NCBI RefSeq assembly: GCF_014174255.1
Contig: NZ_JABEQJ010000001.1
Span: 62,001-126,000, forward strand
Source: Gluconacetobacter sacchari
GTDB taxonomy: Bacteria; Pseudomonadota; Alphaproteobacteria; Acetobacterales; Acetobacteraceae
DNA length: 64,000 bases
Direction of reading: 5' to 3'
The notes beneath the pieces are model-generated. The model saw only the letters and a program-made list of their open reading frames with translations, ran no database searches and was not told the DNA's origin. Positions 1 through 64,000 of this stretch are shown piece by piece. Position 1 is the stretch's first letter, and each line of letters begins with the position of its first letter. The translations under genes and the position numbers were made by a program.

Positions 1-32
1 TCGATCAGATGATCATGGTGGGCGGCTCGTGA
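1..32 (+). CDS. fliQ: C-terminal tail of an upstream gene, probably fliQ (partial)
   Basis: Reading frame 3 is open from the window edge and ends with TGA at 30-32, giving the tail DQMIMVGGS. FliQ is the small two-helix export-gate protein that normally precedes FliR, and a gene ending 34 bases before fliR fits it. Only nine residues are visible, so the identity rests mainly on gene order. Frame 2 is also open and ends with a TGA overlapping the fliR ATG, so it cannot be excluded. Confidence 0.45.
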   Translation, partial: DQMIMVGGS

Positions 33-66
33 AGACGGGCCGCGCGCCGGCAACGACCATCGTGGA

Positions 67-882
67 ATGAGCGGAGATCCGTTCTTTCCCGGCGGTTCCA
101 TCCCCGTCCTGGCCGCGATGTTCCTGATGACCCTGTGCCGGGTCAGCGCGATGGTGATGACAGCCCCCGGTTTCGGCGAAATGACCTCCCCCATGGTGGT
201 CAGGGCCGGGATCGCCCTGGTCGTCACGATCACCATCCTGCCGGTGGTACAGGGTCATCTGGTGGCCGTATCCGGTCCGGCGCTTCATCAACCGTCCATG
301 GTGGTCGCCATCATCGCGGGCGAACTGCTCTGCGGCGCCTTCATCGGGCTGCTGGCGCGCCTCGTCTCCATGGCGCTGATCATCGCGATGCAGATCATCG
401 CCCTTCTCACCGGCCTCGCCAGCATCCTGCAACCGGACCCGGAACTCGGGGCATCCAGCACGGCCGTCAGCCACATGGCCTCCTCGCTGACACCGGTCAT
501 CTTCCTCTCCACCGGCCTCTACGTCCTGCCGCTGGTCGCGGTGACGGGCTCGTACCACCTGTTTCCACCCGGCCATATGCCGATGCTCGGCGACATGACG
601 AAAAGCGTGGTGACCGCAACGGCACAGACATTCGTCCTGGCACTTCAACTGGCCGCGCCCTTCATCCTGATCGGCACCCTGTGGCCGGCCATGCTCGGCG
701 TCCTGAACCGCCTGATGCCCTCCATCCAGGTCTATGGCATCGCCATGCCGGCCCAGTTACTGGGCGGCATCCTTCTGCTGGCCCTGCTGATCCAGGTCAT
801 GACCGGCGTCTGGCAGGAAAGGATGAGCGACCTGCTCGTCACCTTGCCGGGCGTGGGCGCAACCCCCGCACCACACGGATAG
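67..882 (+). CDS. fliR: Flagellar export-gate protein FliR
   Basis: 271 aa, close to the usual FliR length of about 260. FliR is an inner-membrane part of the FliPQR export gate through which rod, hook and filament subunits leave the cell. The protein is almost wholly hydrophobic, with about six membrane stretches. It starts with the typical membrane entry (FLMTLCRVSAMVMTAPGFG) and has the conserved C-terminal region with NRLMPSIQVYGIAMPAQ. It lies just after a probable fliQ end and 12 bases before flhB, so the three are most likely one operon (fliQ-fliR-flhB), a common order in alphaproteobacteria. The ATG at 67 gives a full-length family protein. Confidence 0.93.
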   Translation: MSGDPFFPGGSIPVLAAMFLMTLCRVSAMVMTAPGFGEMTSPMVVRAGIALVVTITILPVVQGHLVAVSGPALHQPSMVVAIIAGELLCGAFIGLLARLVSMALIIAMQIIALLTGLASILQPDPELGASSTAVSHMASSLTPVIFLSTGLYVLPLVAVTGSYHLFPPGHMPMLGDMTKSVVTATAQTFVLALQLAAPFILIGTLWPAMLGVLNRLMPSIQVYGIAMPAQLLGGILLLALLIQVMTGVWQERMSDLLVTLPGVGATPAPHG

Positions 883-894
883 GGGCCGGCCCAC

Positions 895-1980
895 ATGGCG
901 GAGGAAGGATCGGCCAGCGACGACCGGACGCAGGCGCCGACCGGGAAAAGACTGGAAAAGGCGCGCGAAGACGGCAATGTCGCGCAATCCCGCGAAACGC
1001 AGATGCTCCTGGTCCTGGGGGCGTTCCTCACCGTCTTCACCATGACGACCACGTTCTCGGGCGGCCTGTTTCTACGACACATGCGCGGATTGATGGAGCG
1101 GTTCGATACGATCCCACCGGATGGCAACGCACTCTACCTGATGCTCCGGCAGGCGGTGCGCGAAGGGGCCCTGCTGGCAGCGCCTCTGGTGCTGGTCTGC
1201 ATGGCTGTCGTCATTGCTTCCAGCATGCTGCAGACGGGCCTGCTGTTCCGGCCCCAGGCTCTCATCCCCGATATCACACGCCTGTCTCCCCTGTCGGGGA
1301 TCAAACGCGTGATCAGCGTCACCAACCTGATCGAAATGCTGAAAAGCCTGGTCAAGTTCGTCGTCTTCGGGGCCGTGCTCTATGGCGTGGCGCAAGGAAC
1401 TCTGCACATCGCGCCCGAGGCCGAACGCTGGACCCTCCGCCACCTCACCGCGGAACTCATCTCCTGGTTCGTCTATGCCACACTGATCATCCTGGCGATC
1501 CAGGGCGTGATCGCCGTCCTAGACGAGATCTGGACACGCTACCACCGGCTACAGAAACTGCGCATGAGCCATCAGGACATCAAGGAAGAAGCGCGCGAAG
1601 CCGACGGCGATCCCAAGGTCAAGGCCAAGCAGAAACAGATCCGCATGCAGCGCGCCCGGCAACGCATGATCCAGGCGGTCAGGAAGGCCACGGTCATCGT
1701 CACCAACCCGACCCACTATGCCGTGGCGCTGTCGTATGAAAACAGTTCGGATGCCGCACCCCGGGTCGTCGCCAAGGGTTCGGACGAACTGGCCGCCCGG
1801 ATCCGCGAGGCGGCCGAAGATTCAAAAGTCCCGATCGTCTCCAATCCACCGCTGGCCCGCGCGCTCTATACCCTGCCGGTGGATTCCGAAATCCCGCCGG
1901 ACTATTTCCAGCCGGTCGCCGCGATCATCGCGTACATCATGAAGCTCAAGACCCCGGGCTCACGCGCGCCCCGACAGTAA
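895..1980 (+). CDS. flhB: Flagellar export switch protein FlhB
   Basis: 361 aa, normal for FlhB. It controls the switch of export specificity from rod/hook to filament subunits. The N-terminal region (RTQAPTGKRLEKAREDGNVAQS) is the conserved FlhB/YscU start, followed by four membrane segments and a charged linker (residues about 225-265). The autocleavage motif NPTH is at residues 271-274, within VTNPTHYAVAL. The soluble tail continues to the conserved region ARALY near the end. All key residues for self-cleavage are present. It follows fliR by 12 bases. Confidence 0.95.
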   Translation: MAEEGSASDDRTQAPTGKRLEKAREDGNVAQSRETQMLLVLGAFLTVFTMTTTFSGGLFLRHMRGLMERFDTIPPDGNALYLMLRQAVREGALLAAPLVLVCMAVVIASSMLQTGLLFRPQALIPDITRLSPLSGIKRVISVTNLIEMLKSLVKFVVFGAVLYGVAQGTLHIAPEAERWTLRHLTAELISWFVYATLIILAIQGVIAVLDEIWTRYHRLQKLRMSHQDIKEEAREADGDPKVKAKQKQIRMQRARQRMIQAVRKATVIVTNPTHYAVALSYENSSDAAPRVVAKGSDELAARIREAAEDSKVPIVSNPPLARALYTLPVDSEIPPDYFQPVAAIIAYIMKLKTPGSRAPRQ

Positions 1981-2283
1981 AAGACGGCCCGACTGGTCGG
2001 CCTCTGCATCATATTCCCGGCTGGAGATAATTTGGTAACATATTTCCTGTAGCCATCAGCCTAGAATGGCGCAGGAAGTCCTTGCGTTTCGCGTCGCCCA
2101 TGCTACTCAGGTGCCTAGCAAGGCACAGGTGTCGCGCAGGGAATGTTTCAGCCGCCATTCCATGTCCGTAAGATCCTACGCCCGACATGATGTCATAAGC
2201 CGCAAGGCCGTGATCGGGTAATGATCTTTCCTGCTTGATGGTAGGCGGAACAGAGAGCTGCGCGCGCAAGGCGGGGACGACGG
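1981..2283. other. Intergenic region between flhB and flgE
   Basis: About 300 bases without a convincing gene. It holds a bulged hairpin just after the flhB stop (1986-2002, stem GG-CCGA/TCGG-CC with loop CTGG), which may act as a weak terminator. A second 6-bp hairpin is at 2111-2126 (GTGCCT / AGGCAC, loop AGCA). I could not find a sigma-54 (GG-N10-GC) or sigma-28 promoter for flgE, so the flgE promoter is unassigned. Confidence 0.5.
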
Positions 2284-4050
2284 ATGTCAGTTTTCAATGC
2301 CCTTACCACGGCTGTCAGCGGTATCAACGCCCAGTCGACCGCATTTACGAATCTCAGCAACAACATCTCCAACAGCCAGACGGTCGGGTACAAGGCCACC
2401 ACAACGGCGTTCCAGGATTTCGTCGCGAGTTCGCTGGCCAGCACGGCCTCATCCGATATTTCGGATTCCGTCTCCGCCGTCACCGTCCAGCATGTGGACA
2501 ATCAGGGCACGGCGTCGGTCAGCACCGATCAGCTTGCCAGTTCGATTTCCGGCAGCGGCCTCTTCGTCGTTTCCAAGGAAACCGGCGCCACGACCTCAGC
2601 CATTCCGCAGTTTTCGTCTCAGGATTACTACACGCGCAACGGCGAGGTCTACAAGAACAACGAAGGCTACCTGGTCAATACCAGCGGCTACTATCTCGAC
2701 GGCTACATGGCCGATCCCAAGACCGGAACACTCGGCACCGCCCTGACCCAGCTCAATGTCAACAACATCGCCTTCCGGCCGACCCAGACGACGACGCTGA
2801 CGCTGAATGCCACTGTCGGCACGCTTCCGGCCAGCAGCACAAATCCGACGAGCACCAGCCAGACCTATACGACCGCGCCGGTCACGACCTATGATGCGAA
2901 TGGCGAGCCGCATTCGGTGGGCCTGAACTGGACCCAGAACAGCGTCAATCCATATGTGTGGACCGTCAGCGCCTACGACGCCAGCGGCGGCGGCGCGATC
3001 GCAGCCAATACGTCAACCGTCACATTCAATACGAATGGCTCGATACAGTCCGTTACCTCCGGAACCGGCGCTTCCGCCACCACCGTGACGGCAAGCGGCG
3101 CAACCGCTTCCATTCCGATCACCGCGACGTACGGCAGCGCGGTGCAGAACATCACGCTCAATCTCGGCACGATCGGTGGAACCAGCGGCACGACCCTGGC
3201 GGCCGCCACCGGGACCCCGACCGCCAAACAGGTCAATCCCCTGGCCGCCGGAACGACAGCCGGCACACTCACGATGCCGGCCACGATCCTGGGCACCACC
3301 ACTGGAACCGCCCAGACTTATACGACGGTGCCGTTCGACACCTCCGCGACCGACACGACCGGCGCGGACGCAGTGTCCGCCGTCTGGACGCAGGCACCCG
3401 TCACCGGCGCCACGACCAACCCCGTCTGGAACCTGACATTCGTCAATCCATATACCGGCGCCAGCCTTTCGGATTCCTATCAGGTTACCTTCGACCCGGC
3501 CACCGGCGCCGCGGCGTCCGTCTCGGATCTGACGCCAAACCCGAACAGCCCGACGCCGGTGCCAGGCGGCCTCAGCGCTCTGGCGCTCACGGTCGGCGGA
3601 ACGGCTTATACGGCTAATCTCAGCAACGCCTCGCTTTCGACGGCCTCGACGCTGAGCACGGACACCTCGTCCCTCACGTCTGACAGCGTCGCCACCGGCA
3701 CCTATCAGGGGATCCAGATCGAAAGCGACGGCTCGGTCATGGCCCAGTTCGACACCGGCACCCAGTTGGTGGGCAAGATCGCGCTGGCAAACTTCGCCAA
3801 TGTCGACGGGCTGAATGCCGTCGACGGGCAGGCCTATACCGTCACGGCGGCCTCCGGCAACGCCAGGATCGGCACCGTCGGGGCCAACGGCACCGGCACG
3901 CTGGCGGTCGGATATGTGGAATCCTCCACAACCGACCTGACCAGCGACCTGTCCGCCCTGATCGTCGCGCAGGAAGCCTATTCCGCCAATACCAAGGTCG
4001 TCACGACCGCGGACCAGTTGCTGCAAACCACCATCGCCATGAAGCAGTAA
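2284..4050 (+). CDS. flgE: Flagellar hook protein FlgE
   Basis: 588 aa, longer than the enterobacterial hook protein (about 400) but usual for alphaproteobacteria with enlarged surface domains. The N-terminus (FNALTTAVSGINAQSTAFTNLSNNISNSQT) and C-terminus (IVAQEAYSANTKVVTTADQLLQTTIAMKQ) are the conserved D0/D1 rod-type helices. Between them lie Thr/Ala/Gly-rich beta modules. Two of these modules (about residues 193-300 and 342-410, each with a QTYTT-P start and a VTF-x-G end) reappear in the DUF1217 protein at 14754. The gene is monocistronic: a 300-base gap precedes it and a 14-bp stem hairpin follows. Confidence 0.95.
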   Translation: MSVFNALTTAVSGINAQSTAFTNLSNNISNSQTVGYKATTTAFQDFVASSLASTASSDISDSVSAVTVQHVDNQGTASVSTDQLASSISGSGLFVVSKETGATTSAIPQFSSQDYYTRNGEVYKNNEGYLVNTSGYYLDGYMADPKTGTLGTALTQLNVNNIAFRPTQTTTLTLNATVGTLPASSTNPTSTSQTYTTAPVTTYDANGEPHSVGLNWTQNSVNPYVWTVSAYDASGGGAIAANTSTVTFNTNGSIQSVTSGTGASATTVTASGATASIPITATYGSAVQNITLNLGTIGGTSGTTLAAATGTPTAKQVNPLAAGTTAGTLTMPATILGTTTGTAQTYTTVPFDTSATDTTGADAVSAVWTQAPVTGATTNPVWNLTFVNPYTGASLSDSYQVTFDPATGAAASVSDLTPNPNSPTPVPGGLSALALTVGGTAYTANLSNASLSTASTLSTDTSSLTSDSVATGTYQGIQIESDGSVMAQFDTGTQLVGKIALANFANVDGLNAVDGQAYTVTAASGNARIGTVGANGTGTLAVGYVESSTTDLTSDLSALIVAQEAYSANTKVVTTADQLLQTTIAMKQ

Positions 4051-4062
4051 GCTGATCCACAC

Positions 4063-4095
4063 CCGGCTGGCCTCTGACGGACAGAGGCCAGCCGG
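4063..4095 (+). terminator. Strong hairpin after flgE
   Basis: A perfect 14-bp inverted repeat (CCGGCTGGCCTCTG and its complement) with a 5-base loop ACGGA starts 12 bases after the flgE stop. No clear U-tract follows, so it may work as an mRNA 3' end stabiliser as well as a terminator. Confidence 0.65.
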
Positions 4096-4374
4096 CGTAA
4101 CGAATACGATTGTTCCTCAGCCGATACGCGATGCCGCGCCTCGCCGGCAGACAGCGTGCTGCAATCGGCCTCCAATTCGTTCGTTCATGCCCGGCCGACA
4201 TGGCCGCGTCGCCTTCCGGCCGCATCGAACCAGCCGACCTCCCCGACACGGGTCAATGACACCCCTTCGATCCCATCGCGCGGCGCACGGCGCCAGTCGA
4301 TGGCGGCCACGCCGCCAATCGTCACGAACGGCCCAGCCCTCCCATTGAGCATGCACCGTGCAGTAGCTACACTG

Positions 4375-4389
4375 TCAACAAAGCGTTAA
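4375..4389 (+). promoter_or_regulatory. Possible CtrA-type binding site upstream of fliL
   Basis: TCAA, seven bases, then TTAA(C): one mismatch from the CtrA consensus TTAA-N7-TTAA known from Caulobacter. It lies 25 bases before the fliL start in an otherwise GC-rich region. A similar site precedes flgK, and a CtrA-family regulator is encoded at 24507-25310. Binding itself is inference. Confidence 0.35.
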
Positions 4390-4414
4390 CCTCCCTTCCC
4401 GGAGCCACCTGCAT

Positions 4415-4945
4415 ATGAGCGAGACTGTAACCGGCGGCGCATCCGGGCTTTCTTCCGCGGACGAAAGACGACAATCCATGGCAGCGGAAGCCGCACCCGG
4501 CCGTTCCAGGAAGACGATGCTCCTCGCAGGTCTCGTGGTCATTATCCTCGCGGCGGGCGGCGCCACGATGTTCATGACCAAGGGCCGCCTGTTTCATTCG
4601 GTCCAGCACGGCGTGGCACGCCAGGCGAGCCAGATGCTTCATCCCCCGATCATCCTGGGCATCCCGTCGATCGTGTCCAATCTCGATAATGGCGATGGCC
4701 GGCCGGTCTATGTAAAACTGACGGCCAAGGTCGAAATTTCGGGCGCGCGGGACGAAGCCTCGCTCCAGAACATGATTCCGCGCGTCCAGGACATTTTCCA
4801 GACATACCTCCACGAGACACGGCCGCAGGATATCCGGGGCGACGGCATCTATCGGCTGCGCGAGGCGATCATCCGTCGCCTGAGAGCGGAATTAACGCCC
4901 TTGCAGGTCACGAACCTGTATCTGGTTGAATTCCTGATTCAGTAA
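4415..4945 (+). CDS. fliL: Flagellar basal-body-associated protein FliL
   Basis: 176 aa, typical length. FliL is a single-pass inner-membrane protein with a periplasmic stomatin-like domain that surrounds the stator and supports torque. A cytoplasmic N-tail of about 33 residues is followed by one membrane segment (TMLLAGLVVIILAAGG, residues about 34-50). The periplasmic domain ends in the conserved GIYRLREAIIRRLRAEL and VTNLYLVEFLIQ. It leads the fliL-fliM-DUF6468 unit, as in many alphaproteobacteria. Confidence 0.93.
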   Translation: MSETVTGGASGLSSADERRQSMAAEAAPGRSRKTMLLAGLVVIILAAGGATMFMTKGRLFHSVQHGVARQASQMLHPPIILGIPSIVSNLDNGDGRPVYVKLTAKVEISGARDEASLQNMIPRVQDIFQTYLHETRPQDIRGDGIYRLREAIIRRLRAELTPLQVTNLYLVEFLIQ

Positions 4946-5003
4946 TCGAAACGATTTACTTGATGCTCGCGCAGAATAGAGTTCAAACCGTGGCGAAGAC
5001 ACT

Positions 5004-6155
5004 ATGCAGGACGTAAACGACACGCCGGACGCCGACCCGCCCCAGGAGAGCGACGCCGATGCGCCGTCCGACATCCATGGGCACGAATCGGCCCAGGCCC
5101 ACGCGAGGCGAGAGGACGCGTCGACAGGGTTCGAGAACAGCATGATCAGCAGCCATGTTCTCGACCAGTCCGAGATCGACAGCCTGCTGGGCAATAGTTT
5201 TTCCAGCCTCCCCGACCGGGAGGAAACCGGCATGGAGCGCGTCATCAAGGCCGGGTTCGTGGCCTACGAACGCCTGCCGATGCTGGAAATCGTACTGGAC
5301 CGGCTCGTCAGACTCCTGTCGTCCACGTTGCGCAATTTCACGAACGACAACGTCGAAATCACCATGGAGAGCACACGCTCGATGTGTTTCGGCGACTATA
5401 TGAATACGGTGCCGTCATCCTCGCTGTTCGCGGTGTTCAAGGCCGTCCAATGGGAGAATTACGGCCTGATCGTCATCGATTCCGCCCTGTCCTATTCCAT
5501 TATCGATATCCTGATGGGCGGCCCGCGCGGCGTCGGCCATGTCGGGACCGAAGGCCGCCCGCATACGGCGATCGAACGATCCCTGATCGAAAAACTGATC
5601 ACGCTGACGCTCAACGACCTCTCGGCAGCCTTCACACCGGTCTGCACGATCGATCTCAGCTTCGAACGGCTGGAGGTCAGTTCCCGTTTCGCGGCGATCG
5701 CCCGCGCCTCCAATGCCGTGGTGATGACGAAGCTGCATATCGACATGGAGGACAAGAGCGGCAATCTCGACCTCATCATCCCCTATGCGACGCTGGAGCC
5801 GGTGCGTGACCGCCTGTCCCAGCAATTCATGGGCGAACGGTTCGGCCGCGACTCGATCTGGGAAAACCACCTGATTTCCGAGATTCTCGAAACCGACGTC
5901 GAGGTCTCCGCCGTCTTCGAGGAAAAACTGATACCGCTTTCCCAGGTGCTCGCCCTGCGTCCGGGCATGCAGATCGCCTTTCCCTACCGGCGCGACATCC
6001 CGATCCATGTCACGCTGCAATGCGGGCAGACGTCCCTGTTCGAAGGCAGACTCGGGCAATTGCATGGCAAGGCGGCCGTGAAGATCGAACGGCGCCTGGT
6101 GCCCGCGGACAGCCCGCACCCCCACAGCACACCTCCCCTCGCATCAAGCGAATAA
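5004..6155 (+). CDS. fliM: Flagellar motor switch protein FliM
   Basis: 383 aa. FliM is the C-ring protein that binds CheY-P and switches rotation. The CheY-P binding motif VLDQSEIDSLLG is present, but after an N-terminal acidic extension of about 50 residues (Asp/Glu/Pro-rich) that is longer than in enteric FliM. The middle CheC-like domain (RNFTNDNVEITMESTRS, GRPHTAIERSLIEKL) and the C-terminal SpoA domain (LRPGMQIAFPYR, LFEGRLGQLHGKAAVKI) follow. FliN is not adjacent. It starts 58 bases after fliL. Confidence 0.95.
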   Translation: MQDVNDTPDADPPQESDADAPSDIHGHESAQAHARREDASTGFENSMISSHVLDQSEIDSLLGNSFSSLPDREETGMERVIKAGFVAYERLPMLEIVLDRLVRLLSSTLRNFTNDNVEITMESTRSMCFGDYMNTVPSSSLFAVFKAVQWENYGLIVIDSALSYSIIDILMGGPRGVGHVGTEGRPHTAIERSLIEKLITLTLNDLSAAFTPVCTIDLSFERLEVSSRFAAIARASNAVVMTKLHIDMEDKSGNLDLIIPYATLEPVRDRLSQQFMGERFGRDSIWENHLISEILETDVEVSAVFEEKLIPLSQVLALRPGMQIAFPYRRDIPIHVTLQCGQTSLFEGRLGQLHGKAAVKIERRLVPADSPHPHSTPPLASSE

Positions 6156-6174
6156 GAAACCAGGATCATCGCAG

Positions 6175-6885
6175 ATGCTGACGCAGATCCAGTTGATCAT
6201 CGAAATCGTTTTATCGTTCTTCCTGCTATTGGGAATTATCTACAGTTTTTATCTCAGCCGCATTCTGTCCAGTCTCAGGCGCGACCGCGAAAGCCTGATG
6301 GCACTGGTCGAGAAACTGGAGGCCAGCGTAAAAAGCGCGGAAGATGGCGTGGAGAAGCTGCGCGTGGCGGGCGAAGTCAGCGGCCGTCCGCTCAGCCGCA
6401 TGATCGAACTGGCCCGGGTCACGGGCACCGAACTGGACAGCATGGTCACCAAGGCCGACGCGACGGCCGATCGCCTCGAAACGGCAACCATCAAGGCCTC
6501 CCCGCACGAAAGGAAGCTGGAGCGACTACTCGAAAAGGCCGCTGAAGTCACACCCGACCACACCCTCCATGTCCGGAACGATCTCGCACCCGACAGCATG
6601 CGGCCGGAAACCGAGACGGCGCCCCTGATTGACACCCGGACAGGCAAGACCGAATCCGGATCGTCACAGCCACCCGCCGCGCCGACGATCACCCGCACGC
6701 CAAACGCCAATCCCGGCGACAGGCCTCACGACACGCTCCCGGCAATGCACGCCACGGAGCCTGGCCCCGCACCGGGAAACGAGAAATCGAGGAATGCCCG
6801 AACCAAGACCCCGGCATCGACCCGGCAGACAAATCAGCAGTTGAGACGGCTCGAGAACAATTTCCTGGGCCGGCCTGCCCGCTAG
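6175..6885 (+). CDS. DUF6468-type flagellar-cluster membrane protein
   Basis: 236 aa. One N-terminal membrane helix (residues about 5-27, IEIVLSFFLLLGIIYSFYL) is followed by a predicted coiled-coil (residues about 38-110, LVEKLEASVKSAEDGVEKL) and a Pro/Thr/Arg-rich disordered tail. Proteins of this shape, assigned to DUF6468, sit directly after fliM in many alphaproteobacterial flagellar clusters. Their function is not established. It follows fliM by 19 bases and is presumably co-transcribed. The tail composition suggests a flexible cytoplasmic region that could contact the C-ring or stator. Confidence 0.75.
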   Translation: MLTQIQLIIEIVLSFFLLLGIIYSFYLSRILSSLRRDRESLMALVEKLEASVKSAEDGVEKLRVAGEVSGRPLSRMIELARVTGTELDSMVTKADATADRLETATIKASPHERKLERLLEKAAEVTPDHTLHVRNDLAPDSMRPETETAPLIDTRTGKTESGSSQPPAAPTITRTPNANPGDRPHDTLPAMHATEPGPAPGNEKSRNARTKTPASTRQTNQQLRRLENNFLGRPAR

Positions 6886-6897
6886 GGAACCGCTCTC

Positions 6898-7398
6898 CTA
6901 CCAGTATCCGCCGATCACATGCCGGGGCTGGGTCGGACCGGGGTCCGCATTGGGCGACCATGCGCTCCAGTCCCACTCGGCCGTATCGCGCCTGTTCTCC
7001 GCTGTCATCGCCGGAATCGCCGACGCAGCCGGCACGGACCGCCGCCGCCTTTTCCCGGCATCGACCGCCGACAGATAATAGCTGTAGGCCGTCGCCGACC
7101 CCATATACACGCAGCCGCACCCGATCGGATCGGCATAAAGATAGACCGGCCCGACCGAAGACGGACGATAGGTCAGCGCGCCGGGCGGCAGCGTATTCAT
7201 CATGGCGTAGCGCGCCGTCGTGTCCGCCTTGTGCGCAACGAAACCGGCGTCCGACAGGCGCCTGTCCATATCCAGATAAGGCCTTGCCGGAGACAGGCAG
7301 CCCGCCAGTCCGACGGATGCCAGCGTCGCCGCGCCCACCCGGATCGCATGCCACCGGATGCCCGGTAGACGCACCATGAAATGACGTCGCAATGTCAT
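6898..7398 (-). CDS. Putative flagellar-cluster lipoprotein
   Basis: 166 aa. The N-terminal signal ends in a lipobox with LAG before Cys34 (VGLAGC), so it should be a lipid-anchored envelope protein. The mature part is rich in Tyr, Ala and Arg (PVYLYADPIGCGCVYMGS, then a C-terminal WDWSAWSPN). It does not look like the L-ring lipoprotein FlgH, which is longer. It is the last gene of the minus-strand unit flgI-flgJ-FlgN-like and follows it by 84 bases. The ATG at 7398 has a weak GAAAAGAG ribosome site; an in-frame ATG at 7377 is possible. Function unknown. Confidence 0.7.
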   Translation of the reverse strand: MTLRRHFMVRLPGIRWHAIRVGAATLASVGLAGCLSPARPYLDMDRRLSDAGFVAHKADTTARYAMMNTLPPGALTYRPSSVGPVYLYADPIGCGCVYMGSATAYSYYLSAVDAGKRRRRSVPAASAIPAMTAENRRDTAEWDWSAWSPNADPGPTQPRHVIGGYW

Positions 7399-7482
7399 GA
7401 ATACTCTTTTCGGGATAGCGAGAGATCGAATGCGGCGAGACCGTCCGTTCGCACCTGCACGATATCAGGTGCGGTCAGGTTT

Positions 7483-7914
7483 TCAGACATCGCTGCGCAG
7501 GGTCAATGCCGTCTGCGCGCCGATATTGGCCATATATTGACCCGAAGCCCCATACCCGACCCCTGCTTCCTGCGTCGCATCCACGACGATCAGCCGGATC
7601 AGGACGTTCTGCGCGTCGATCGCACCTTGCAGCAGGATACGGTTGGCCCGCACCAGCGCACCGAAGCGCCCGGCCGCCTCTTCGGTTTCCGGCGTCATCA
7701 GGACCTGCGTGTATTCGGCCGGCAATGCGTCTTCCCCGTCGACCAGCAGGATGCTCTCCAGGGCTTCCATCTCTCTCTGCTTCTTCGGAAGCATCTCCAC
7801 GACATCCCGCAGCCTGCCGGCTTTCAGAAGATCGTTCTCCGCTTCCAGAACGGCACAGACCCTCTGGAAGCCGGCCAGGAGAGACCGCGCCGTTCTGTCC
7901 GGCGCGCGCTTCAT
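7483..7914 (-). CDS. FlgN-like flagellar chaperone candidate
   Basis: 143 aa, all-helical by composition, with a long amphipathic first half (LEAENDLLKAGRLRDVVEMLPKKQREMEALE). FlgN chaperones are about 140 aa, helical, and bind FlgK/FlgL before export. Size, fold type and position right after flgJ agree with an FlgN-family protein, but sequence likeness is weak. Its ATG overlaps the flgJ stop by 4 bases, so translation is coupled. It could instead be another type of small flagellar chaperone. Confidence 0.6.
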   Translation of the reverse strand: MKRAPDRTARSLLAGFQRVCAVLEAENDLLKAGRLRDVVEMLPKKQREMEALESILLVDGEDALPAEYTQVLMTPETEEAAGRFGALVRANRILLQGAIDAQNVLIRLIVVDATQEAGVGYGASGQYMANIGAQTALTLRSDV

Positions 7915-8282
7915 GACTGGCCCTGCTCCCGCGGGCCGGCCTCCCGCCGGGCCGGTTCCTGGCCGCCCGCCACCTGCTGGCTCTGCTCCTGCATGGCCAG
8001 GATCTGGCGATAGACGCTGTCGGCGATGCCGATCCCGCCACTCTTGGCGATCTGCTTGCCGAGTTCCAGAACCTGAAGCGACCGGAACTGCTTTTCCGCC
8101 GCCCCCCCGCCGAACATGCCGTCGGACGTATCGACGGTATCGAACATCGGCTGCAACAATTCGCCGATGGTCACACTTTCAAACGAGACCGCCGCCTTGC
8201 GGGCCTGTTCCGCCTGTCCGGACGCAACAGGCTGCCGGTCGATCAAGGACAGCGAAGACGCGACACTGCCAACCCCACTCAT
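7911..8282 (-). CDS. flgJ: Rod-binding protein, FlgJ N-terminal type
   Basis: 123 aa. It contains only the rod-binding domain of FlgJ (SVTIGELLQPMFDTVDTSDGMFGGGAAEKQFRSLQVLELGKQIAKSGGIGIADSVYRQIL) and then a Gln/Arg/Gly-rich tail. The C-terminal muramidase domain of enteric FlgJ (about 313 aa) is absent, as is usual in alphaproteobacteria. The protein should cap the growing rod in the periplasm; the wall must be opened by another enzyme, for which the lytic transglycosylase at 9751-10629 is a candidate. It starts 6 bases after flgI. Confidence 0.88.
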   Translation of the reverse strand: MSGVGSVASSLSLIDRQPVASGQAEQARKAAVSFESVTIGELLQPMFDTVDTSDGMFGGGAAEKQFRSLQVLELGKQIAKSGGIGIADSVYRQILAMQEQSQQVAGGQEPARREAGPREQGQS

Positions 8283-8288
8283 GTCAAG

Positions 8289-9413
8289 CTACCTTACTTC
8301 AAGATCGGCCTGAAGAGCGCCGTCCGCCTTGATGGCCTGGAGGATACCGATCATGTCGCGCGGTCCCATGCCCAGGGCGTTCATGCCCGACACAAGACTG
8401 GCAAGAGTCGGCCCCTCGCGCAATATCCCAAGACGATTGGAACTGCCGGTACTCGCGGTGATCTGCGTGCGCGGCAGGATGGCGGTGGTGCCGTTGGAAA
8501 ACGGGCCGGGCTGCGAGGCCACGGGCGCCTCGGTCACCTGGATCGTCAGATTCCCCTGGGCGATGGCGACCGTGCTGATGCGCACATTGTCACCCATGAC
8601 GATCGTTCCACTGGCCTCGTCGACGATGACCTTGGCCATCGTGTCGGGCTCGACGCTCAAATCGCCGATGCGATACAGGGTTTCCGCCACATCGCGGCCG
8701 ACCAGGTTGATGGCGATGGTGCGCGGGTCTTCGACGCGCGCCATGCCGCGCCCGAAATGGCGGTTTATCACATCGACGATTCTGTTCGCGGTCGTGAAAT
8801 TGGGGTTGCGCAGGGACAGGTGGATGATGCCGCCGGCCCCCAGGCTGACCGGCACCTCGCGCTCGACCACCGCGCCATTGGCGATATGGCCGCTGGTCGG
8901 GATGTTCTGCGTCATGGCGGCGCCGGCGCCGCCGGCCGAGAACGCATTCGTGACGAGCGACCCCTGGGCCACGGCATACACCTCGCCATCGGCCGCCTGA
9001 AGCGGCGTGACCAGCAGCGTTCCGCCGGCCAGGTCGCGGGCATCGCCGACGGCGGAAACCGTCACGTCGATCCGCCCGCCCCCGTGTGAGAACGCCGGCA
9101 GCGTCGCGGTTACCATCACGGCGGCCACGTCGTGCGTCTGCAACTGGACTTCGCGGTCACGAATATTCACGCCCAGCCGATTGAGCATGCTGATCAGCGT
9201 CTCGCGGGTGAAGATCGTATTGGTCAGGCGGTCGCCCGTACCGCGCAGTCCGACGACCAGGCCATAACCGACCAACTGGTTGTCGCGCACCCCCTCGTAA
9301 TCGACGATATCCTTCACCCGGACCATCGCGGCATGGGCTGGCGCGGGCGGCACCAACCCGATCAGGAGGCACAGCGTGGACATCAACGCCACGATCCGCC
9401 GGAAACAGAACAT
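8289..9413 (-). CDS. flgI: Flagellar P-ring protein FlgI
   Basis: 374 aa from the ATG at 9413. FlgI forms the P-ring in the peptidoglycan layer. A Sec signal peptide (FRRIVALMSTLCLLIGLVPPAPAHA) precedes the conserved start VRVKDIVDYEGVRDNQLVGYGLVVGLRGTGD. The end includes GMNALGMGPRDMIGILQAIKADGALQADLEV. The open frame extends 32 codons further upstream, but that part has no signal character, and a GGAG site lies 14 bases before the 9413 ATG, so I prefer the shorter form. It heads a minus-strand unit with flgJ and the FlgN-like gene. Confidence 0.93.
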   Translation of the reverse strand: MFCFRRIVALMSTLCLLIGLVPPAPAHAAMVRVKDIVDYEGVRDNQLVGYGLVVGLRGTGDRLTNTIFTRETLISMLNRLGVNIRDREVQLQTHDVAAVMVTATLPAFSHGGGRIDVTVSAVGDARDLAGGTLLVTPLQAADGEVYAVAQGSLVTNAFSAGGAGAAMTQNIPTSGHIANGAVVEREVPVSLGAGGIIHLSLRNPNFTTANRIVDVINRHFGRGMARVEDPRTIAINLVGRDVAETLYRIGDLSVEPDTMAKVIVDEASGTIVMGDNVRISTVAIAQGNLTIQVTEAPVASQPGPFSNGTTAILPRTQITASTGSSNRLGILREGPTLASLVSGMNALGMGPRDMIGILQAIKADGALQADLEVR

Positions 9414-9750
9414 CTGCCTGCTCTCCGGGCGGGACCAGGCGGCCCGTATTCCCTCTCCGCTCCCGGAACGGTCGCGATGGAGGCCGGCCGTTCCGGGGCA
9501 AGTCCTCATGGACGCTGGTCACCTTTGCATGTCGGCTCATGGCATTCCGCGAAATGACCATGACGGACCAGAAGGATACGCCGCCGGTCCCCGACATTCA
9601 ATGCCCCTCCGGCGCGAAATGGGCACGACCGCCACCCGGTTGTGAACAGCCCGGGAAATGCGGTAAAGCCGGACGGGTATCATGAAGACGGGGAGAGAGA
9701 GGGCCCGTGAAAGCCCGTTTGGACATACGCGCCGTTGAGCGAGAGCGGCC
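9414..9750. other. Divergent intergenic region between flgI and the transglycosylase gene
   Basis: 337 bases with promoters expected in both directions. Apart from the inverted repeat at 9462-9497 I see no convincing promoter box and no gene. Open frames here are arginine-rich shadows. Confidence 0.5.
9462..9497. promoter_or_regulatory. 10-bp inverted repeat upstream of flgI
   Basis: CCCGGAACGG and its complement, separated by 16 bases, lie about 50-85 bases before the flgI start. It could be an operator or a hairpin in the flgI leader. No function can be assigned from sequence. Confidence 0.35.
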
Positions 9751-10629
9751 TTGAGGGCCACACGCACCGGAACACGGGAAATACCTGCCGGATCGCCGCC
9801 GGCACGCATCTCCAAACGGGTCCTGACCGGCCCTGCCCTGACGGCGATGGCCGCAGCCGCCCTGTTCTGGCCTGCGCGAAGCGCCCTGGCCTATCCGGCC
9901 GAAGCCGCGCGATGCATCGCGGCCACGGCGCAGGCCGAACGGGCGCTGCATGTCCCCGATGGGTTCCTCAATGCCATGAGCCGGGTCGAAAGCGGCAGGC
10001 CGGGCCCCGATGGCACGATTTCGGCGTGGCCATGGACGATCACGGCAGCGGGAATCGGACATTATTACCCGACCCGTGCCGAGGCGACCGCGGCCGTGGA
10101 GATCTTTCGCCAGCAAGGCATCCAGTCGATCGATGTGGGCTGCATGCAGGTCAATCTGCAACAGCACCCGGACGCCTTCGCCTCGCTCGACCAGGCATTC
10201 GACCCGATGGCCAATGCGCTCTATGCCGGCCGGTTCCTGCTCCAGATGTATGACAAGACGGGAAGCTGGCCCCGGGCCGCCGCCGCCTACCATTCCCAGA
10301 CCCCCGGCATCGGCACGCCCTACCAATGGAAGGTGCTGGAGGCCTGGGCGATCCCGCAGGACGGGCGGGACACGCGGCCCGCCCCCGCCCCACCGGCCTT
10401 CCCCCATCCCGCCATGCCCCGGGCGATCCGGCAGCCGACACGCACCGCCGACGCGCAGCCCGAAGCCGACGGCAATCCGCCGCCGCCAGCCAGGACCTTC
10501 CATCCGTTCCAGGGATTTGCCCATTTTTCCCAGCCCACGCTCCACCGGCCGGCGGCGGGCAACATGCGCGGACGCACCCTGGCATCCTACCGCGCCAATC
10601 CCGTCGCACTGGCCGGCCCCACGGGCTGA
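9751..10629 (+). CDS. Lytic transglycosylase (SLT domain), likely flagellum-associated
   Basis: 292 aa. An N-terminal signal (LTGPALTAMAAAALFWPARSALA) is followed by an SLT-type domain. The probable catalytic glutamate is E80 in MSRVESGRPG. Further family landmarks are IGHYYPTRAEA, GIQSIDVGCMQVNLQQHPDAF, FDPMANALYAGRFL and AAAYHSQTPG. The last third is Pro/Ala-rich and probably unstructured. It stands between flgI/flgJ and flhA, so it may open the cell wall for the rod, replacing the missing muramidase half of FlgJ. The start is a TTG with a GAGAG site; the ATG at 9847 would cut the signal short. Confidence 0.85.
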   Translation: MRATRTGTREIPAGSPPARISKRVLTGPALTAMAAAALFWPARSALAYPAEAARCIAATAQAERALHVPDGFLNAMSRVESGRPGPDGTISAWPWTITAAGIGHYYPTRAEATAAVEIFRQQGIQSIDVGCMQVNLQQHPDAFASLDQAFDPMANALYAGRFLLQMYDKTGSWPRAAAAYHSQTPGIGTPYQWKVLEAWAIPQDGRDTRPAPAPPAFPHPAMPRAIRQPTRTADAQPEADGNPPPPARTFHPFQGFAHFSQPTLHRPAAGNMRGRTLASYRANPVALAGPTG

Positions 10630-10646
10630 GCGGCACTCTCCCCCTG

Positions 10647-12215
10647 CTATATCCAGTTGCGCAGGGCGCGCCCGACTTCCTGCAACACCGGCGCGAATGA
10701 CCGCTCCCGCGCCCTGAACACGCGCATGTTCGGATACCAGGGCGAACTGTCTCCCACGTCGCCCCAGCGCCAGCACGCGTCCCAACGGCTGATCAGCCAG
10801 ACCGGGCAGCCGACGGCCCCCGCGAGATGCAGCGGCGCGGTATCGACGGAAATGACCAGATCGAGATTTTTCATGATCGCGGCGGTATCGGCCATGTCCC
10901 GAACCCCGTCCATCGGGTCGAACAGGGCCTGCCCCTCCCACGTCGCGATTTCCGCGCGCGGCCTGCCGAACTGGAGGTTGACCAGCGTCACGTCGGCCGG
11001 CGTCAGGGCCGCTCCCATGTCCGCCAGGGTGGTCGACCGGCGCTTGTCCGCCATCACATGCTCGGACTGCGTCCGCCGGTCGCCCGCCCAGACCAGGCCC
11101 ACACGCGGCCGCGCAACGGGCATGAGCGCCGCCCATCGCGCGACGTCACCGTCATCGGCACGCAGATACGGAACGGTATCCGGAATGTCGCGCACCGACA
11201 TCACGCCGGCGATATACGGCAGGTCCGGGATGGGGGCGGCATAGCTGTACCCCGTTTTCTCGCCGAAGCCCTTCTTGTCGTGAACGGACACGCCCGGGAA
11301 GGACTGGGCCAGGAGTCGAACCAGCGTGCGAGGCACGAGCGCGGTCACCTCCGCTCCCCTTTCCAGCAGGAAAGGAACCAGGCGGATGAACTGGATCGTA
11401 TCGCCCAGCCCCTGCTCCGAGAACAGCAGGACCTTCCGCCCCGCCACGTCGTCGCCATGGCGCAGGCGCGGCAGGGACATGAACCACGCCGTCTCGTCAT
11501 CGACGATCAGCTTCCGCCCGACATAAAGCTCCCACCCCTCACGCAGCCTCCCGGCCTTCAGCAGCGTGCAGGAATAGCCGAAACTGATCTCGGGCTTGGA
11601 CCGGTCGAGCGCCAGTGCCCGCTCGTACCACGGCAGGGCCTCGGCCGAGCGATTGAGACGCTCCAGGGCGCATGCCAGATTGTTCAGAAGCGCGGCGGTC
11701 ACCTCCCCGCCCTGAAGATGGGACCGCAGGATCTTCAGGGCCTCCTCCGGATATCCGACCTCCAGAAGCGACATCGATATGAATTCGCATATATTCGCCC
11801 GCTCGGCCGGATAGCGCTGCGTCATGTCGGCGAACAGGCCGCATCCCCCGGCGATATCGCCGGCGGCCATCCGGATATGCGCCAGGAACGATTGCGCCGG
11901 CACATTGTCCGGGCTGCACCGCAACACGTTGCGCAACAGGGTCTCCACGATGTCATAGCAGGCACTGTACCGCAGGATCACCGTCGCGCCGGCCAGACTG
12001 AGCTTCCAGTCATCGAGACGCAGGGACGTCACTTCCAGGATCAGGCGCAGGGCATCGGCAAATCGTCCGTCGCCCACCAGCCCGTCGCAGATCCGGATCA
12101 GCGTATCGGGCGTCGGCGATCGCAACAGGCTGTCCTTGCAGCACGCCAGGTCCCCGGGCGGCGCTCCCTGCTCCGCCCCGGCCACCATGTCGTCCATCGT
12201 TCCAGTTTCCGTCAT
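10647..12215 (-). CDS. TPR protein with GT9/heptosyltransferase-like C-terminal domain
   Basis: 522 aa. The N-terminal 230 residues are TPR-like helical repeats (ALERLNRSAEALPWYERALALDRSKPEISFGY). The C-terminal 270 residues resemble the heptosyltransferase-like domain of TPR glycosyltransferases: GRKVLLFSEQGLGDTIQFIRLVPFL, then RVGLVWAGDRR, and near the end LDLVISVDTAPLHLAGAVGCPVW. The same architecture is found at 33744-35165. Such proteins often modify flagellins or surface glycans, and its place inside the flagellar cluster supports a flagellar substrate, but donor and acceptor are unknown. It is convergent with the transglycosylase gene. Confidence 0.8.
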   Translation of the reverse strand: MTETGTMDDMVAGAEQGAPPGDLACCKDSLLRSPTPDTLIRICDGLVGDGRFADALRLILEVTSLRLDDWKLSLAGATVILRYSACYDIVETLLRNVLRCSPDNVPAQSFLAHIRMAAGDIAGGCGLFADMTQRYPAERANICEFISMSLLEVGYPEEALKILRSHLQGGEVTAALLNNLACALERLNRSAEALPWYERALALDRSKPEISFGYSCTLLKAGRLREGWELYVGRKLIVDDETAWFMSLPRLRHGDDVAGRKVLLFSEQGLGDTIQFIRLVPFLLERGAEVTALVPRTLVRLLAQSFPGVSVHDKKGFGEKTGYSYAAPIPDLPYIAGVMSVRDIPDTVPYLRADDGDVARWAALMPVARPRVGLVWAGDRRTQSEHVMADKRRSTTLADMGAALTPADVTLVNLQFGRPRAEIATWEGQALFDPMDGVRDMADTAAIMKNLDLVISVDTAPLHLAGAVGCPVWLISRWDACWRWGDVGDSSPWYPNMRVFRARERSFAPVLQEVGRALRNWI

Positions 12216-12379
12216 CTATCCCGCCCCGCCCGGTTCGGATGGGCCGAAAGCCCCCGACCGCGCAAACATCATTTTCGCGCCTTGCTCAACGCGAACTATA
12301 CCGGTACTTATCGGGCTCAGAAACCGGGCTTCGCGGCCATGGCGAATCGTGTCGGTAACGTCATGATTGCGACCGGTAT

Positions 12380-14608
12380 GTGATCCGGCATGTGATAAGG
12401 AAACGCGGCATCTTGGACCCCGCCAATGGCAGCACGATCGCGAGCCCCGGCGAGGGCAGGCTGACGGCCGGGGCCACCGCGCGCGCCGCGCTTCCGTCGC
12501 TTCTGCGCGGCATGGCGTCGTCGACCAGGTTCCTGCGCGGCAGCGGGCCCGGCGGGCTCTCCTGGCGGTCCCTGGTCCCGGGGACGGATATCGGCCTCGC
12601 GCTCGGCGTCCTGCTGCTGCTGTCCATCCTCGTCGTCCCGCTGCCGACCTTCATCCTCGACATGGGGCTGTCGCTGTCGATCACCACCTCGGCGCTGGTG
12701 CTCATGGTTTCGCTTTTCCTTGAAAAGCCGATCGAGTTCACCTCGTTTCCCACCCTTCTGCTGCTGACGACGCTCCTGCGGCTGGCCCTCGAAATCGCGA
12801 CCACACGCCTGATCCTCAGCCACGGCAACGAAGGCACCTATGCCGCCGGCCATGTGGTGGCCGCGTTCGGCGGCTTCCTGATGGGAGGCGACGTCGTGAT
12901 CGGCGGCATCGTGTTCTCCATCCTGCTGGTGGTGAATTTCATGGTCATCACCAAGGGCTCCGGCCGCATCGCGGAAGTCGCGGCCCGCTTCTTCCTCGAC
13001 GCCATGCCCGGCAAGCAGATGGCGATCGACGCCGAACTGTCCTCAGGCGCGATCAACGAACGGACGGCCCGCCGCAAGCGCGGCGAACTGGAAGAGGAAA
13101 GCGCGTTCTACGGCGCCATGGACGGCGCCGCCAAATTCGTGCGCGGCGACGCGATCGCCGCCATCATCATCACGGCCATCAATATCGTCGGCGGCCTGGC
13201 CATCGGCGTGCTGCGCCACGGCATGCCGGTGAACGAGGCCGCCAGCACCTTCACGACCCTGACGGTGGGCGACGGGCTGGTCTCGCAGATTCCAGCGCTC
13301 CTGGTCTCGACCGCCGCCGGCATCGTCGTCACCAAGGGCGGCACGGACGGGTCGGCCGACGTCACGCTGGTCCGCCAACTGGGCGGCAATCCCAAGCCGC
13401 TGGCCATGGCGGCGGTCCTGGCGGCATGCTTCGCGCTGCTGCCCGGCCTGCCGGCCATCCCCTTCCTGGCCATCGCCGCCCTGGCCGGCGCGGGGGCCTG
13501 GTGGCGCCACAGGACGCCCACCACGGACAGCGACGGCGACGTGACCGAGGCCACGCCCGCCGCCCCGGCGACGGCACCGATTTCCGATGTCCTCAAGCTC
13601 GACCTGCTGCGCCTCGAACTCGGCTTCGGCCTGCTGCCGCTGACCAGCGGCGAGAACTCCCAGTTGACCGAACAGATCAAGGCGCTGCGCCGGGCGATCG
13701 CGACCGAGATGGGCTTCGTGACGCCGCCGGTCAGGATCCAGGACAATATCCTGCTGTCGTCGGACAAATATGTCATCAAGCTCAAGGAAATCGAAATCGG
13801 GTCGGGCGAGGCGAAGCCCGGCAAGCTGATGGCCATGAGCCCCTCCGGCGGCGCGCCGCCCCTGGCCGGCGACAAGGCGACCGAGCCCGCCTTCGGGCTG
13901 CCCGCGGTCTGGATCGACCCGTCGCTCAAGACCAAGGCCATCGCGCTGAAATGCACGGTGGTCGACCCCGCGAGCGTCATCGTGACCCATCTCAGCGAAC
14001 TGGTCCGGCAGAACCTGCCCGACCTGCTGACTTACGTCGCCACCCAGTCCCTGCTCGACGATCTGCCGCGCGAGCAGCAGAAGCTCGTCAACGACCTGAT
14101 CCCGTCCCAGGTGACGCTGAGCACCGTGCAGCGCGTCCTGCAATCCCTGCTGGCGGAACGCATTTCGATCCGCGATCTGCCGACGATCCTGGAAAGCATC
14201 CAGGAAGGCAGCGGCCTGGGCCTGCGCGGCATACAGAACCTGACCGGCCATGTGCGCGTCCGCCTCTCCCGGCAGATTTGCAGCACCCTGGAAGGCCCGG
14301 GCGGCTATATCCCCATGATCACGCTGTCCCCGGAATGGGAGGCCGAGTTCCTGAACCACATCACGGGACAGGGCGAGGAACGGCGCCTGGCCATGCCGCC
14401 CTCCCTGCTGAACCGTTTCGTCGCGCGCCTGCGTGAGACTTTCAATACCGTGTCGGCCACCGGCGAGGTGCCGGTCATCGTCGTCTCGACCCCGGTGCGG
14501 GACTCCATGCGCTCGATCGTCGAGCGCGTCCGGCCCAGCGTCTCGGTCCTCTCGCAATCCGAGATCTATCCGCGCGCGCGTATCAAGACGATCGCGACCA
14601 TTACCTGA
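12380..14608 (+). CDS. flhA: Flagellar export apparatus protein FlhA
   Basis: 742 aa at most. FlhA is the ion-conducting, chaperone-docking core of the flagellar export gate. It has eight membrane segments from about residue 70 (DIGLALGVLLLLSILVVPLP), the conserved FHIPEP-type region (SGRIAEVAARFFLDAMPGKQMAIDAEL, RRKRGELEEESAFYGAMDGAAKFVRGDA) and a cytoplasmic domain from about residue 400 to the end (PVIVVSTPVRDSMRSIVERV). Start is uncertain: GTG at 12380 gives an N-tail of about 65 residues; a TTG at 12413 has an AAGGA site and an ATG at 12512 is also in frame. Confidence 0.94.
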   Translation: MIRHVIRKRGILDPANGSTIASPGEGRLTAGATARAALPSLLRGMASSTRFLRGSGPGGLSWRSLVPGTDIGLALGVLLLLSILVVPLPTFILDMGLSLSITTSALVLMVSLFLEKPIEFTSFPTLLLLTTLLRLALEIATTRLILSHGNEGTYAAGHVVAAFGGFLMGGDVVIGGIVFSILLVVNFMVITKGSGRIAEVAARFFLDAMPGKQMAIDAELSSGAINERTARRKRGELEEESAFYGAMDGAAKFVRGDAIAAIIITAINIVGGLAIGVLRHGMPVNEAASTFTTLTVGDGLVSQIPALLVSTAAGIVVTKGGTDGSADVTLVRQLGGNPKPLAMAAVLAACFALLPGLPAIPFLAIAALAGAGAWWRHRTPTTDSDGDVTEATPAAPATAPISDVLKLDLLRLELGFGLLPLTSGENSQLTEQIKALRRAIATEMGFVTPPVRIQDNILLSSDKYVIKLKEIEIGSGEAKPGKLMAMSPSGGAPPLAGDKATEPAFGLPAVWIDPSLKTKAIALKCTVVDPASVIVTHLSELVRQNLPDLLTYVATQSLLDDLPREQQKLVNDLIPSQVTLSTVQRVLQSLLAERISIRDLPTILESIQEGSGLGLRGIQNLTGHVRVRLSRQICSTLEGPGGYIPMITLSPEWEAEFLNHITGQGEERRLAMPPSLLNRFVARLRETFNTVSATGEVPVIVVSTPVRDSMRSIVERVRPSVSVLSQSEIYPRARIKTIATIT

Positions 14609-14753
14609 AATGGAGCCAAAGAAATCGCGCCCTCTGTCTCCTCGGTTTCATGAGAATGACCCTATGGCCATGACGATCCGAAGGCTCTAGACTGGCGCAA
14701 CGGGATCATAGTCGCACCTTTCGCGTCATGGCAGGGAATCAAGGATCGGGCTG

Positions 14754-16529
14754 ATGTCCATCTCCGTCGTCTCTCCGGTTACGTCATATCTTTCCGCCAT
14801 CAAGGACGAACCGACGGCCGCGGCGACCTACGCGAAGACCGACAGCGTCACCCGGCAGCAGGTCGCGACATTCGAAAAGGATGCCACGTCGATCACCTCG
14901 GTCGACGGGCTCCTCAAGAATTACTCGGTCCTGCAAGTGGTACTGGGCGCCTACGGGCTCAGTTCGATCGCCAACGAGACCGCGCTGATCAAGGACCTGC
15001 TGACGCAGGACCCGACCTCGTCCAAGTCCCTTGCCAGATCGTCGGGCAACGCGGCCTGGCTCGCCTTCGCCGACGCCTTCAAGATCTGGGGCCAGAACAA
15101 GGGGTCGACCTCGGTGTCGCCCTTCCTTGCCGACGGGGTCTCCGACGTGCTCGCCCAAACCTTCACGGCGACGACGTCCATTTCCGCCAGCATCACCCTG
15201 CCGTCAGCCGCAAAGACGGGCCAGAGCTATACGACGGCCCCCGTCACCGCCTACGATTCGAGTTCGACCGCCCATCAGGTCGCCCTGAAATGGGCGCAGA
15301 GCACCACCAACCCCCTGGCCTGGACCGTCAGCGCCTATGACGCCGACGGCAACGCGGCGGTCCAGGCGAACGCCTATCAGGTCACGTTCAATCCCGACGG
15401 CACCATGGCATCCGTCACCGACGCGTCGACCGGCGACGCCGTGCCTCCGGCGACGGACGGCACCATCTCGCTCCCCCTCACCCTGAACATCGCGCAGCCG
15501 GACGGCACCTACGCGTCCCAGGCCCTCGGCCTCGATCTCGGCACGCCGGGCGGAACAGGCGGCGTCACGATGGCCACCGGCAACACGCCCTCCACCAGCA
15601 TCAACGCGAGCCAGGTCGCCAGCCTGACGTCGTCGTCGGGTTCCAGCACCACCCTCACCCTTCCCTCGATCACCCTGGGCAGCCTGTCGGGGACAGGCCA
15701 GACCTACGTCACGGCACCGTTCGACCCGAACCAGGCCTCGGACACCGCGAATGGTGTCTCCCCCGACAATCAGACGACTCTTTCGGTCAAATGGGTCCAG
15801 AGCACCACCGCGCCATCGACCTGGCAGGCCTATATCATCGATCCCTACGGCTCGACGGTGACCAGCACGGCCCTGACCACCAGCTTCGACAGCACCGGAA
15901 ACCTGCTCCAGGTCAACGGCCAGTACACCCACACCATTCCGCCCCTGCAAGCGCAGGTGAACGGCGTTGCCTACACGGTCAATATCCAGCCTCCCAACGT
16001 TTCGACATCGGCATTGACGCCGGACACGACGCTGACGAACAACAGCACGGTCGTCGACACCGCGAGCGGGGTCAATATCGGCACGGTCGTGTCGCAGTTC
16101 GAACAGGAGCAGTACGAAAACAGCCCCGACATGCAGGATGACGGGGTCGGCAACGCGCTCTATTTCACACGCAAGATGAGCGGCATCACATCCCTGTCGC
16201 AATTGATGTCCGACACCACCCTGCTGACCGTCGCGGAAACGGTTTCGGGCTACGATCCTTCGACGTTCGGAACCCTGGATTATGACGAGCAGGTCCGCCT
16301 GCTCAAGAACAAGGTCGATCTCACCAAGCTCTCGACCCCCAAGGAAATCCAGCAATATGCAGAACAATATCTGGCCCTGCTGCAAATCACGCCGCAGAAG
16401 CCGGACAAGCCGGCATCCCTGATGGATCTGTACGGCGGCGATACAAGCGACGAAGGCATCGCGGCGCTGTTCGGCGCCAGCGACTCGTCCTCGTCGTCGA
16501 GCAGCGGCCTTTATTCCAGCATGTTCTGA
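14754..16529 (+). CDS. DUF1217 flagellar protein with inserted hook-like (FlgE) modules
   Basis: 591 aa. Residues about 20-110 and 440-545 look like the two ends of a DUF1217 protein (helical; TYAKTDSVTRQQVATFEKDA and NALYFTRKMSGITSLSQLMSD), a family found in alphaproteobacterial flagellar clusters. Between them, about residues 150-430, lie Thr/Ser-rich beta modules close to those of FlgE in this window. In both proteins a segment of the form QxYTTAPVTxYD is followed by NP-x-x-WTVSAYDA, and a second starts GxxQTYxTxPFD. The tail is Ser-rich (residues 575-588). It sits between flhA and fliI. It is probably an exported axial or hook-associated protein, but the role is unknown. Confidence 0.8.
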   Translation: MSISVVSPVTSYLSAIKDEPTAAATYAKTDSVTRQQVATFEKDATSITSVDGLLKNYSVLQVVLGAYGLSSIANETALIKDLLTQDPTSSKSLARSSGNAAWLAFADAFKIWGQNKGSTSVSPFLADGVSDVLAQTFTATTSISASITLPSAAKTGQSYTTAPVTAYDSSSTAHQVALKWAQSTTNPLAWTVSAYDADGNAAVQANAYQVTFNPDGTMASVTDASTGDAVPPATDGTISLPLTLNIAQPDGTYASQALGLDLGTPGGTGGVTMATGNTPSTSINASQVASLTSSSGSSTTLTLPSITLGSLSGTGQTYVTAPFDPNQASDTANGVSPDNQTTLSVKWVQSTTAPSTWQAYIIDPYGSTVTSTALTTSFDSTGNLLQVNGQYTHTIPPLQAQVNGVAYTVNIQPPNVSTSALTPDTTLTNNSTVVDTASGVNIGTVVSQFEQEQYENSPDMQDDGVGNALYFTRKMSGITSLSQLMSDTTLLTVAETVSGYDPSTFGTLDYDEQVRLLKNKVDLTKLSTPKEIQQYAEQYLALLQITPQKPDKPASLMDLYGGDTSDEGIAALFGASDSSSSSSSGLYSSMF

Positions 16530-16573
16530 AGAGGCCGCCGAAACAGCCTCGAACCTGACGGAACAGATCCAGC

Positions 16574-18031
16574 GTGCTTCCTGACGAAACGAATGCCGGA
16601 ACCGAAAGAACGTCGCGAGACGCAGCACTGGGTGCCGGGATGTCCCGCACGCTGGATGCCATTCGCAACGCCGTGGCCGGCCCGTTTCATGATATCCCCG
16701 TCGGCATTCTGGAGGGGCGCGTCACCGGCCTGACGGGGCTTTCCGTCTCCCTCAGCGGCATGCGCGACTTTACCGGCGTGGGCGACCGCGTCAGCATCGT
16801 CGGACTGGACGGGCGCGAGACGGATGCCGAAATCGTCGCGTTTCGCGGCGACACGGCGATCGCCATGCCGTTCGGGTCGCTGGCGGGCATCGGATCGGGC
16901 TGCCGCGCGACCTTCCGCCTGTTCGACCAGGACCAGCGCCGCCGCAGGGCGGGCGGCACGCTGGCCGTCAATCCCCTGTGGCAGGGGCGCGTCATCGACC
17001 CGATGGGCCGCCCCGTCGACGGCAAGGGCCCGCTGCCCCCGGGCGGCGAGCCCTGCCGGCTGCACGCCCCTCCCCCCGAGGCGGCGCTGCGGGCCCGCCT
17101 CGGGCCGCGTATCGATCTGGGCGTGCGGGTGCTCAACCTGTTCACGACCTGCCGCCAGGGCCAGAGGCTGGGCCTGTTCGCCGGCTCCGGCGTCGGGAAA
17201 TCCACGCTGATGGGTATGCTGGCACGCAACACCGATTGCGACGTCGCGGTGATCGCGCTGGTCGGCGAACGCGGCCGGGAGGTCCGGGAATTCGTGGAAG
17301 ACGATCTGGGCCCCGATGGACTGGCGAAATCGGTGGTCGTGGTCGCCACTTCCGACACCTCTCCCCTGATGCGCCGCGAAGCCGCCTATGCGGCGATGAC
17401 GGTGGCGGAATATTTCCGCGACCAGGGTCGATCGGTGCTGCTGCTCATGGACAGCGTCACGCGTTTTTGCCAGGCGCTGCGGGAAATCGGCCTGTCTTCG
17501 GGGGAGCCGCCGGCGACGCGGGGCTATCCCCCCAGCGTCTTCGCCGAACTGCCGCGCCTGCTAGAACGCGCGGGCCCGGGCCTGGCCGGCCCGGACGGCG
17601 CGGCCGGCCAGATCACGGCCATGTTCTCGGTCCTCGTCGAAGGCGACGATCACAACGAGCCCGTCGCCGACGCGGTGCGCGGCATCCTCGACGGGCACGT
17701 GGTGCTGGAACGGCGGATCGCCGAATCCGGGCGCTATCCCGCCGTCAACGTCCTGCGCTCCCTCTCGCGCACCGTTCCCGGCTGCAACAGCGTGGAAGAA
17801 AATGCCCTGACGCAGGAAGCGCGCACCGATCTCGCGACCTGGGACGATATCCAGGACATGGTTCGCCTGGGCGCCTATCGGGCCGGAAACGATCCCGTCA
17901 CCGACAAGGCCATTCGAGTCGCCCCCGCGATCGAACAGGTCCTGAAACAGGCGCGCCACGACAGCGCCACGATCGCCCAGAGCTTCGACGCCCTGCGCGG
18001 CGCCCTCTCGGCCGCCACGGCCGCGCAATGA
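16574..18031 (+). CDS. fliI: Flagellum-specific ATPase FliI
   Basis: 485 aa from a GTG; an ATG at 16640 gives 463 aa and a start closer to the family norm. FliI is the F1-beta-like ATPase that helps load export substrates. The Walker A motif GSGVGKST is at residues 204-211 and the Walker B strand is SVLLLMDSVTRF at about 285-296. DTSPLMRREAAYAAMTVAEYFRDQG and the C-terminal NDPVTDKAI are also typical. Its stop overlaps the fliJ start (ATGA), so the two are translationally coupled. Confidence 0.95.
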   Translation: MLPDETNAGTERTSRDAALGAGMSRTLDAIRNAVAGPFHDIPVGILEGRVTGLTGLSVSLSGMRDFTGVGDRVSIVGLDGRETDAEIVAFRGDTAIAMPFGSLAGIGSGCRATFRLFDQDQRRRRAGGTLAVNPLWQGRVIDPMGRPVDGKGPLPPGGEPCRLHAPPPEAALRARLGPRIDLGVRVLNLFTTCRQGQRLGLFAGSGVGKSTLMGMLARNTDCDVAVIALVGERGREVREFVEDDLGPDGLAKSVVVVATSDTSPLMRREAAYAAMTVAEYFRDQGRSVLLLMDSVTRFCQALREIGLSSGEPPATRGYPPSVFAELPRLLERAGPGLAGPDGAAGQITAMFSVLVEGDDHNEPVADAVRGILDGHVVLERRIAESGRYPAVNVLRSLSRTVPGCNSVEENALTQEARTDLATWDDIQDMVRLGAYRAGNDPVTDKAIRVAPAIEQVLKQARHDSATIAQSFDALRGALSAATAAQ

Positions 18032-18453
18032 CGTCCCGCACCCGCGCGCTCCAGTCCCTGATCCGCCTGCACAGGACGCAAGTCGACGAAGCCAGGGCGA
18101 TGATGGCCCAGGCGCTGGCCGAGGAGCACGCGGCGCATCGCCAGTTGGAAAACAGCCAGGCGGCGATTGAAAACGAACGAGAGGCAGCGCGGTCCGATCA
18201 CACGACGCCCGACGCTTTCCGGCACTGGCTCCCCTTCGGGCAGGAGGCGGTCGAGCGCGCCCGCGACGCCCTGCATGCCGCCACCCGGGCATCGCACCAG
18301 GCGCGCGAAACCCTGATGCAGGCCAATGCGGCGCTGAAGGCGGCGACCGCACTTCTGGAACGGCGTCAGGAAGAAGAAAAGGCGGTCCGCGCCCGGCGGG
18401 AACTGGCCGAAATCGACGATATGTCGCGGCGAGTTCGAATGATCCCAGGTTGA
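18028..18453 (+). CDS. fliJ: FliJ-like export coiled-coil protein
   Basis: 141 aa, the size of FliJ (about 147). The ATG at 18028 overlaps the fliI TGA at 18029-18031. The whole protein is a predicted two-stranded coiled coil rich in Ala, Arg, Glu and Gln (LQSLIRLHRTQVDEARAMMAQ, then VRARRELAEIDDMSRR at the end). FliJ links the FliI hexamer with FlhA in the export apparatus. FliJ proteins are poorly conserved, so the call rests on coiled-coil shape, length and the coupled position after fliI. Confidence 0.85.
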   Translation: MTSRTRALQSLIRLHRTQVDEARAMMAQALAEEHAAHRQLENSQAAIENEREAARSDHTTPDAFRHWLPFGQEAVERARDALHAATRASHQARETLMQANAALKAATALLERRQEEEKAVRARRELAEIDDMSRRVRMIPG

Positions 18454-18618
18454 CATGCAATGTTCATACATCACGCAGGCCGGACGATCGTCGTTTTTAC
18501 CCTGTTTCGTCCTTGAGTAAGTGGAATGCCCCGGCTATCGCTGTTCATCGGGGCCGGAGCATGACCGCGCCCGATACGATCCGGACATCCCAATGGATAT
18601 GAGCGGCCAGGAAAGCGC

Positions 18619-19383
18619 ATGGAACAGACAGAACAACAGACCGCGAAGATCTTCATCGCCACGCCCTGTTTCGGCGGCCTGGTAACGCAGGAATACATGG
18701 AATCCGTCATTGCCTGCACCGGCATCATGCGAACTCCGATGACGCTCTCCCTGCTCGGCGACGATGCGATGATCAGCCGGGCGCGCAATACCCTGGTCCA
18801 TCAGTTCTTCACGCGCTCCGATGCCTCGCACATCCTGTTCATCGACGCCGATATCGGCTTCGCCGGCGAAGCGCCGGCCCGCCTTCTCGCGGCCGGCAAG
18901 GACGTGATCGCGGGCATGTATCCGATCAAGGACCGGTTCTGGGACCAGGCGACCCAGGAGAACATCCTGCGCGGCGAAGCGCAGGAAACCTCCTCGCTCC
19001 GCTATGTCGGCGAGACGGACGCCATGCACCAGACCTGGGAAAAAGGGCCGCTGCTGCGCACGCATTACGCGGGCACCGGCTTCATGATGATCAGCCGCAA
19101 GGCGATCGCCAGCATGATCAGGCATTACCCCGAAACCGCCTATCGCCGGATCGACGCCGCCGGCAGCGGTGACGAAGGCATGTGCCACGCCCTGTTCGAC
19201 GCCAGCATCGATCCGGAAACCGGCACCTATCTGAGCGAGGATTTCACCTTCTGCCGGCGCTGGCGCGAAATCGGCGGCGAAGTCTGGCTCGATACGTCTC
19301 TGTCCCTGACGCATGCCGGGCGCGCGGCCTATCGCGGCAATCCGTCCTGCCGCGTCGGCCAGGTCCACCTCAAGAGCATGTAA
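18619..19383 (+). CDS. GT-A-fold glycosyltransferase-like protein
   Basis: 254 aa. The N-terminus IFIATPCFGG is a beta strand typical of GT-A enzymes. It is followed by LLGDDAMISRARN and a DxD-type motif IDADIGF (D76, D78), the metal/nucleotide-sugar site. A later part, AGTGFMMISRKA, then YLSEDFTFCRRWREIGGEVWLD, matches the acceptor-side layout of this fold. It lies between fliJ and motB with an AGGA ribosome site, inside the flagellar cluster. It is a candidate for flagellar protein or surface glycan modification; the sugar is unknown. Confidence 0.8.
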   Translation: MEQTEQQTAKIFIATPCFGGLVTQEYMESVIACTGIMRTPMTLSLLGDDAMISRARNTLVHQFFTRSDASHILFIDADIGFAGEAPARLLAAGKDVIAGMYPIKDRFWDQATQENILRGEAQETSSLRYVGETDAMHQTWEKGPLLRTHYAGTGFMMISRKAIASMIRHYPETAYRRIDAAGSGDEGMCHALFDASIDPETGTYLSEDFTFCRRWREIGGEVWLDTSLSLTHAGRAAYRGNPSCRVGQVHLKSM

Positions 19384-19400
19384 GATCACGGTAGCCACAC

Positions 19401-20438
19401 ATGGCGAGAAACAACAAGCCTCCCATCATCATCAAGCGCGGCGGAGAGTCCGACGGGCCGACCCATCATGGGGGGGCATGGAAGATCGCCTACGCCGACT
19501 TCATGACGGCGATGATGGCGTTCTTTCTCGTCATGTGGCTCCTCAACGCGACAACCGACGAACAGCGCAGGGGCATCGCGCAATTCTTCAATCCCATGGC
19601 GGACTACAAGACCCTCGTGCCACCGACGGATGGCATGCTCGACAGCACGCCCTCTCCGCTCACTGACGGGAAGGCGTTGAAGATCATCCGGGACGATACG
19701 AGCCCGAACACACCGCAATCCCGAAAACCCGGCGCCCGGCGCGGTCCCGTCTCGTCCACCGAGGGCGGGTCTCCCGACGACATCACATACGGGATCAGGA
19801 CAGGCTTCGTCCCGCGGGCGCCCAGCGTCGTCCCGATCGGCGGACCGGACAGCGGCGGCGCCCGGAGCACGACCGATATCGGCGTCCCCGACGCGACCAC
19901 CGAACAGGGCCGGATCGACCAGATGGCGTCCAGCCTGCGCCAGGCGATCGAGAAAGACCCGGCTCTGCGCGCCGCGACCCCCAACATCGCGATCAGCCGG
20001 GGCCAGAACGACCTCCGGATCGAATTGCGGGACGCAAGCAATACCCCGATGTTCGATTCCGGATCGCCGGCGCCCAACCGCATGGGGCAGCAGATGCTGG
20101 CCGAAATCGCCCGATGGCTCGCGCCCATGCCGGAACGTATTTCCATCATCGGCTATACCGACGCCGACGCCTACCGGGCCCGCAAGAACTGGAGCATGTC
20201 CAACTGGACCTTGTCCGCGCTGCGGGCGGATTACGCCAGAGAGGCCCTGGTCAAGGCCGGCTACCCGGACACCAATATTCTCGACGTCTCCGGCCGGGCC
20301 GACCGGGCGCTGGCCATCCCCTCCACGCCGTCGGCCGCGGCCAACCGCCGGGTCGTGATCGTCATGCACAAGCTCTACGCGGACGCGCCACCACCCATCG
20401 TTCCGCTGCCGGAGGCCGCCGGCGTCGCGCCGCACTGA
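19401..20438 (+). CDS. motB: Flagellar stator protein MotB
   Basis: 345 aa. MotB anchors the stator to peptidoglycan and carries the ion-binding aspartate. The N-terminal entry WKIAYADFMTAMMAFFLVMWLL holds the conserved D33 at the start of the only membrane helix. A long Pro/Gly linker follows, then the plug and an OmpA-like peptidoglycan-binding domain from about residue 190 (ISIIGYTDADAY, LRADYAREALVKAGY, PSAAANRRVVIVM). It comes before motA, the reverse of the more common motA-motB order. It starts 17 bases after the glycosyltransferase gene. Confidence 0.93.
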   Translation: MARNNKPPIIIKRGGESDGPTHHGGAWKIAYADFMTAMMAFFLVMWLLNATTDEQRRGIAQFFNPMADYKTLVPPTDGMLDSTPSPLTDGKALKIIRDDTSPNTPQSRKPGARRGPVSSTEGGSPDDITYGIRTGFVPRAPSVVPIGGPDSGGARSTTDIGVPDATTEQGRIDQMASSLRQAIEKDPALRAATPNIAISRGQNDLRIELRDASNTPMFDSGSPAPNRMGQQMLAEIARWLAPMPERISIIGYTDADAYRARKNWSMSNWTLSALRADYAREALVKAGYPDTNILDVSGRADRALAIPSTPSAAANRRVVIVMHKLYADAPPPIVPLPEAAGVAPH

Positions 20439-20564
20439 CGCCACCCGGCGAGATCAGGGCAGGTCCCGAAACACTCGATCCCATCGCCGGGGATCGCGAC
20501 ATCGCACACAGCCGCGACCGGCACGCGCCGGCCGGCACATATGAGTCAAAACGGAGACAACTCA

Positions 20565-21449
20565 ATGCTCTTCATCGGGGGCCTCGTCTTTTCGCTGCTC
20601 TGCGTCTTCGGTTCGTTCGTCGCCTCCGGCGGCGTCCTGGCCCCTCTGCTCGCCTCGATGCCCTTCGAACTGCTGACCATCATGGGGGCCGCGACCGGCA
20701 TCTTCGTGATGGCGAATTCCACCGGCGTGCTCAAGAAGTTTCCCCACGACCTGAAGCTGACGCTGAAGGGCCCCCGCTACGACAAGGCGGATTATATCGA
20801 GCTTCTGGTCACGCTGTTCCGCTTCACGCGCCTGGCCCATGCGAAGGGAAACATGGCGCTGGAGGAACATGTCGAGAATCCGAACGAGAGCAGCATCTTC
20901 GCCCAGTCGCCCACCATTCGCGACGACCTGGAAACCCGCAACCTGATCTGCGACTATCTGCGGCTCGTCAGCCTCAATATGGACGATGCCTATCAGCTCG
21001 ACGAAGTCATGGCCCGCGAGTTGAAGAAGAACCTGACCGAGAAGCTGCATATCGCCGAGGGCCTGTCGAGCATAGCGGACGCCCTGCCGGCGCTCGGCAT
21101 CGTGGCCGCGGTTCTTGGCGTCATCAAGACGATGTCCGCGATCAGCAAGCCGCCGGCGATCCTCGGCGAAATGATCGCCGGTGCCCTGGTCGGCACCTTT
21201 CTTGGCGTGCTGCTGTCCTACGGCGTCGTCGCCCCTCTGGCGGCGCGGATGCGCGACGTGGTCACCCAGGACGGTCGCTACCAGGACATCATCCGGATCG
21301 TCTTCGTGGCGCATCTCCAGGGCAATCCCCCCCAGGTCAGCGCCGAAATCGGGCGCAAGGACATTCCGCCCGCTTTTATGCCTTCGTTTAGCGAGCTCGA
21401 TACGGCATTATCGGTGTCGCAGCCGTCACCGGCGGCTGCCGCGGCGTGA
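20565..21449 (+). CDS. motA: Flagellar stator protein MotA
   Basis: 294 aa from the ATG at 20565, which has a GGAG site 8 bases upstream; an ATG at 20541 adds eight residues but lacks a good site. MotA forms the proton channel with MotB. Four membrane segments are visible: two at the N-terminus (LFIGGLVFSLLCVFGSFVASGG, FELLTIMGAATGIFVMAN) and two at about residues 165-235 (LPALGIVAAVLGVIKTMSAI, MIAGALVGTFLGVLLSYGVVAPL). The cytoplasmic loop between them carries the charged torque region. It follows motB by 126 bases. Confidence 0.93.
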   Translation: MLFIGGLVFSLLCVFGSFVASGGVLAPLLASMPFELLTIMGAATGIFVMANSTGVLKKFPHDLKLTLKGPRYDKADYIELLVTLFRFTRLAHAKGNMALEEHVENPNESSIFAQSPTIRDDLETRNLICDYLRLVSLNMDDAYQLDEVMARELKKNLTEKLHIAEGLSSIADALPALGIVAAVLGVIKTMSAISKPPAILGEMIAGALVGTFLGVLLSYGVVAPLAARMRDVVTQDGRYQDIIRIVFVAHLQGNPPQVSAEIGRKDIPPAFMPSFSELDTALSVSQPSPAAAAA

Positions 21450-21480
21450 CAGGACGGCGACAGGAAACACGGGGCATCCG

Positions 21481-23616
21481 ATGGGCATGACGATGTCGAA
21501 AGTTTCGACAAAAACCGATCCGACACAGGCCTCTTCGCCACGTGGTTCGCTCCCGCCGGTTTCACCAGGCCCGGTCCGATCGGACACGACCTTCGGCGCC
21601 CATCTCAAAAACGCAAACCAGGAGCCGGACAGCGGCACGCCGCAAGACGGGGCAGACACGCACGATGCGGCATCCCCGCCGTCCCAACCCCCTTCCACGC
21701 GCCCGACCAGCCGCCACGCCCGGCATGCGGCGACGCAGGACGCCGCCGCGCCTCCGGCCGATGATCCGGTCGCATCACAGACCGTCCAGGCAGTCGCCTC
21801 CCCACCCGGCCCGTCCACAGCCAACCGGACGACCAAGACCCTTTCCGCTCCCAAGGCCGGCGATGCCACGGCACCGGACCAGACATCCCAGAGCCTGCTG
21901 GCGGACGTCCTGTCCCAGACCATCGGCCTCCAGCAGAGCCTGCCTCCAGCGTCTCCACCGCAGTCGGACGACACGGGCGCGCCAGCCATCCAGCCGAACC
22001 CGGCCGCCGCCTCCATCTCGCCGCCAACCGATACAGGCATCCTGACCGCGGCAGCCAGCCAGACGACCCCGACGAACATGCCGCCAGCCTCCCCGCTCCC
22101 ATCGACGGGCACGGCAACGGCAGCCAGCCAGAATCCCCCCACGCCCGCCGCGACGCAGGCGCCAAACGCCCAGCCGATCCCGGTCACCCTCTCCCCGCAG
22201 TCAGCCACGGCACCCGCCTCCGGCCAGCCCGCCACCGCGTCCGCCGCGACGCAGGCGCCAGGCGGCCAGCCGATCCCGGCCGCCCCCTCCCCGCAGTCAG
22301 CCACGGCATCCGCCGCCAGCCAGCCCACCATCACGCCCGCCACGGCGCAGGCGCCAGGCGGCCAGCCGATTTCAATCACCCTCTCCCCGCAGCCATCAGC
22401 AACCACGGCACCGGCCTCCAACCAGCCCACGGTCCAGATCGCAGCGACGCAGGCCTCCCTGGTTTCCCATGCGTCTTCTTCGGCGGACATGGCGACGATT
22501 CCCGACCAGGCCACCCCGCAGGTCGCGGCGACACAGGCACCGACCAGCCAGCCGGTCCCGGCCACCACCCCGCCACAACTCCCGACGGGCGCGGCCACCG
22601 CCGTGCCGCACTCATCGCTCCAGGCGGCCGCGACCACGGCAGGCGACCACGGCCATGCCTCGCACGCCACCGCATCCGTCCCGCAAGACCCTGCGACCGA
22701 CGCGCTCTCTCTCTCCCCCGCGCCCGGCGTGGCGGCACCGCAGCAGAGTGCTTCGGCAAGTCAGAGTGCCCAGCCCCGCAGCCCGATCGCGGCCGCATTG
22801 CCACACCCGGCCGATGCCCTGGCCCCGGCCACCTCCGGCGGTACGCCGTCTCCCGATAGCGCGGACGGTTCTCTCGCGCAGGGCAACGGCCTCACCGCCA
22901 TGGCCGGCCACCCGGATTCCGCCAACACCGACCGGGACGAGACGAATGCCCAGGCCAACCCACGGACGGCAAGCGTCCTCGACCCGGCTCTTGGCCTTGC
23001 CCCCTCGGGCACCTTCGCAACCACGCTGAACAATACGCTGTCTGAAACCCGGGCGGACCCAAGCCAGAAGCCGGCCAGCGCCTCCCATGAAACGGACGGC
23101 CATATCACCTCGTCTCCGATCACGACACAGTCCGTCGATGGATCGACCTCCCTTTCCATGACCATCCTGACCGATGATTCCACGCCGGTTCATGTGCGGC
23201 TGGATGGAACCGACGGCCAGACGACCAATGTGATTCTTCAAAGCGAAGACCAGGCGACGGCACGCCACCTGGCCGACAACAGGCATGACCTGGTCGCGGC
23301 ACTCGGCGCCGCCGGCGTGGATGTGAGCAACCTGAAAATCGACGTCGTCGCTGCCAGCAGCGGCAACAGCAACGATTTCCAGAACCAGGGCCAGGGCCAG
23401 AACGCCGACGGCACCGCTTTTGGCGGCAATTTTTCAGGCGGCATGTTCGGCGGCGGTCCCGGACAGAATGGCCAGCAATCGTACGGCGGCAATCTCTGGA
23501 ACGCCAATACCGCATTCCCAGGCCAGGGAACTGGTGATATCGAGGCACAGAAGAGCGTGCGCTCCGCAAGGTCCTCCGACTCCCAAGCCGGAAGCGGCGT
23601 CAATATTACTGCATGA
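21481..23616 (+). CDS. fliK: FliK-like hook-length control protein
   Basis: 711 aa from the ATG at 21481. FliK is the exported ruler that sets hook length and triggers the export switch in FlhB. About 500 residues are Pro/Ala/Thr/Gln-rich and disordered, including three 32-34 residue tandem repeats coded at 22149-22442. The C-terminal domain (from about residue 550, TILTDDSTPVHVRLDGTDG, then HLADNRHDLVAALGAAGVDVSNLKIDVV) has the compact FliK C-domain pattern, followed by a Gly/Gln/Asn-rich tail. It is longer than enteric FliK (405). Position before flgD supports the call. It starts 31 bases after motA. Confidence 0.85.
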   Translation: MGMTMSKVSTKTDPTQASSPRGSLPPVSPGPVRSDTTFGAHLKNANQEPDSGTPQDGADTHDAASPPSQPPSTRPTSRHARHAATQDAAAPPADDPVASQTVQAVASPPGPSTANRTTKTLSAPKAGDATAPDQTSQSLLADVLSQTIGLQQSLPPASPPQSDDTGAPAIQPNPAAASISPPTDTGILTAAASQTTPTNMPPASPLPSTGTATAASQNPPTPAATQAPNAQPIPVTLSPQSATAPASGQPATASAATQAPGGQPIPAAPSPQSATASAASQPTITPATAQAPGGQPISITLSPQPSATTAPASNQPTVQIAATQASLVSHASSSADMATIPDQATPQVAATQAPTSQPVPATTPPQLPTGAATAVPHSSLQAAATTAGDHGHASHATASVPQDPATDALSLSPAPGVAAPQQSASASQSAQPRSPIAAALPHPADALAPATSGGTPSPDSADGSLAQGNGLTAMAGHPDSANTDRDETNAQANPRTASVLDPALGLAPSGTFATTLNNTLSETRADPSQKPASASHETDGHITSSPITTQSVDGSTSLSMTILTDDSTPVHVRLDGTDGQTTNVILQSEDQATARHLADNRHDLVAALGAAGVDVSNLKIDVVAASSGNSNDFQNQGQGQNADGTAFGGNFSGGMFGGGPGQNGQQSYGGNLWNANTAFPGQGTGDIEAQKSVRSARSSDSQAGSGVNITA
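22149..22442 (+). repeat. Three tandem 96-102 bp repeats inside fliK
   Basis: Copies begin near 22149, 22245 and 22341 and share the core coding for QAP-x-x-QPI. They encode 32-, 32- and 34-residue units rich in Pro, Ala, Gln and Thr. Being in frame, gain or loss of units would change the length of the FliK ruler region. Confidence 0.7.
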
Positions 23617-23653
23617 TCCCGATGGCCGTCGCGGACAGAAAGGAAACAGCCAG

Positions 23654-24463
23654 ATGACGACGACATCGAGTGTCGGCAACGAGACCCAACTGATCCAGGC
23701 GGCGGAAGCCGCCGCCAGGAATGCGGCGAACACCAGTTCCGCGACGAGCAGTTCAGGCACCGACAGCAGTTCGTCATCCGCGCTGTCCTCGCTGGCCGAT
23801 AATTACACCACGTTCCTGTCTCTCCTGACCACGCAGTTGAAGAATCAGGACCCGAGCAGCCCGATGAATACCGACACCTTCACCTCGGAACTCGCGCAGT
23901 TTGCCGGAGTGGAGCAGCAGGTCGAAACGAACACGAAGCTGGCCTCGCTGATCTCGCTGAATGAAAGCGGCCAGATGAGCAGCGATACCACCCTGGTCGG
24001 CCATCAGGCCACGGCGAACACGACGACGCTGCCGTTGCAGAATCATTCCGCCTCGCTCAGCTTCACGGGCACGTCCGGCCAGACCGTCGCGATCGCCGTG
24101 GCGAATTCCGCCGGTACCATCGTCAAGGATGTCGTCGCGACCGCCGGTGCCGGCACCGATAACTGGACCTGGGACGGCAAGGACAATAACGGCAACCAAT
24201 TGCCTGATGGCGCCTATAGCGTGTCGGTGCAGACCGTCAGTGCCTCGGGCACCACATCCGCGCTGCCCTTCACCGTGACCGGCACCATCACCGGTATCCA
24301 GAAGGGAACATCCGACATGCAGGTCCAGATGGGCAGCGCCACCATCCCGATGTCCAACATCACCAACGTCTCATCCGGTACCGGCACCAGCACCGGCTCG
24401 ACCGCCGCCGGATCGGACGATACTGCCTCGGACAACGCCGCCTCGGACAACGCCGCGTCCTGA
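23654..24463 (+). CDS. flgD: Hook-capping scaffold protein FlgD
   Basis: 269 aa from the ATG at 23654 (AGGA site 9 bases upstream). FlgD caps the growing hook. The N-terminal export region is Ser/Thr-rich. The conserved part is NYTTFLSLLTTQLKNQDPSSPMNTDTFTSELAQFAGVEQQVETN, followed by the FlgD Ig-like and Tudor-like domains (TWDGKDNNGNQLPDGAYSVSV). The tail is Ser/Asp/Ala-rich with a short repeat (DNAAS). It follows fliK by 37 bases, as usual. Confidence 0.94.
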   Translation: MTTTSSVGNETQLIQAAEAAARNAANTSSATSSSGTDSSSSSALSSLADNYTTFLSLLTTQLKNQDPSSPMNTDTFTSELAQFAGVEQQVETNTKLASLISLNESGQMSSDTTLVGHQATANTTTLPLQNHSASLSFTGTSGQTVAIAVANSAGTIVKDVVATAGAGTDNWTWDGKDNNGNQLPDGAYSVSVQTVSASGTTSALPFTVTGTITGIQKGTSDMQVQMGSATIPMSNITNVSSGTGTSTGSTAAGSDDTASDNAASDNAAS

Positions 24464-24469
24464 CCCCGG

Positions 24470-24504
24470 CCGGTCCCTCCGGTCTCCAGGACCGAAAGGG
24501 CCGG
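24470..24504. terminator. Bidirectional hairpin between flgD and the CtrA-like gene
   Basis: Stem CCGG(t)CCCT pairs with AGGGCCGG around an inner 5-bp stem CGGTC/GACCG with loop TCCAG. It fills the 43-base gap between two convergent genes, so it can serve both. Confidence 0.6.
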
Positions 24505-24506
24505 AC

Positions 24507-25310
24507 TCAGACGAGATTCAGCGTCGTCGACGCGTTCATGATATTGATCCCGGACATGACGGGAATGCAGGATTCCTTAGCCGGCTGGTCGGTCCTGTTT
24601 TCGGTGGCCCCCGCACGCGCTCCCAGCGGAGCAAAGGCGGTCTCATTCAGGCGATAGCCGATCCCCCACAGGGTCGTAAACGGTTCGTCAATCCCGAAAT
24701 TACGCATTTTCTTGCGGATCTTGCAGATCATGACATCGATAACCTTGCCGTAGGGCTCGCTCTCTCCCGCATACAGGCTATCCAGAACCGTCTCCTTGCT
24801 CAGCACCTGCGTCCTGCGCAGGGCCAGCAGTTCCACAAGATCGTATTCCCTGCGCGTCAGGGGTACCAGCTTGGAATCGACATGGACTTCCCGCCGGTCG
24901 ACACCAACCGTCATCCGGCCGATATGCAGCGTCAGGCTGTCATGCCCGCTGACCCGCCGGACGATGGCACGCAGCCGGGCCAACAACTCCACCGGTTCGA
25001 CCGAAGCCGCCACGCAATCATCGGCACCGATGGACAGCAGTTCCGCCACCGCCGACGGCGTGGAATCACGGACGATGATCATGACGGGCGTCGGAACGCG
25101 ACTATTGCGGATATGACGCAGCAGCTTCATGTCCGGCGTCGCCTGCTGGATGACGACGATATCGTAATGCGATCGCCGCAGCGTCTCCACAACCCCCGCG
25201 TGGCCGGACATCGTAATCGAAACCGATCCCTCCAGCGCGGCCTTGGACAGACCCACATAGGGCCGGCCATCATCATGACCCGAACCTTCGCCGACACAGA
25301 GTATGCGCAT
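24507..25310 (-). CDS. CtrA-family transcriptional regulator with degenerate receiver
   Basis: 267 aa from the ATG at 25310. The C-terminal winged-helix domain is very CtrA-like (LTRREYDLVELLALR, KETVLDSLYAGESEP, KVIDVMICKIRKKM, WGIGYRLNE). The receiver-like half keeps the fold but lacks the active-site residues: the acidic cluster is reduced to one Glu (VGEGS), the phospho-acceptor Asp of CtrA is Gln55 (YDIVVIQQ) and the Lys after GADD is Ala (GADDCVAA). A 40-residue extra tail follows. It is therefore probably not switched by phosphorylation. It sits in the flagellar cluster and probably controls it. CtrA itself would be encoded elsewhere. Confidence 0.85.
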   Translation of the reverse strand: MRILCVGEGSGHDDGRPYVGLSKAALEGSVSITMSGHAGVVETLRRSHYDIVVIQQATPDMKLLRHIRNSRVPTPVMIIVRDSTPSAVAELLSIGADDCVAASVEPVELLARLRAIVRRVSGHDSLTLHIGRMTVGVDRREVHVDSKLVPLTRREYDLVELLALRRTQVLSKETVLDSLYAGESEPYGKVIDVMICKIRKKMRNFGIDEPFTTLWGIGYRLNETAFAPLGARAGATENRTDQPAKESCIPVMSGINIMNASTTLNLV

Positions 25311-25606
25311 ATCTGCTTCCGTCAAAAATGCATAGCCATTGAGCGGAAAGAATACGGGACTATACTTGTCCCCTATCCCTTTTTCTGGCGATTCCGGCCA
25401 AGTCGCCGCACCTGTTCAATTCCAGGATGGATGGCGTTACCAGAAGCGCTCATATAGCTGTGCATGTCAAGGTCACGCCCCGCCATGACACCCTTGTCGT
25501 CGACGAAAAATCCCCTGCCCCCGCCTCTTTCTCCGTCGTCGCCGCGGGCGCCGGCGACGCACGCGCGCATCCAAACGGTCCAGGAGCGCCGCCAAGACCT
25601 GAAACG

Positions 25607-25633
25607 AAAAAAAGCGGCTTGGCGAAGCCGGCT
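25607..25633 (-). terminator. Rho-independent terminator with U-tract, minus strand
   Basis: Read on the minus strand: stem CGGCTT/AAGCCG with loop CGCC, two further pairs past a one-base bulge, then seven T. It is the most classical terminator in the window, yet no gene on the minus strand ends there. Confidence 0.65.
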
Positions 25634-25740
25634 CCATCCCATAAACTGAAGGAAACATTGATCGGTTATATTACGGGATACAGCCGAATCACTTCTGTAA
25701 CTTGCACACGGCGTCTCCTGGAAGCTAGACCCGGACCATG
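25634..25740 (-). ncRNA. Possible small RNA ending at the orphan terminator
   Basis: The minus-strand terminator at 25607-25633 needs a transcript, and the 100-150 bases before it contain no plausible coding gene. A short, trans-acting or leader RNA is a fair guess. No clear -35/-10 pair was found, so the 5' end is unknown and this entry is speculative. Confidence 0.25.
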
Positions 25741-25931
25741 ATAGCCGCATGCCGCGATCGGTGCAGGAACAGGGCGGCGTGCCTGATTAAGGACCGTTAT
25801 CAGGAAACCTGTTCAGGTCGCTCCGCCTCACGCCCCCAGGTCGCCAGGCCTGTTCGTGAACGAAATATAGGGTCATGATGGCCGCGTTACCGGTTCGAAT
25901 TCCATGGTTCCCGGTTTTGAAGGATAACGAA

Positions 25932-26180
25932 ATGGTTGACATCACGGCGGCCTCGCTGCTTGCGTCCAGCATCCGCCAGGCGACTTCGGCGGCTTCTCAT
26001 GCGGCCTATCACAACGCCCGCCCGGCCCACGCGGCGGCGACGGGCCCCACCGTCAGCTTCAGCGGCATCGACGGGTCGTCCTCATCCATGACGTTCGACG
26101 CCAGCGGTCAGCTCGTACCCGGCGGCACCACGAACAAGAAGGAATCCGCGACCGCGAGCGCGGTTGATCTCTTCGCCTGA
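25932..26180 (+). CDS. Small protein of unknown function in the flagellar cluster
   Basis: 82 aa from the ATG at 25932, which has an AAGGA site 8 bases upstream; a longer open frame starts at 25875 without such a site. It is rich in Ala and Ser (ITAASLLASSIRQATSAASHAAYH, TVSFSGIDGSSSSMTFDASG) with no signal peptide or membrane helix. The Ser/Ala character and missing signal resemble substrates of the flagellar export system, but this is inference. A strong hairpin follows directly. Confidence 0.6.
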   Translation: MVDITAASLLASSIRQATSAASHAAYHNARPAHAAATGPTVSFSGIDGSSSSMTFDASGQLVPGGTTNKKESATASAVDLFA

Positions 26181-26186
26181 ATCGCC

Positions 26187-26214
26187 GTCGTGCGGGCGCG
26201 TTCGCCCGCACGGC
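26187..26214 (+). terminator. Strong hairpin after the 82-aa gene
   Basis: A 12-bp stem (GTCGTGCGGGCG with CGCCCGCACGGC, one G-T pair) and loop CGTT lie six bases after the stop, followed by a short TTT. Confidence 0.65.
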
Positions 26215-26356
26215 TTTCCAAGGGACGAGCGGCGGCGCCCCGCCGGATGACATGGCCATCTCAATCCTGTCTTTGCGGACATCAGCGATCAAGACCCGCT
26301 CAGAGACGATGACCTCGAGACAACGGGGATCCCGTTCCCGTCAGGATTAAAGACAC

Positions 26357-28951
26357 GTGCCTTCCAGCAGATCTCCCCGCGCAAGACGCTGTGTCACGCT
26401 TTCAGTCTGCCTGTATCTGTCCTGCTCCGCCCTCATGCCCGTCATGGGGGCGTCCCCGCAGGCTGCGGTCCACCATCATGGCCGCCGGAACGGACCAGCG
26501 CCCGCGAGCGCACCTCCTGCTCCGCCGCCGCCGGCCACCGCTGCGCTGCCCGCTGCGCCGCAGGACGTCGCGCTCCCTGAGTCGATCATGCTCAAGGGCC
26601 TCCCGTCCTCGTGGCGGGCGTCGCTCATGGACCCCCCGCCGCCCGCCACGGCATCGGCCAGTGGCGCGGCCGCTGCGCGCAACGCCCCGAAAGCACCTTC
26701 CCGCGCGCAATCGACCCCGGCCCCCCAGCCGGGCACCGGGGCTTCGCAGCCGGCCGCCCCCTCCACCAACCGCATCCTGCTGCCGGTGCCTCCGCGCATG
26801 GGTATCGCCGCCTTCCAGAGCGGCGACAGATTCATCATTGTCGTGGACAATGCGGAACCGATGGACACCAGCGCCCTTCGCGGCGACGGGCTCTTCTCGA
26901 CCCTGTCCGTCAACACGCTGCCCGACGCGACGCTGATCCAGGTTCGCCTTCCCGACACGCGACGCCTCTATCTTTCCCAACAGGCGGAAGGATGGGTGCT
27001 GGGCGACAGGCCGCCTCCCGGTGGCGACGACGACCGGCGCGTCATCAATCCGCAATATACCGATATCGGCATCCTGTACCCGATGCGCAGGTCCGGGCGC
27101 GTGCTCTCGATCTCGGACCCCGCCTCCGGAGACCGGCTCCTGGTCGGCACGTCGACCACCGACGACGGCGGCATCCTCTCCCTCCGCAACGGCGACGGCT
27201 ATGACGTCTGGCCGACGACGGAAGGCGTCGTGATCGCAGCCCACTCTGCGCGCATCGACCTGAAGCCCGTCCCCAGCGGCATTCTCCTGACCGAGGACGG
27301 CAAGGCCTTCCTCGATCACGGCCGTGCCGTCTATGCCAATGATGTCGATCTGAAATGGCTGGGATTGCGGGACCTGCCCCTGGATGTCCTGAGCCGACGC
27401 TATCACGAGGCTCTTCTCGCCGCGGCGGATTCGGATCCGTTCCATCGGTTCACCCGGCGCCTCGACGCGGCGAAGGCCGCCTTCAGCATGGGCGCCTTCG
27501 TCGAGGCCCGCGGCATCCTCACCGTCGCCCTCCAGGACGACCCGGAAGAAGCCGCCCTGCCCGACGTCAGGTTCGTGCTGGCCGCATCCGCCCTGCTGAG
27601 CGGAGACCTCGACGGCGCCTCGATGCTCGACGGCCCATGGCCGGCCAGCCAGAAACGCGCGATCCAGCTCTGGCAGGGGCTCTATCTCGCCTCGACGGGC
27701 CGGAACCAGGCCGAGGCGGCGCATCTCCTGGCGCGGGATTTCACACGGCTCAAATCCTATCCCGGCCCGGTTCGCGACCTGCTTCTGCCGATCGCCGCCG
27801 AGGAGATCAGCCGCCACGGCGCGCCGGACGACCTCGCGGCGCTCGACGACCTGCCGGCCGGATCGCCCTATCGACTGGCCACGGCATTCCGGCAGTTGCG
27901 CTCCGGCAAGCGTGACATCGCCTATGCCGCCTTCCAGACCCTTGCGGGGGACCAGAACCCGCAGGTCGCGGAAAAGGCGCTGGAGGAGAAAACGTCGCTC
28001 GACCTCGCCGACGGCCATATCAAGCCGGACGCGGCGGCCGAGATCTTCGACACGATGATGCCTGACGCCCGACTGGCCGGCCGCGAGGCGACGGTCCGCC
28101 TGATGCAGGCCGATGCCTACATGCAGGCGAGGCAATGGAACGACGCCCTCCAGGCGATCGACGTGGCCCGCGCGTATCCCGACATGACATCGAAGGACAA
28201 GGTGGCGCCGCTCCTGTCCCGGGCCCTGACCGGCCTGGCCGATTCCCCCCCTTCCGGACCGGAAAAGACAAGCCTGCTGCACGATGCGGCGACCCTGAAG
28301 GTCCATCTGCCCGACCTGCCGCCCGGCCCCCAGAAAGGCAACATCCTGGCCTCCTACGGCAAGATGCTTCTCAAGCTCGGCCTGCCCGACGACGCGGCCC
28401 AGGCGTTTTCCGATGCGATCCCCATGCTCGTCGCCCCCGACCTGCGCGCGCTGGCGGGCGCCGCCCTGGCGGAAGCCGATATCGAAAGGGCCCAGCCCCA
28501 GGAAGCGGCCCAGGCCCTGGCGCGCACGGACGACCCGACGCTTCCGAACGAGATCAGGACCTCCCGGCAGGTGATCGCCGCCCGCATCGCGCTGGCGACA
28601 GGCGACCAGGCCAAGGCCCTCTCCCTGCTGCACGACAGTACGAACGCATCCGCCCTCGATATCACCGCCCGCATCCATGAAGGGCGGGGCGAATGGGCGG
28701 CGGCGGCCGGCGACGTACGCAGGATGGCCGCGGACATCATTCCACCAACCGGCCCACTGACCGAGGCGCAGCAGGCGCTGGCCCTTCGCCTGGCCTCGGA
28801 CGCCTCGCAGGCGGCCGACCAGCCTATACTGGGCTGGATCACCGGGCGGGTCGGCGACCGGATGCTGGACGGCGATCGCGGACGCGTCTTCAAGCTGCTG
28901 ACCGCGCCAGGCGGCGCGATGACCGCATCCCAGGCCTCAGCCCTTCCCTGA
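26357..28951 (+). CDS. Large periplasmic TPR-like protein upstream of flgB
   Basis: 864 aa from a GTG with an AGGA site. An N-terminal signal (CVTLSVCLYLSCSALMPVMGA) leads to a Pro/Ala-rich linker (residues 40-140) and a beta-rich domain (about 145-320, RMGIAAFQSGDRFIIVVDNAEP). The remaining 500 residues are helical TPR-like repeats (FVEARGILTVALQDDPEEAALP, LPDDAAQAFSDAI). Proteins of this layout occur in alphaproteobacterial flagellar clusters, but I know of no assigned role. It precedes flgB by 110 bases. A periplasmic scaffold for rod, ring or stator assembly is possible. Confidence 0.75.
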   Translation: MPSSRSPRARRCVTLSVCLYLSCSALMPVMGASPQAAVHHHGRRNGPAPASAPPAPPPPATAALPAAPQDVALPESIMLKGLPSSWRASLMDPPPPATASASGAAAARNAPKAPSRAQSTPAPQPGTGASQPAAPSTNRILLPVPPRMGIAAFQSGDRFIIVVDNAEPMDTSALRGDGLFSTLSVNTLPDATLIQVRLPDTRRLYLSQQAEGWVLGDRPPPGGDDDRRVINPQYTDIGILYPMRRSGRVLSISDPASGDRLLVGTSTTDDGGILSLRNGDGYDVWPTTEGVVIAAHSARIDLKPVPSGILLTEDGKAFLDHGRAVYANDVDLKWLGLRDLPLDVLSRRYHEALLAAADSDPFHRFTRRLDAAKAAFSMGAFVEARGILTVALQDDPEEAALPDVRFVLAASALLSGDLDGASMLDGPWPASQKRAIQLWQGLYLASTGRNQAEAAHLLARDFTRLKSYPGPVRDLLLPIAAEEISRHGAPDDLAALDDLPAGSPYRLATAFRQLRSGKRDIAYAAFQTLAGDQNPQVAEKALEEKTSLDLADGHIKPDAAAEIFDTMMPDARLAGREATVRLMQADAYMQARQWNDALQAIDVARAYPDMTSKDKVAPLLSRALTGLADSPPSGPEKTSLLHDAATLKVHLPDLPPGPQKGNILASYGKMLLKLGLPDDAAQAFSDAIPMLVAPDLRALAGAALAEADIERAQPQEAAQALARTDDPTLPNEIRTSRQVIAARIALATGDQAKALSLLHDSTNASALDITARIHEGRGEWAAAAGDVRRMAADIIPPTGPLTEAQQALALRLASDASQAADQPILGWITGRVGDRMLDGDRGRVFKLLTAPGGAMTASQASALP

Positions 28952-29061
28952 AAGCCCGCTTTTTGGCAATCGCCCGCTATTCAGTCGCCGACGCGCCGTA
29001 TATAGATGTACTGAACGTCCAGCATGCGGACGCGAACAGAGACCAGGGGAATTGACAGCAT

Positions 29062-29475
29062 ATGCTGGAAGCATTGTCTTCCCAGATGTCGCAGGCCCAT
29101 GGCACGGATGTGCTCGATCTGGCCGGGCGACGGCTGCAATGGCTGCAACAGCGTGAATCGGTGCTGGCAGGCAACGTCGCCAACGCGAATACGCCGGGCT
29201 ACACGCCCAGGGACATCGCGTCTTTTCAGGGTGTGCTGCAAAACCAGATGTCGATGACGCTCGCACAGACCGAACCCGGCCATCTGGCCGGCCACGGCAC
29301 GGGTGGCGGGGCGAAGCGGACCGGCACCAATACGTCCATCGACGGCAATCAGGTCGACATCGAGAACCAGTTGGAAAAGATCGCGGACACGAACGACCAG
29401 CAGCGTCTCGCGACGAATGCCTATTCCGTCTACATGTCGATGTTCTCGGTCGCCCTCGGTTCCTCCTCCTCCTGA
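29062..29475 (+). CDS. flgB: Proximal rod protein FlgB
   Basis: 137 aa, the family length. FlgB is the first rod subunit. The conserved part is RLQWLQQRESVLAGNVANANTPGYTPRDIASF, then the C-terminal helix with QQRLATNAYSVYMSMFSVAL. An AGGGGA site precedes the ATG. It opens the flgB-flgC-flgF unit. Confidence 0.93.
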   Translation: MLEALSSQMSQAHGTDVLDLAGRRLQWLQQRESVLAGNVANANTPGYTPRDIASFQGVLQNQMSMTLAQTEPGHLAGHGTGGGAKRTGTNTSIDGNQVDIENQLEKIADTNDQQRLATNAYSVYMSMFSVALGSSSS

Positions 29476-29492
29476 TCGCGCAAGGCATTTCC

Positions 29493-29900
29493 ATGGATTT
29501 CTCCGACACGATGGGCGTCTCCGCCGCCGGCATGCGCGCGCAGGCGAAACGCCTCCAGGTCGCGGCGGAAAATCTCGCCAACAAGGAAACCACCGGCACG
29601 ACTCCCGGCTCGGACCCGTATCGGCGGAAGACGGTCACGTTCAAGGAAGTCCTGAATCGCGCCTCCGGCGTCTCCAGCGTAGGCATCAAGGAAGTCGGGC
29701 AGGACCAGACTCCTTTCGAGACACGCTACGACCCGTCGCATCCCGCCGCCGACAGCAACGGGCTGGTCAAGATGCCGAACGTGAACACGATGGTCGAAAT
29801 CATGGACACGCACGAAGCCCAGCATTCGTACGAGGCCAACCTCAATACCATGCAGATCACGCGGTCCATGATGACCCGCACGATCAACCTGATGAAATAA
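29493..29900 (+). CDS. flgC: Proximal rod protein FlgC
   Basis: 135 aa, the family length. The N-terminus (MGVSAAGMRAQAKRLQVAAENLANKETT) and the C-terminus (MVEIMDTHEAQHSYEANLNTMQI, then MMTRTINLM) are both the FlgC pattern. It follows flgB by 17 bases. fliE, which often comes next, is absent here; flgF follows instead. Confidence 0.94.
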   Translation: MDFSDTMGVSAAGMRAQAKRLQVAAENLANKETTGTTPGSDPYRRKTVTFKEVLNRASGVSSVGIKEVGQDQTPFETRYDPSHPAADSNGLVKMPNVNTMVEIMDTHEAQHSYEANLNTMQITRSMMTRTINLMK

Positions 29901-29957
29901 GCTACCTTCGCCCCTGCGGTGGCGCCTGGCCGCACCCGTTCCTTCCGGAGAACGACA

Positions 29958-30701
29958 TTGGACAATACGACCTATATCGCCCTGTCCCGCGTCGATACCC
30001 TGATGCACGCCCTGGATGTGACCGCCAACAATCTCGCCAACGCCGACACGAACGGCTTCAAGGCAGGGCGGCAGCTCTTTTCCGAATATCTCGCCAGGCA
30101 GAAGGGTCCCGACACCCTGGTCGGCGACAAGCAGCAATCCTACACGCAGGATCAGGCAACCTACCGCGACCAGCTTCAGGGCCCGCTCCGGCAGACCGGC
30201 AACCTGACCGATTTCGCCATCAACGGCGAAGGCTATTTCACCGTCCGCACGACCCAGGGCATCAGGCTGACGCGCAACGGCGCGTTCCAACGCCGCCTGG
30301 ATGGAACGATCGTCGACGAATCGGGCAATCCCGTCCTGGACAGCACCGGCCGGAACCTGGTCCTGCAAAACGAGGAAGACCTGCTGTCGGTCGCCTCGGA
30401 CGGCACGATATCGACCCAGAACGGCGCCATCGGGGCGATCGGACTGGTCACGGTCGACAATATCCAGACCCTGGTCCCCGAGGGCCATTTTCTTCTTCGG
30501 CCGACCACCCGGACCCACGCCGTCGCCCGTCCGGAAATCCGGCAGGCCATGCTGGAATCGAGCAACGTCAACGCCGTTTCGGAAACGACCCGAATGGTCG
30601 AAATCCAGCGCGATTACGATCTGACATTCCAGTTGATCCAGACCGAATCGACCCGCCAGCAGACCGCGATCGACAAGATCACGGCCGAGCCGACGAGCTG
30701 A
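29958..30701 (+). CDS. flgF: Proximal rod protein FlgF
   Basis: 247 aa from the TTG at 29958, which has a GGAG site 7 bases upstream; a GTG at 29919 would add 13 residues without rod character. The start DNTTYIALSRVDTLMHALDVTANNLANADTNGFKA, the centre FAINGEGYFTVRTTQGIRLTRNGAF and the end ESSNVNAVSETTRMVEIQRDYDL fit FlgF. Length and the tyrosine-rich start fit FlgF better than FlgG (about 262 aa). It follows flgC by 57 bases. Confidence 0.9.
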   Translation: MDNTTYIALSRVDTLMHALDVTANNLANADTNGFKAGRQLFSEYLARQKGPDTLVGDKQQSYTQDQATYRDQLQGPLRQTGNLTDFAINGEGYFTVRTTQGIRLTRNGAFQRRLDGTIVDESGNPVLDSTGRNLVLQNEEDLLSVASDGTISTQNGAIGAIGLVTVDNIQTLVPEGHFLLRPTTRTHAVARPEIRQAMLESSNVNAVSETTRMVEIQRDYDLTFQLIQTESTRQQTAIDKITAEPTS

Positions 30702-30759
30702 GCGCGACCGTTCCCGGGAAAAACCGCCCTTGTTCCGATACCGTCACCACGCGTAACCT

Positions 30760-30774
30760 TTTAGAAACCATTAA
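30760..30774 (+). promoter_or_regulatory. Possible CtrA-type binding site upstream of flgK
   Basis: TTTA, seven bases, TTAA(C): one mismatch from the TTAA-N7-TTAA consensus. It lies about 100 bases before flgK in a short AT-rich patch, and resembles the site before fliL. Confidence 0.35.
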
Positions 30775-30872
30775 CGGATAACAAATCGCTAAGATCATCC
30801 GGGGTCCGTCCTGTTTCAGGGGGCGAACGCGATACTCCGCGAACGGTGGCTTGGTACAGGGAATTTGGTACG

Positions 30873-32492
30873 ATGGATCTGTTATCCTCTCTCTCGATAG
30901 CCACCAGCGGACTGAACGCGATCGAATATCAATATGGCGTCACGTCGCAGAATGTCTCGAACCAGAGCACCACGGGGTATGTGAGCGAGACCGCCACGGT
31001 CACGACCGGCGTCGTCGGCGGGATCGGCAACGGCGTGCGTGTCGGCGCGACGCAGCTCAATATCAACCAGGCGCTGCAATCCGCCCTGTATGCGCAGAAT
31101 GCCCAGGTCGCGTCCGATACCGCGATGGACAATTCGCTGACCGCCGTCTCGGCCGTCCAGGGCTCGACCTCATCGAATCCCGGGAGCACCAACACGCTCG
31201 CCGACCAGCTCGGCAACGTGCAAAGCACCCTGACTTCGCTGATCGCCACGCCATCGCAGAGCGTTTCGCAAACGGCGGTCATCGCCGACGCCCAATCCCT
31301 GGCCGGCACGATCCACACCCTGGCATCGACCTACGCGACTCAGCGCCAGAATGCGGAAGACAGCATCGCCTCGACCATTCCGTCCATCAATTCCGACCTG
31401 ACGCAGATCGGGGTCCTGTCCCAGCAGATCGTCAGGCTCAAGACGCTCGGCACCGATACCGCCGATCTCGAAAACCAGCGCCTTGGCATCATGTCCAACC
31501 TGTCGTCGACTCTGTCGGTCACGTTTTCCCAGACCGCGAACGGCGACATGATCGTCCGTACCGCCGACGGCACCGAACTTCCGACCCGCCCCGACCAGAT
31601 CGGGCAGAATGACAGTTCGCAGAAGCTGCCCTCGACCACCTGGCCGCTCGGCACCACCGACTCTACCCTGACGCCGGACATGTATTACAGCGGCAGCGGT
31701 TCATCGACGCTCGGCATCATGCTGAACGGCAAGGACATCACCACGCATCTGACCGGCGGTACGCTCGGCGCCAACATCACCCTGCGCGACGTCACCTATC
31801 CCACGATGCAGGCACAACTGGATTCGTTCTCCTATACGCTGGTCAACCGGTTCAACAATGCGGGCCTTCCGCTGTTCACCAACGGCACCGACGCCACGGG
31901 CACGGCCGTCCCCCAATCTTCCGACCCGACGCAGACGACACCCGCCGGCATCATCGGTCTTTCGTCCGCGATCAGCGTCAACACCCTCTACACCGCAACG
32001 CCGTCGCTGCTGACGACGACCACGACCGACAGCATGACGGGCAAGACAAGCGCGGCCACCAGTGTGGCCACCGGCACGGCAACCGGCGACACCACCATCA
32101 TCCAGCAGGTTCTCAACCAGGCATTCGGCACCAGCGCCCAATATATCAGCGACCTGACCAGTTCCGGCGGCCCCGATCTCGCCGCCCCGACCGACGATCT
32201 CGGTCCGGACGGCACGCTCTCGACGGGCTATACCGGTCAGCAGGGACTGCTGGCCCTGGCCACCGCGCTGACTTCGAATCAGGGGGCGACCATCGCGGCG
32301 AGCAGCAACAGCCTGGCCGCCAGCACTTCGGTCCAGACCGTACTGGCCGCGAAGGTCGCCGATGTCTCCGGGGTCAACGTCAACGATGAAATGGCCAAGG
32401 TCGTCGCCTTGCAGAATGCCTATACGGCCAATGCCAAGATCGTCGCCGCCGTCCAGACGATGTTCACCGCGCTTCTGAATGCCGTCAATTAA
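30873..32492 (+). CDS. flgK: Hook-filament junction protein FlgK
   Basis: 539 aa from the ATG at 30873 (AGGGAAT site); an upstream GTG at 30846 adds nine residues. FlgK is the first hook-associated protein. The N-terminus (SLSIATSGLNAIEYQYGVTSQNVSNQSTTGYV) and C-terminus (VNVNDEMAKVVALQNAYTANAKIVAAVQTMFTALLNAV) are the conserved D0/D1 helices. The centre is variable and Ser/Thr-rich. It has its own intergenic region and is followed by flgL after 21 bases. Confidence 0.94.
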   Translation: MDLLSSLSIATSGLNAIEYQYGVTSQNVSNQSTTGYVSETATVTTGVVGGIGNGVRVGATQLNINQALQSALYAQNAQVASDTAMDNSLTAVSAVQGSTSSNPGSTNTLADQLGNVQSTLTSLIATPSQSVSQTAVIADAQSLAGTIHTLASTYATQRQNAEDSIASTIPSINSDLTQIGVLSQQIVRLKTLGTDTADLENQRLGIMSNLSSTLSVTFSQTANGDMIVRTADGTELPTRPDQIGQNDSSQKLPSTTWPLGTTDSTLTPDMYYSGSGSSTLGIMLNGKDITTHLTGGTLGANITLRDVTYPTMQAQLDSFSYTLVNRFNNAGLPLFTNGTDATGTAVPQSSDPTQTTPAGIIGLSSAISVNTLYTATPSLLTTTTTDSMTGKTSAATSVATGTATGDTTIIQQVLNQAFGTSAQYISDLTSSGGPDLAAPTDDLGPDGTLSTGYTGQQGLLALATALTSNQGATIAASSNSLAASTSVQTVLAAKVADVSGVNVNDEMAKVVALQNAYTANAKIVAAVQTMFTALLNAVN

Positions 32493-32513
32493 CGCCCGAT
32501 CGGGGAGGAACTC

Positions 32514-33620
32514 ATGAGTTCGGCAATCAATCAATATGGCGGCGGCGCGATATCACTGGTTCTGTCCGCCGGCATCAAGTCGATGACCCTGGAACAGGAA
32601 TCGCTGACCTGGCAAGGCAGTGACGGCACGCTCTCCCCCACCTATGCGGGGCTCGGATCGGCACGATCGACCGCCATCAGCCTCTCGCCGAAGATTACCC
32701 AGATCAAGGCCTGGCAATCCAACATCACAAATGCCCAGACCGACCTGACGGTCACGGCCAGCGCCCTGAACCAGCTCGTCTCGCTGGCCCAGTCCCTGGC
32801 GACCAGCCTGTTGAGCATTTCCGGCACGACCCAGACCAGCACGGCCGCGGCAGTATCCGAACAGGCGAAAGGCTCGCTGACGGAACTCAAGACCGTCCTC
32901 AACACGACCAGCGGCGCGAACTACATCTTCTCCGGCACCGATACCAATACGCCCACGGTCTCGGGCACGGGGTCGCTCTCGGACAGCGCCCTCGCGACTC
33001 AGATTTCGAGCATCGTCGGCTCGCTCAGCACCGCCGGCGCGACATCGGTGATGCAGCAGGCCACCGCGGCCGCGATGCCGAACGGCACGAATTCCGTCTT
33101 CGCGAAGTCGCTCTCGTCGGTTTCCGCAACGGGTGCCGCGAACCTGCAACGCGTGACGGTGACGAACAACGATTCGCTGACGAATGTCGGCATCGTCGCG
33201 ACGCAAAGTTCGACAACATCCGCCACGACGTCGGCCGCGACCGGCAACCCGCCGACATCGACCGGCTCGCCGATCTCCGACCTGATGCGCGACATGATGA
33301 TCGCCTCGTCCATCGGCGGCATGTCGTCGTCGACACACGGTTTTTCGGACATGGCCTCGCAGCTCTACTCCTCGGTCGAAACCACCATCAGCCAGCTCAC
33401 CGAACTGGAAGCGTCGGTCGGCTCGACCCAGGACAGCCTGACGGCTCAATCGAGCCTGCTGACCAATGTCCAGTCGACACTGGGCGACCAACTCAGCGAT
33501 TCCACGAATGCCGATCCCGCGACCGTCGCCACCCAGATATCCGCCATCAGATTGCAGCTCGAGGCATCCTACACGCTGGTCGCGGACATGAAAAACATGA
33601 CCTTGGCAAATTACATCTGA
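32514..33620 (+). CDS. flgL: Hook-filament junction protein FlgL
   Basis: 368 aa. FlgL joins FlgK to the filament. It shares the flagellin-like ends (ITNAQTDLTVTASALNQLVSLAQSLA; the central KTVLNTTSGANYIFSGTDTNTP is a FlgL hallmark; LQLEASYTLVADMKNMTLANYI closes it). A strong GGGGAGGAA site precedes the ATG. It is coupled to flgK and closes the flagellar genes of the window. Confidence 0.93.
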   Translation: MSSAINQYGGGAISLVLSAGIKSMTLEQESLTWQGSDGTLSPTYAGLGSARSTAISLSPKITQIKAWQSNITNAQTDLTVTASALNQLVSLAQSLATSLLSISGTTQTSTAAAVSEQAKGSLTELKTVLNTTSGANYIFSGTDTNTPTVSGTGSLSDSALATQISSIVGSLSTAGATSVMQQATAAAMPNGTNSVFAKSLSSVSATGAANLQRVTVTNNDSLTNVGIVATQSSTTSATTSAATGNPPTSTGSPISDLMRDMMIASSIGGMSSSTHGFSDMASQLYSSVETTISQLTELEASVGSTQDSLTAQSSLLTNVQSTLGDQLSDSTNADPATVATQISAIRLQLEASYTLVADMKNMTLANYI

Positions 33621-33743
33621 CCCCGCGCCGTCCCATCCCGCCCCCTGGCCCGCGGGACGAGACGCGGCCAGACCGATCTTCCGAAAATCGCGCAGGCCCG
33701 AAGCCGGTTTTTGTCTTCACGCGCCGATAAGGGTTTGCACCTC

Positions 33744-35165
33744 ATGTCCCAGCCAGCCGGCTCCTCCCCGGAACAGGCCCTTCATCCCGAAGGCAGCGGC
33801 GAGGCCCTGCACCTCGCCGGACGGCTGGACGAGGCCGCGGCGGCCTATCGGCTTCGGCTGGCCGCCACACCGAACGACGCCAGGACCCTGAGCAATTACG
33901 GCGGCCTGCTGAATGCGTTCAGCCGCTTCGACGACGCCCATGCCGTCCTTCTCCGTGCCGTCACGTCCGACCCGCGCCTGCCCGACGCCTGGTCCAACCT
34001 GGGCAACACGTTGCTGCACCTGCAACGCTATGACGACGCGATCGAAGCCTACCGCACCTGCCTGCGGCACAACCCGGCGCATGCCCTGGCCCTGAGCAAT
34101 CTCGGCGTCCTTCTCGATCATCGCGGCGCACACGAACTGGCCCAGAAATTTCACCAGGTGGCCATCCAGCTCACGCCCGACAACGTCAAGACGCGCACCA
34201 ACTACGCCATCTCCCTGCTGGCCCAGGGCGACTATCTCGCGGGCTTCCGGGAATATGAGTGGCGCTGGACCACATACAGTTCCCGCAGCTACGGCATGAC
34301 GGTGCCGCAATGGAAGGGCGCGCCCTTCCCCGACCGAACCCTCATGATCCATACCGAGGGCGGTTTCGGCGACATGATCCAGTTCGCACGCTTCATTCCG
34401 CAGGCCGCGCAACGCGGCGGCCGCGTCGTGGTGCGGGCAAGGCGGGAATTGCTGACCCTGCTCCGGCAATCCTTCCCCGAGCAGATCGTCATTTCGGAAG
34501 ACGAGGCGGTCCCCCCTCACGATCTGCAATGTCCTGTTCTCAGCCTGCCCTTCGCGCTCGGCACGACCCTGTCGACCATTCCGTCCCCCGCCGGCTTCCT
34601 CCACGCGGACGCGGCAAAAACCGCTTTCTGGCGCGCACGCTTCCAGCAGGACGACGCGGCGACCGGCCAGCGCCTCCCGCCGCTGCGTGTCGGCCTTGTC
34701 TGGGCGGGTGCGCCACACCCCGAGGTCCGGGCGGCCGAACTGGCCGATCGGCGGCGCTCGACCGACCTCTCGACCTTCGCACCGCTTGCCGACACCGCCG
34801 GTGTCCTGTTCTACAGTCTCCAGATCGGGGAAAGATCCGCCCAGGCCGCGACGCCGCCCGCCGGGATGCACTTGGTCGACCACACGTCCGACCTGCGCGA
34901 TTTCAGCGACACGGCTGCCCTTGTCAACGCATTGGACCTCGTGATCGCCGTCGACACCTCGACCGCGCATGTGGCGGCTGGACTGGGGAAACCGGTCTGG
35001 ATGCTGTCACGCTACGACCAGTGCTGGCGCTGGCTGTCGGGCCGCGCCGATTCCCCGTGGTATGACAGCCTGCGCCTGTATCAGCAGCCGACACCGCTGG
35101 ACTGGTCGGACCCGATCCGACGCATCCGCGCCGACCTGCGCGCTCTTGCGGCGCAACGTCGCTGA
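33744..35165 (+). CDS. TPR protein with GT9-like domain (second copy type)
   Basis: 473 aa from the ATG at 33744 (AAGGG site); a TTG at 33711 lies upstream. About 180 residues of canonical TPR repeats (LPDAWSNLGNTLLHLQRYDDAIEAYRTCL) are followed by a heptosyltransferase-like domain: RTLMIHTEGGFGDMIQFARFIPQA, RVGLVWAGAP, and LDLVIAVDTSTAHVAAGLGKPVWMLSRYDQCWRW. The gene at 10647-12215 has the same design. Placement right after flgK-flgL points to flagellin or hook-associated protein glycosylation, which is inference. It is convergent with the cellulose operon. Confidence 0.82.
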   Translation: MSQPAGSSPEQALHPEGSGEALHLAGRLDEAAAAYRLRLAATPNDARTLSNYGGLLNAFSRFDDAHAVLLRAVTSDPRLPDAWSNLGNTLLHLQRYDDAIEAYRTCLRHNPAHALALSNLGVLLDHRGAHELAQKFHQVAIQLTPDNVKTRTNYAISLLAQGDYLAGFREYEWRWTTYSSRSYGMTVPQWKGAPFPDRTLMIHTEGGFGDMIQFARFIPQAAQRGGRVVVRARRELLTLLRQSFPEQIVISEDEAVPPHDLQCPVLSLPFALGTTLSTIPSPAGFLHADAAKTAFWRARFQQDDAATGQRLPPLRVGLVWAGAPHPEVRAAELADRRRSTDLSTFAPLADTAGVLFYSLQIGERSAQAATPPAGMHLVDHTSDLRDFSDTAALVNALDLVIAVDTSTAHVAAGLGKPVWMLSRYDQCWRWLSGRADSPWYDSLRLYQQPTPLDWSDPIRRIRADLRALAAQRR

Positions 35166-35185
35166 CGCATGCGCCGGACGGCTGC

Positions 35186-35207
35186 CCCGCATCCCGATCT
35201 ATGCGGG
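35186..35207. terminator. Hairpin between the TPR glycosyltransferase and the cellulose operon
   Basis: A perfect 7-bp stem (CCCGCAT/ATGCGGG) with an 8-base loop sits in the gap between two convergent genes and overlaps the last bases of the GGDEF gene. Confidence 0.5.
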
Positions 35208-37019
35208 CCCCTCCCGGTTGAAACCAAGCATCGGCGCCGTCCAGCGCGACATCTGCGTCAGCACATCCTCGACAGAGAGCGGCCGTGACAACACATAGCC
35301 CTGGATCGCATCCGCGCCCAATTCCAGGGCGATTTCCGCCTGCTGGGCGGTCTCGACTCCCTTGACGCAGACGGTCATGCCGCAGGCATGGACCAGTTCG
35401 ATCATCGCCCGCAGCATCCGCCGCGCCTCGACACGCTCGGTCACACCCTGGACGAAGCCAGGCCAGAGCTTGATGCTGGTGAATGGCAGGCCGCGCATGG
35501 CCTGAAAATCGACAGGCCCTTCTCCCAGCCCATCCAGCGCAATCCGGAACCCCGTCGCGGCGAGTTCATCGACGCGCTCCGCGACATGCCCCGCGCGCCG
35601 CCCCTGCTGAAGCAGGCGGGACGGCACTTCCAGGACGAAATCGCGCGGCACCAGCCCGCGCTGCACGATCTGGTCCGTCAGCGTCCTCTGCGACACCGCA
35701 CCGAACAGGTCGGCACGCGAAAGATTGACACCCAGCCGCACGGCTTCCCCCACGGTCCCCATCGACAGGGTACGAAAACGCGCCAGCGCATCGACCAGCG
35801 CACAGGTCATCCGCGCCACCATCGTCGCCGTCATCTGGGTATCCGCCAGAACCTCCATGAACGACGCCGCGGGCAACAGGCCCTGTGAGGGATGATGCCA
35901 GCGCATCAGCGCCTCGAATTCGCCGACACACCGCGTCGCGGACTCCATGACGGGCTGGAAATATACCTCAAACGCGTTGGTCGCGAGCCCATCCCTGGCT
36001 TCCGCGATCGTTTCAGAACGCCGGTTCACGGCGCGCCGCAGGTCGGTCTCGAACAGACGCACCTGCCGCCCGCCCGCCCGCTTGGCGGCATAGAGGGCAT
36101 AGTCGGCATGTTTCTGCGCTTCGTCGATCGAACTGTATCCCGCCAGCGGCAGAACGCCGATGCTCCCCGAAAGGGCAACGGTCCCGCTGCCCAGATCCAC
36201 AGGCTCGGCGATCACGGTCTGCACCCGGTCCAGAAACTGGTCCAGGGTCGTGGCCGTCAGGCTCCTGTCCACGATCAGCGCGAATTCGTCGCCGCCCAGG
36301 CGACACACTATGTCGGCCGGGTCGACCAGGGCCGCCAGCCGGTTGGCGATCGCGCACAGGACCATGTCCCCGGCATAATGGCCGTGGCTGTCATTGACCC
36401 GCTTGAAGCCGTCCAGATCAAACATCAGCAGATAGGTTTCCCCCGCGCCGGTCCGGGCCATCCGGCGCATGGCGGCGGACATGCCATCCAGGAATCCGGT
36501 CCGGTTCGCCAGGCCGGTCAGCGGGTCGGTGACCGCCAGAGCGTCCAGACGCATGCGGGCCTGCACCAGTTCGGTCACGTCGTATCGCGTGGCGATGAAG
36601 CCGTCGATCACGCCGTCCGGGCCGTATCTCGGCATGATGGTCGTCGCCACCCAGTAGTGGCTCCCGTCCTTCGCCCGGTTGCGGAACGTGCCATGCCAGG
36701 CCTGCCCGGCGCGCAACGTGGCGTACATCTCCCGGAAGAAGGCGGCGTCGTAATAGCCGGAATTGACGATCCGATGCGTCGCCCCCAGCAGTTCGGCGCG
36801 ACTATACTGGCTGATCTCACAGAAACGATCGTTGACGTAGGTGATCTTCCCCGTCGCATCGGTAATCGCGACAATCAGCACGTCATCGATCAGGCCGGCC
36901 AGCAGGCTCGCATCCCGGGCGGACAGGCGAGCCGGTTCGTCGACGCGGCCCGGCGGCGTACCACCGGCCTCCGGCCCTGCCTCCGGAGACGTGACGACGG
37001 ATCGGGCGGAGAAGCGCAT
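35199..37019 (-). CDS. PAS-GGDEF-EAL protein, likely diguanylate cyclase
   Basis: 606 aa from the ATG at 37019, two bases after the stop of the SGNH gene. A PAS/PAC sensor (residues about 35-160, VAITDATGKITYVNDRFCEI, RNRAKDGSHYWVATTIMP) precedes a GGDEF domain with intact GGDEF (242-246). The inhibitory I-site arginine is replaced (DPAD). The EAL domain keeps EAL (369-371), but the metal motif DDFG is LDGLG, KID is KLW and the ITE glutamate is lost (VPS). So it should make but not break c-di-GMP. It is the last gene of the cellulose operon, whose BcsA carries the c-di-GMP-binding PilZ domain. Confidence 0.88.
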   Translation of the reverse strand: MRFSARSVVTSPEAGPEAGGTPPGRVDEPARLSARDASLLAGLIDDVLIVAITDATGKITYVNDRFCEISQYSRAELLGATHRIVNSGYYDAAFFREMYATLRAGQAWHGTFRNRAKDGSHYWVATTIMPRYGPDGVIDGFIATRYDVTELVQARMRLDALAVTDPLTGLANRTGFLDGMSAAMRRMARTGAGETYLLMFDLDGFKRVNDSHGHYAGDMVLCAIANRLAALVDPADIVCRLGGDEFALIVDRSLTATTLDQFLDRVQTVIAEPVDLGSGTVALSGSIGVLPLAGYSSIDEAQKHADYALYAAKRAGGRQVRLFETDLRRAVNRRSETIAEARDGLATNAFEVYFQPVMESATRCVGEFEALMRWHHPSQGLLPAASFMEVLADTQMTATMVARMTCALVDALARFRTLSMGTVGEAVRLGVNLSRADLFGAVSQRTLTDQIVQRGLVPRDFVLEVPSRLLQQGRRAGHVAERVDELAATGFRIALDGLGEGPVDFQAMRGLPFTSIKLWPGFVQGVTERVEARRMLRAMIELVHACGMTVCVKGVETAQQAEIALELGADAIQGYVLSRPLSVEDVLTQMSRWTAPMLGFNREGPA

Positions 37020-37020
37020 T

Positions 37021-38700
37021 TCAGCGCCGCTCGGCCGGAGAACGCAGCGTCGGCTCCACGCGCGACCAGACCGCATCCGCCAGCACGCTCGCCCCTGCCG
37101 CAGTCGGATGCGTATAATCCGCCAGCCAGTACCGGCGATCCCCCACGTTGAACAGCGGCTGCCCCGCCGCAAACGGATCGATGACGATATCGGCCGGGAT
37201 CGTACCGCGCCCGGCCGCATCCGCGATCGCATCGCGACGCGACCCTCCGGTATTGGTCTCCGCGATCAGGGCGACGGTAAAGCCATAGGTCTTCAGGGTC
37301 TTCACGATCGTCGCCAGATTGGCGACGGTCTCGCCGACCGACAGCGCATCGGGTTCCAGATGGTCGTTGAACCCGCCGAACACGGCCGCCACCCGGCGCG
37401 TGGCCCCCCATGCGGCACTCCCCACCGCGGGCAATGCCGCGCGCATCTGCCGCGTCGTCTCGCCCGATACCGCGAAATTGTAGCTGCGAAACCGGGCCGC
37501 CCGCTGCATGCGCAGCGGCCAGTTTCCGCCATCCGCCAGCAGATACCCCTCCGTCCGGCTGTCCCCGATCGCCACGAAGACGCTTCGCTGCTGCGGCAGG
37601 TCCCGGCTGGCGGCGGCCGCCGAGGCCTGGAACGCCCGCAGCATCTCGTCCGACGGTGCGGCATCGGCCATCACGATGCCGGTCCACAGGGCGGTGCCAC
37701 GCGCCTGCCCGCTGTACCCGATGACGCCGCCGGCCATCGTCCCCGGTCCGATGACGCTGCGATGGGCCACGATCGCGTCGGACGACACCAGCCTGTAGCC
37801 GTCCGGCCTGCCGCCGATCCCGAACGCCGCCGGACTGCTGGGCAGCACGAAGCCGCTCCGTTGATCGGGACCGTTGGCATCGCCCAGATGCACGAACCCG
37901 TCGAGCGTGTAGCTGCCGGTAAAGACACGGAACGCCCCCGCCCCCTGGCCGAGGGTCGCCAGAACGGGAGCGGCGCCCGTGGCGCTGTTGGACGACGCGA
38001 CCATGCCCGTGGCACCGAAGAAGAACCCGTCGCGCGGCAGCGCCACGTCCGCCGGAATGACGAATCCGCCCGGTCCGTTCTCCTCACCCCACGAGATCAC
38101 GTCCTGTCCCGCGATGCGCACCGCCCCGATATGGGCCACGGCATGCCCGGGCAGGGCGGTGAGATCATGATGATGGCCGGTCTGGTCATAGATCCGCGTC
38201 ACCACCAGCGCCGTCCCGGCGTCACGCGCCGCCAGCGCGTCCTCCAGCGCCGGGGCATCGAACCGGCCGTCCGGACGGATCGCGATCGTCCGTTGCCGAA
38301 CCCGGCCGGCAATGGTCGCCGCGACATCCAGCGCCGGCCCGGCATAGCCACCGATCATCCGCATCGTACCACCGGCGAAAACGGCATGGCGCCCGAACAC
38401 ATCGCCCGGCCGCGCAACCGGCACCGGCGCCCAGCGCGCGGCGCCGGGCTGCACCGACAGGGCGCGCCAGGCCCGCCCCCCCGCCTGCCACAGGTCGCCC
38501 GGCGCATAGCCCGCCCGCGAATCGTCCGACATCCCGGGCACCCGCGCCAGCGGATCCGCGGCGGAAGCGACACACACCATATCCGGGGCGGCGGCCACCA
38601 CGCAGGGCTCGGCAGCCGACACCGAACCGCAGGTCAGCCAGGCCAGACCGAATGACAGAAACGCCCTTCCATAAGTTGCCGCCCGCCCCGCGGAACGCAT
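37021..38700 (-). CDS. Secreted SGNH/GDSL hydrolase with arabinofuranosidase-like N-domain
   Basis: 559 aa with a signal peptide (FLSFGLAWLTCGSVSAA). Residues about 40-370 form a beta-rich domain with the segment VVTRIYDQTGHHHDLT, which resembles the YDQSG-GNDL element of GH54-like arabinofuranosidase/LamG folds. The C-terminal domain is SGNH: GDS at 379-381 (FVAIGDSRTEG), FGGFNDHL, and the catalytic Asp-x-x-His at 528-531 (DYTHPTAAG). It starts 10 bases after bcsC with an AGGAGGA site. With the acyltransferase BcsY upstream it may remove or transfer acyl groups on exported cellulose. This gene is not part of the bcsII operons I know. Confidence 0.82.
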   Translation of the reverse strand: MRSAGRAATYGRAFLSFGLAWLTCGSVSAAEPCVVAAAPDMVCVASAADPLARVPGMSDDSRAGYAPGDLWQAGGRAWRALSVQPGAARWAPVPVARPGDVFGRHAVFAGGTMRMIGGYAGPALDVAATIAGRVRQRTIAIRPDGRFDAPALEDALAARDAGTALVVTRIYDQTGHHHDLTALPGHAVAHIGAVRIAGQDVISWGEENGPGGFVIPADVALPRDGFFFGATGMVASSNSATGAAPVLATLGQGAGAFRVFTGSYTLDGFVHLGDANGPDQRSGFVLPSSPAAFGIGGRPDGYRLVSSDAIVAHRSVIGPGTMAGGVIGYSGQARGTALWTGIVMADAAPSDEMLRAFQASAAAASRDLPQQRSVFVAIGDSRTEGYLLADGGNWPLRMQRAARFRSYNFAVSGETTRQMRAALPAVGSAAWGATRRVAAVFGGFNDHLEPDALSVGETVANLATIVKTLKTYGFTVALIAETNTGGSRRDAIADAAGRGTIPADIVIDPFAAGQPLFNVGDRRYWLADYTHPTAAGASVLADAVWSRVEPTLRSPAERR

Positions 38701-38710
38701 GATCTTCCTC

Positions 38711-41700
38711 CTACGGTCCGCCGAACTGATAATGCGCCATCAGCATGCCACTGGCCTCGGACCAGCTCCCCGACCGGATATAGCCGCCTTCGATCCCCAG
38801 ACGCAGGCCATCGGTCACCTGATAGACGATCCGCGCCCGGCCGCTGCCGGCCACACCGCTGGCACCCTGGCTGTCGAAACGGTTCGGCCCAGGCACGGCC
38901 ATCATTCTCTGCATGTCCGGATCCAGCGGAAAATACGGCGCACCGTTCACATGATAATTCTGGTACCCGACCGCGCCCCGCACCGACCATGTCCAACGGT
39001 CGACATGGCCCGAATAATCAAGCGAGGGCATGACGGCAAAATAGCTTTGCGGCGAGAAATAACCGCCCTGGCCAAGGGTGAAGGCGTATTCATTCCGGCG
39101 ATACCCCATATATTCGGCATCCAGGCCAAGCCGCAACCTCTGCCGATGCGCCCGCTCCCACACGGTGGCGCTGCCACCCAGCGCGGCATCGGCCTCGGTA
39201 TTCCCCGCGACATGGCTCCCCTCCAGGAACGCGAATCCACCGCCGGCATAGGCGTTCCAGATCTCGTTGGCCCACTCCAGCGAACCATGTCCCGCAATCC
39301 GCGTGACGCCGCCCCACACCTTGCCGGTTCCCGGATCGCGCATGCCGGCATAGGACAATTCGCTGTCGGTCACCATCCGCCGGTCGCCAGTGATCCGCAG
39401 CGTCAGGTTGTCGGTCAGCCGCGGCGCAAATTCCACCCCGCCCAACACGTTGGCGATGGGGAAACCCAGCGGGCTGGCGCCCACATCGGCCGCGAACCAA
39501 TGGTCGACATAGCGGATATCCAGCCCGACCCCCTGCGCGTCATAGGCATGATGTCCGCCGAAACGGTCACCCAGGAGCGGAACCGTGCCGAACCGGGCGG
39601 CGCTGTAGGCGCGACTCAGCGGATCGCCGGTAAAGAGGAACGTAGGCGTGATCGAGACCGAAACCCGGTTCCGCCAGGAGGCGAACGGGATCGTTCCGGT
39701 GACGGGCACCGCCAGTTCGGTCAACTGCCCCAGCCCGACCGTACCCGAACGGCTGCGGACATAGGTGTTGGCATCCAGTTGTGGCGACGTGCTCTCATGC
39801 AGATAGACGATCTGCCGGTTCATGGACCCGACCGGGCCATCCTGCGGCAGATAATGTTCGCTGGCGGGCAGCGGGGCGCCACGCAGCGGCACATAGGCGG
39901 TCTCGATCTCGGGCCAGCGATAATCCGGCTTCCGCCGGACGGCGGGCGCGCAGGCAGGTCCCTGTTCCTCGCTGCATTGCAGCATGCGGGCAAAGACCAG
40001 GTCCGCCTCCTGCTGGCGGTCGTGTCCGTCGAGGCGATCGTTCTCGGCCTTTATCCGCCAGGTCGTCGCCCGCCGGGGCGCATTGGCCAGCAGGCGCCGC
40101 TCCATCGCCCGGGCCGCCGGCCGGTCGTCCAGCCCCAGCGCGTCCAGCGTCACGGCCGCCAACGCATCGACGGATCGCGGCTCCCGCCGCAGCGCTTCCC
40201 GATCGGCGCGCAACGCCATCCGCGGCTGCTTCAACGCATGGTAGACACGCCCCAGGGCCAGCCACGCCGGCACCGAATCCGGATGCAGGCCGACGATCGG
40301 CGCGATCACGCGATAGGCCTCCCGCGGCCGCCCGGCACGCACATCCCCGTCGCTCTGCTGGATCGCGACCCCGACCGCCAGGTCCGCACGCGCCAGCACC
40401 GCATCGGCCGCCTGCCGCACAACGCCGGCCCGCACAAGCCGGTCATATCCGTCCAGTTCACGCTGTGCGTCGCCGGGCGCGTTCAGGCGCAGCGCCAGAC
40501 CGGCATAGAGCAGTTTCTGCGCAGGGGTGGGGGACACGGTGATCGCACTCTCATGCGCCAGCACCCACAGCGCGCCGTCCCGGTCGTGCCGCGCCAGCAG
40601 CGCATCGACCAGGATCGCCGCACGGTCGCCAGTCGGATCCGGCTGGTCGGCCAGTGCCCGTATCGACCGCGCATCCTCCATCGGCATGGCGGCGACGCGG
40701 CGATGGAATGCAACCAGTTCGGCGGCACGCCGCATGTCCGGACCGCGCGTTTCCACCGGCAACCGCTCCAGCAGCCCCCCCGCCTCATCGTAATCTCGCC
40801 TGTTCATCGCGAAGATCACACCGGCCTGCAGGTTGGCCGCGGTGCCGTGCCTGTCGCCGGTCAAGGCCTCCATCGCCCTCCGGGCCTCGGCGATCTTGCC
40901 GCCATGATAGAGTGCCTGCGCCAGGCGCAAGATCAGCCACGGGTCGCCCGGCACCCGTCCCAGGGCCTGGCGCAACAGGCCGATCCGCTCGGCATCGGTC
41001 TCGGCCCGGGCGGCACGCACCGCGTCGTCCGCGGCTTGCAGCCGGGGCAGCAACGCCGGCCGCAGGGCCGCGACCCTGGCCGCCAGGACGCGTGCCTCCT
41101 CCACCTGTCCGGCCTGGTACAACAGGTCCGCCAGATTGAAGAGGGCATCGGGATCGGCCGGCCGCCGCCGCAACGCCTGCCGATAAAGACGCTCTGCTTC
41201 GGCCGGCTGCCCTTGCAGCCGATCGAGCCCGGCGGTCATCAGCAGCGATGCAGACGCCATTTCAGGGCGCCGCGCCAGATGCGCGAGTGCCCTCCGCGCG
41301 GCGTCATAGCGTCCCGCCGCCATCAGGCGGTTGATCGCGACAATCTCCGGATCATTCCCACCTTTGGCATTCAACGCCGTCAACGCGGCCCGCCAATGGG
41401 ATGCATGCGCCGGATCCGCGGCGATCGCCTGCTGGAACAGGCGGCGGGCGGCCGCGATCCGGTTGCGCCGCTGTGCCACCAGCCCCAGCCCACCCAGCAC
41501 GTCCGCGTCTTTCGGACTGGCGATCAATGCGCGCTGGAAGGCGGCGCTGGCCCCGTCCAGCCGGCCTTGCCCCAGCAGGACGAACCCTTCGGTCCGGCCA
41601 TTCCCCGCATCGATCTCCGCCTGGACGGCCCGGGCCCTCTCCAACCGGGTGACGATCGCCGCATCGTCCGGATGCAGGGCCAGCCAGTCCTCGTAGAGCG

Positions 41701-42502
41701 GAATACTGGCGCCCACGATCGGCACCCAGGACAGCGTTGCACGCCAGGCCGCGATGGCCTGCGTGCGGATCAGGGGCTGCGTGTCGGCTCCCGCCAGGCG
41801 GCGCAGTTCCGCCAGTCCCTGGGCCCGTGATGAATCGCGATAGGTCTGGACCTGCGCCAGCGCCAGTCGCGCGTTCAGATCGTACGGGCTTTCCGCCACC
41901 ATCGCCGACAGCCTGGCGCGGGCCTCGTTATATCCAAGAATGGTGCCGCCCAGCACTCGGTAATATTCCAGTGCCAGCGCGGGCGGCGGCTCGCCGTCAT
42001 GAAACAGCGCGCGATACCGCAGCATCGCGGCCAACATGCTGCCCGATCCGGCCAGCTTGCGGGCCTCCGCCAGACCCTTCGGATCCACCGGCCCCGCCCG
42101 CAGGGCCGCGCGCAGCCGCGCCAGTTGCGCCGCGCCGCCCCCGGCGGCGGCCAGGCGATTCACCGTCAGTTGCGCGGCCGCGCTGTCGCCGGCGCCGATC
42201 TGCACCGCGCACAACATGCCCAGCGCGTCGGGATTGTTCGGCTGGATCGCCAGCGCGCGCTCGATACTTTCGCGCGCCCTGGCGAGCTGTCCCGCATCGA
42301 TCCAGTAATGACCTTGCTCCAACACCAGTTCCAGTACCGCTCTGGCCCGCGCCAGACTGGCATCGGCCGCCGGCGCGGGACTTGCGGGCGCCTGCGGGGC
42401 ATATGCCACCCCCAGGGCGAGCACACCGCCCAGCATCGTCATGCCGGTCAGATATGCACGCAATCGTCCATGCCCCAAGGGCGAGCGCGGCCTAATGGAC
42501 AC
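38711..42502 (-). CDS. bcsC: Cellulose export outer-membrane protein BcsC
   Basis: 1263 aa from the GTG at 42502, which gives a proper signal peptide (LTGMTMLGGVLALGVAYAPQAPA) and overlaps bcsY by 11 bases; the open frame extends to 42637 but inside bcsY. Residues about 50-870 are TPR repeats (LARARESIERALAIQPNNPDAL) that guide the glucan through the periplasm. From about residue 900 comes the C-terminal BcsC beta-barrel (SVSITPTFLFTGDP; final AHYQFGGP). Length matches BcsC of acetic acid bacteria (about 1300). It is the fourth gene of the operon. Confidence 0.93.
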   Translation of the reverse strand: MSIRPRSPLGHGRLRAYLTGMTMLGGVLALGVAYAPQAPASPAPAADASLARARAVLELVLEQGHYWIDAGQLARARESIERALAIQPNNPDALGMLCAVQIGAGDSAAAQLTVNRLAAAGGGAAQLARLRAALRAGPVDPKGLAEARKLAGSGSMLAAMLRYRALFHDGEPPPALALEYYRVLGGTILGYNEARARLSAMVAESPYDLNARLALAQVQTYRDSSRAQGLAELRRLAGADTQPLIRTQAIAAWRATLSWVPIVGASIPLYEDWLALHPDDAAIVTRLERARAVQAEIDAGNGRTEGFVLLGQGRLDGASAAFQRALIASPKDADVLGGLGLVAQRRNRIAAARRLFQQAIAADPAHASHWRAALTALNAKGGNDPEIVAINRLMAAGRYDAARRALAHLARRPEMASASLLMTAGLDRLQGQPAEAERLYRQALRRRPADPDALFNLADLLYQAGQVEEARVLAARVAALRPALLPRLQAADDAVRAARAETDAERIGLLRQALGRVPGDPWLILRLAQALYHGGKIAEARRAMEALTGDRHGTAANLQAGVIFAMNRRDYDEAGGLLERLPVETRGPDMRRAAELVAFHRRVAAMPMEDARSIRALADQPDPTGDRAAILVDALLARHDRDGALWVLAHESAITVSPTPAQKLLYAGLALRLNAPGDAQRELDGYDRLVRAGVVRQAADAVLARADLAVGVAIQQSDGDVRAGRPREAYRVIAPIVGLHPDSVPAWLALGRVYHALKQPRMALRADREALRREPRSVDALAAVTLDALGLDDRPAARAMERRLLANAPRRATTWRIKAENDRLDGHDRQQEADLVFARMLQCSEEQGPACAPAVRRKPDYRWPEIETAYVPLRGAPLPASEHYLPQDGPVGSMNRQIVYLHESTSPQLDANTYVRSRSGTVGLGQLTELAVPVTGTIPFASWRNRVSVSITPTFLFTGDPLSRAYSAARFGTVPLLGDRFGGHHAYDAQGVGLDIRYVDHWFAADVGASPLGFPIANVLGGVEFAPRLTDNLTLRITGDRRMVTDSELSYAGMRDPGTGKVWGGVTRIAGHGSLEWANEIWNAYAGGGFAFLEGSHVAGNTEADAALGGSATVWERAHRQRLRLGLDAEYMGYRRNEYAFTLGQGGYFSPQSYFAVMPSLDYSGHVDRWTWSVRGAVGYQNYHVNGAPYFPLDPDMQRMMAVPGPNRFDSQGASGVAGSGRARIVYQVTDGLRLGIEGGYIRSGSWSEASGMLMAHYQFGGP

Positions 42503-43652
42503 GGGACACCGCCGATACGATGGACAGGCCCAGCGCGACGAGCCCGCTGGCTCCGACCAGGCACAATGCTCCACGCACCCGGACCGACATGGCCACGCGG
42601 CCTTCATACGCCAGCCCGTTCCGCTCGACGCAGACATAACTTATAAAACTGGCGACCAGCGCAAGGACCAGCACGCCGGCCATGACCCAGCCATGTACGG
42701 AAAAAACCAGCAGGTAGTTCGCCAGGACGATACAGGGCCAATGCCACAGATAGACGGAATACGACATCACGCCGAGCGGCGACAGCACGCTCAATCCCGT
42801 CCGTGAAACCCAGGTCTGCGGCAGCGCGATCAGCACGGCCGCCGCCAGACATGGCACGATCGACATGGAGGACGGGCAGGCAAAACGCAGGGAATAGAAC
42901 AATCCGGCCAGGATGATCGCCGCACACGCCACCGCGCTCGCCAGGTTCGCGGCAATGGACGGCAGGCGGATCTTCGGCAGCAGCCAGATCATGGTGCCGA
43001 GCGAGAACTGCCACATCCGATCGAAAATGCTGTAATAGGCCTGGACATCGCCGCGCAGATGGGCCGTCACACTGAACGCGAAGGACAGCGCGAAGATCCC
43101 GACGATCGCCCAGCCGCGATGCCTGACATAGGGCAGGAACAGCGCCATGAAGAAGATGATCGTATAGAACTGCATCTCCAGCGAGAGCGACCAGGTATGC
43201 AGGAACGGATAGGCGATGCTCTGCCCCTCGAAATATCCGACATGGCCGGCGGCCCACAGGTTCGACAGATAGACCAGCGCATAGGCGCCATTGAGCGCGA
43301 TATCGGCCCGATCGCTGGGCAGGACCCACCACATCATCGCCGCGCAGACCGCGACGATCATGCATAGCAGGGCCGGCAGCAGCCGATACAGGCGCCGGCA
43401 CATGAAATGCACCGGCCGAAACGGCGATTGAAGCAACGCGGACCGGCCCATGAAATAGCCGGAAATCACGATGAACACATCGACACCGATGAACCCGCCA
43501 CGAATCCACCCGGCATGAAACAACACCACCAGCAGCACGGCCACGCCGCGCAGGCCGTCAATATCTCTCCGGCGGTCAGCCGGGAGGAAATCTCGCCGCA
43601 GGGCTTCCCACCAGCCACCCGGCTCAGAAACTGTCGTGGCACGCTGTAACAT
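42492..43652 (-). CDS. bcsY: Membrane acyltransferase BcsY
   Basis: 386 aa. A family-3 acyltransferase with about ten membrane helices. The entry DIDGLRGVAVLLVVLFHAGW and the helix FIGVDVFIVISGYFMGR are diagnostic. BcsY of type II cellulose operons is proposed to acylate cellulose. It lies between bcsX and bcsC, the known order bcsAB-X-Y-C, 54 bases after bcsX. The C-terminus overlaps the start of bcsC. Confidence 0.9.
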   Translation of the reverse strand: MLQRATTVSEPGGWWEALRRDFLPADRRRDIDGLRGVAVLLVVLFHAGWIRGGFIGVDVFIVISGYFMGRSALLQSPFRPVHFMCRRLYRLLPALLCMIVAVCAAMMWWVLPSDRADIALNGAYALVYLSNLWAAGHVGYFEGQSIAYPFLHTWSLSLEMQFYTIIFFMALFLPYVRHRGWAIVGIFALSFAFSVTAHLRGDVQAYYSIFDRMWQFSLGTMIWLLPKIRLPSIAANLASAVACAAIILAGLFYSLRFACPSSMSIVPCLAAAVLIALPQTWVSRTGLSVLSPLGVMSYSVYLWHWPCIVLANYLLVFSVHGWVMAGVLVLALVASFISYVCVERNGLAYEGRVAMSVRVRGALCLVGASGLVALGLSIVSAVSRVH

Positions 43653-43706
43653 TCCGGCCTTTCGTACTCATACGCTGTCAATGGGTTGCGAACATGCCAG
43701 GATGCG

Positions 43707-44375
43707 CTACTGCGCGGCCGGCGTCCCAGCCTTGATCTTCTGCAATAGCGGCACCGTCGCCTGTAGGATCGCATCTCCCCAAACCCGATAACTGGCCGGC
43801 GTGGCGTGAATCCCGTCGATAGTGGCGACCGAACCCGGCTTCATCAGCGCGGTACCGTCGATATAGGTGCAGGGCGCGACTTCGCTCTTGAGAAGAGCCG
43901 CCATTTCCGCGGCCCGCGCGTCGGTCTTGCCATAGCGCGGACTGTACTGGCCCCAGGTCGGCCCGATCCAGATACAGGCGGTCTTGCCGATCGTGTAGGT
44001 CAGGGTCTTCACCTGCTCGTCGAGCCACGATCTGGAAACACTCTCCTGGCCGTAGGACGCCATGGTATCGCCCAGCACCACCATCACCACATTTGGATGC
44101 CATTTCTCCAGCAGCGACGCCATCGCGGGCGGCGCGGCAGGCTTCATGTCCGGCGGCCCGATCGGGGCATCGTCGATCCGTTCGGCCGCGCCGCAGCCAT
44201 TGTTCGGATTCGGCACCACCCAGTCCGCCGCCTGCGACGAGCAGACCCCATAGGCCACGACTTTCGCCCCCTGCGCCGTCAACGCGTCCGGCAGGACCGA
44301 CAGCAGCGAGTCCTTGAAGGTCACATGGCTGTCGCCGATGATCAGCAGCGTCAGTCCCGCGAGAAGCGCACTCAT
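43707..44375 (-). CDS. bcsX: BcsX, SGNH-type protein of the cellulose operon
   Basis: 222 aa from the ATG at 44375, with a GAGGAAC site; a TTG at 44426 overlapping the bcsAB stop is possible and adds 17 residues. The N-terminus LTLLIIGDSHVTFKDSL carries a GDS box (residues 14-16) and the C-terminus TIDGIHATPASY the Asp-x-x-His pair, so it is an SGNH-fold protein. Position right after bcsAB and before bcsY identifies BcsX, whose role in cellulose modification is not settled. Confidence 0.85.
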   Translation of the reverse strand: MSALLAGLTLLIIGDSHVTFKDSLLSVLPDALTAQGAKVVAYGVCSSQAADWVVPNPNNGCGAAERIDDAPIGPPDMKPAAPPAMASLLEKWHPNVVMVVLGDTMASYGQESVSRSWLDEQVKTLTYTIGKTACIWIGPTWGQYSPRYGKTDARAAEMAALLKSEVAPCTYIDGTALMKPGSVATIDGIHATPASYRVWGDAILQATVPLLQKIKAGTPAAQ

Positions 44376-44422
44376 ATCCGGTTTCCGTTCCTCATTGTCA
44401 TTCTCTAAGGGAAAGTTATTGC

Positions 44423-47400
44423 TCAATCATCGTGAGTGGGCATGTCGCCCAGGCGCCGATGTGCCCGGCGCCGCAGGCCCCGCCAGATCACATAGGCCAG
44501 CAGACCCGTGCCGAGCAGACCGGCCAGCGACAGGCCGAACAGATGGCCATCGAGGTACCAGGCCGGCCACATCCATAACGGCAGCGACCCGACCGTATAA
44601 CGCGGCGCCGAGCGATAGCTGGAGACCCGATCGCCGTTCTTGATGACCAGGTCGCCCTGGATCAGCGGATGAACGGCCGCGTCGCGCAGCGACAGCACCA
44701 TCTCCCGCAATCGCTGCGACGTGTCGCCGACGATCGCCACGACCGATCGATGGGAAGCAAAGGGCGATTGCGCGCCGATCAACAGTCCTGCCCCCACGAT
44801 CGGCGCCCGCAGCCTGGCCGTCACGGCATTACGCAGTCCGCTCTGGTCCCGGTCCTGGAACAGGTAGCGGATTCCTTGCAAACCTGTGATCTGTCCAGCC
44901 AGGATCCGGTCCTGATCCACCTGATAAGGCGCGCGGGAAAGCAATGGATCGGCTTCATGCACATGCCCCGCCGTCGTCAGGAAAATGATGTCGCCCGACG
45001 GCGGATTGGCATTCAGACTATCCGCATAGACGATCGAGACGCCGGTCGTGGGATACCATGTCGTCGCGCCGAAGATCCCCATCAGGTCCAGATAAGCCTC
45101 CAAGGTCGCGTTGTCCGGATGACGCGGCATGACCACCGTCGTTTCCGACAAATCCGCCATCCGCGTGAAGGGGAAGCCGATCTGGGCGAACTGGGCCAGG
45201 TCCGGAAGCATGGTGAAATGATAGGCGCGCCGGAAATCGAGCACCGAGGATTCATCGACGCTGGTATGGAGGTCGATCGGCACATGACGGCAGGCGCCAC
45301 GATCGACCGGCCTGGCATCGAATGCGAATTGAAGCTGATTCTGGCCGAACAGCGCCGAAGGCGGCACCGCCACCTGGATGCCGACCGTGCCGAAATGCGG
45401 ATTGACCAGCCGCCGCGACCACGTATCCCAGGTACCCGACGCGATCATCGAAGACCGTTGCAGGAAGATGTCATTGATCGACACATCCAGTCGCGAACTC
45501 GCCAGATCGACCGTCGTGCCACCGATGACCCCCGGCGGATGGATCCACAAATCCATCAGGAACGGCCGCTGCCGCCAGGTATAAAGATCGGTCGGCAGAT
45601 GAAACGGCATGGCGAGCGATGCGGGCGCGAAACCGTTCGCTTCCAGCGCCTCGGCCGGCGCCAGTTCACCGAAACGAACAGGACGATCTGTCGGCACGAA
45701 AGACGGCGCGTCATACGGTTTGCGCGGGTCGGCCTCGATATTCGCCACCACCTGCACGCTCACCGCCCCCAGCGTCGAGGGCGACAGTACCAGCGCCCGC
45801 GCCGCGATCTCCACTTCCTGCGGGTTACGCCCGGTCACGACCAGCACCGTTCCCCAGCGATCATTGGGGTTGGGTATTTCGAGCAATGTCGGCCCATGGG
45901 GCATTTGGCCATCGGGCCCGACGGGAAGATTCTCGCCGATCTCGATCGCATTGCCGGCATCCGGGATCGCGTTGGTGACCGGGAAAGCGAAGTCCCGGAA
46001 ATCCGCCAGCTTGCCGAACCAGGACGCGATCATGCCGCTGGCCCGCATGCTGGCCCCGGTGGCGGGCACCACCATCGGAATCCGCACCGGCGTGCGCAGA
46101 TTCGGATCGAAGAACGGCGCAGGCAGGCGCGACAGCACCCGCTCGGGCGCGATCCGCACCGTGGTCAGCGTCAGGCGCGACAGGTCGGAAATGCGCGCCC
46201 ACAGCACCTCGTTATAAAGATCGTTGCAATCCCGCCGATATTCGCCGGCGAAATGAAAATTCAACGTGTTCTTTCCGCCGAAATACATCGGATTGATATC
46301 GAATGTCAGCGGCCCGAACTGTGGATGCGCCGGATCAACCTTTATGGTACCGATATATTGCTCGTTCAGCGTCACCGTCACCGCGCTCGCTTCGGGAAGC
46401 AGCTCAGGCGACAGCGCACCGGACAGCGTCAGTTGCGCGTGGGTCACGACGCGGTTGGCCGGCACCGCGACAGTCACGCCCTGAAGCGGGCTGTATCCGC
46501 GCAGGACCATGGGACCGGACACCCCAAGATCACGTAGCGAGAGCGTATTCGTCACCTCGGTATCCGAGACGCGCGCGGCGATGGCGGCATCGGCCGCCGA
46601 TGCCGGATTACGGTCGCCGGCATTGGGGTCGTTGATCGGCAGCCCCGGCGCGGCCGGCAGCGCGGCCGATGCCTCGCCGGTCTGCCCAAGGGCCGGCGGA
46701 ATGCCTGCCATCGCCAGGCCCGCCGCCAGAAGACAGGAAGCCACTACGCCACGCTGCGCGGCCTGTCGTGAAGGTTTCACCACGAAACTTGCCTTCTCCA
46801 ATGTCTTGGCTGGCACGTCGTCGGACGACGCGTCCTCGCCGGAAATGACGGAACGAACCTCGTTGGAACGGGGCCTGAACAGGGCGGCAATGTTCCTGAG
46901 GATGATGAAAAAGCTCCTGATAGGCCGGTCTCGGGGAAAATCGTCCCACGAGGCCCAGGCATCCAGACGCCCGAAGATCATCGAAACGACCTGCCGCTCC
47001 TCATGCAGCCCCGAAATCAGCCAGCGCGCATGAATCCGGTCTCCGCGCTGCCGCAGGATCTCGACAGGCACCGAAACGTCGATACCGTACCGCGCATCGT
47101 CGTAATCAAGGACGACCCGCATCGGTCCGGCGATCCGCATTCCCTCCGGCACCAGAAGCCCGGCCCCGCCCAGCGACAGATCGGTGGTACGGGTCCGCCA
47201 GGTCTCGCCGGTCTCCGTGCGCAGCGTAACCGGCAGGTCGGCGCGCACGCGATGCTGGACACGGCTCTGGCGCGTTTCACGGGCGACCGCGATCGACGCC
47301 AGAACGATGAACAGGCTGAACAGGGCCCAGAATGTATTGAGCAGCATCGACTGGAAATCCGCCGGGTCCAGTCGCTCGATACTCACCCCGAAAATGCCGC

Positions 47401-48961
47401 GCAGCACCGCCGTCGCCAGCAGGACGGCCAGGATGACGTTGGGATAGACCGCCCGCAAATCGAAATAATCGTTATGAAGCCGCGTACCCTTGCGCGTCAC
47501 ATTGAAACGCCCCTTGGTCGGCCGCAGAAAGGTCGACGCCGTCAGACGCACGAGGAACATGGCCAGCGAGGTTTCGTAAAGCTCACTCCAGAACGTATAG
47601 CGCCAGCGTCCTTCGATCCGCGACAGGGTCAGCATCGAATGCAGGATATGCGGCCCCGCATAAGCAAGGGCCGCCAGCGGCGACGCCTTCAGGACATTCT
47701 GCCCCAGAAGCAGGAAGGCCATCGGGGCTGTCAGGAAGATGATGCGCGGCACCGCGAACAGGAAATGCGACATCGACGACAGATAGCAGAGCCGCTGCTC
47801 CCAGCGCAGGCCACGCCCCAGCAGGGGATTGTCGAGCCGCATGATCTGTAGCGTTCCACGCGCCCAGCGCATGCGCTGCCCGATATGGAAGATCAGCCGT
47901 TCGGTCGCCAGTCCGCCCGCCAGTGCCTGACGCAGATAGCCGGTACTCCAGCCCTTGCGCTGCATCTTCAGGGCGGTATGCGCATCTTCCGTCACGGTCT
48001 CGGTGGCGAAGCCCCCGACACTGTCCAGCGCGGCGCGTCTGATCACGGCGCATGACCCGCAGAAAAAGGCCGAATCCCACAGATCGTTCCCGTCCTGGAT
48101 CAGGCCATAGAACATGTTGCCTTCCGGCGGCACCTGTTCGACCGCCGTCAGATTGCGTTGGAACGGGTCCGCCGAATAGAAATAATGCACGGTCTGCAGC
48201 ATGCACATCGTCGGGTCGGCCACCATCCAGCCAACCGTCTGCTTCAGAAAATCATGCACCGGCACATGGTCGCAGTCGAATACCACAACCAGTTCGCCGT
48301 CGATCACGCCCAGCGCGTGGTTGAGATTCCCGGCCTTGGCGAAACGATTGTCCGGGCGCGTGATATATCCGGCCCCGCACGCGATGGCGAAATCGCGGAA
48401 ATCCTGCCGCCGCCCGTCGTCCAGGATGTAGACATTCAGCCTGTCCGCAGGCCAGTCGAGCGCCTGCGCCGCAAGCACCGTCGCGCGTACCACGTCCAGG
48501 CTTTCCTGATAGGTCGGAACCAGGATATCGACCGTCGGCCAGAGTGCCCTGTCCGCCGGCAGCGGTTGCACCTGCCGCTCCAGCGGCCAGACCATCTGGA
48601 AATAACTCAGGCAGAGAACAAGCAGGGCATAGCATTCGGCCAGAAGCAGCGCGATCGACAGACTGAATTGCACGATATTGTCATGGGTGATCGTCGTCCC
48701 GACCCGCCAGACGATGTAGCGCATCGACATCATGATGGACAGCGTGATCAGGAAACAACTGACCAGACGTCCCGGAAGGCGATTGACCGACAGCATCAGA
48801 GCGATTGTACCGAGCGCGAACAGTCCCTGCTGCCGATCCGACAACGCAAGCGCACTGACCAGCACGATCAGCGACAGCCCGACGATACCGGCAAGAACGG
48901 AATCGATGACGACCCGACGAAGCGGCCCCGAATGCATTGCCCTATCCAACCGACGCCTCAT
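44423..48961 (-). CDS. bcsAB: Fused cellulose synthase BcsAB
   Basis: 1512 aa, the length of fused BcsAB of acetic acid bacteria. The BcsA half has N-terminal membrane helices, then the GT2 domain with DDG (181-183), DCD (229-231), TED (324-326) and QRMRW (362-366). The PilZ domain (about 560-600) has RVQHRVR and DLSLGGAG for c-di-GMP binding. From about residue 730 a second signal-like helix starts the periplasmic BcsB half (DLGVSGPMVLRGY), which ends in a membrane anchor (WPAWYLDGHLFGLSLAGLLG). All catalytic residues are present. It leads the operon and reads away from the AT-rich region at 48962. Confidence 0.96.
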   Translation of the reverse strand: MRRRLDRAMHSGPLRRVVIDSVLAGIVGLSLIVLVSALALSDRQQGLFALGTIALMLSVNRLPGRLVSCFLITLSIMMSMRYIVWRVGTTITHDNIVQFSLSIALLLAECYALLVLCLSYFQMVWPLERQVQPLPADRALWPTVDILVPTYQESLDVVRATVLAAQALDWPADRLNVYILDDGRRQDFRDFAIACGAGYITRPDNRFAKAGNLNHALGVIDGELVVVFDCDHVPVHDFLKQTVGWMVADPTMCMLQTVHYFYSADPFQRNLTAVEQVPPEGNMFYGLIQDGNDLWDSAFFCGSCAVIRRAALDSVGGFATETVTEDAHTALKMQRKGWSTGYLRQALAGGLATERLIFHIGQRMRWARGTLQIMRLDNPLLGRGLRWEQRLCYLSSMSHFLFAVPRIIFLTAPMAFLLLGQNVLKASPLAALAYAGPHILHSMLTLSRIEGRWRYTFWSELYETSLAMFLVRLTASTFLRPTKGRFNVTRKGTRLHNDYFDLRAVYPNVILAVLLATAVLRGIFGVSIERLDPADFQSMLLNTFWALFSLFIVLASIAVARETRQSRVQHRVRADLPVTLRTETGETWRTRTTDLSLGGAGLLVPEGMRIAGPMRVVLDYDDARYGIDVSVPVEILRQRGDRIHARWLISGLHEERQVVSMIFGRLDAWASWDDFPRDRPIRSFFIILRNIAALFRPRSNEVRSVISGEDASSDDVPAKTLEKASFVVKPSRQAAQRGVVASCLLAAGLAMAGIPPALGQTGEASAALPAAPGLPINDPNAGDRNPASAADAAIAARVSDTEVTNTLSLRDLGVSGPMVLRGYSPLQGVTVAVPANRVVTHAQLTLSGALSPELLPEASAVTVTLNEQYIGTIKVDPAHPQFGPLTFDINPMYFGGKNTLNFHFAGEYRRDCNDLYNEVLWARISDLSRLTLTTVRIAPERVLSRLPAPFFDPNLRTPVRIPMVVPATGASMRASGMIASWFGKLADFRDFAFPVTNAIPDAGNAIEIGENLPVGPDGQMPHGPTLLEIPNPNDRWGTVLVVTGRNPQEVEIAARALVLSPSTLGAVSVQVVANIEADPRKPYDAPSFVPTDRPVRFGELAPAEALEANGFAPASLAMPFHLPTDLYTWRQRPFLMDLWIHPPGVIGGTTVDLASSRLDVSINDIFLQRSSMIASGTWDTWSRRLVNPHFGTVGIQVAVPPSALFGQNQLQFAFDARPVDRGACRHVPIDLHTSVDESSVLDFRRAYHFTMLPDLAQFAQIGFPFTRMADLSETTVVMPRHPDNATLEAYLDLMGIFGATTWYPTTGVSIVYADSLNANPPSGDIIFLTTAGHVHEADPLLSRAPYQVDQDRILAGQITGLQGIRYLFQDRDQSGLRNAVTARLRAPIVGAGLLIGAQSPFASHRSVVAIVGDTSQRLREMVLSLRDAAVHPLIQGDLVIKNGDRVSSYRSAPRYTVGSLPLWMWPAWYLDGHLFGLSLAGLLGTGLLAYVIWRGLRRRAHRRLGDMPTHDD

Positions 48962-49058
48962 GGAATTCCCAATCAGATATCAGACACGCGCTTCCGCCAG
49001 GAGGTCCGCCGCACCTGGAGACAGCTCCCCCGACCCTAAGTCGCAGATATCACGATTT

Positions 49059-49087
49059 ATTAATATTTTATACTATTCAATATTCAA
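49059..49087 (-). promoter_or_regulatory. Candidate promoter of the cellulose operon
   Basis: Read on the minus strand, TTGAAT (49087-49082), 17 bases, then ATTAAT (49064-49059), about 100 bases before bcsAB. The match to the sigma-70 consensus is partial and the region is AT-rich in general, so this is weak evidence. Confidence 0.3.
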
Positions 49088-49152
49088 AGTCTCCGCAAAA
49101 AATTTGAGAAACTCGCGCTTCTCATGTTATTTTTACGGAAATCGCCATTTCA

Positions 49153-49169
49153 TTTGCATAAAATGCAAA
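49153..49169. promoter_or_regulatory. Perfect palindrome, possible operator
   Basis: TTTGCAT and ATGCAAA separated by AAA, in the region between bcsAB and the LuxR-type gene. A dimeric regulator, perhaps the adjacent LuxR protein, could bind here. No binding partner can be shown from sequence. Confidence 0.4.
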
Positions 49170-49384
49170 ATTTTCCGAAAATAGAGCATTCTATGCCCGC
49201 AACGCTGATCAGCCATGCATCCTTAACATATCGATATCCCGTGCGCCGCCTTCGTGCTGCTGAAACCGGGCACGAAAACGATTAACAAAAGCGCAACGTC
49301 TCCTCACACCCCAAATGGGGATTTACAAAAACGAAAATCCGCCGCAGGAAGCGAGTTTATACTTTTTTCTCCCCGTAGCGGAGC

Positions 49385-50503
49385 ATGGCAGAGTCTTCCA
49401 TGTCGATGATGACGATCAACACGTTGGTGGAAGATATCTACGCGTCTGCCATCCATCCTGAAAACTGGACACCGACGCTGTCACGTCTCGCGCAGATTAC
49501 CGGGTACAGGGGCATAGCGATTGTCCCCGAAAATACGAACGACGACTCCCTGAAACTCAGTTCATCGGTCGACAAGACACCAGACCATGAATATTATACT
49601 TATTACATCAACATCAATCCGTTCCGTAGATTACGCCCCAATCTCCCCCGGTATAAGGGCTTGATACGCGATATCGATCTCCTGTCACCCGACGAAATCC
49701 GCAATTCCCCCTATTATGTCGATTTTCTCAATAAACATGGATGTTCCCACACCGAAAGAATATACATATGCCAGCAGGATATCGCGTTCTTCCTAGCGGG
49801 GCAGAGAGGAAAAAACTATTCTTACGATAAAGCCACATCTGAAATAGATCTGTGTTTTTTTTCGGGTCATATAAAGAATTCAATCCTCATGGCCCGGAAT
49901 ATGCATGCACTGTCCTCGAAGGTAAACAGGCTATCCTACCTTTACGACCAGATGAAGTTCGGCATCTTCCTGGTAAGAGAAAATGAAGACGTTATTTTCG
50001 TAAACAAATACGGCAGCAGCGCCATCAATGGTCTGTTTCGTCTCTCAAACAATAGACTAACCTTCCTGTCTGCGCACAATCAGAAATTGTGGGATCGACT
50101 CATTTCAACACGTCAGGACCGTCCTCCGAACGCCGCATCGTCCGAAATCGCGGCATTTACCACTCCCGACGGCAGGACATTGCTGGCCCGGTCGATGCCG
50201 GTGCCCGACATCATCCTCGACCATCTCAGCGTAAACGACCGATGCAAGGTCGTCTTCTTTCACGACATCACGCGCGACACGGGCAACATGATCGCCATGT
50301 TGCAAACCCTGGGCCTCTCCCGCTCCGAGGCAATGCTGGCCCAGACATTGGGGCATACAGGCTCCCTGAAGGAAAGCGCGGCCCGGATCGGCCTCTCCTA
50401 CGAAAGCGCCCGCTCGTCCCTGAAAACCATCTTTTCGAAGATGGGCATCCGAAGCCAGAATGACCTCACCGCCATCGTCACGCGACTGTCCAGCGTCGCA
50501 TAA
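49385..50503 (+). CDS. LuxR-type transcriptional regulator
   Basis: 372 aa. The C-terminal HTH (residues about 305-370, LSRSEAMLAQTLGHTGSLKESAARIGLSYESARSSLKTIFSKMG) is LuxR-like. The N-terminal 290 residues look like a PAS/GAF-type sensory part (LVEDIYASAIHPENWTPTL; FGIFLVRENEDVIFVNKYGS) with no autoinducer-binding landmarks. Base composition is lower in GC than in neighbouring genes, most of all in 49560-50080, which suggests transfer. It is divergent from the cellulose operon and could regulate it. The signal is unknown. Confidence 0.8.
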   Translation: MAESSMSMMTINTLVEDIYASAIHPENWTPTLSRLAQITGYRGIAIVPENTNDDSLKLSSSVDKTPDHEYYTYYININPFRRLRPNLPRYKGLIRDIDLLSPDEIRNSPYYVDFLNKHGCSHTERIYICQQDIAFFLAGQRGKNYSYDKATSEIDLCFFSGHIKNSILMARNMHALSSKVNRLSYLYDQMKFGIFLVRENEDVIFVNKYGSSAINGLFRLSNNRLTFLSAHNQKLWDRLISTRQDRPPNAASSEIAAFTTPDGRTLLARSMPVPDIILDHLSVNDRCKVVFFHDITRDTGNMIAMLQTLGLSRSEAMLAQTLGHTGSLKESAARIGLSYESARSSLKTIFSKMGIRSQNDLTAIVTRLSSVA

Positions 50504-50515
50504 GGCCAGTTTTCC

Positions 50516-50908
50516 TCAAAAGATATCCTGCCCCTTCCTGCCCGCCGGCGGCACATGGCAACCATGGCACAACCGGACCGGACCGGCGGTGGCATGATCA
50601 CGGCGCCGCGTCAGGTGGCAACCCTCGCAGAAATCATGAAATGTCGACAGCGCCAGCGCCGCCTGGTCCGGCCACGTGCGATGGCAGCCGAAGCAGGTCC
50701 GGTCGGGAGCCGACGCCAGTGCGGGTTCCAGCACGTCATGATGGCACTGCACACAATTATAAGCCGCATGGTCGCGATGCAGGAACACGACCGGAATCGG
50801 CGCGGCATGACCGGCACCCGCTTCGCACCACCAGGCCACTCCGGCCGCCATGCCAAGAACTGTCGCGAGCATGCACGCAGGCAGCCACCCGGTCACGGCG
50901 CCAGCCAT
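50516..50908 (-). CDS. Small tetraheme cytochrome c
   Basis: 130 aa from the ATG at 50908, overlapping the end of the membrane protein gene by 16 bases. An N-terminal hydrophobic segment (ACMLATVLGMAAGVAWW) acts as signal or anchor. Four heme motifs follow: C52-C55-H56, C72-C75-H76, C94-C97-H98 and C114-C117-H118. Extra histidines (FLHRDH, CHHD) can serve as second ligands, so the pattern is that of class III/c7-type multiheme cytochromes. With the b-type partner it should move electrons across the inner membrane to a periplasmic acceptor. Confidence 0.88.
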   Translation of the reverse strand: MAGAVTGWLPACMLATVLGMAAGVAWWCEAGAGHAAPIPVVFLHRDHAAYNCVQCHHDVLEPALASAPDRTCFGCHRTWPDQAALALSTFHDFCEGCHLTRRRDHATAGPVRLCHGCHVPPAGRKGQDIF

Positions 50909-51603
50909 CGGCTGAAATAAAGCCCATACGCCACGCTGACTCCCAGCGACACGCCACCGACCACTCCCGCCAGCCGAACCGCGACCGGCGCGGTATTGCG
51001 GCGCCGATGCCCCGATGGCCGAGGCAGCCGACCATGCCGTCCGATCCACGGCACGATGGCGCAGCAGACCGCGATCACCGCGATCGCCGCGATCTGGTGC
51101 CGCCCCTGCACATGCAGGCGGGCCCAGGTGATATGAACGCTCGCCAGCCCCAGCAGGCCGAGCGCCGCCAGCCCATGCACCTGGCGAAAGCGGGTCGCCG
51201 TCCGCCAGATCCGGCGGCGCGCGGCAGGAAAGGACGGGCCGATGTCCAGAACGGCCAGCAGCATGCCCGCCAGCCCCGCCAGCATGTACCCGGGCCCACC
51301 CGGCAGCAGATAACGGACCGTCAGCGGTTCGGCCCACAGCGACAGCCCGACATGCAGGGCGATCAGCAGGCCGGCGACGCACCCGAACAGACGATGCGCG
51401 ACGGTGAAGAACCGCCCGTCGTTGAAGGGAATCCGCAGCGGTCGCCCGGTCAGCAGAAACAGGAACGCCACCAGCCCGTAGGCCATGAAGCCGCACGCCA
51501 TGGCGCTATCCCAGAGCGGCCCGTTGGCAGGCAGTTCCCGCCCCGAAACCAGGACGGAGAACAACAGGCCGCACAGAACCAGCAGCGGCAGAAGAATGAT
51601 CAC
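50893..51603 (-). CDS. Ferric-reductase-like heme b membrane protein
   Basis: 236 aa from a GTG. Five or six membrane helices. Four histidines lie in paired helices (FFTVAHRLFGCVAGLLIALHVG and FRQVHGLAALGLLGLASVHITW) as in ferric reductase/b-type diheme membrane domains. No flavin or NAD domain is attached. It is translationally coupled to the tetraheme cytochrome gene, so the two probably form one electron-transfer complex between the quinol pool and a periplasmic acceptor. The substrate is unknown. Confidence 0.75.
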   Translation of the reverse strand: MIILLPLLVLCGLLFSVLVSGRELPANGPLWDSAMACGFMAYGLVAFLFLLTGRPLRIPFNDGRFFTVAHRLFGCVAGLLIALHVGLSLWAEPLTVRYLLPGGPGYMLAGLAGMLLAVLDIGPSFPAARRRIWRTATRFRQVHGLAALGLLGLASVHITWARLHVQGRHQIAAIAVIAVCCAIVPWIGRHGRLPRPSGHRRRNTAPVAVRLAGVVGGVSLGVSVAYGLYFSRWLAP

Positions 51604-51716
51604 GGTCCCTCACGTTACGCACCCGTTGCGAACTGTATCACCATATTTGATCGTTGATTGAAAAAAAACCCTCACTATGATGCGCTGTCTTCGACACGCC
51701 CCCGGAATCCCTTGTT

Positions 51717-52502
51717 ATGAATTTCATCAACATGATCCAGCCGTTATATTCGCTCTCCGGCCTGGGCGTGGGCTTTCTGGTCGGCCTGACCGGGGTCGGC
51801 GGCGGGTCCCTGATGACACCCTTGCTGATCCTGCTGTTCGGCGTGCATCCCCAGACAGCGGTGGGCACCGACCTGCTCTACGCCGCGGTCACCAAGGCCG
51901 TCGGTACCGGCGTGCATGGATTTTCCGGCGGAGTGGACTGGAAGGTGGTGCGCCGGCTGGCCAGCGGCAGCATCCCGGCATCCGCGCTGGCCCTGGTGGT
52001 GCTGCATATGATGGGCGCCCCATCCTTGATCACCACGCACCTGATCACCCGCAGCCTGGGCATCGCCCTGCTGCTGACCGCGCCCTGCATCCTGTTTCGC
52101 GCAGCCATCATGCAGCGTCTGGCCGGCTTCTCCGCCGGCCTGACCGACCGCCGGACCCATGTCCTGACCATCGCCATCGGGGCGCTGCTGGGCCTTCTGG
52201 TCTCGCTGTCGTCGGTCGGGGCGGGCGCGATCGGCGTGACGGCGCTGCTGGTGCTGTATCCCGGATTATCGACCGCACGCATCGTCGCGGCCGACATCGC
52301 GCACGCGGTACCGCTGACATTGGTCGCCGGACTGGGGCACTGGCTGCTGGGCTCGGTCAATCCCGGCATGCTGCTGTCCCTGCTGGTCGGATCGATCCCC
52401 GGGATCATCCTGGGCAGCCTGTTCGTCGGCATGGTCCGCGAGAGCGTCCAGCGCGTGGTCCTGGCAACCGTGCTGACCATCGTCGGCGCGCGCATGATCT
52501 GA
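51717..52502 (+). CDS. TauE/SafE family permease
   Basis: 261 aa with about eight membrane helices. The entry GLGVGFLVGLTGVGGGSLMTPLLILLFGVHPQTAVGTDLLYAAVTKAVG is the TauE/SafE signature, and GALLGLLVSLSSVGAGAIGVTALLVLYP is its internal repeat. Members export sulfite, sulfoacetate or related organic anions. It is divergent from the heme b protein gene with 113 bases between them. The true substrate cannot be told from sequence. Confidence 0.9.
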   Translation: MNFINMIQPLYSLSGLGVGFLVGLTGVGGGSLMTPLLILLFGVHPQTAVGTDLLYAAVTKAVGTGVHGFSGGVDWKVVRRLASGSIPASALALVVLHMMGAPSLITTHLITRSLGIALLLTAPCILFRAAIMQRLAGFSAGLTDRRTHVLTIAIGALLGLLVSLSSVGAGAIGVTALLVLYPGLSTARIVAADIAHAVPLTLVAGLGHWLLGSVNPGMLLSLLVGSIPGIILGSLFVGMVRESVQRVVLATVLTIVGARMI

Positions 52503-52522
52503 AAGCCGAAGCCACCCGCCAC

Positions 52523-52675
52523 CTACAGGACGGGCCCCTCGTCATCATCGTCAGGCTCGAACGGATCCTCATCCGGCACCTCGCCGGGGATCGGATCATT
52601 CGGATCGAACGGCCCGGGCGCGGGCGTCGGCATCGGCCGCCGGGGCCCGGAATGGTCATGATCACGCATGGACAT
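52523..52675 (-). CDS. Short acidic, proline-rich protein
   Basis: 50 aa from the ATG at 52675, which has a very strong GGAGAGGGG site upstream. It begins SMRDHDHSGPRRPMP, continues with Pro and Asp, and ends in a run of acidic residues (EPDDDDEGPVL). It has no signal peptide. Proteins of this composition are common in alphaproteobacteria without known function. A longer frame reaches 52876, but the ribosome site supports this start. Confidence 0.6.
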   Translation of the reverse strand: MSMRDHDHSGPRRPMPTPAPGPFDPNDPIPGEVPDEDPFEPDDDDEGPVL

Positions 52676-52833
52676 CGTCCCCTCTCCACCGCTGCGGCGA
52701 TAGTAACCGCCCTTGCCCGCTCCGGTTTCCCGACGGGTCCGGGACGGAGGCCCCGGCCGGTTCCCGCGCATTTGTGAACACGACATGATTGCCCTGGCCG
52801 TCCGCACATGATTAGCGTCTCGACATAACGGAC

Positions 52834-53823
52834 ATGCCGGAAACGCAGAGGCCAAGAGTGACGAAAACAAGATCACTCGACAATCATCACGCTACCGCGA
52901 AAATGCCCCACGCGGATCGTATCTTCAGCATGCTGAGCGACGAATCCGCGTCCGGCCGGTCGGCGCTCGCCGCCTCATGGTCCCGCTCGCTGCGCCATTA
53001 CGGCCTGACCCCGGACCACAACGCGCCGCCGCGCCGCCTGGACGCCCCGGCCTACCGCGAGGCGCGCGAACGCAGCGCGCTCCTGCTGCACGCGGCACAA
53101 CCCGTTCTGGACCGGCTGGCCTCCGCGGTCCGCCGCGGGGGTTTCTGCATGCTGCTCTGCGACGCGCGCGGCGTCGCGCTGGAGCAAAGATGCCTGCCCG
53201 GCGACGAGGATATCTTTGGCAACTGGGGCCTGAAACTGGGTGCCATCTGGGACGAAGCCCATGAGGGCACCAACGGCATCGGCACCTGCCTGGCCGAGGA
53301 CCGGGTGCTGACGATTCATCGCGACCAGCATTTCTTCACCCGCAACGCGGGGCTCAGTTGCACCATGGCGCCCATCCACGATCCGTCGGGCAGTCCCGTG
53401 GGCGGCATCGACATTTCCTCATGCCGCGAGGATTGCGATTCATCGACGCTCTCCTTCCTGTCGCTGGTGGTCGAGGACGCCGCCCGTCGGATCGAAACCC
53501 GGCTGTTCGGCGAGGCCTTCGCCGGCCATCGCATCATCTCGCTGGGCAACGAGGCCCAGGCCCTGCTGGCCCTGGACAAGAACGAGGTGATCGTCGGCAC
53601 CAACAAGGCCGCCCGCGCCCTGTTCGGCCTGCGCGCCGGCAAGCCCATGACGCTGCCCGACCTGCTGTCGGATACCGGGCATGAAGATCCTGGCCGCGCC
53701 GCCCACGCCGCCCTGCAACGCGTGCTGAAACGCTGCAACGGCAACATCTCGGCCGCCGCGCGGGAACTGGGCGTCAGCCGCGCCACGCTGCACCGCCGGC
53801 TGAAACGCCACGACATTCATTAG
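52834..53823 (+). CDS. AcoR-like Fis-family regulator without AAA+ domain
   Basis: 329 aa. The N-terminal two thirds match the sensor part of AcoR-type regulators (RSWSRSLRHYGL type start, GLKLGAIWDEAHEGTNGIGTCLAEDRVLTIHRDQHFF, APIHDPSGSPVGGIDIS). A short PAS-like stretch follows, then a Fis HTH (NGNISAAARELGVSRATLHRRLKRH). The sigma-54-interacting AAA+ module of about 240 residues, normally between them, is missing: no Walker A and no GAFTGA. It lies 155 bases before the aldehyde dehydrogenase gene and probably regulates it. The start is uncertain; a GTG at 52858 has an AGAGG site. Confidence 0.85.
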   Translation: MPETQRPRVTKTRSLDNHHATAKMPHADRIFSMLSDESASGRSALAASWSRSLRHYGLTPDHNAPPRRLDAPAYREARERSALLLHAAQPVLDRLASAVRRGGFCMLLCDARGVALEQRCLPGDEDIFGNWGLKLGAIWDEAHEGTNGIGTCLAEDRVLTIHRDQHFFTRNAGLSCTMAPIHDPSGSPVGGIDISSCREDCDSSTLSFLSLVVEDAARRIETRLFGEAFAGHRIISLGNEAQALLALDKNEVIVGTNKAARALFGLRAGKPMTLPDLLSDTGHEDPGRAAHAALQRVLKRCNGNISAAARELGVSRATLHRRLKRHDIH

Positions 53824-53855
53824 GACGCCGGCCTGAATTCTGCCGACACCCAGAC

Positions 53856-53875
53856 CTGTCGCGGAAGTGCGACAG
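53856..53875. promoter_or_regulatory. Perfect palindrome upstream of the aldehyde dehydrogenase gene
   Basis: CTGTCGC and GCGACAG with a 6-base spacer, about 105 bases before the start codon. A second inverted repeat (GATCGG/CCGATC, spacer 8) overlaps its end, at 53875-53894. It is placed as expected for the binding site of the Fis-type regulator encoded just upstream. Confidence 0.5.
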
Positions 53876-53978
53876 ATCGGGCGGCAGACCGATCGTGGCC
53901 CGCTGACAAATCCAGTCTCCATCGTCACTTTCCCAAGGTCGGCCGCTTCTTTCGCGGCGACCAAGAAGGAGAATGACC

Positions 53979-55499
53979 ATGGACTCGCTGGAAAGCCATC
54001 GAATCGACATGTCGTCACCGTTCAAGGCGCAGTACGACAATTTTATCGGCGGCCGCTGGGTCGCACCCTTCAGTGGCGAATATTTCGACGACCCCTCGCC
54101 GGTCGACGGCCGCATCCTGTGCAAGGTGGCGCGCTCCAGGGCCGAGGATGTCGAACGCGCGCTCGACGCCGCCCACGCGGCGCGCGAGGCCTGGGGCGAG
54201 ACCACCGCAGCCCAGCGCGCGCTGCTGCTCAACCGCATCGCCGACCGGATCGAGGACAATCTGGAACTGCTGGCCCGCGCCGAAAGCTGGGACAACGGCA
54301 AGCCGCTGCGCGAGACGCTGAACGCCGACCTGCCCCTGTGCGTCGACCATTTCCGTTATTTCGCCGCCTGCATCCGCGCGCAGGAAGGCGCGCTGTCGGA
54401 AATCGACCATGACACGGTCGCCTATCATTTCCACGAACCGCTGGGCGTGGTCGGCCAGATCATCCCCTGGAACTTCCCGCTGCTGATGGCCGCCTGGAAG
54501 CTGGCGCCGGCGCTCGCGGCGGGCAATTGCGTGGTGATGAAGCCGGCCGAGCAGACGCCGGCCTCGATCATGGTCCTGGCGGAACTGATCGCCGACATCC
54601 TGCCCGCCGGGGTCCTGAACATCGTCAACGGCTTCGGGCGCGAGGCCGGCACGGCGTTGGCCTCCAACAGCCGGATCGCCAAGATCGCCTTCACCGGCTC
54701 CACGCCCACCGGCAAGATGATCGCCCACGCGGCGGCCGACAACCTGATCCCGGCCACGCTGGAACTGGGCGGCAAGTCGCCCAACGTCTTCTTCGCCGAC
54801 ATCGCGTCCGAGGATGACGATTTCCTCGACAAGGCGATCGAAGGCTTCGTCCTGTTCGCCTTCAACCAGGGCGAGGTCTGCACCTGCCCGTCGCGCGCCC
54901 TGATCCACGAATCCATCTATGACCGGTTCATGGAACGCGCGCTGCGCCGGGTCGCCGCGATCAGGCAGGGCAACCCGCTGGATCTCGCGACGATGGTCGG
55001 CGCCCAGGCCTCCGTCGACCAGATGAACAAGATCCTGTCCTATATCGAAATCGGACAGCAGGAAGGCGCGAAGCTGCTGACGGGCGGCGCCCGGGCCGAT
55101 GTGGGGGAAAGCCTGGCGAATGGCTGCTACATCCAGCCGACGGTCTTCCAGGGCAACAACCGGATGCGCATCTTCCAGGAAGAGATCTTCGGCCCCGTCG
55201 TCTCCGTCACCACCTTCCGCGACGATGCCGAGGCGGTGAAACTGGCCAACGACACGGTGTTCGGCCTGGGGGCGGGTATCTGGACCCGCGACGGCACCCG
55301 CGCCTATCGCGTCGGCCGGGCGATCAAGGCCGGGCGGGTGTGGACGAACTGCTATCACGCCTACCCGGCGCACGCCGCGTTCGGCGGCTACAAGCAATCC
55401 GGCATCGGGCGCGAAAACCACCGCATGATGCTCGATCATTACCAGCAGACCAAGAACCTTCTGGTCAGCTACGCCCCCAAGAAGCTGGGGTTCTTCTGA
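53979..55499 (+). CDS. NAD-dependent aldehyde dehydrogenase, ExaC/AcoD type
   Basis: 506 aa from the ATG at 53979, with AAGGAG 7 bases upstream; the ATG at 53973 is too close to that site. Exactly the usual length of ExaC/AcoD enzymes. It oxidises acetaldehyde and related aldehydes to acids in the cytoplasm. The glutamate motif LELGGKSPN, the catalytic cysteine in [15 protein letters not shown] and the C-terminal [14 protein letters not shown] are present; the Cys-Thr-Cys pair is typical of this subgroup. Regulator upstream and PQQ alcohol dehydrogenase downstream fit an alcohol oxidation locus. Confidence 0.93.
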
Positions 55500-55519
55500 A
55501 AACCCGCCAACATGAAGGA

Positions 55520-55541
55520 CCGGGTGCCGACAGGCACCCGG
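55520..55541. terminator. Perfect hairpin between the dehydrogenase and receptor genes
   Basis: 9-bp stem CCGGGTGCC/GGCACCCGG with loop GACA, between two convergent genes. Confidence 0.65.
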
Positions 55542-55555
55542 CTTGGGGCCTGGGC

Positions 55556-57910
55556 TCAGAACGTCACGCGCACGCCCCCGTAACCGCCGATCGGCGCGGC
55601 GGGGCTGTAGCTGCGCGGATTGGTCGCCCCCGGCGCCTGCGACAGATAGACCGAGTTGGTCGGCGAAAACGTCCCATAGGTGTAATAGTTTCGGTCGGTC
55701 ACGTTCGAGATGCTGCCGAACAATTGCAGCGTGCGTGTCACCTGGACCGACGTATGCAGGTTCAGCACGAAGAATCCCGGCAGGCGCGGCGTCAGGTTGG
55801 CTTCGTCGCCGTACAGATACTGCCCGCCCTGCAAGTCGAAATCGCCGCCGACAGTCCAGATCGGGGTGATCCGCACATCCACGCCGCCGGTCAGCTTGTC
55901 CAGCGGAATGCCCGGCAGGCGGTTCCCCCGGCTGACGGTGATGTTGCCGTCGTCATCGGCGGCGGGATTGCTGCCCGCATCCTCGACGAAGCCGCTGCGA
56001 TAGGTCGCGTCGGTATGGGTATAATTCAGCCACGCCGACCAGCCATCCGCCTGCCAGGCCAGATGCACCTTGCCACCCTGGCGGCGGGTCGCCCCGATAT
56101 TGGCGAAAAACGCGCGGTTCAGCGTCTCGCTATTGATAAAGACGATGTCGTTGTCTGCATCGGTACGGAACAGCCCCAGATCGTAGCTCAACCGCCCGGC
56201 ATGGCCGATGGCAAAGCCGCCACGCAGCCCGGCCTCGAACGTATGGGCCCTCACCTGCTTCAGGTCCGGATCGCCGACGAAGAAATTGGCCAGGCTGCAC
56301 GCGTTCTGCGGCCCGGCGCACGACAGCTCGGCCGGCGTCGGCGCCCGGTTCGCTTCCGCATAGCCGCCATAAATCGTCGCCCACTCCGTCAGGCGGTAGC
56401 TGATCCCGCCTCCGGGATTGATCGCCGAATAGGCATGATGCCCGCTCAGATCCCCGCCATTCTGGTCGGCCAGGTTGATCTGCGCGAAATTGTAGCGAAT
56501 CGATCCGGTCAGCGACAGGCGCGGCGTCAGGTCGATCGTGTCGGTGCCGAACACGCCGACATAGGCATCGTTCACCCGCACCCGTACCGGCACGGTCTCG
56601 CCCGGTTCGTCGATCACGTAGCCGGGGCCGTAATAGACGCGGGTCACCGGCGTAATCCCGCCCAGCAGGGCGGACCCGGTGAACATCGTCTGCGCGCCAT
56701 CGAAACTGACGCCCGCGACCTCATGATTGCGCAGACCGAACAGAGAATGGGTTTCGGTCTCCTGCATCGATACGCCATAGCCATTGGTATTGGTCGTCTG
56801 CAGATCCAGTTCGGAATACGGGCCGCCGTTCAGGAAATCAGGAATCGTCGCCCCGCCCCGCGTGGTCGAAGGATCGCCGTCATCGGTACACATCAGGCCC
56901 GACCCGTCGTCGCAGGGCGAGTCATTGGGCGCATTGCCGTTCAGAACCCGTTGCTGGAAATAATCGTAATGCGCCTGCCCCTGTATCGACAGCGTATCGG
57001 TAAAACTGTGCCGGCCGTTCAGGGCGAACTGGATGAATTTGTTCGCCATCTGGTTGGGCGCAGTAAACTGCGCCCTCGGATCGGCGCGCAGCAATTCCAC
57101 CGGCGAGGTTCCCGGCCCGTTCAACACCGAGTTGGCCAGGTCCAGGCTGCCATGCACTTCCGTCGCCTCTCCCTTCCAGCCGAGATCGGTGTACAGGGTC
57201 TGGATGTCGGAACTTTGCAGGTCGCGCCAGCCATCCTCATGCACCTCCCGCGCGGCGACATAGAAACCCCAGTTGCCCCGCCGCGCGGCATAGTCACCCT
57301 GCGCCACGATGCGCCCGAACGACCCACCGGACAGGTCGAACTCGCCCCCCTTGCTGTTGAAGCCATTCTTCATCCGCACATTCAGCGCGCCGCCCAGGGC
57401 GTTCAGGCCAAAGACCGGGTTCGATCCTTCGACCGCCACCCGTTCGATCGCCAGGTCCGGGATCAGGTCCCAGTTCACCGTGTCGCCGAACGCCTGGTTG
57501 AAGCGCACGCCATCGAGATAGACGGCGATGCCCTGCGACGTTCCCTGCAACGGCGACGCCTGGAATCCGTTCATGACGATGGTGGGCTGATAAGGATTGC
57601 CCGAGGCCGAATTGAGGCTGACACCCGCCAGGCGGCTATCCAGCGCATGCAGCAGGTCGGCCGTCCCGGTCAGTTGCAGATCATGCGCGGTCAGGATGAC
57701 GGTCGCGGCCGGCAACCGGTCGCGGTCGATGCCCGAGCCGGGCAACGGCGAGGTGCCGATCACGGTGATGTCTTCCGGCTCTATCCCGGCCGTCACACCA
57801 CCCGGCACCGGCGTCGGCACCGTCTGCGCCAGGACCGCCCGGGCGGGCAGAAGGCAGAGCGCGGCGGAGGCCAGATACATGGCCCTCCGTCCAATCATCT
57901 TTTCAAACAT
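55556..57910 (-). CDS. TonB-dependent outer-membrane receptor
   Basis: 784 aa from the ATG at 57910. A signal peptide (AMYLASAALCLLPARAVLA) is followed by a TonB box-like EDITVIG, a plug domain (LLHALDSRLAGVSLNSASGNPYQPTIVMNG, IERVAVEGSNPVFGLNALGGALNV) and a 22-strand barrel ending in an aromatic residue (YGGVRVTF). It imports a metal complex, cofactor or sugar with TonB energy. Because it lies in an alcohol oxidation locus, PQQ or a lanthanide chelate are candidates, but nothing in the sequence decides this. It is divergent from the sensor kinase gene. Confidence 0.9.
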   Translation of the reverse strand: MFEKMIGRRAMYLASAALCLLPARAVLAQTVPTPVPGGVTAGIEPEDITVIGTSPLPGSGIDRDRLPAATVILTAHDLQLTGTADLLHALDSRLAGVSLNSASGNPYQPTIVMNGFQASPLQGTSQGIAVYLDGVRFNQAFGDTVNWDLIPDLAIERVAVEGSNPVFGLNALGGALNVRMKNGFNSKGGEFDLSGGSFGRIVAQGDYAARRGNWGFYVAAREVHEDGWRDLQSSDIQTLYTDLGWKGEATEVHGSLDLANSVLNGPGTSPVELLRADPRAQFTAPNQMANKFIQFALNGRHSFTDTLSIQGQAHYDYFQQRVLNGNAPNDSPCDDGSGLMCTDDGDPSTTRGGATIPDFLNGGPYSELDLQTTNTNGYGVSMQETETHSLFGLRNHEVAGVSFDGAQTMFTGSALLGGITPVTRVYYGPGYVIDEPGETVPVRVRVNDAYVGVFGTDTIDLTPRLSLTGSIRYNFAQINLADQNGGDLSGHHAYSAINPGGGISYRLTEWATIYGGYAEANRAPTPAELSCAGPQNACSLANFFVGDPDLKQVRAHTFEAGLRGGFAIGHAGRLSYDLGLFRTDADNDIVFINSETLNRAFFANIGATRRQGGKVHLAWQADGWSAWLNYTHTDATYRSGFVEDAGSNPAADDDGNITVSRGNRLPGIPLDKLTGGVDVRITPIWTVGGDFDLQGGQYLYGDEANLTPRLPGFFVLNLHTSVQVTRTLQLFGSISNVTDRNYYTYGTFSPTNSVYLSQAPGATNPRSYSPAAPIGGYGGVRVTF

Positions 57911-57977
57911 GCGTTTATTCTTCTCTTTGGATTGGCATGCCACGCGGTCATCAGATCGGACGGGATCAGGGAAGTCG

Positions 57978-59387
57978 ATGGGACATTTTCCCGAACATCG
58001 TAAAAATCCTCCGCGCTGGACAGGATTTCTCCCGTCGTGGCCCTTCGGCACGCGCCTCAGCCTGCTGGGCCGCCTGCTGCGAGCGCTTGCCATGGCGGCC
58101 CTCATCGGCCTGGCGGCCGGGTCCGGCCTGGCCGCATGGCAGGCAACACGCTCGATCCGGGTGGAACTGGCCGCCGCGCTGGCGAACGCCCGCGCCGATA
58201 TGGCCGCCACACCGCCCCCGCCGGCCGCCTCAGCCGCCGGATGGCCTGCGACACTCTGCGACAGTTTCGACGGCAACCGCCACATACAGGCCCAGATCAC
58301 GGATCACACCGGACAGGTCCTGCACCAGTCCCGCCTGGCGGCCGGACCGCGCCCGCCCGCCTGGTTCCTGCGCGCCACCGCTCCGGCCATGGCGCCGGTG
58401 ATCCTCACCCCTACCGGCCTTCCCGCGGGATGGCACCTGCGCCTGCGGGCGGATGCGACCAACGAGGCCGCGGAACGCTGGGGCGAATTGAGGGTCCAGC
58501 TCGCCACCATCACCCTGCTGGTCCTGCTGATCGCCGGATCATGCTGCGTCGTCGTGATACGCGGCCTGCGCCCGCTGGCCACCCTGTCCGACGGGTACGC
58601 CCGCATCGCGGCGGGCGAGGAGATGGTGGACCTGCCCGAGGCCGGCCCCGCCGATATCGCGGGCCAGGCCGCGTCCTTCAATCGCATGGCCCGCGCCCTG
58701 CGCACCGCGACCGCGCAGAACCGGCACCTCCAGGACCAGGTCACGCGCATCGCGGAAGAAGAACGCGCCGATATCGCGCGCGACCTGCATGACGAGGTCG
58801 GCCCCCTGCTGTTCGGCATCACCACCTTCACCGCGACGCTCGCCCGCGCCGCCCAGGAGGGCCGGCACGACGCCATCCCCGCGCAGGTCCGCGCCATCCA
58901 GGATGCCACCGGCTCGATCCAGCGCACCCTGCGCGCGATTCTGCAACGGCTGCACGACACCCCCGGCCACAGGCTTCCCGACACGCTGGAAGGGATCGTC
59001 CTGTTCTGGAACATTGTCGCTCCGCACATCGTCTTCACGGTTTTCTGCGATCCGGCACTCGCCACCCTGGACGACATGACGGACGACGCCCTGTCCCACG
59101 TGGCACAGGAAGCCGTCAGCAACGCCGCGCGCCACGGCCGGCCCTCGCGCATCGCGCTCCACGCCACGCGCGGCGGCGGACGGATCGTCCTGTCGGTCCA
59201 TGACGACGGCACGGCAGGCCCCCACGCGCCGGGCTTCGGCCTCGCCGGCATGCACTGCCGGCTCGCGGCCCTGGGCGGATCCCTGGAGATCACCCGCGAA
59301 CGGGGCTGGACCGTCCTCGCCAGCCTGCCCGACCCGGACCACCCTCTCATCCCCCACCCCATGGCGCCGGAGGCGCACGACGCATGA
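57978..59387 (+). CDS. NarL-family sensor histidine kinase (HisKA_3)
   Basis: 469 aa from the ATG at 57978 (AGGGAAG site). A membrane helix (LLRALAMAALIGLAAGSGLAAW), a small periplasmic domain of about 115 residues, a second helix (TITLLVLLIAGSCCVVVI) and a HAMP domain lead to the HisKA_3 box with H271 (IARDLHDEVGP) and an ATPase domain (HVAQEAVSNAARHGRPSRI, VHDDGTAG, GFGLAGM). Its stop overlaps the response regulator start by 4 bases. In PQQ alcohol oxidation loci such pairs control the dehydrogenase genes. Confidence 0.9.
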   Translation: MGHFPEHRKNPPRWTGFLPSWPFGTRLSLLGRLLRALAMAALIGLAAGSGLAAWQATRSIRVELAAALANARADMAATPPPPAASAAGWPATLCDSFDGNRHIQAQITDHTGQVLHQSRLAAGPRPPAWFLRATAPAMAPVILTPTGLPAGWHLRLRADATNEAAERWGELRVQLATITLLVLLIAGSCCVVVIRGLRPLATLSDGYARIAAGEEMVDLPEAGPADIAGQAASFNRMARALRTATAQNRHLQDQVTRIAEEERADIARDLHDEVGPLLFGITTFTATLARAAQEGRHDAIPAQVRAIQDATGSIQRTLRAILQRLHDTPGHRLPDTLEGIVLFWNIVAPHIVFTVFCDPALATLDDMTDDALSHVAQEAVSNAARHGRPSRIALHATRGGGRIVLSVHDDGTAGPHAPGFGLAGMHCRLAALGGSLEITRERGWTVLASLPDPDHPLIPHPMAPEAHDA

Positions 59388-60022
59388 ACATTCTTCTGGT
59401 GGACGACCACACGGTGGTACGCGCGGGCCTGGGGCAATTGCTGTCCGCGTCGCTGGGCGCCACGATCCTCGAAGCGGCCGACACCCCGACCGCCCTGGAG
59501 GTCGCCCTGCGCGCGCGGCCGGACCTGGTGGTGCTGGATCTGGGCCTGCCCGGCGCCGGCGGCCTGTGGCTGGTGCCCCGCCTGCGCGATGCCGGCCTGC
59601 GCGTGCTGGTCCTGAGCATGCATGCCGACCCGATCTACGCGCGCCGGGCGCTGGATGCCGGAGCAACCGGCTATGTCTCGAAAACGATCGGCGCCGACGA
59701 CCTGCTGGACGCCATCCGGCAGGCAATGGGCGGACAATGCTACGTCGAAACCCCGATCGCCACCCTGCTCGACGAACATCGCGACGTGCTCGGCCGCGAT
59801 TTCGGCCGCCTGACGGCCCGGGACCTGGATATCATGCGGTTTCTGGGCGAGGGGCGCAGCCTGTCGGACATCGCGGCGACGCTCGGCGTCAGCTACAAGA
59901 CGGTGGCCAACACGGCGGGGATGATCAAGACCAAGCTGGGCGTGGCCCGCACCGCGGACCTGATCCGGCTGGCCATCGCCACACAGGCGGGCGGAACCAT
60001 GGATGGGCGGGGGGCGGCGTAG
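59384..60022 (+). CDS. NarL/FixJ-type response regulator
   Basis: 212 aa. The receiver has D7/D8, the phospho-acceptor D52 (VVLDLGLPG) and K100 (YVSKTIG), all intact. The C-terminal HTH is LuxR-type (LTARDLDIMRFLGEGRSLSDIAATLGVSYKTVANTAGMIKTKLG). It is translationally coupled to the sensor kinase and is probably its partner. Likely targets are the neighbouring receptor, porin and dehydrogenase genes, by analogy with ExaDE/Ped systems. Confidence 0.92.
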   Translation: MNILLVDDHTVVRAGLGQLLSASLGATILEAADTPTALEVALRARPDLVVLDLGLPGAGGLWLVPRLRDAGLRVLVLSMHADPIYARRALDAGATGYVSKTIGADDLLDAIRQAMGGQCYVETPIATLLDEHRDVLGRDFGRLTARDLDIMRFLGEGRSLSDIAATLGVSYKTVANTAGMIKTKLGVARTADLIRLAIATQAGGTMDGRGAA

Positions 60023-60043
60023 CCGATCGGAAAGCGAAAAGGC

Positions 60044-60093
60044 ATCGGCGCACCCGCGCCGATATCATCCGGGGGCAAACGCGCCCCCGGATG
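60044..60093. terminator. Two tandem perfect hairpins between convergent genes
   Basis: First hairpin 60044-60063: ATCGGCGC/GCGCCGAT, loop ACCC. Second hairpin 60066-60093: CATCCGGGGGC/GCCCCCGGATG, loop AAACGC. They fill the gap between the response regulator and porin genes. Confidence 0.65.
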
Positions 60094-60102
60094 GGAAAGA
60101 CG

Positions 60103-61680
60103 TCAGAAGAACAGGATCGCGCCGGCCGAGACGGTATTGTCGCTGGCCGAGTTGCCGTTATGCGCCGCCGCCTGGGTATGGGCATATTCGACCACCAGCT
60201 TCAGCCAGTCCGTCAGGTCGTAATACCCCGCGCCAACCTCGGACTGGTTGCGGCGGACCAGCCCGGTCGCGGTATCGCCGGACGCCAGATACAGGTTGCT
60301 GACGCCGTAGCTGCCCACCAGCTTGAGACGCTTGGTGAAGTTGTAGGCGCCCTGGACGTAGTATCCTTCCGAATCGCGCTTGCGCCCGTTCGCCGCGACC
60401 CCGTCGAAGAACAGGCCCGTCGTGCCGAGCCCGCTGCCACGATAATAATAGACCACGGCCTGGGCCCGGCCGTAGGTCAGCTTGGCACCGATTTCGCCCG
60501 CCTCGGCCATGGCGCCCCGCCGCTCGTCCTGCGTCAGCAGGCTACTGGTCAGGCCCTGCTGGTGTTGGATCAGGAAACTGGACCAGAGCTTCGTGCTCAG
60601 GTCGCCGATCTTGAAGCTGTAGGTGATCTTGCCCTGCACCATCGGCGAACTGTGCTGCGTCGATTCCGCCGACAGGCCGTGGCCTGCGTAATTGAACTCA
60701 TCCAGCGGCTGGAAGACGCCAACCGATCCCTGGAAACCGTGTATCACCGGCGAGGCATAGGAAATCTGCGGAATCCAGTCGGCATACACATAGCCCAGGC
60801 CGATACGGCCCAGCGAGGTATTGGCCGGCGCGGCATTGCTGCCGGTCGAACCGACGCTCAGCAGCGTCGCATCCTCCAGGATCGCGTCGGAGCCGAACAA
60901 CGCCAGGTCGCGGCCCAGCTTCACGGTGCCGAAGCTCTTGGTTCCCGCCGTCAGATAGACCTGACGCAGATCGATGCCCGCGGTGCCAAGCCCGACCGGG
61001 CTGCCGCCGGAATTGGCGTTGAACGCGCCCGGATTGGCGTTGTTGAGGCCGGGATACAGGCCCAGCACCGCCGACATGTCGATCCCCGACTGCGTGGTGG
61101 ACAGTTTGAGGACGAAGCCCGCCGGCAGCAGGCCGTTACGCACCGCAGACGAATCGAACCCGCTGCCCCCGCTCGACAGGCCGCCCGCCACCGGCAACCC
61201 GTGTCCGGGAGAGTTGTAGCTGTAAAACCCGTTGACGAAGCCCGAGAAATTGATATCGATCGGACCAGCCTTGAAGGTCAGCCCCTTGCCGGAAACATAG
61301 GGCGCGACCCGCACCACGCTGGGGCTGTCGATCGTGCTGCGCGCCGCCAGCATCGAGGCCTCGGCGGCACGGGCGCTCGCCGCCGCGCTGTCCGCCGCGC
61401 GCTGGGCGGCGACCACCGCCGGCATCACCGCGCCGTCCGAAGCGGCTTCGGCACGCCGCCCCCGCCGCGACCCCTGGGCCGAGGCCGGCTCGACCGCATG
61501 ATGACGATGCCTGGCCAGCAGGGTCGAATATTCGACCCGCGTCAGTGCGCCCTTGGCCCGCAGGATATCAAGAAGATCACTGTAATCGTCAGCCCTGGCG
61601 CACCGGGCCGACAGCATGGACACGCCACCGGCAGCCAGGACGGCTGTCAAACCCACATGCGCCCAATGTCTTGCCGACAT
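60103..61680 (-). CDS. Outer-membrane porin with N-terminal coiled coil
   Basis: 525 aa from the ATG at 61680 (CGGAG site); the open frame continues upstream but without signal character. A signal peptide (HVGLTAVLAAGGVSMLSARCARA) is followed by a short helical part (DLLDILRAKGALTRVEYSTLLARH) and an Ala-rich coiled coil. From about residue 120 a beta-barrel follows (IDINFSGFVNGFYSYNS; KLGRDLALFGSDAIL), ending in Phe (GAILFF) as outer-membrane barrels do. A porin for small solutes in the same locus as alcohol oxidation genes; the solute is unknown. Confidence 0.82.
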   Translation of the reverse strand: MSARHWAHVGLTAVLAAGGVSMLSARCARADDYSDLLDILRAKGALTRVEYSTLLARHRHHAVEPASAQGSRRGRRAEAASDGAVMPAVVAAQRAADSAAASARAAEASMLAARSTIDSPSVVRVAPYVSGKGLTFKAGPIDINFSGFVNGFYSYNSPGHGLPVAGGLSSGGSGFDSSAVRNGLLPAGFVLKLSTTQSGIDMSAVLGLYPGLNNANPGAFNANSGGSPVGLGTAGIDLRQVYLTAGTKSFGTVKLGRDLALFGSDAILEDATLLSVGSTGSNAAPANTSLGRIGLGYVYADWIPQISYASPVIHGFQGSVGVFQPLDEFNYAGHGLSAESTQHSSPMVQGKITYSFKIGDLSTKLWSSFLIQHQQGLTSSLLTQDERRGAMAEAGEIGAKLTYGRAQAVVYYYRGSGLGTTGLFFDGVAANGRKRDSEGYYVQGAYNFTKRLKLVGSYGVSNLYLASGDTATGLVRRNQSEVGAGYYDLTDWLKLVVEYAHTQAAAHNGNSASDNTVSAGAILFF

Positions 61681-61877
61681 CTGACAAACTCCGCTGTTTC
61701 TTGTTTTTTTTATAACGCGTTCGCCACTATAGCGTGAACTACCAATTACGCATTGCTTATACAGGCTCCGCTCACGTCTTGGATGCGGATGCCCCGGTAT
61801 CCTGCTCCCGAAATGCGCGCACGCATTTCGGGATCGAAAGGGCACTGGAATCCCGATTCCAGTGCCCTCGCGAAAGA
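61681..61877. other. Intergenic region between the cytochrome fusion and porin genes
   Basis: 197 bases. It carries two tandem hairpins (61807-61868) that end the dehydrogenase unit, then an AT-rich patch (61700-61760, with a run of eight T) that likely holds the porin promoter. Confidence 0.5.
61807..61868 (-). terminator. Two long perfect hairpins after the PQQ dehydrogenase unit
   Basis: Read on the minus strand the first is at 61868-61839 (13-bp stem AGGGCACTGGAAT, 4-base loop), ten bases after the stop and followed by TTT. The second is at 61832-61807 (11-bp stem CCCGAAATGCG, 4-base loop). Confidence 0.7.
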
Positions 61878-63047
61878 TCAGTCTCCGCTATAGACCAGCG
61901 GCACGGTCGACGATTTGGCCCCGTCGAAAGTCAGTGCGGTCGATCCTGCGGGCATGCCGTTCTGCTGGAGCAGAAACGCCATGATGTTCACATAGACGTC
62001 GTGCGGCAGGCTGGCCGGCTGGGTCGCCGGCATGTTCTGCGACACGATCGTGAAGATATCGCCGACATGGAAATTCGCCTTGGGCGAAGCGAAGTTCTTC
62101 CCCTTCAGGGCCGGCCCGGCCATCCCTTCCAGATTGTCGCCATGGCATTGCGCGCAATTGTCGGCATAGGCTTTCTTGCCCGCATCGGCCTGCGCCGCGG
62201 TAAACAGCGCGGGCTTCTCCCCACCGGCGGCCGGGGCGGCCGCCGGCGTCTCCGCCGCCGCCAGGACGATCGGGCTGGCCGGCGACATGGCATAGGGCCG
62301 CAGCAGGGCAGCCAATTGGCCGGACCGCCGCAGCGTCTCGACACTTTTCTGGAACTCGGCCGCCGCCGTCGCGCCGCCGGGGCCGTACAACGCCACGACG
62401 TTCCAGTCGGCATGGGGTTCGCTCAGGGCATGCAGGCAGTAATCGCGCGCCTTTTCACCACCGGGCAGATAGGCCACGGCACTGGCCCGCCACACCATCG
62501 CTGCCCGGTTGGTATGATGGACCACGCTGGCGATGGTCTGCGCGTCGGTCGGGTAGATATCGGCCTGGATGTTGGGATGTTTCACGAAATACAGGTTCGG
62601 CGCCGTCAGGTACGTCACCGCCACGTCCGTCCCGCGCGGCAGGTCGGCCAGCGTTTCGGCATTCTGGCTGCGCGGCGTCACCAGCACGAATCCCATCCGC
62701 GCATAGGGCGCCGTCGCCCGCATCCCCTCGGGCACGGCGCCATGCGTGGCATCGACGGGAAAGCCCAGCACCAGCGCGCAGCGCGAGGCCGCGAGCGTGC
62801 TGAACCTCTTGACGTCGAACCCGTCATCGTCGCCCGCGCCGCTGCCATCGAATTGATAGATCGCGGCATCGGTGCCCTGCTGATGCGCCACCGCCTCCAC
62901 GACCCGCTGGTCCATCGCATGTGCCGGGTTCGAGGAATCGATGCAGACCGAAACGGTGGCTCCTGCCGGCCGGGCGGCCAGCAGGGCCCCGGCCGCCACG
63001 GCGCAAACCAGGGCACGGCGTGACAGACGGGCAATATTCATGCGCAT
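61878..63047 (-). CDS. Fusion of a XoxJ/SBP-like periplasmic protein with cytochrome c
   Basis: 389 aa from the ATG at 63047; AAGGAGG lies 5-6 bases upstream and overlaps the stop codon of the dehydrogenase gene. A signal peptide (ALVCAVAAGALLAARPAGA) precedes a periplasmic binding-protein-like domain (residues about 35-255, VSVCIDSSNPAHAMD, GFVLVTPRSQNAETLADLPRG), as in MxaJ/XoxJ. After an Ala/Pro linker comes a class I cytochrome c with C298-C301-H302 and a Met ligand in NMPATQ. It should accept electrons from the PQQ dehydrogenase. XoxJ and XoxG are separate proteins in methylotrophs; here both functions appear joined. Confidence 0.82.
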   Translation of the reverse strand: MRMNIARLSRRALVCAVAAGALLAARPAGATVSVCIDSSNPAHAMDQRVVEAVAHQQGTDAAIYQFDGSGAGDDDGFDVKRFSTLAASRCALVLGFPVDATHGAVPEGMRATAPYARMGFVLVTPRSQNAETLADLPRGTDVAVTYLTAPNLYFVKHPNIQADIYPTDAQTIASVVHHTNRAAMVWRASAVAYLPGGEKARDYCLHALSEPHADWNVVALYGPGGATAAAEFQKSVETLRRSGQLAALLRPYAMSPASPIVLAAAETPAAAPAAGGEKPALFTAAQADAGKKAYADNCAQCHGDNLEGMAGPALKGKNFASPKANFHVGDIFTIVSQNMPATQPASLPHDVYVNIMAFLLQQNGMPAGSTALTFDGAKSSTVPLVYSGD

Positions 63048-63057
63048 GCGGTCCTCC

Positions 63058-64000
63058 TTACAGCGCGAAGACATACAGATGACCTCCCAGCGGAATCGAA
63101 CGGACGCGCGGATCCTTCGCCATGTCGCCACCCCAGATCGGCACGCCGCCACCCCAGCCGGCATAGACGCCGACATATTGCTTGTCGCCGACCTTCCAGG
63201 TGCTGGGCACACCCAGGACACCCGACGACATTTTCGGACTCTTCCACAGCACGGCGCCCGTTTTCGCGTCGAAGGCGTACAGGTATCCGTCGGCACTGCC
63301 CGAGAAGACCAGTCCGCCGGCGGTCGCCAGCATGCCGCCATTCCATGGCAGCGCGGATTTGAACGACCACGCCTGCTTGCCGGTATCCAGGTCGATCGCC
63401 TGGACCGAGCCCCAGTCGTCGGGATGTTCCGGATCACGCATGACGGTAAAGGTCTCGCCCAGGAACGGCAGGCCCGCCTTGTACGAGACGGCCGCGCCCT
63501 TCATCTTCATGCAGGTATGCAAGGTCGGCACGTAGGCGAAATGGGTCTGCGGGTCGACGGCGATCGGCCACCAGTTCTTGCCGCCCAGGAAGCTGGGGCA
63601 GGTGAAGATTTCCTTGTCCACATCAGGCCGCATGGCGGGATCGGTGATCGGCTTGCCGTCCTTGAAGCCGGAAACCGACGTCGCATGCGCGAATTTCTCG
63701 GCATAGATCAGCTTGCCGTTCGTCCGATCGATCGCATAGAACCAGCCATTGCGGCTGGCGCTGACCAGCGCCTTGTACGTCTTGCCCTGATAGGTCAGGT
63801 CGGTCAGCACCGGCTCGTTCGTGCCGTCATAATCCCAGGTATCGTGCGGCGTGTACTGGTAATGCCACTTGATCTTGCCGGTCGCGGGGTTCAACGCGAT
63901 CACGCTGTCGGTATACAGATTGTCGCCCGGCCGCAGCACCGCCAGCCACGGCCCCGGATTGCCCACGCCCCAGATCAGCGAATCGGTCTGCGGGTCATAG
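63058..64000 (-). CDS. PQQ-dependent alcohol dehydrogenase, C-terminal part (partial)
   Basis: 313 residues are visible; the frame stays open to the window edge, so the N-terminal half is missing. It is a type I quinoprotein alcohol dehydrogenase: beta-propeller repeats (VIALNPATGKIKWHYQ, VQAIDLDTGKQAWSF, LYAFDAKTGAVLW), the metal-ligand Asn in GNPGPW and the catalytic Asp in TPHDTWDYDGTNE. The residue two after the catalytic Asp is again Asp (DYD, bases 63826-63834). This is the lanthanide signature of XoxF and PedH; Ca enzymes have Ala or Ser there. There is no fused C-terminal heme domain. The electron acceptor is the next gene. Confidence 0.9.
   Translation of the reverse strand, partial: YDPQTDSLIWGVGNPGPWLAVLRPGDNLYTDSVIALNPATGKIKWHYQYTPHDTWDYDGTNEPVLTDLTYQGKTYKALVSASRNGWFYAIDRTNGKLIYAEKFAHATSVSGFKDGKPITDPAMRPDVDKEIFTCPSFLGGKNWWPIAVDPQTHFAYVPTLHTCMKMKGAAVSYKAGLPFLGETFTVMRDPEHPDDWGSVQAIDLDTGKQAWSFKSALPWNGGMLATAGGLVFSGSADGYLYAFDAKTGAVLWKSPKMSSGVLGVPSTWKVGDKQYVGVYAGWGGGVPIWGGDMAKDPRVRSIPLGGHLYVFAL

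Follow-up and report, generated by a model that had tools for sequence, protein, structure and literature searches.

The DNA analysed here, a stretch of 64,000 nucleotides that we call the window, carries a flagellar gene, duf1217, which lies between flhA and fliI and encodes a protein (P0001) whose DUF1217 domain is interrupted by a large insert resembling the outer part of the hook protein FlgE; flgE itself is also found in the window (Table 1). The first-pass annotation of this DNA had placed both reading frames, and given the duf1217 product its length, as we find them. It had also read the ends of the product as DUF1217, which is borne out by Pfam: PF06748 is matched in two stretches that follow each other in order, at 127.9 bits compared to a gathering score of 22.9 (E 4.5e-37), the first covering profile positions 1-65 (window 14949-15146, residues ~66-131 of P0001).

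Table 1. Features of the duf1217 and flgE genes in the window and the neighbours of duf1217.
Feature	Coordinates	Strand	Details
duf1217 gene with hook-domain insert	14754..16529	+	591 aa (P0001); no internal stops
DUF1217 N-terminal part	14754..15125	+	residues 1-124, boundary approximate; Pfam, and tblastn of residues 1-124 against relatives
Insert	15126..16073	+	residues ~125-440, ~316 aa, ends approximate; not present in Nguyenibacter or in 6 genomes of Gluconacetobacter
Insert module 1, FlgE D2 domain	15159..15629	+	PF07559 at residues 153-280; VIA-align Z 15.9
Insert module 2, probable equivalent of the second, D2-like outer module of two-module FlgE	15639..16028	+	BLASTP, hhalign
DUF1217 C-terminal part	16074..16526	+	residues ~441-591; PF06748 at 432-531 (profile 58-148)
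flgE, two-module hook protein	2284..4050	+	588 aa (P0002); Pfam Flg_bbr_C, LlgE_F_G_D1, FlgE_D2
FlgE module 1 (D2)	2776..3219	+	residues 165-312; homologue of insert module 1
FlgE module 2	3220..3678	+	residues 313-465; homologue of insert module 2
flhA, upstream neighbour of duf1217	12380..14608	+	PF00771
fliI, downstream neighbour of duf1217	16574..18031	+	PF00006 and T3SS_ATPase_C; source of the in-locus tree

P0001 shares with DUF1217 proteins (PF06748) both halves of the domain, their order and the location in a flagellar cluster. The solved member 2O8S (Agrobacterium AGR_C_984p) is matched by sequence at E 1.2e-9 and 2.6e-12, and the fold comparison with it, on a poorly folded model of the core, gives a Z of only 3.2. 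Usual DUF1217 members differ from P0001 in being ~260-300 residues long and uninterrupted. A DUF1217 gene of Brucella is listed between motA and flgF-fliI, with its function given as unknown (PMC7410920), and DUF1217 is called unknown by one paper and similar to FlgF by another; PMC10269862 makes no mention of it. A combination of DUF1217 with FlgE_D2 was not found in the open-licence papers searched, nor was PF06748, AGR_C_984, or FlgE together with domain shuffling.

P0001 is not itself a FlgE, since the rod and hook ends are missing: a Pfam search at E up to 1 finds no Flg_bb_rod, LlgE_F_G_D1 or Flg_bbr_C in it. The window FlgE passes the cut-offs for Flg_bbr_C and LlgE_F_G_D1, stays slightly under that for Flg_bb_rod (19.5 of 20.7 bits), and exceeds that of NCBIfam FlgEFG_subfam. 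The NCBIfam FlgE equivalog discriminates poorly, because the window FlgE (348 bits) falls under its cut-off of 365 just as P0001 does (38.1 bits).

Three further reading frames were noted around these genes. Between fliI and motB, a protein of 254 residues (18619-19383, + strand) has no Pfam match at E 0.001 and is 79-90% identical across the Gluconacetobacter, Nguyenibacter and g85 loci compared (g85 being a related genus). Upstream of flhA, two long frames (9598-11136 on the - strand and 10827-12383 on the + strand) overlap at 10827-11136, and neither has a Pfam match at E 0.001.

Homology of the insert with the outer part of FlgE

The insert (residues ~125-440) is collinear with residues ~167-470 of the window FlgE. 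In BLASTP, residues 136-450 of P0001 align with FlgE 167-490 with 129 of 344 positions identical (38%, E 2e-27), and the alignment score of the insert, 448, lies 27 SD above that of shuffled sequences (300 shuffles: mean 113, SD 12, maximum 159); the DUF1217 core scores 54 against FlgE, which is the level of its shuffles (mean 51, maximum 84). The middle of the protein had earlier been described as a FlgE-like third; it is foreign to DUF1217 as proposed, but amounts to about half of the length. The two modules described there, in FlgE order and with motifs in common, are recovered: P0001 carries GQSYTTAPVTAYD, WTVSAYDA and GTGQTYVTAPFD, the window FlgE carries the counterparts SQTYTTAPVTTYD, WTVSAYDA and GTAQTYTTVPFD, and the modules match like with like (scores 290 and 150) rather than crosswise (122 and 90).

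Module 1 is recognised by the Pfam profile FlgE_D2 (PF07559; 32.5 bits, cut-off 22.7, E 1.4e-7). Module 2 of the insert pairs with module 2 of FlgE at an hhalign probability of 99.3%, and together with the BLASTP alignment this indicates that the two are homologous. The profiles of modules 1 and 2 also resemble each other (hhalign 93.6-98.5% over 68-93 columns), and it may be that D2 was duplicated in tandem inside FlgE long ago. In the alignment, the copied block runs from just past FlgE D1 up to the LTSDS motif ahead of the point where D1 resumes, and so takes in nearly all of the hook subunit's outer part. At the junctions, compared by eye, FlgE reads SVMAQFD and DUF1217 reads IVSQFE, a microhomology too short for judgement.

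The AlphaFold2 model of P0001, built from 8 alignment rows, is poor overall (mean pLDDT 52) and fair in module 1, where blocks of ten residues reach pLDDT 60-87 between residues 141 and 280. With VIA-align, model residues 137-297 superimpose on FlgE D2 of 6ndt at Z 15.9 (rmsd 2.7, 148 residues aligned), and the first 17 rows (Z 15.9 to 9.0, residues ~135-297) are all FlgE entries or flagellar complexes containing the hook; in a Foldseek search of the PDB, eight structures reach E 0.001 or better, and all of them are of the hook (FlgE). The model thus identifies module 1 as a hook D2 domain, and for this module the comparison of predicted structures suggested in the first-pass annotation points to a common fold. 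Module 2 is modelled at low pLDDT, and its best fold match is a phage baseplate chain at Z 5.0. The model of the window FlgE is fair in the modules only; six structures match its fold at E 0.001 or better, each of them a FlgE D2. While Ser and Thr make up 31% of the insert, the idea that the likeness reflects nothing but a low-complexity, Ser/Thr-rich composition has practically no probability left, being refuted by the shuffles, none of which came near the observed score, and by the fold match of module 1, and being at odds with the Pfam match over cut-off.

Module 1 thus has the profile and the fold of the D2 domain of known hook proteins (PF07559; Treponema denticola 6NDT/6NDW, Salmonella 1WLG, Campylobacter 5AZ4), but it is placed in a DUF1217 protein instead of between the two halves of a hook D1 domain, and it lacks the flanking Flg_bb_rod and Flg_bbr_C ends.

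Distribution and origin of the hook insert

Of 299 genomes of the family, 228 have a PF06748 match, and most among the matches listed are contiguous; in the class, 27 of 240 genomes have one, the window genome included. The class survey listed some matches that begin late in the profile, namely those of G353 (a 666-aa frame), G352 (a 300-aa frame) and, slightly, G517. Seven of 14 Gluconacetobacter genomes carry the hook insert, six have DUF1217 without it and one has no DUF1217 match; in g85, six of nine genomes carry the insert and three have no match. Gluconacetobacter dulcium, asukensis, tumulicola, aggeris, liquefaciens and takamatsuzukensis make up six of the seven insert-bearers, and in Nguyenibacter vanlangensis the DUF1217 that occupies this position between flhA and fliI is uninterrupted. 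Matches span both modules in all 13 insert-bearing genomes. Among 35 aligned DUF1217 proteins, FlgE_D2 is found at E 0.1 or better in ten, and 25 have no FlgE match at E 0.01. Among the matches listed, the hook-type insert was seen in Gluconacetobacter and g85, and DUF1217 homologues, which the first-pass annotation had proposed to inspect for it, are generally without a hook domain.

The history of the insert was followed on trees of FliI and of the DUF1217 core for 13 insert-bearing and 8 insert-free genomes. One change of state is enough on each of them, although the branch joining the insert-bearers is weak (76/87 on FliI, 72/66 on the core). The core tree gave two changes when the row for G042 was cut, and one with the full G042 core. 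In a tree of the two-module block, nine inserts form a single clade (100/100) on a long branch (0.85) that falls within an unresolved group of the long FlgE from this clade. In a tree of 62 single modules, the 13 type-1 insert modules form one group (100/100) among the FlgE modules 1, and ten insert modules 2 form one group (100/99) among the FlgE modules 2 (25 rows, 100/100).

The block tree contains 9 of the 13 inserts (without G042 and three g85 genomes) and 15 long FlgE (without G247, G304, G305 and Nguyenibacter). It was rooted on two g61 FlgE by our choice; a 100/100 branch separates g61 from the rest, while in the single-module tree, which is midpoint-rooted for drawing, g61 FlgE module 1 joins g85 FlgE (83/54) and does not fall outside, so that the outgroup role of g61 is a choice and not a finding. 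For INS_G192 and INS_G286 the module cut was shifted by ~40 residues; both were kept in the single-module tree and left out of the hhalign profiles.

Long FlgE also occurs in the insert-free genomes G060, G123, G215, G247 and G299, and, judged by matches and frame length, in G304 and G305, which makes long FlgE older than the capture. As D2 is widespread in FlgE, and DUF1217 is widespread without the insert, the direction of transfer would be from FlgE to DUF1217. Based on these trees, we suggest that the block was probably captured once, from a two-module FlgE, in an ancestor shared by g85 and the insert-bearing Gluconacetobacter. The original proposal of a domain transfer from flgE into the flagellar gene between flhA and fliI is therefore well supported, by homology as well as by the trees.

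Recent copying from the genome's own flgE was rejected: among 37 FlgE the insert is matched best by those of G060 and G215, while the one in the window is outside the top five, and all inserts fall into a single clade. Separate gains in each of the two genera are superfluous, one change being sufficient on both trees; a FliI tree constrained to group the seven insert-bearing Gluconacetobacter to the exclusion of g85 is mildly disfavoured (p-AU 0.033). A further alternative is that DUF1217 had a hook-type domain from early on and lost it in most lineages. The occurrence of the domain in two different genera would agree with this, but we regard it as very improbable given the contiguous DUF1217 in most of the matches listed for family and class, the closest likeness of the insert to two-module FlgE of the same clade, and the single gain that suffices on the trees.

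In G. takamatsuzukensis (L068:2723-5764), the DUF1217 protein has 1014 residues with four copies of module 1 and one module 2, and as the four copies cluster within the insert modules 1 (92/92), the expansion is local. The FlgE proteins of G277, G174, G042 and G302 (L114, L115, L116, L178) are shorter, lack module 2 and have a diverged module 1; compared to the two-module FlgE of relatives, these Gluconacetobacter proteins show a loss or a replacement of an outer domain of the hook. In four of the seven insert-bearing Gluconacetobacter the genome's own FlgE is without module 2 while the insert keeps it, which suggests that the insert evolves independently of the hook of its own cell.

A shared insertion site in DUF1217

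Stretches from 34 selected places were used to cluster the inserts of 32 DUF1217 proteins, which resulted in five families and one singleton. The hook modules (Gluconacetobacter and g85) form one family and are the only one of the five to match FlgE. The other four are mutually unrelated and occur in at least ten other genera (L073-L100): inserts of ~340-360 residues (g56, g71, g49, g86), of ~500 residues (g102), of ~120 to ~315 residues, apparently a repeat present one to three times (g17, g25, g37, g76), and of ~180 residues (g95). Three of the aligned DUF1217 proteins match the Pfam ALTTAQ repeat, and we take these to be the ones from g95. The singleton, from G061 (L078:3542-5203), looks like two tandem DUF1217 domains and not like an insert, and G267 (L087:4213-8956) has two tandem duf1217 genes with the same type of ~500-residue insert in each.

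In the insert-bearing proteins the PF06748 match breaks at profile position ~47-65, so that all inserts share, within the accuracy of the alignment, one site. An HMM of our own, seeded partly with antisense ORFs, gives breaks that agree with those from Pfam. Five unrelated families at one site mean that the site tolerates insertion, and it is thus probably exposed and free to vary. We also considered that the inserts always derive from other flagellar genes. This is not supported. For one type-2 and one type-4 insert, searches of five genomes each gave matches in 4 of 5 (none in G000) and 5 of 5, respectively, and as every match lay inside a DUF1217 frame, neither insert has a second copy there; in addition, 25 of the 35 DUF1217 proteins have no FlgE match at E 0.01.

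Putative export and possible role

Axial flagellar proteins generally avoid cysteine. P0001 has no Cys, 27% Ser+Thr and 3.7% Lys+Arg, the window FlgE no Cys, 30% and 1.9%; P0001 is thus Ser/Thr-rich and Lys/Arg-poor like FlgE, and unlike FliI, FlhA and FliM. Elsewhere in the window, FliI has six Cys, FlhA three, FlhB one and FliL none. Trimmed to the domain, 81 of 89 DUF1217 ORFs are free of Cys, compared to 43 of 44 FlgE (last 420 residues) and 0 of 22 FliI. With FliL also free of Cys and FlhB having only one, the lack of Cys alone proves nothing. No hydrophobic or Sec-type signal peptide was seen by eye at the N-terminus of P0001, and this, along with the near absence of Cys, makes DUF1217 most likely a putative substrate of flagellar type III export; the flagellar system would offer it the simplest path to the outside. 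Taken with the hook-type insert, these features point to an exported, exposed protein.

In hook structures, the outer block of FlgE joins D1 by two ends that are next to each other, and the block may thus be portable, in that a loop of another protein could accommodate it and leave the host intact. The outer domains D3/D4 of Campylobacter and Caulobacter FlgE are likewise portable and inserted in a flagellar subunit, but they remain within FlgE and interrupt D2 (PMC5069557); the outer block described here belongs to a protein of another gene family. A Salmonella FlgE chimera with Campylobacter D3-D4 still builds a hook, and one with D3 alone gives no flagella, so portability has its limits; along the 6-start direction, the Caulobacter hook is held mainly by D2-D2 contacts, and the same is true of Salmonella (PMC5069557).

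The explanation that we favour, and hold to be probable, is that a DUF1217 protein, itself a putative exported structural protein, captured the FlgE block and presents it as an exposed lobe. DUF1217 would be an exported structural component of the flagellum with its insertion site projecting outward, and the insert would be an exposed variable lobe, built in this case of hook domains. Such a lobe would most likely touch the surface of the hook or rod region through D2-type contacts, or simply decorate the surface; packing against the hook is possible. Matching the cell's own hook is not the general role of the site, given the four of seven genomes whose FlgE is without module 2 and the unrelated inserts found at the same place. 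A bolder version, which we put forward tentatively and consider rather doubtful, is that DUF1217 is an unrecognised exported structural part of the alphaproteobacterial flagellum with a hypervariable exposed site, much like the outer domains of flagellin and FlgE, that the hook-type lobe would be seated in or on the hook or rod lattice by D2-D2 contacts, and that the five modules of G. takamatsuzukensis would form a longer arm.

The insert might instead be a near-neutral passenger at a site that tolerates anything, the hook block having no specific role. The five unrelated families at one site are what this would predict, and the amino acids of the insert do change faster than those of the core (67-69% vs 78-80% identity between G000 and two relatives). 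Against this, dN/dS of the insert is 0.15-0.35 in six Gluconacetobacter pairs (module 1 0.17-0.48, module 2 0.10-0.22, core parts 0-0.29; pairs with g85 rows were set aside, dS being above 1 or undefined), which indicates that the insert has been under purifying selection since its capture, and both modules are matched in every insert-bearer, including species whose FlgE lacks module 2. We thus think this unlikely. Less probable again, and in our view quite improbable, is a cytoplasmic mimic of the hook that binds a factor for hook export or assembly (hook cap, length control or export gate) and so regulates hook assembly. It would suit such a role that the gene's neighbours, flhA and fliI, both belong to the export apparatus, and that only the outer FlgE block was copied; however, the FlgE ends (D0/D1) are missing from the insert, no export factor is known to read the D2 block, and the near absence of Cys, which is shared with FlgE and not with FliI, points outside the cytoplasm.

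Capture of the FlgE block by DUF1217 is a clear example of structural domains passing as a block from one family of flagellar genes to another, unrelated family; it comes with a likely clade of donors, close relatives in which the site is empty, and a later tandem expansion. It also offers a handle on DUF1217 itself, whose site accepts five unrelated domain families and is thus probably exposed, and it makes a location of DUF1217 in the hook-basal body directly testable.
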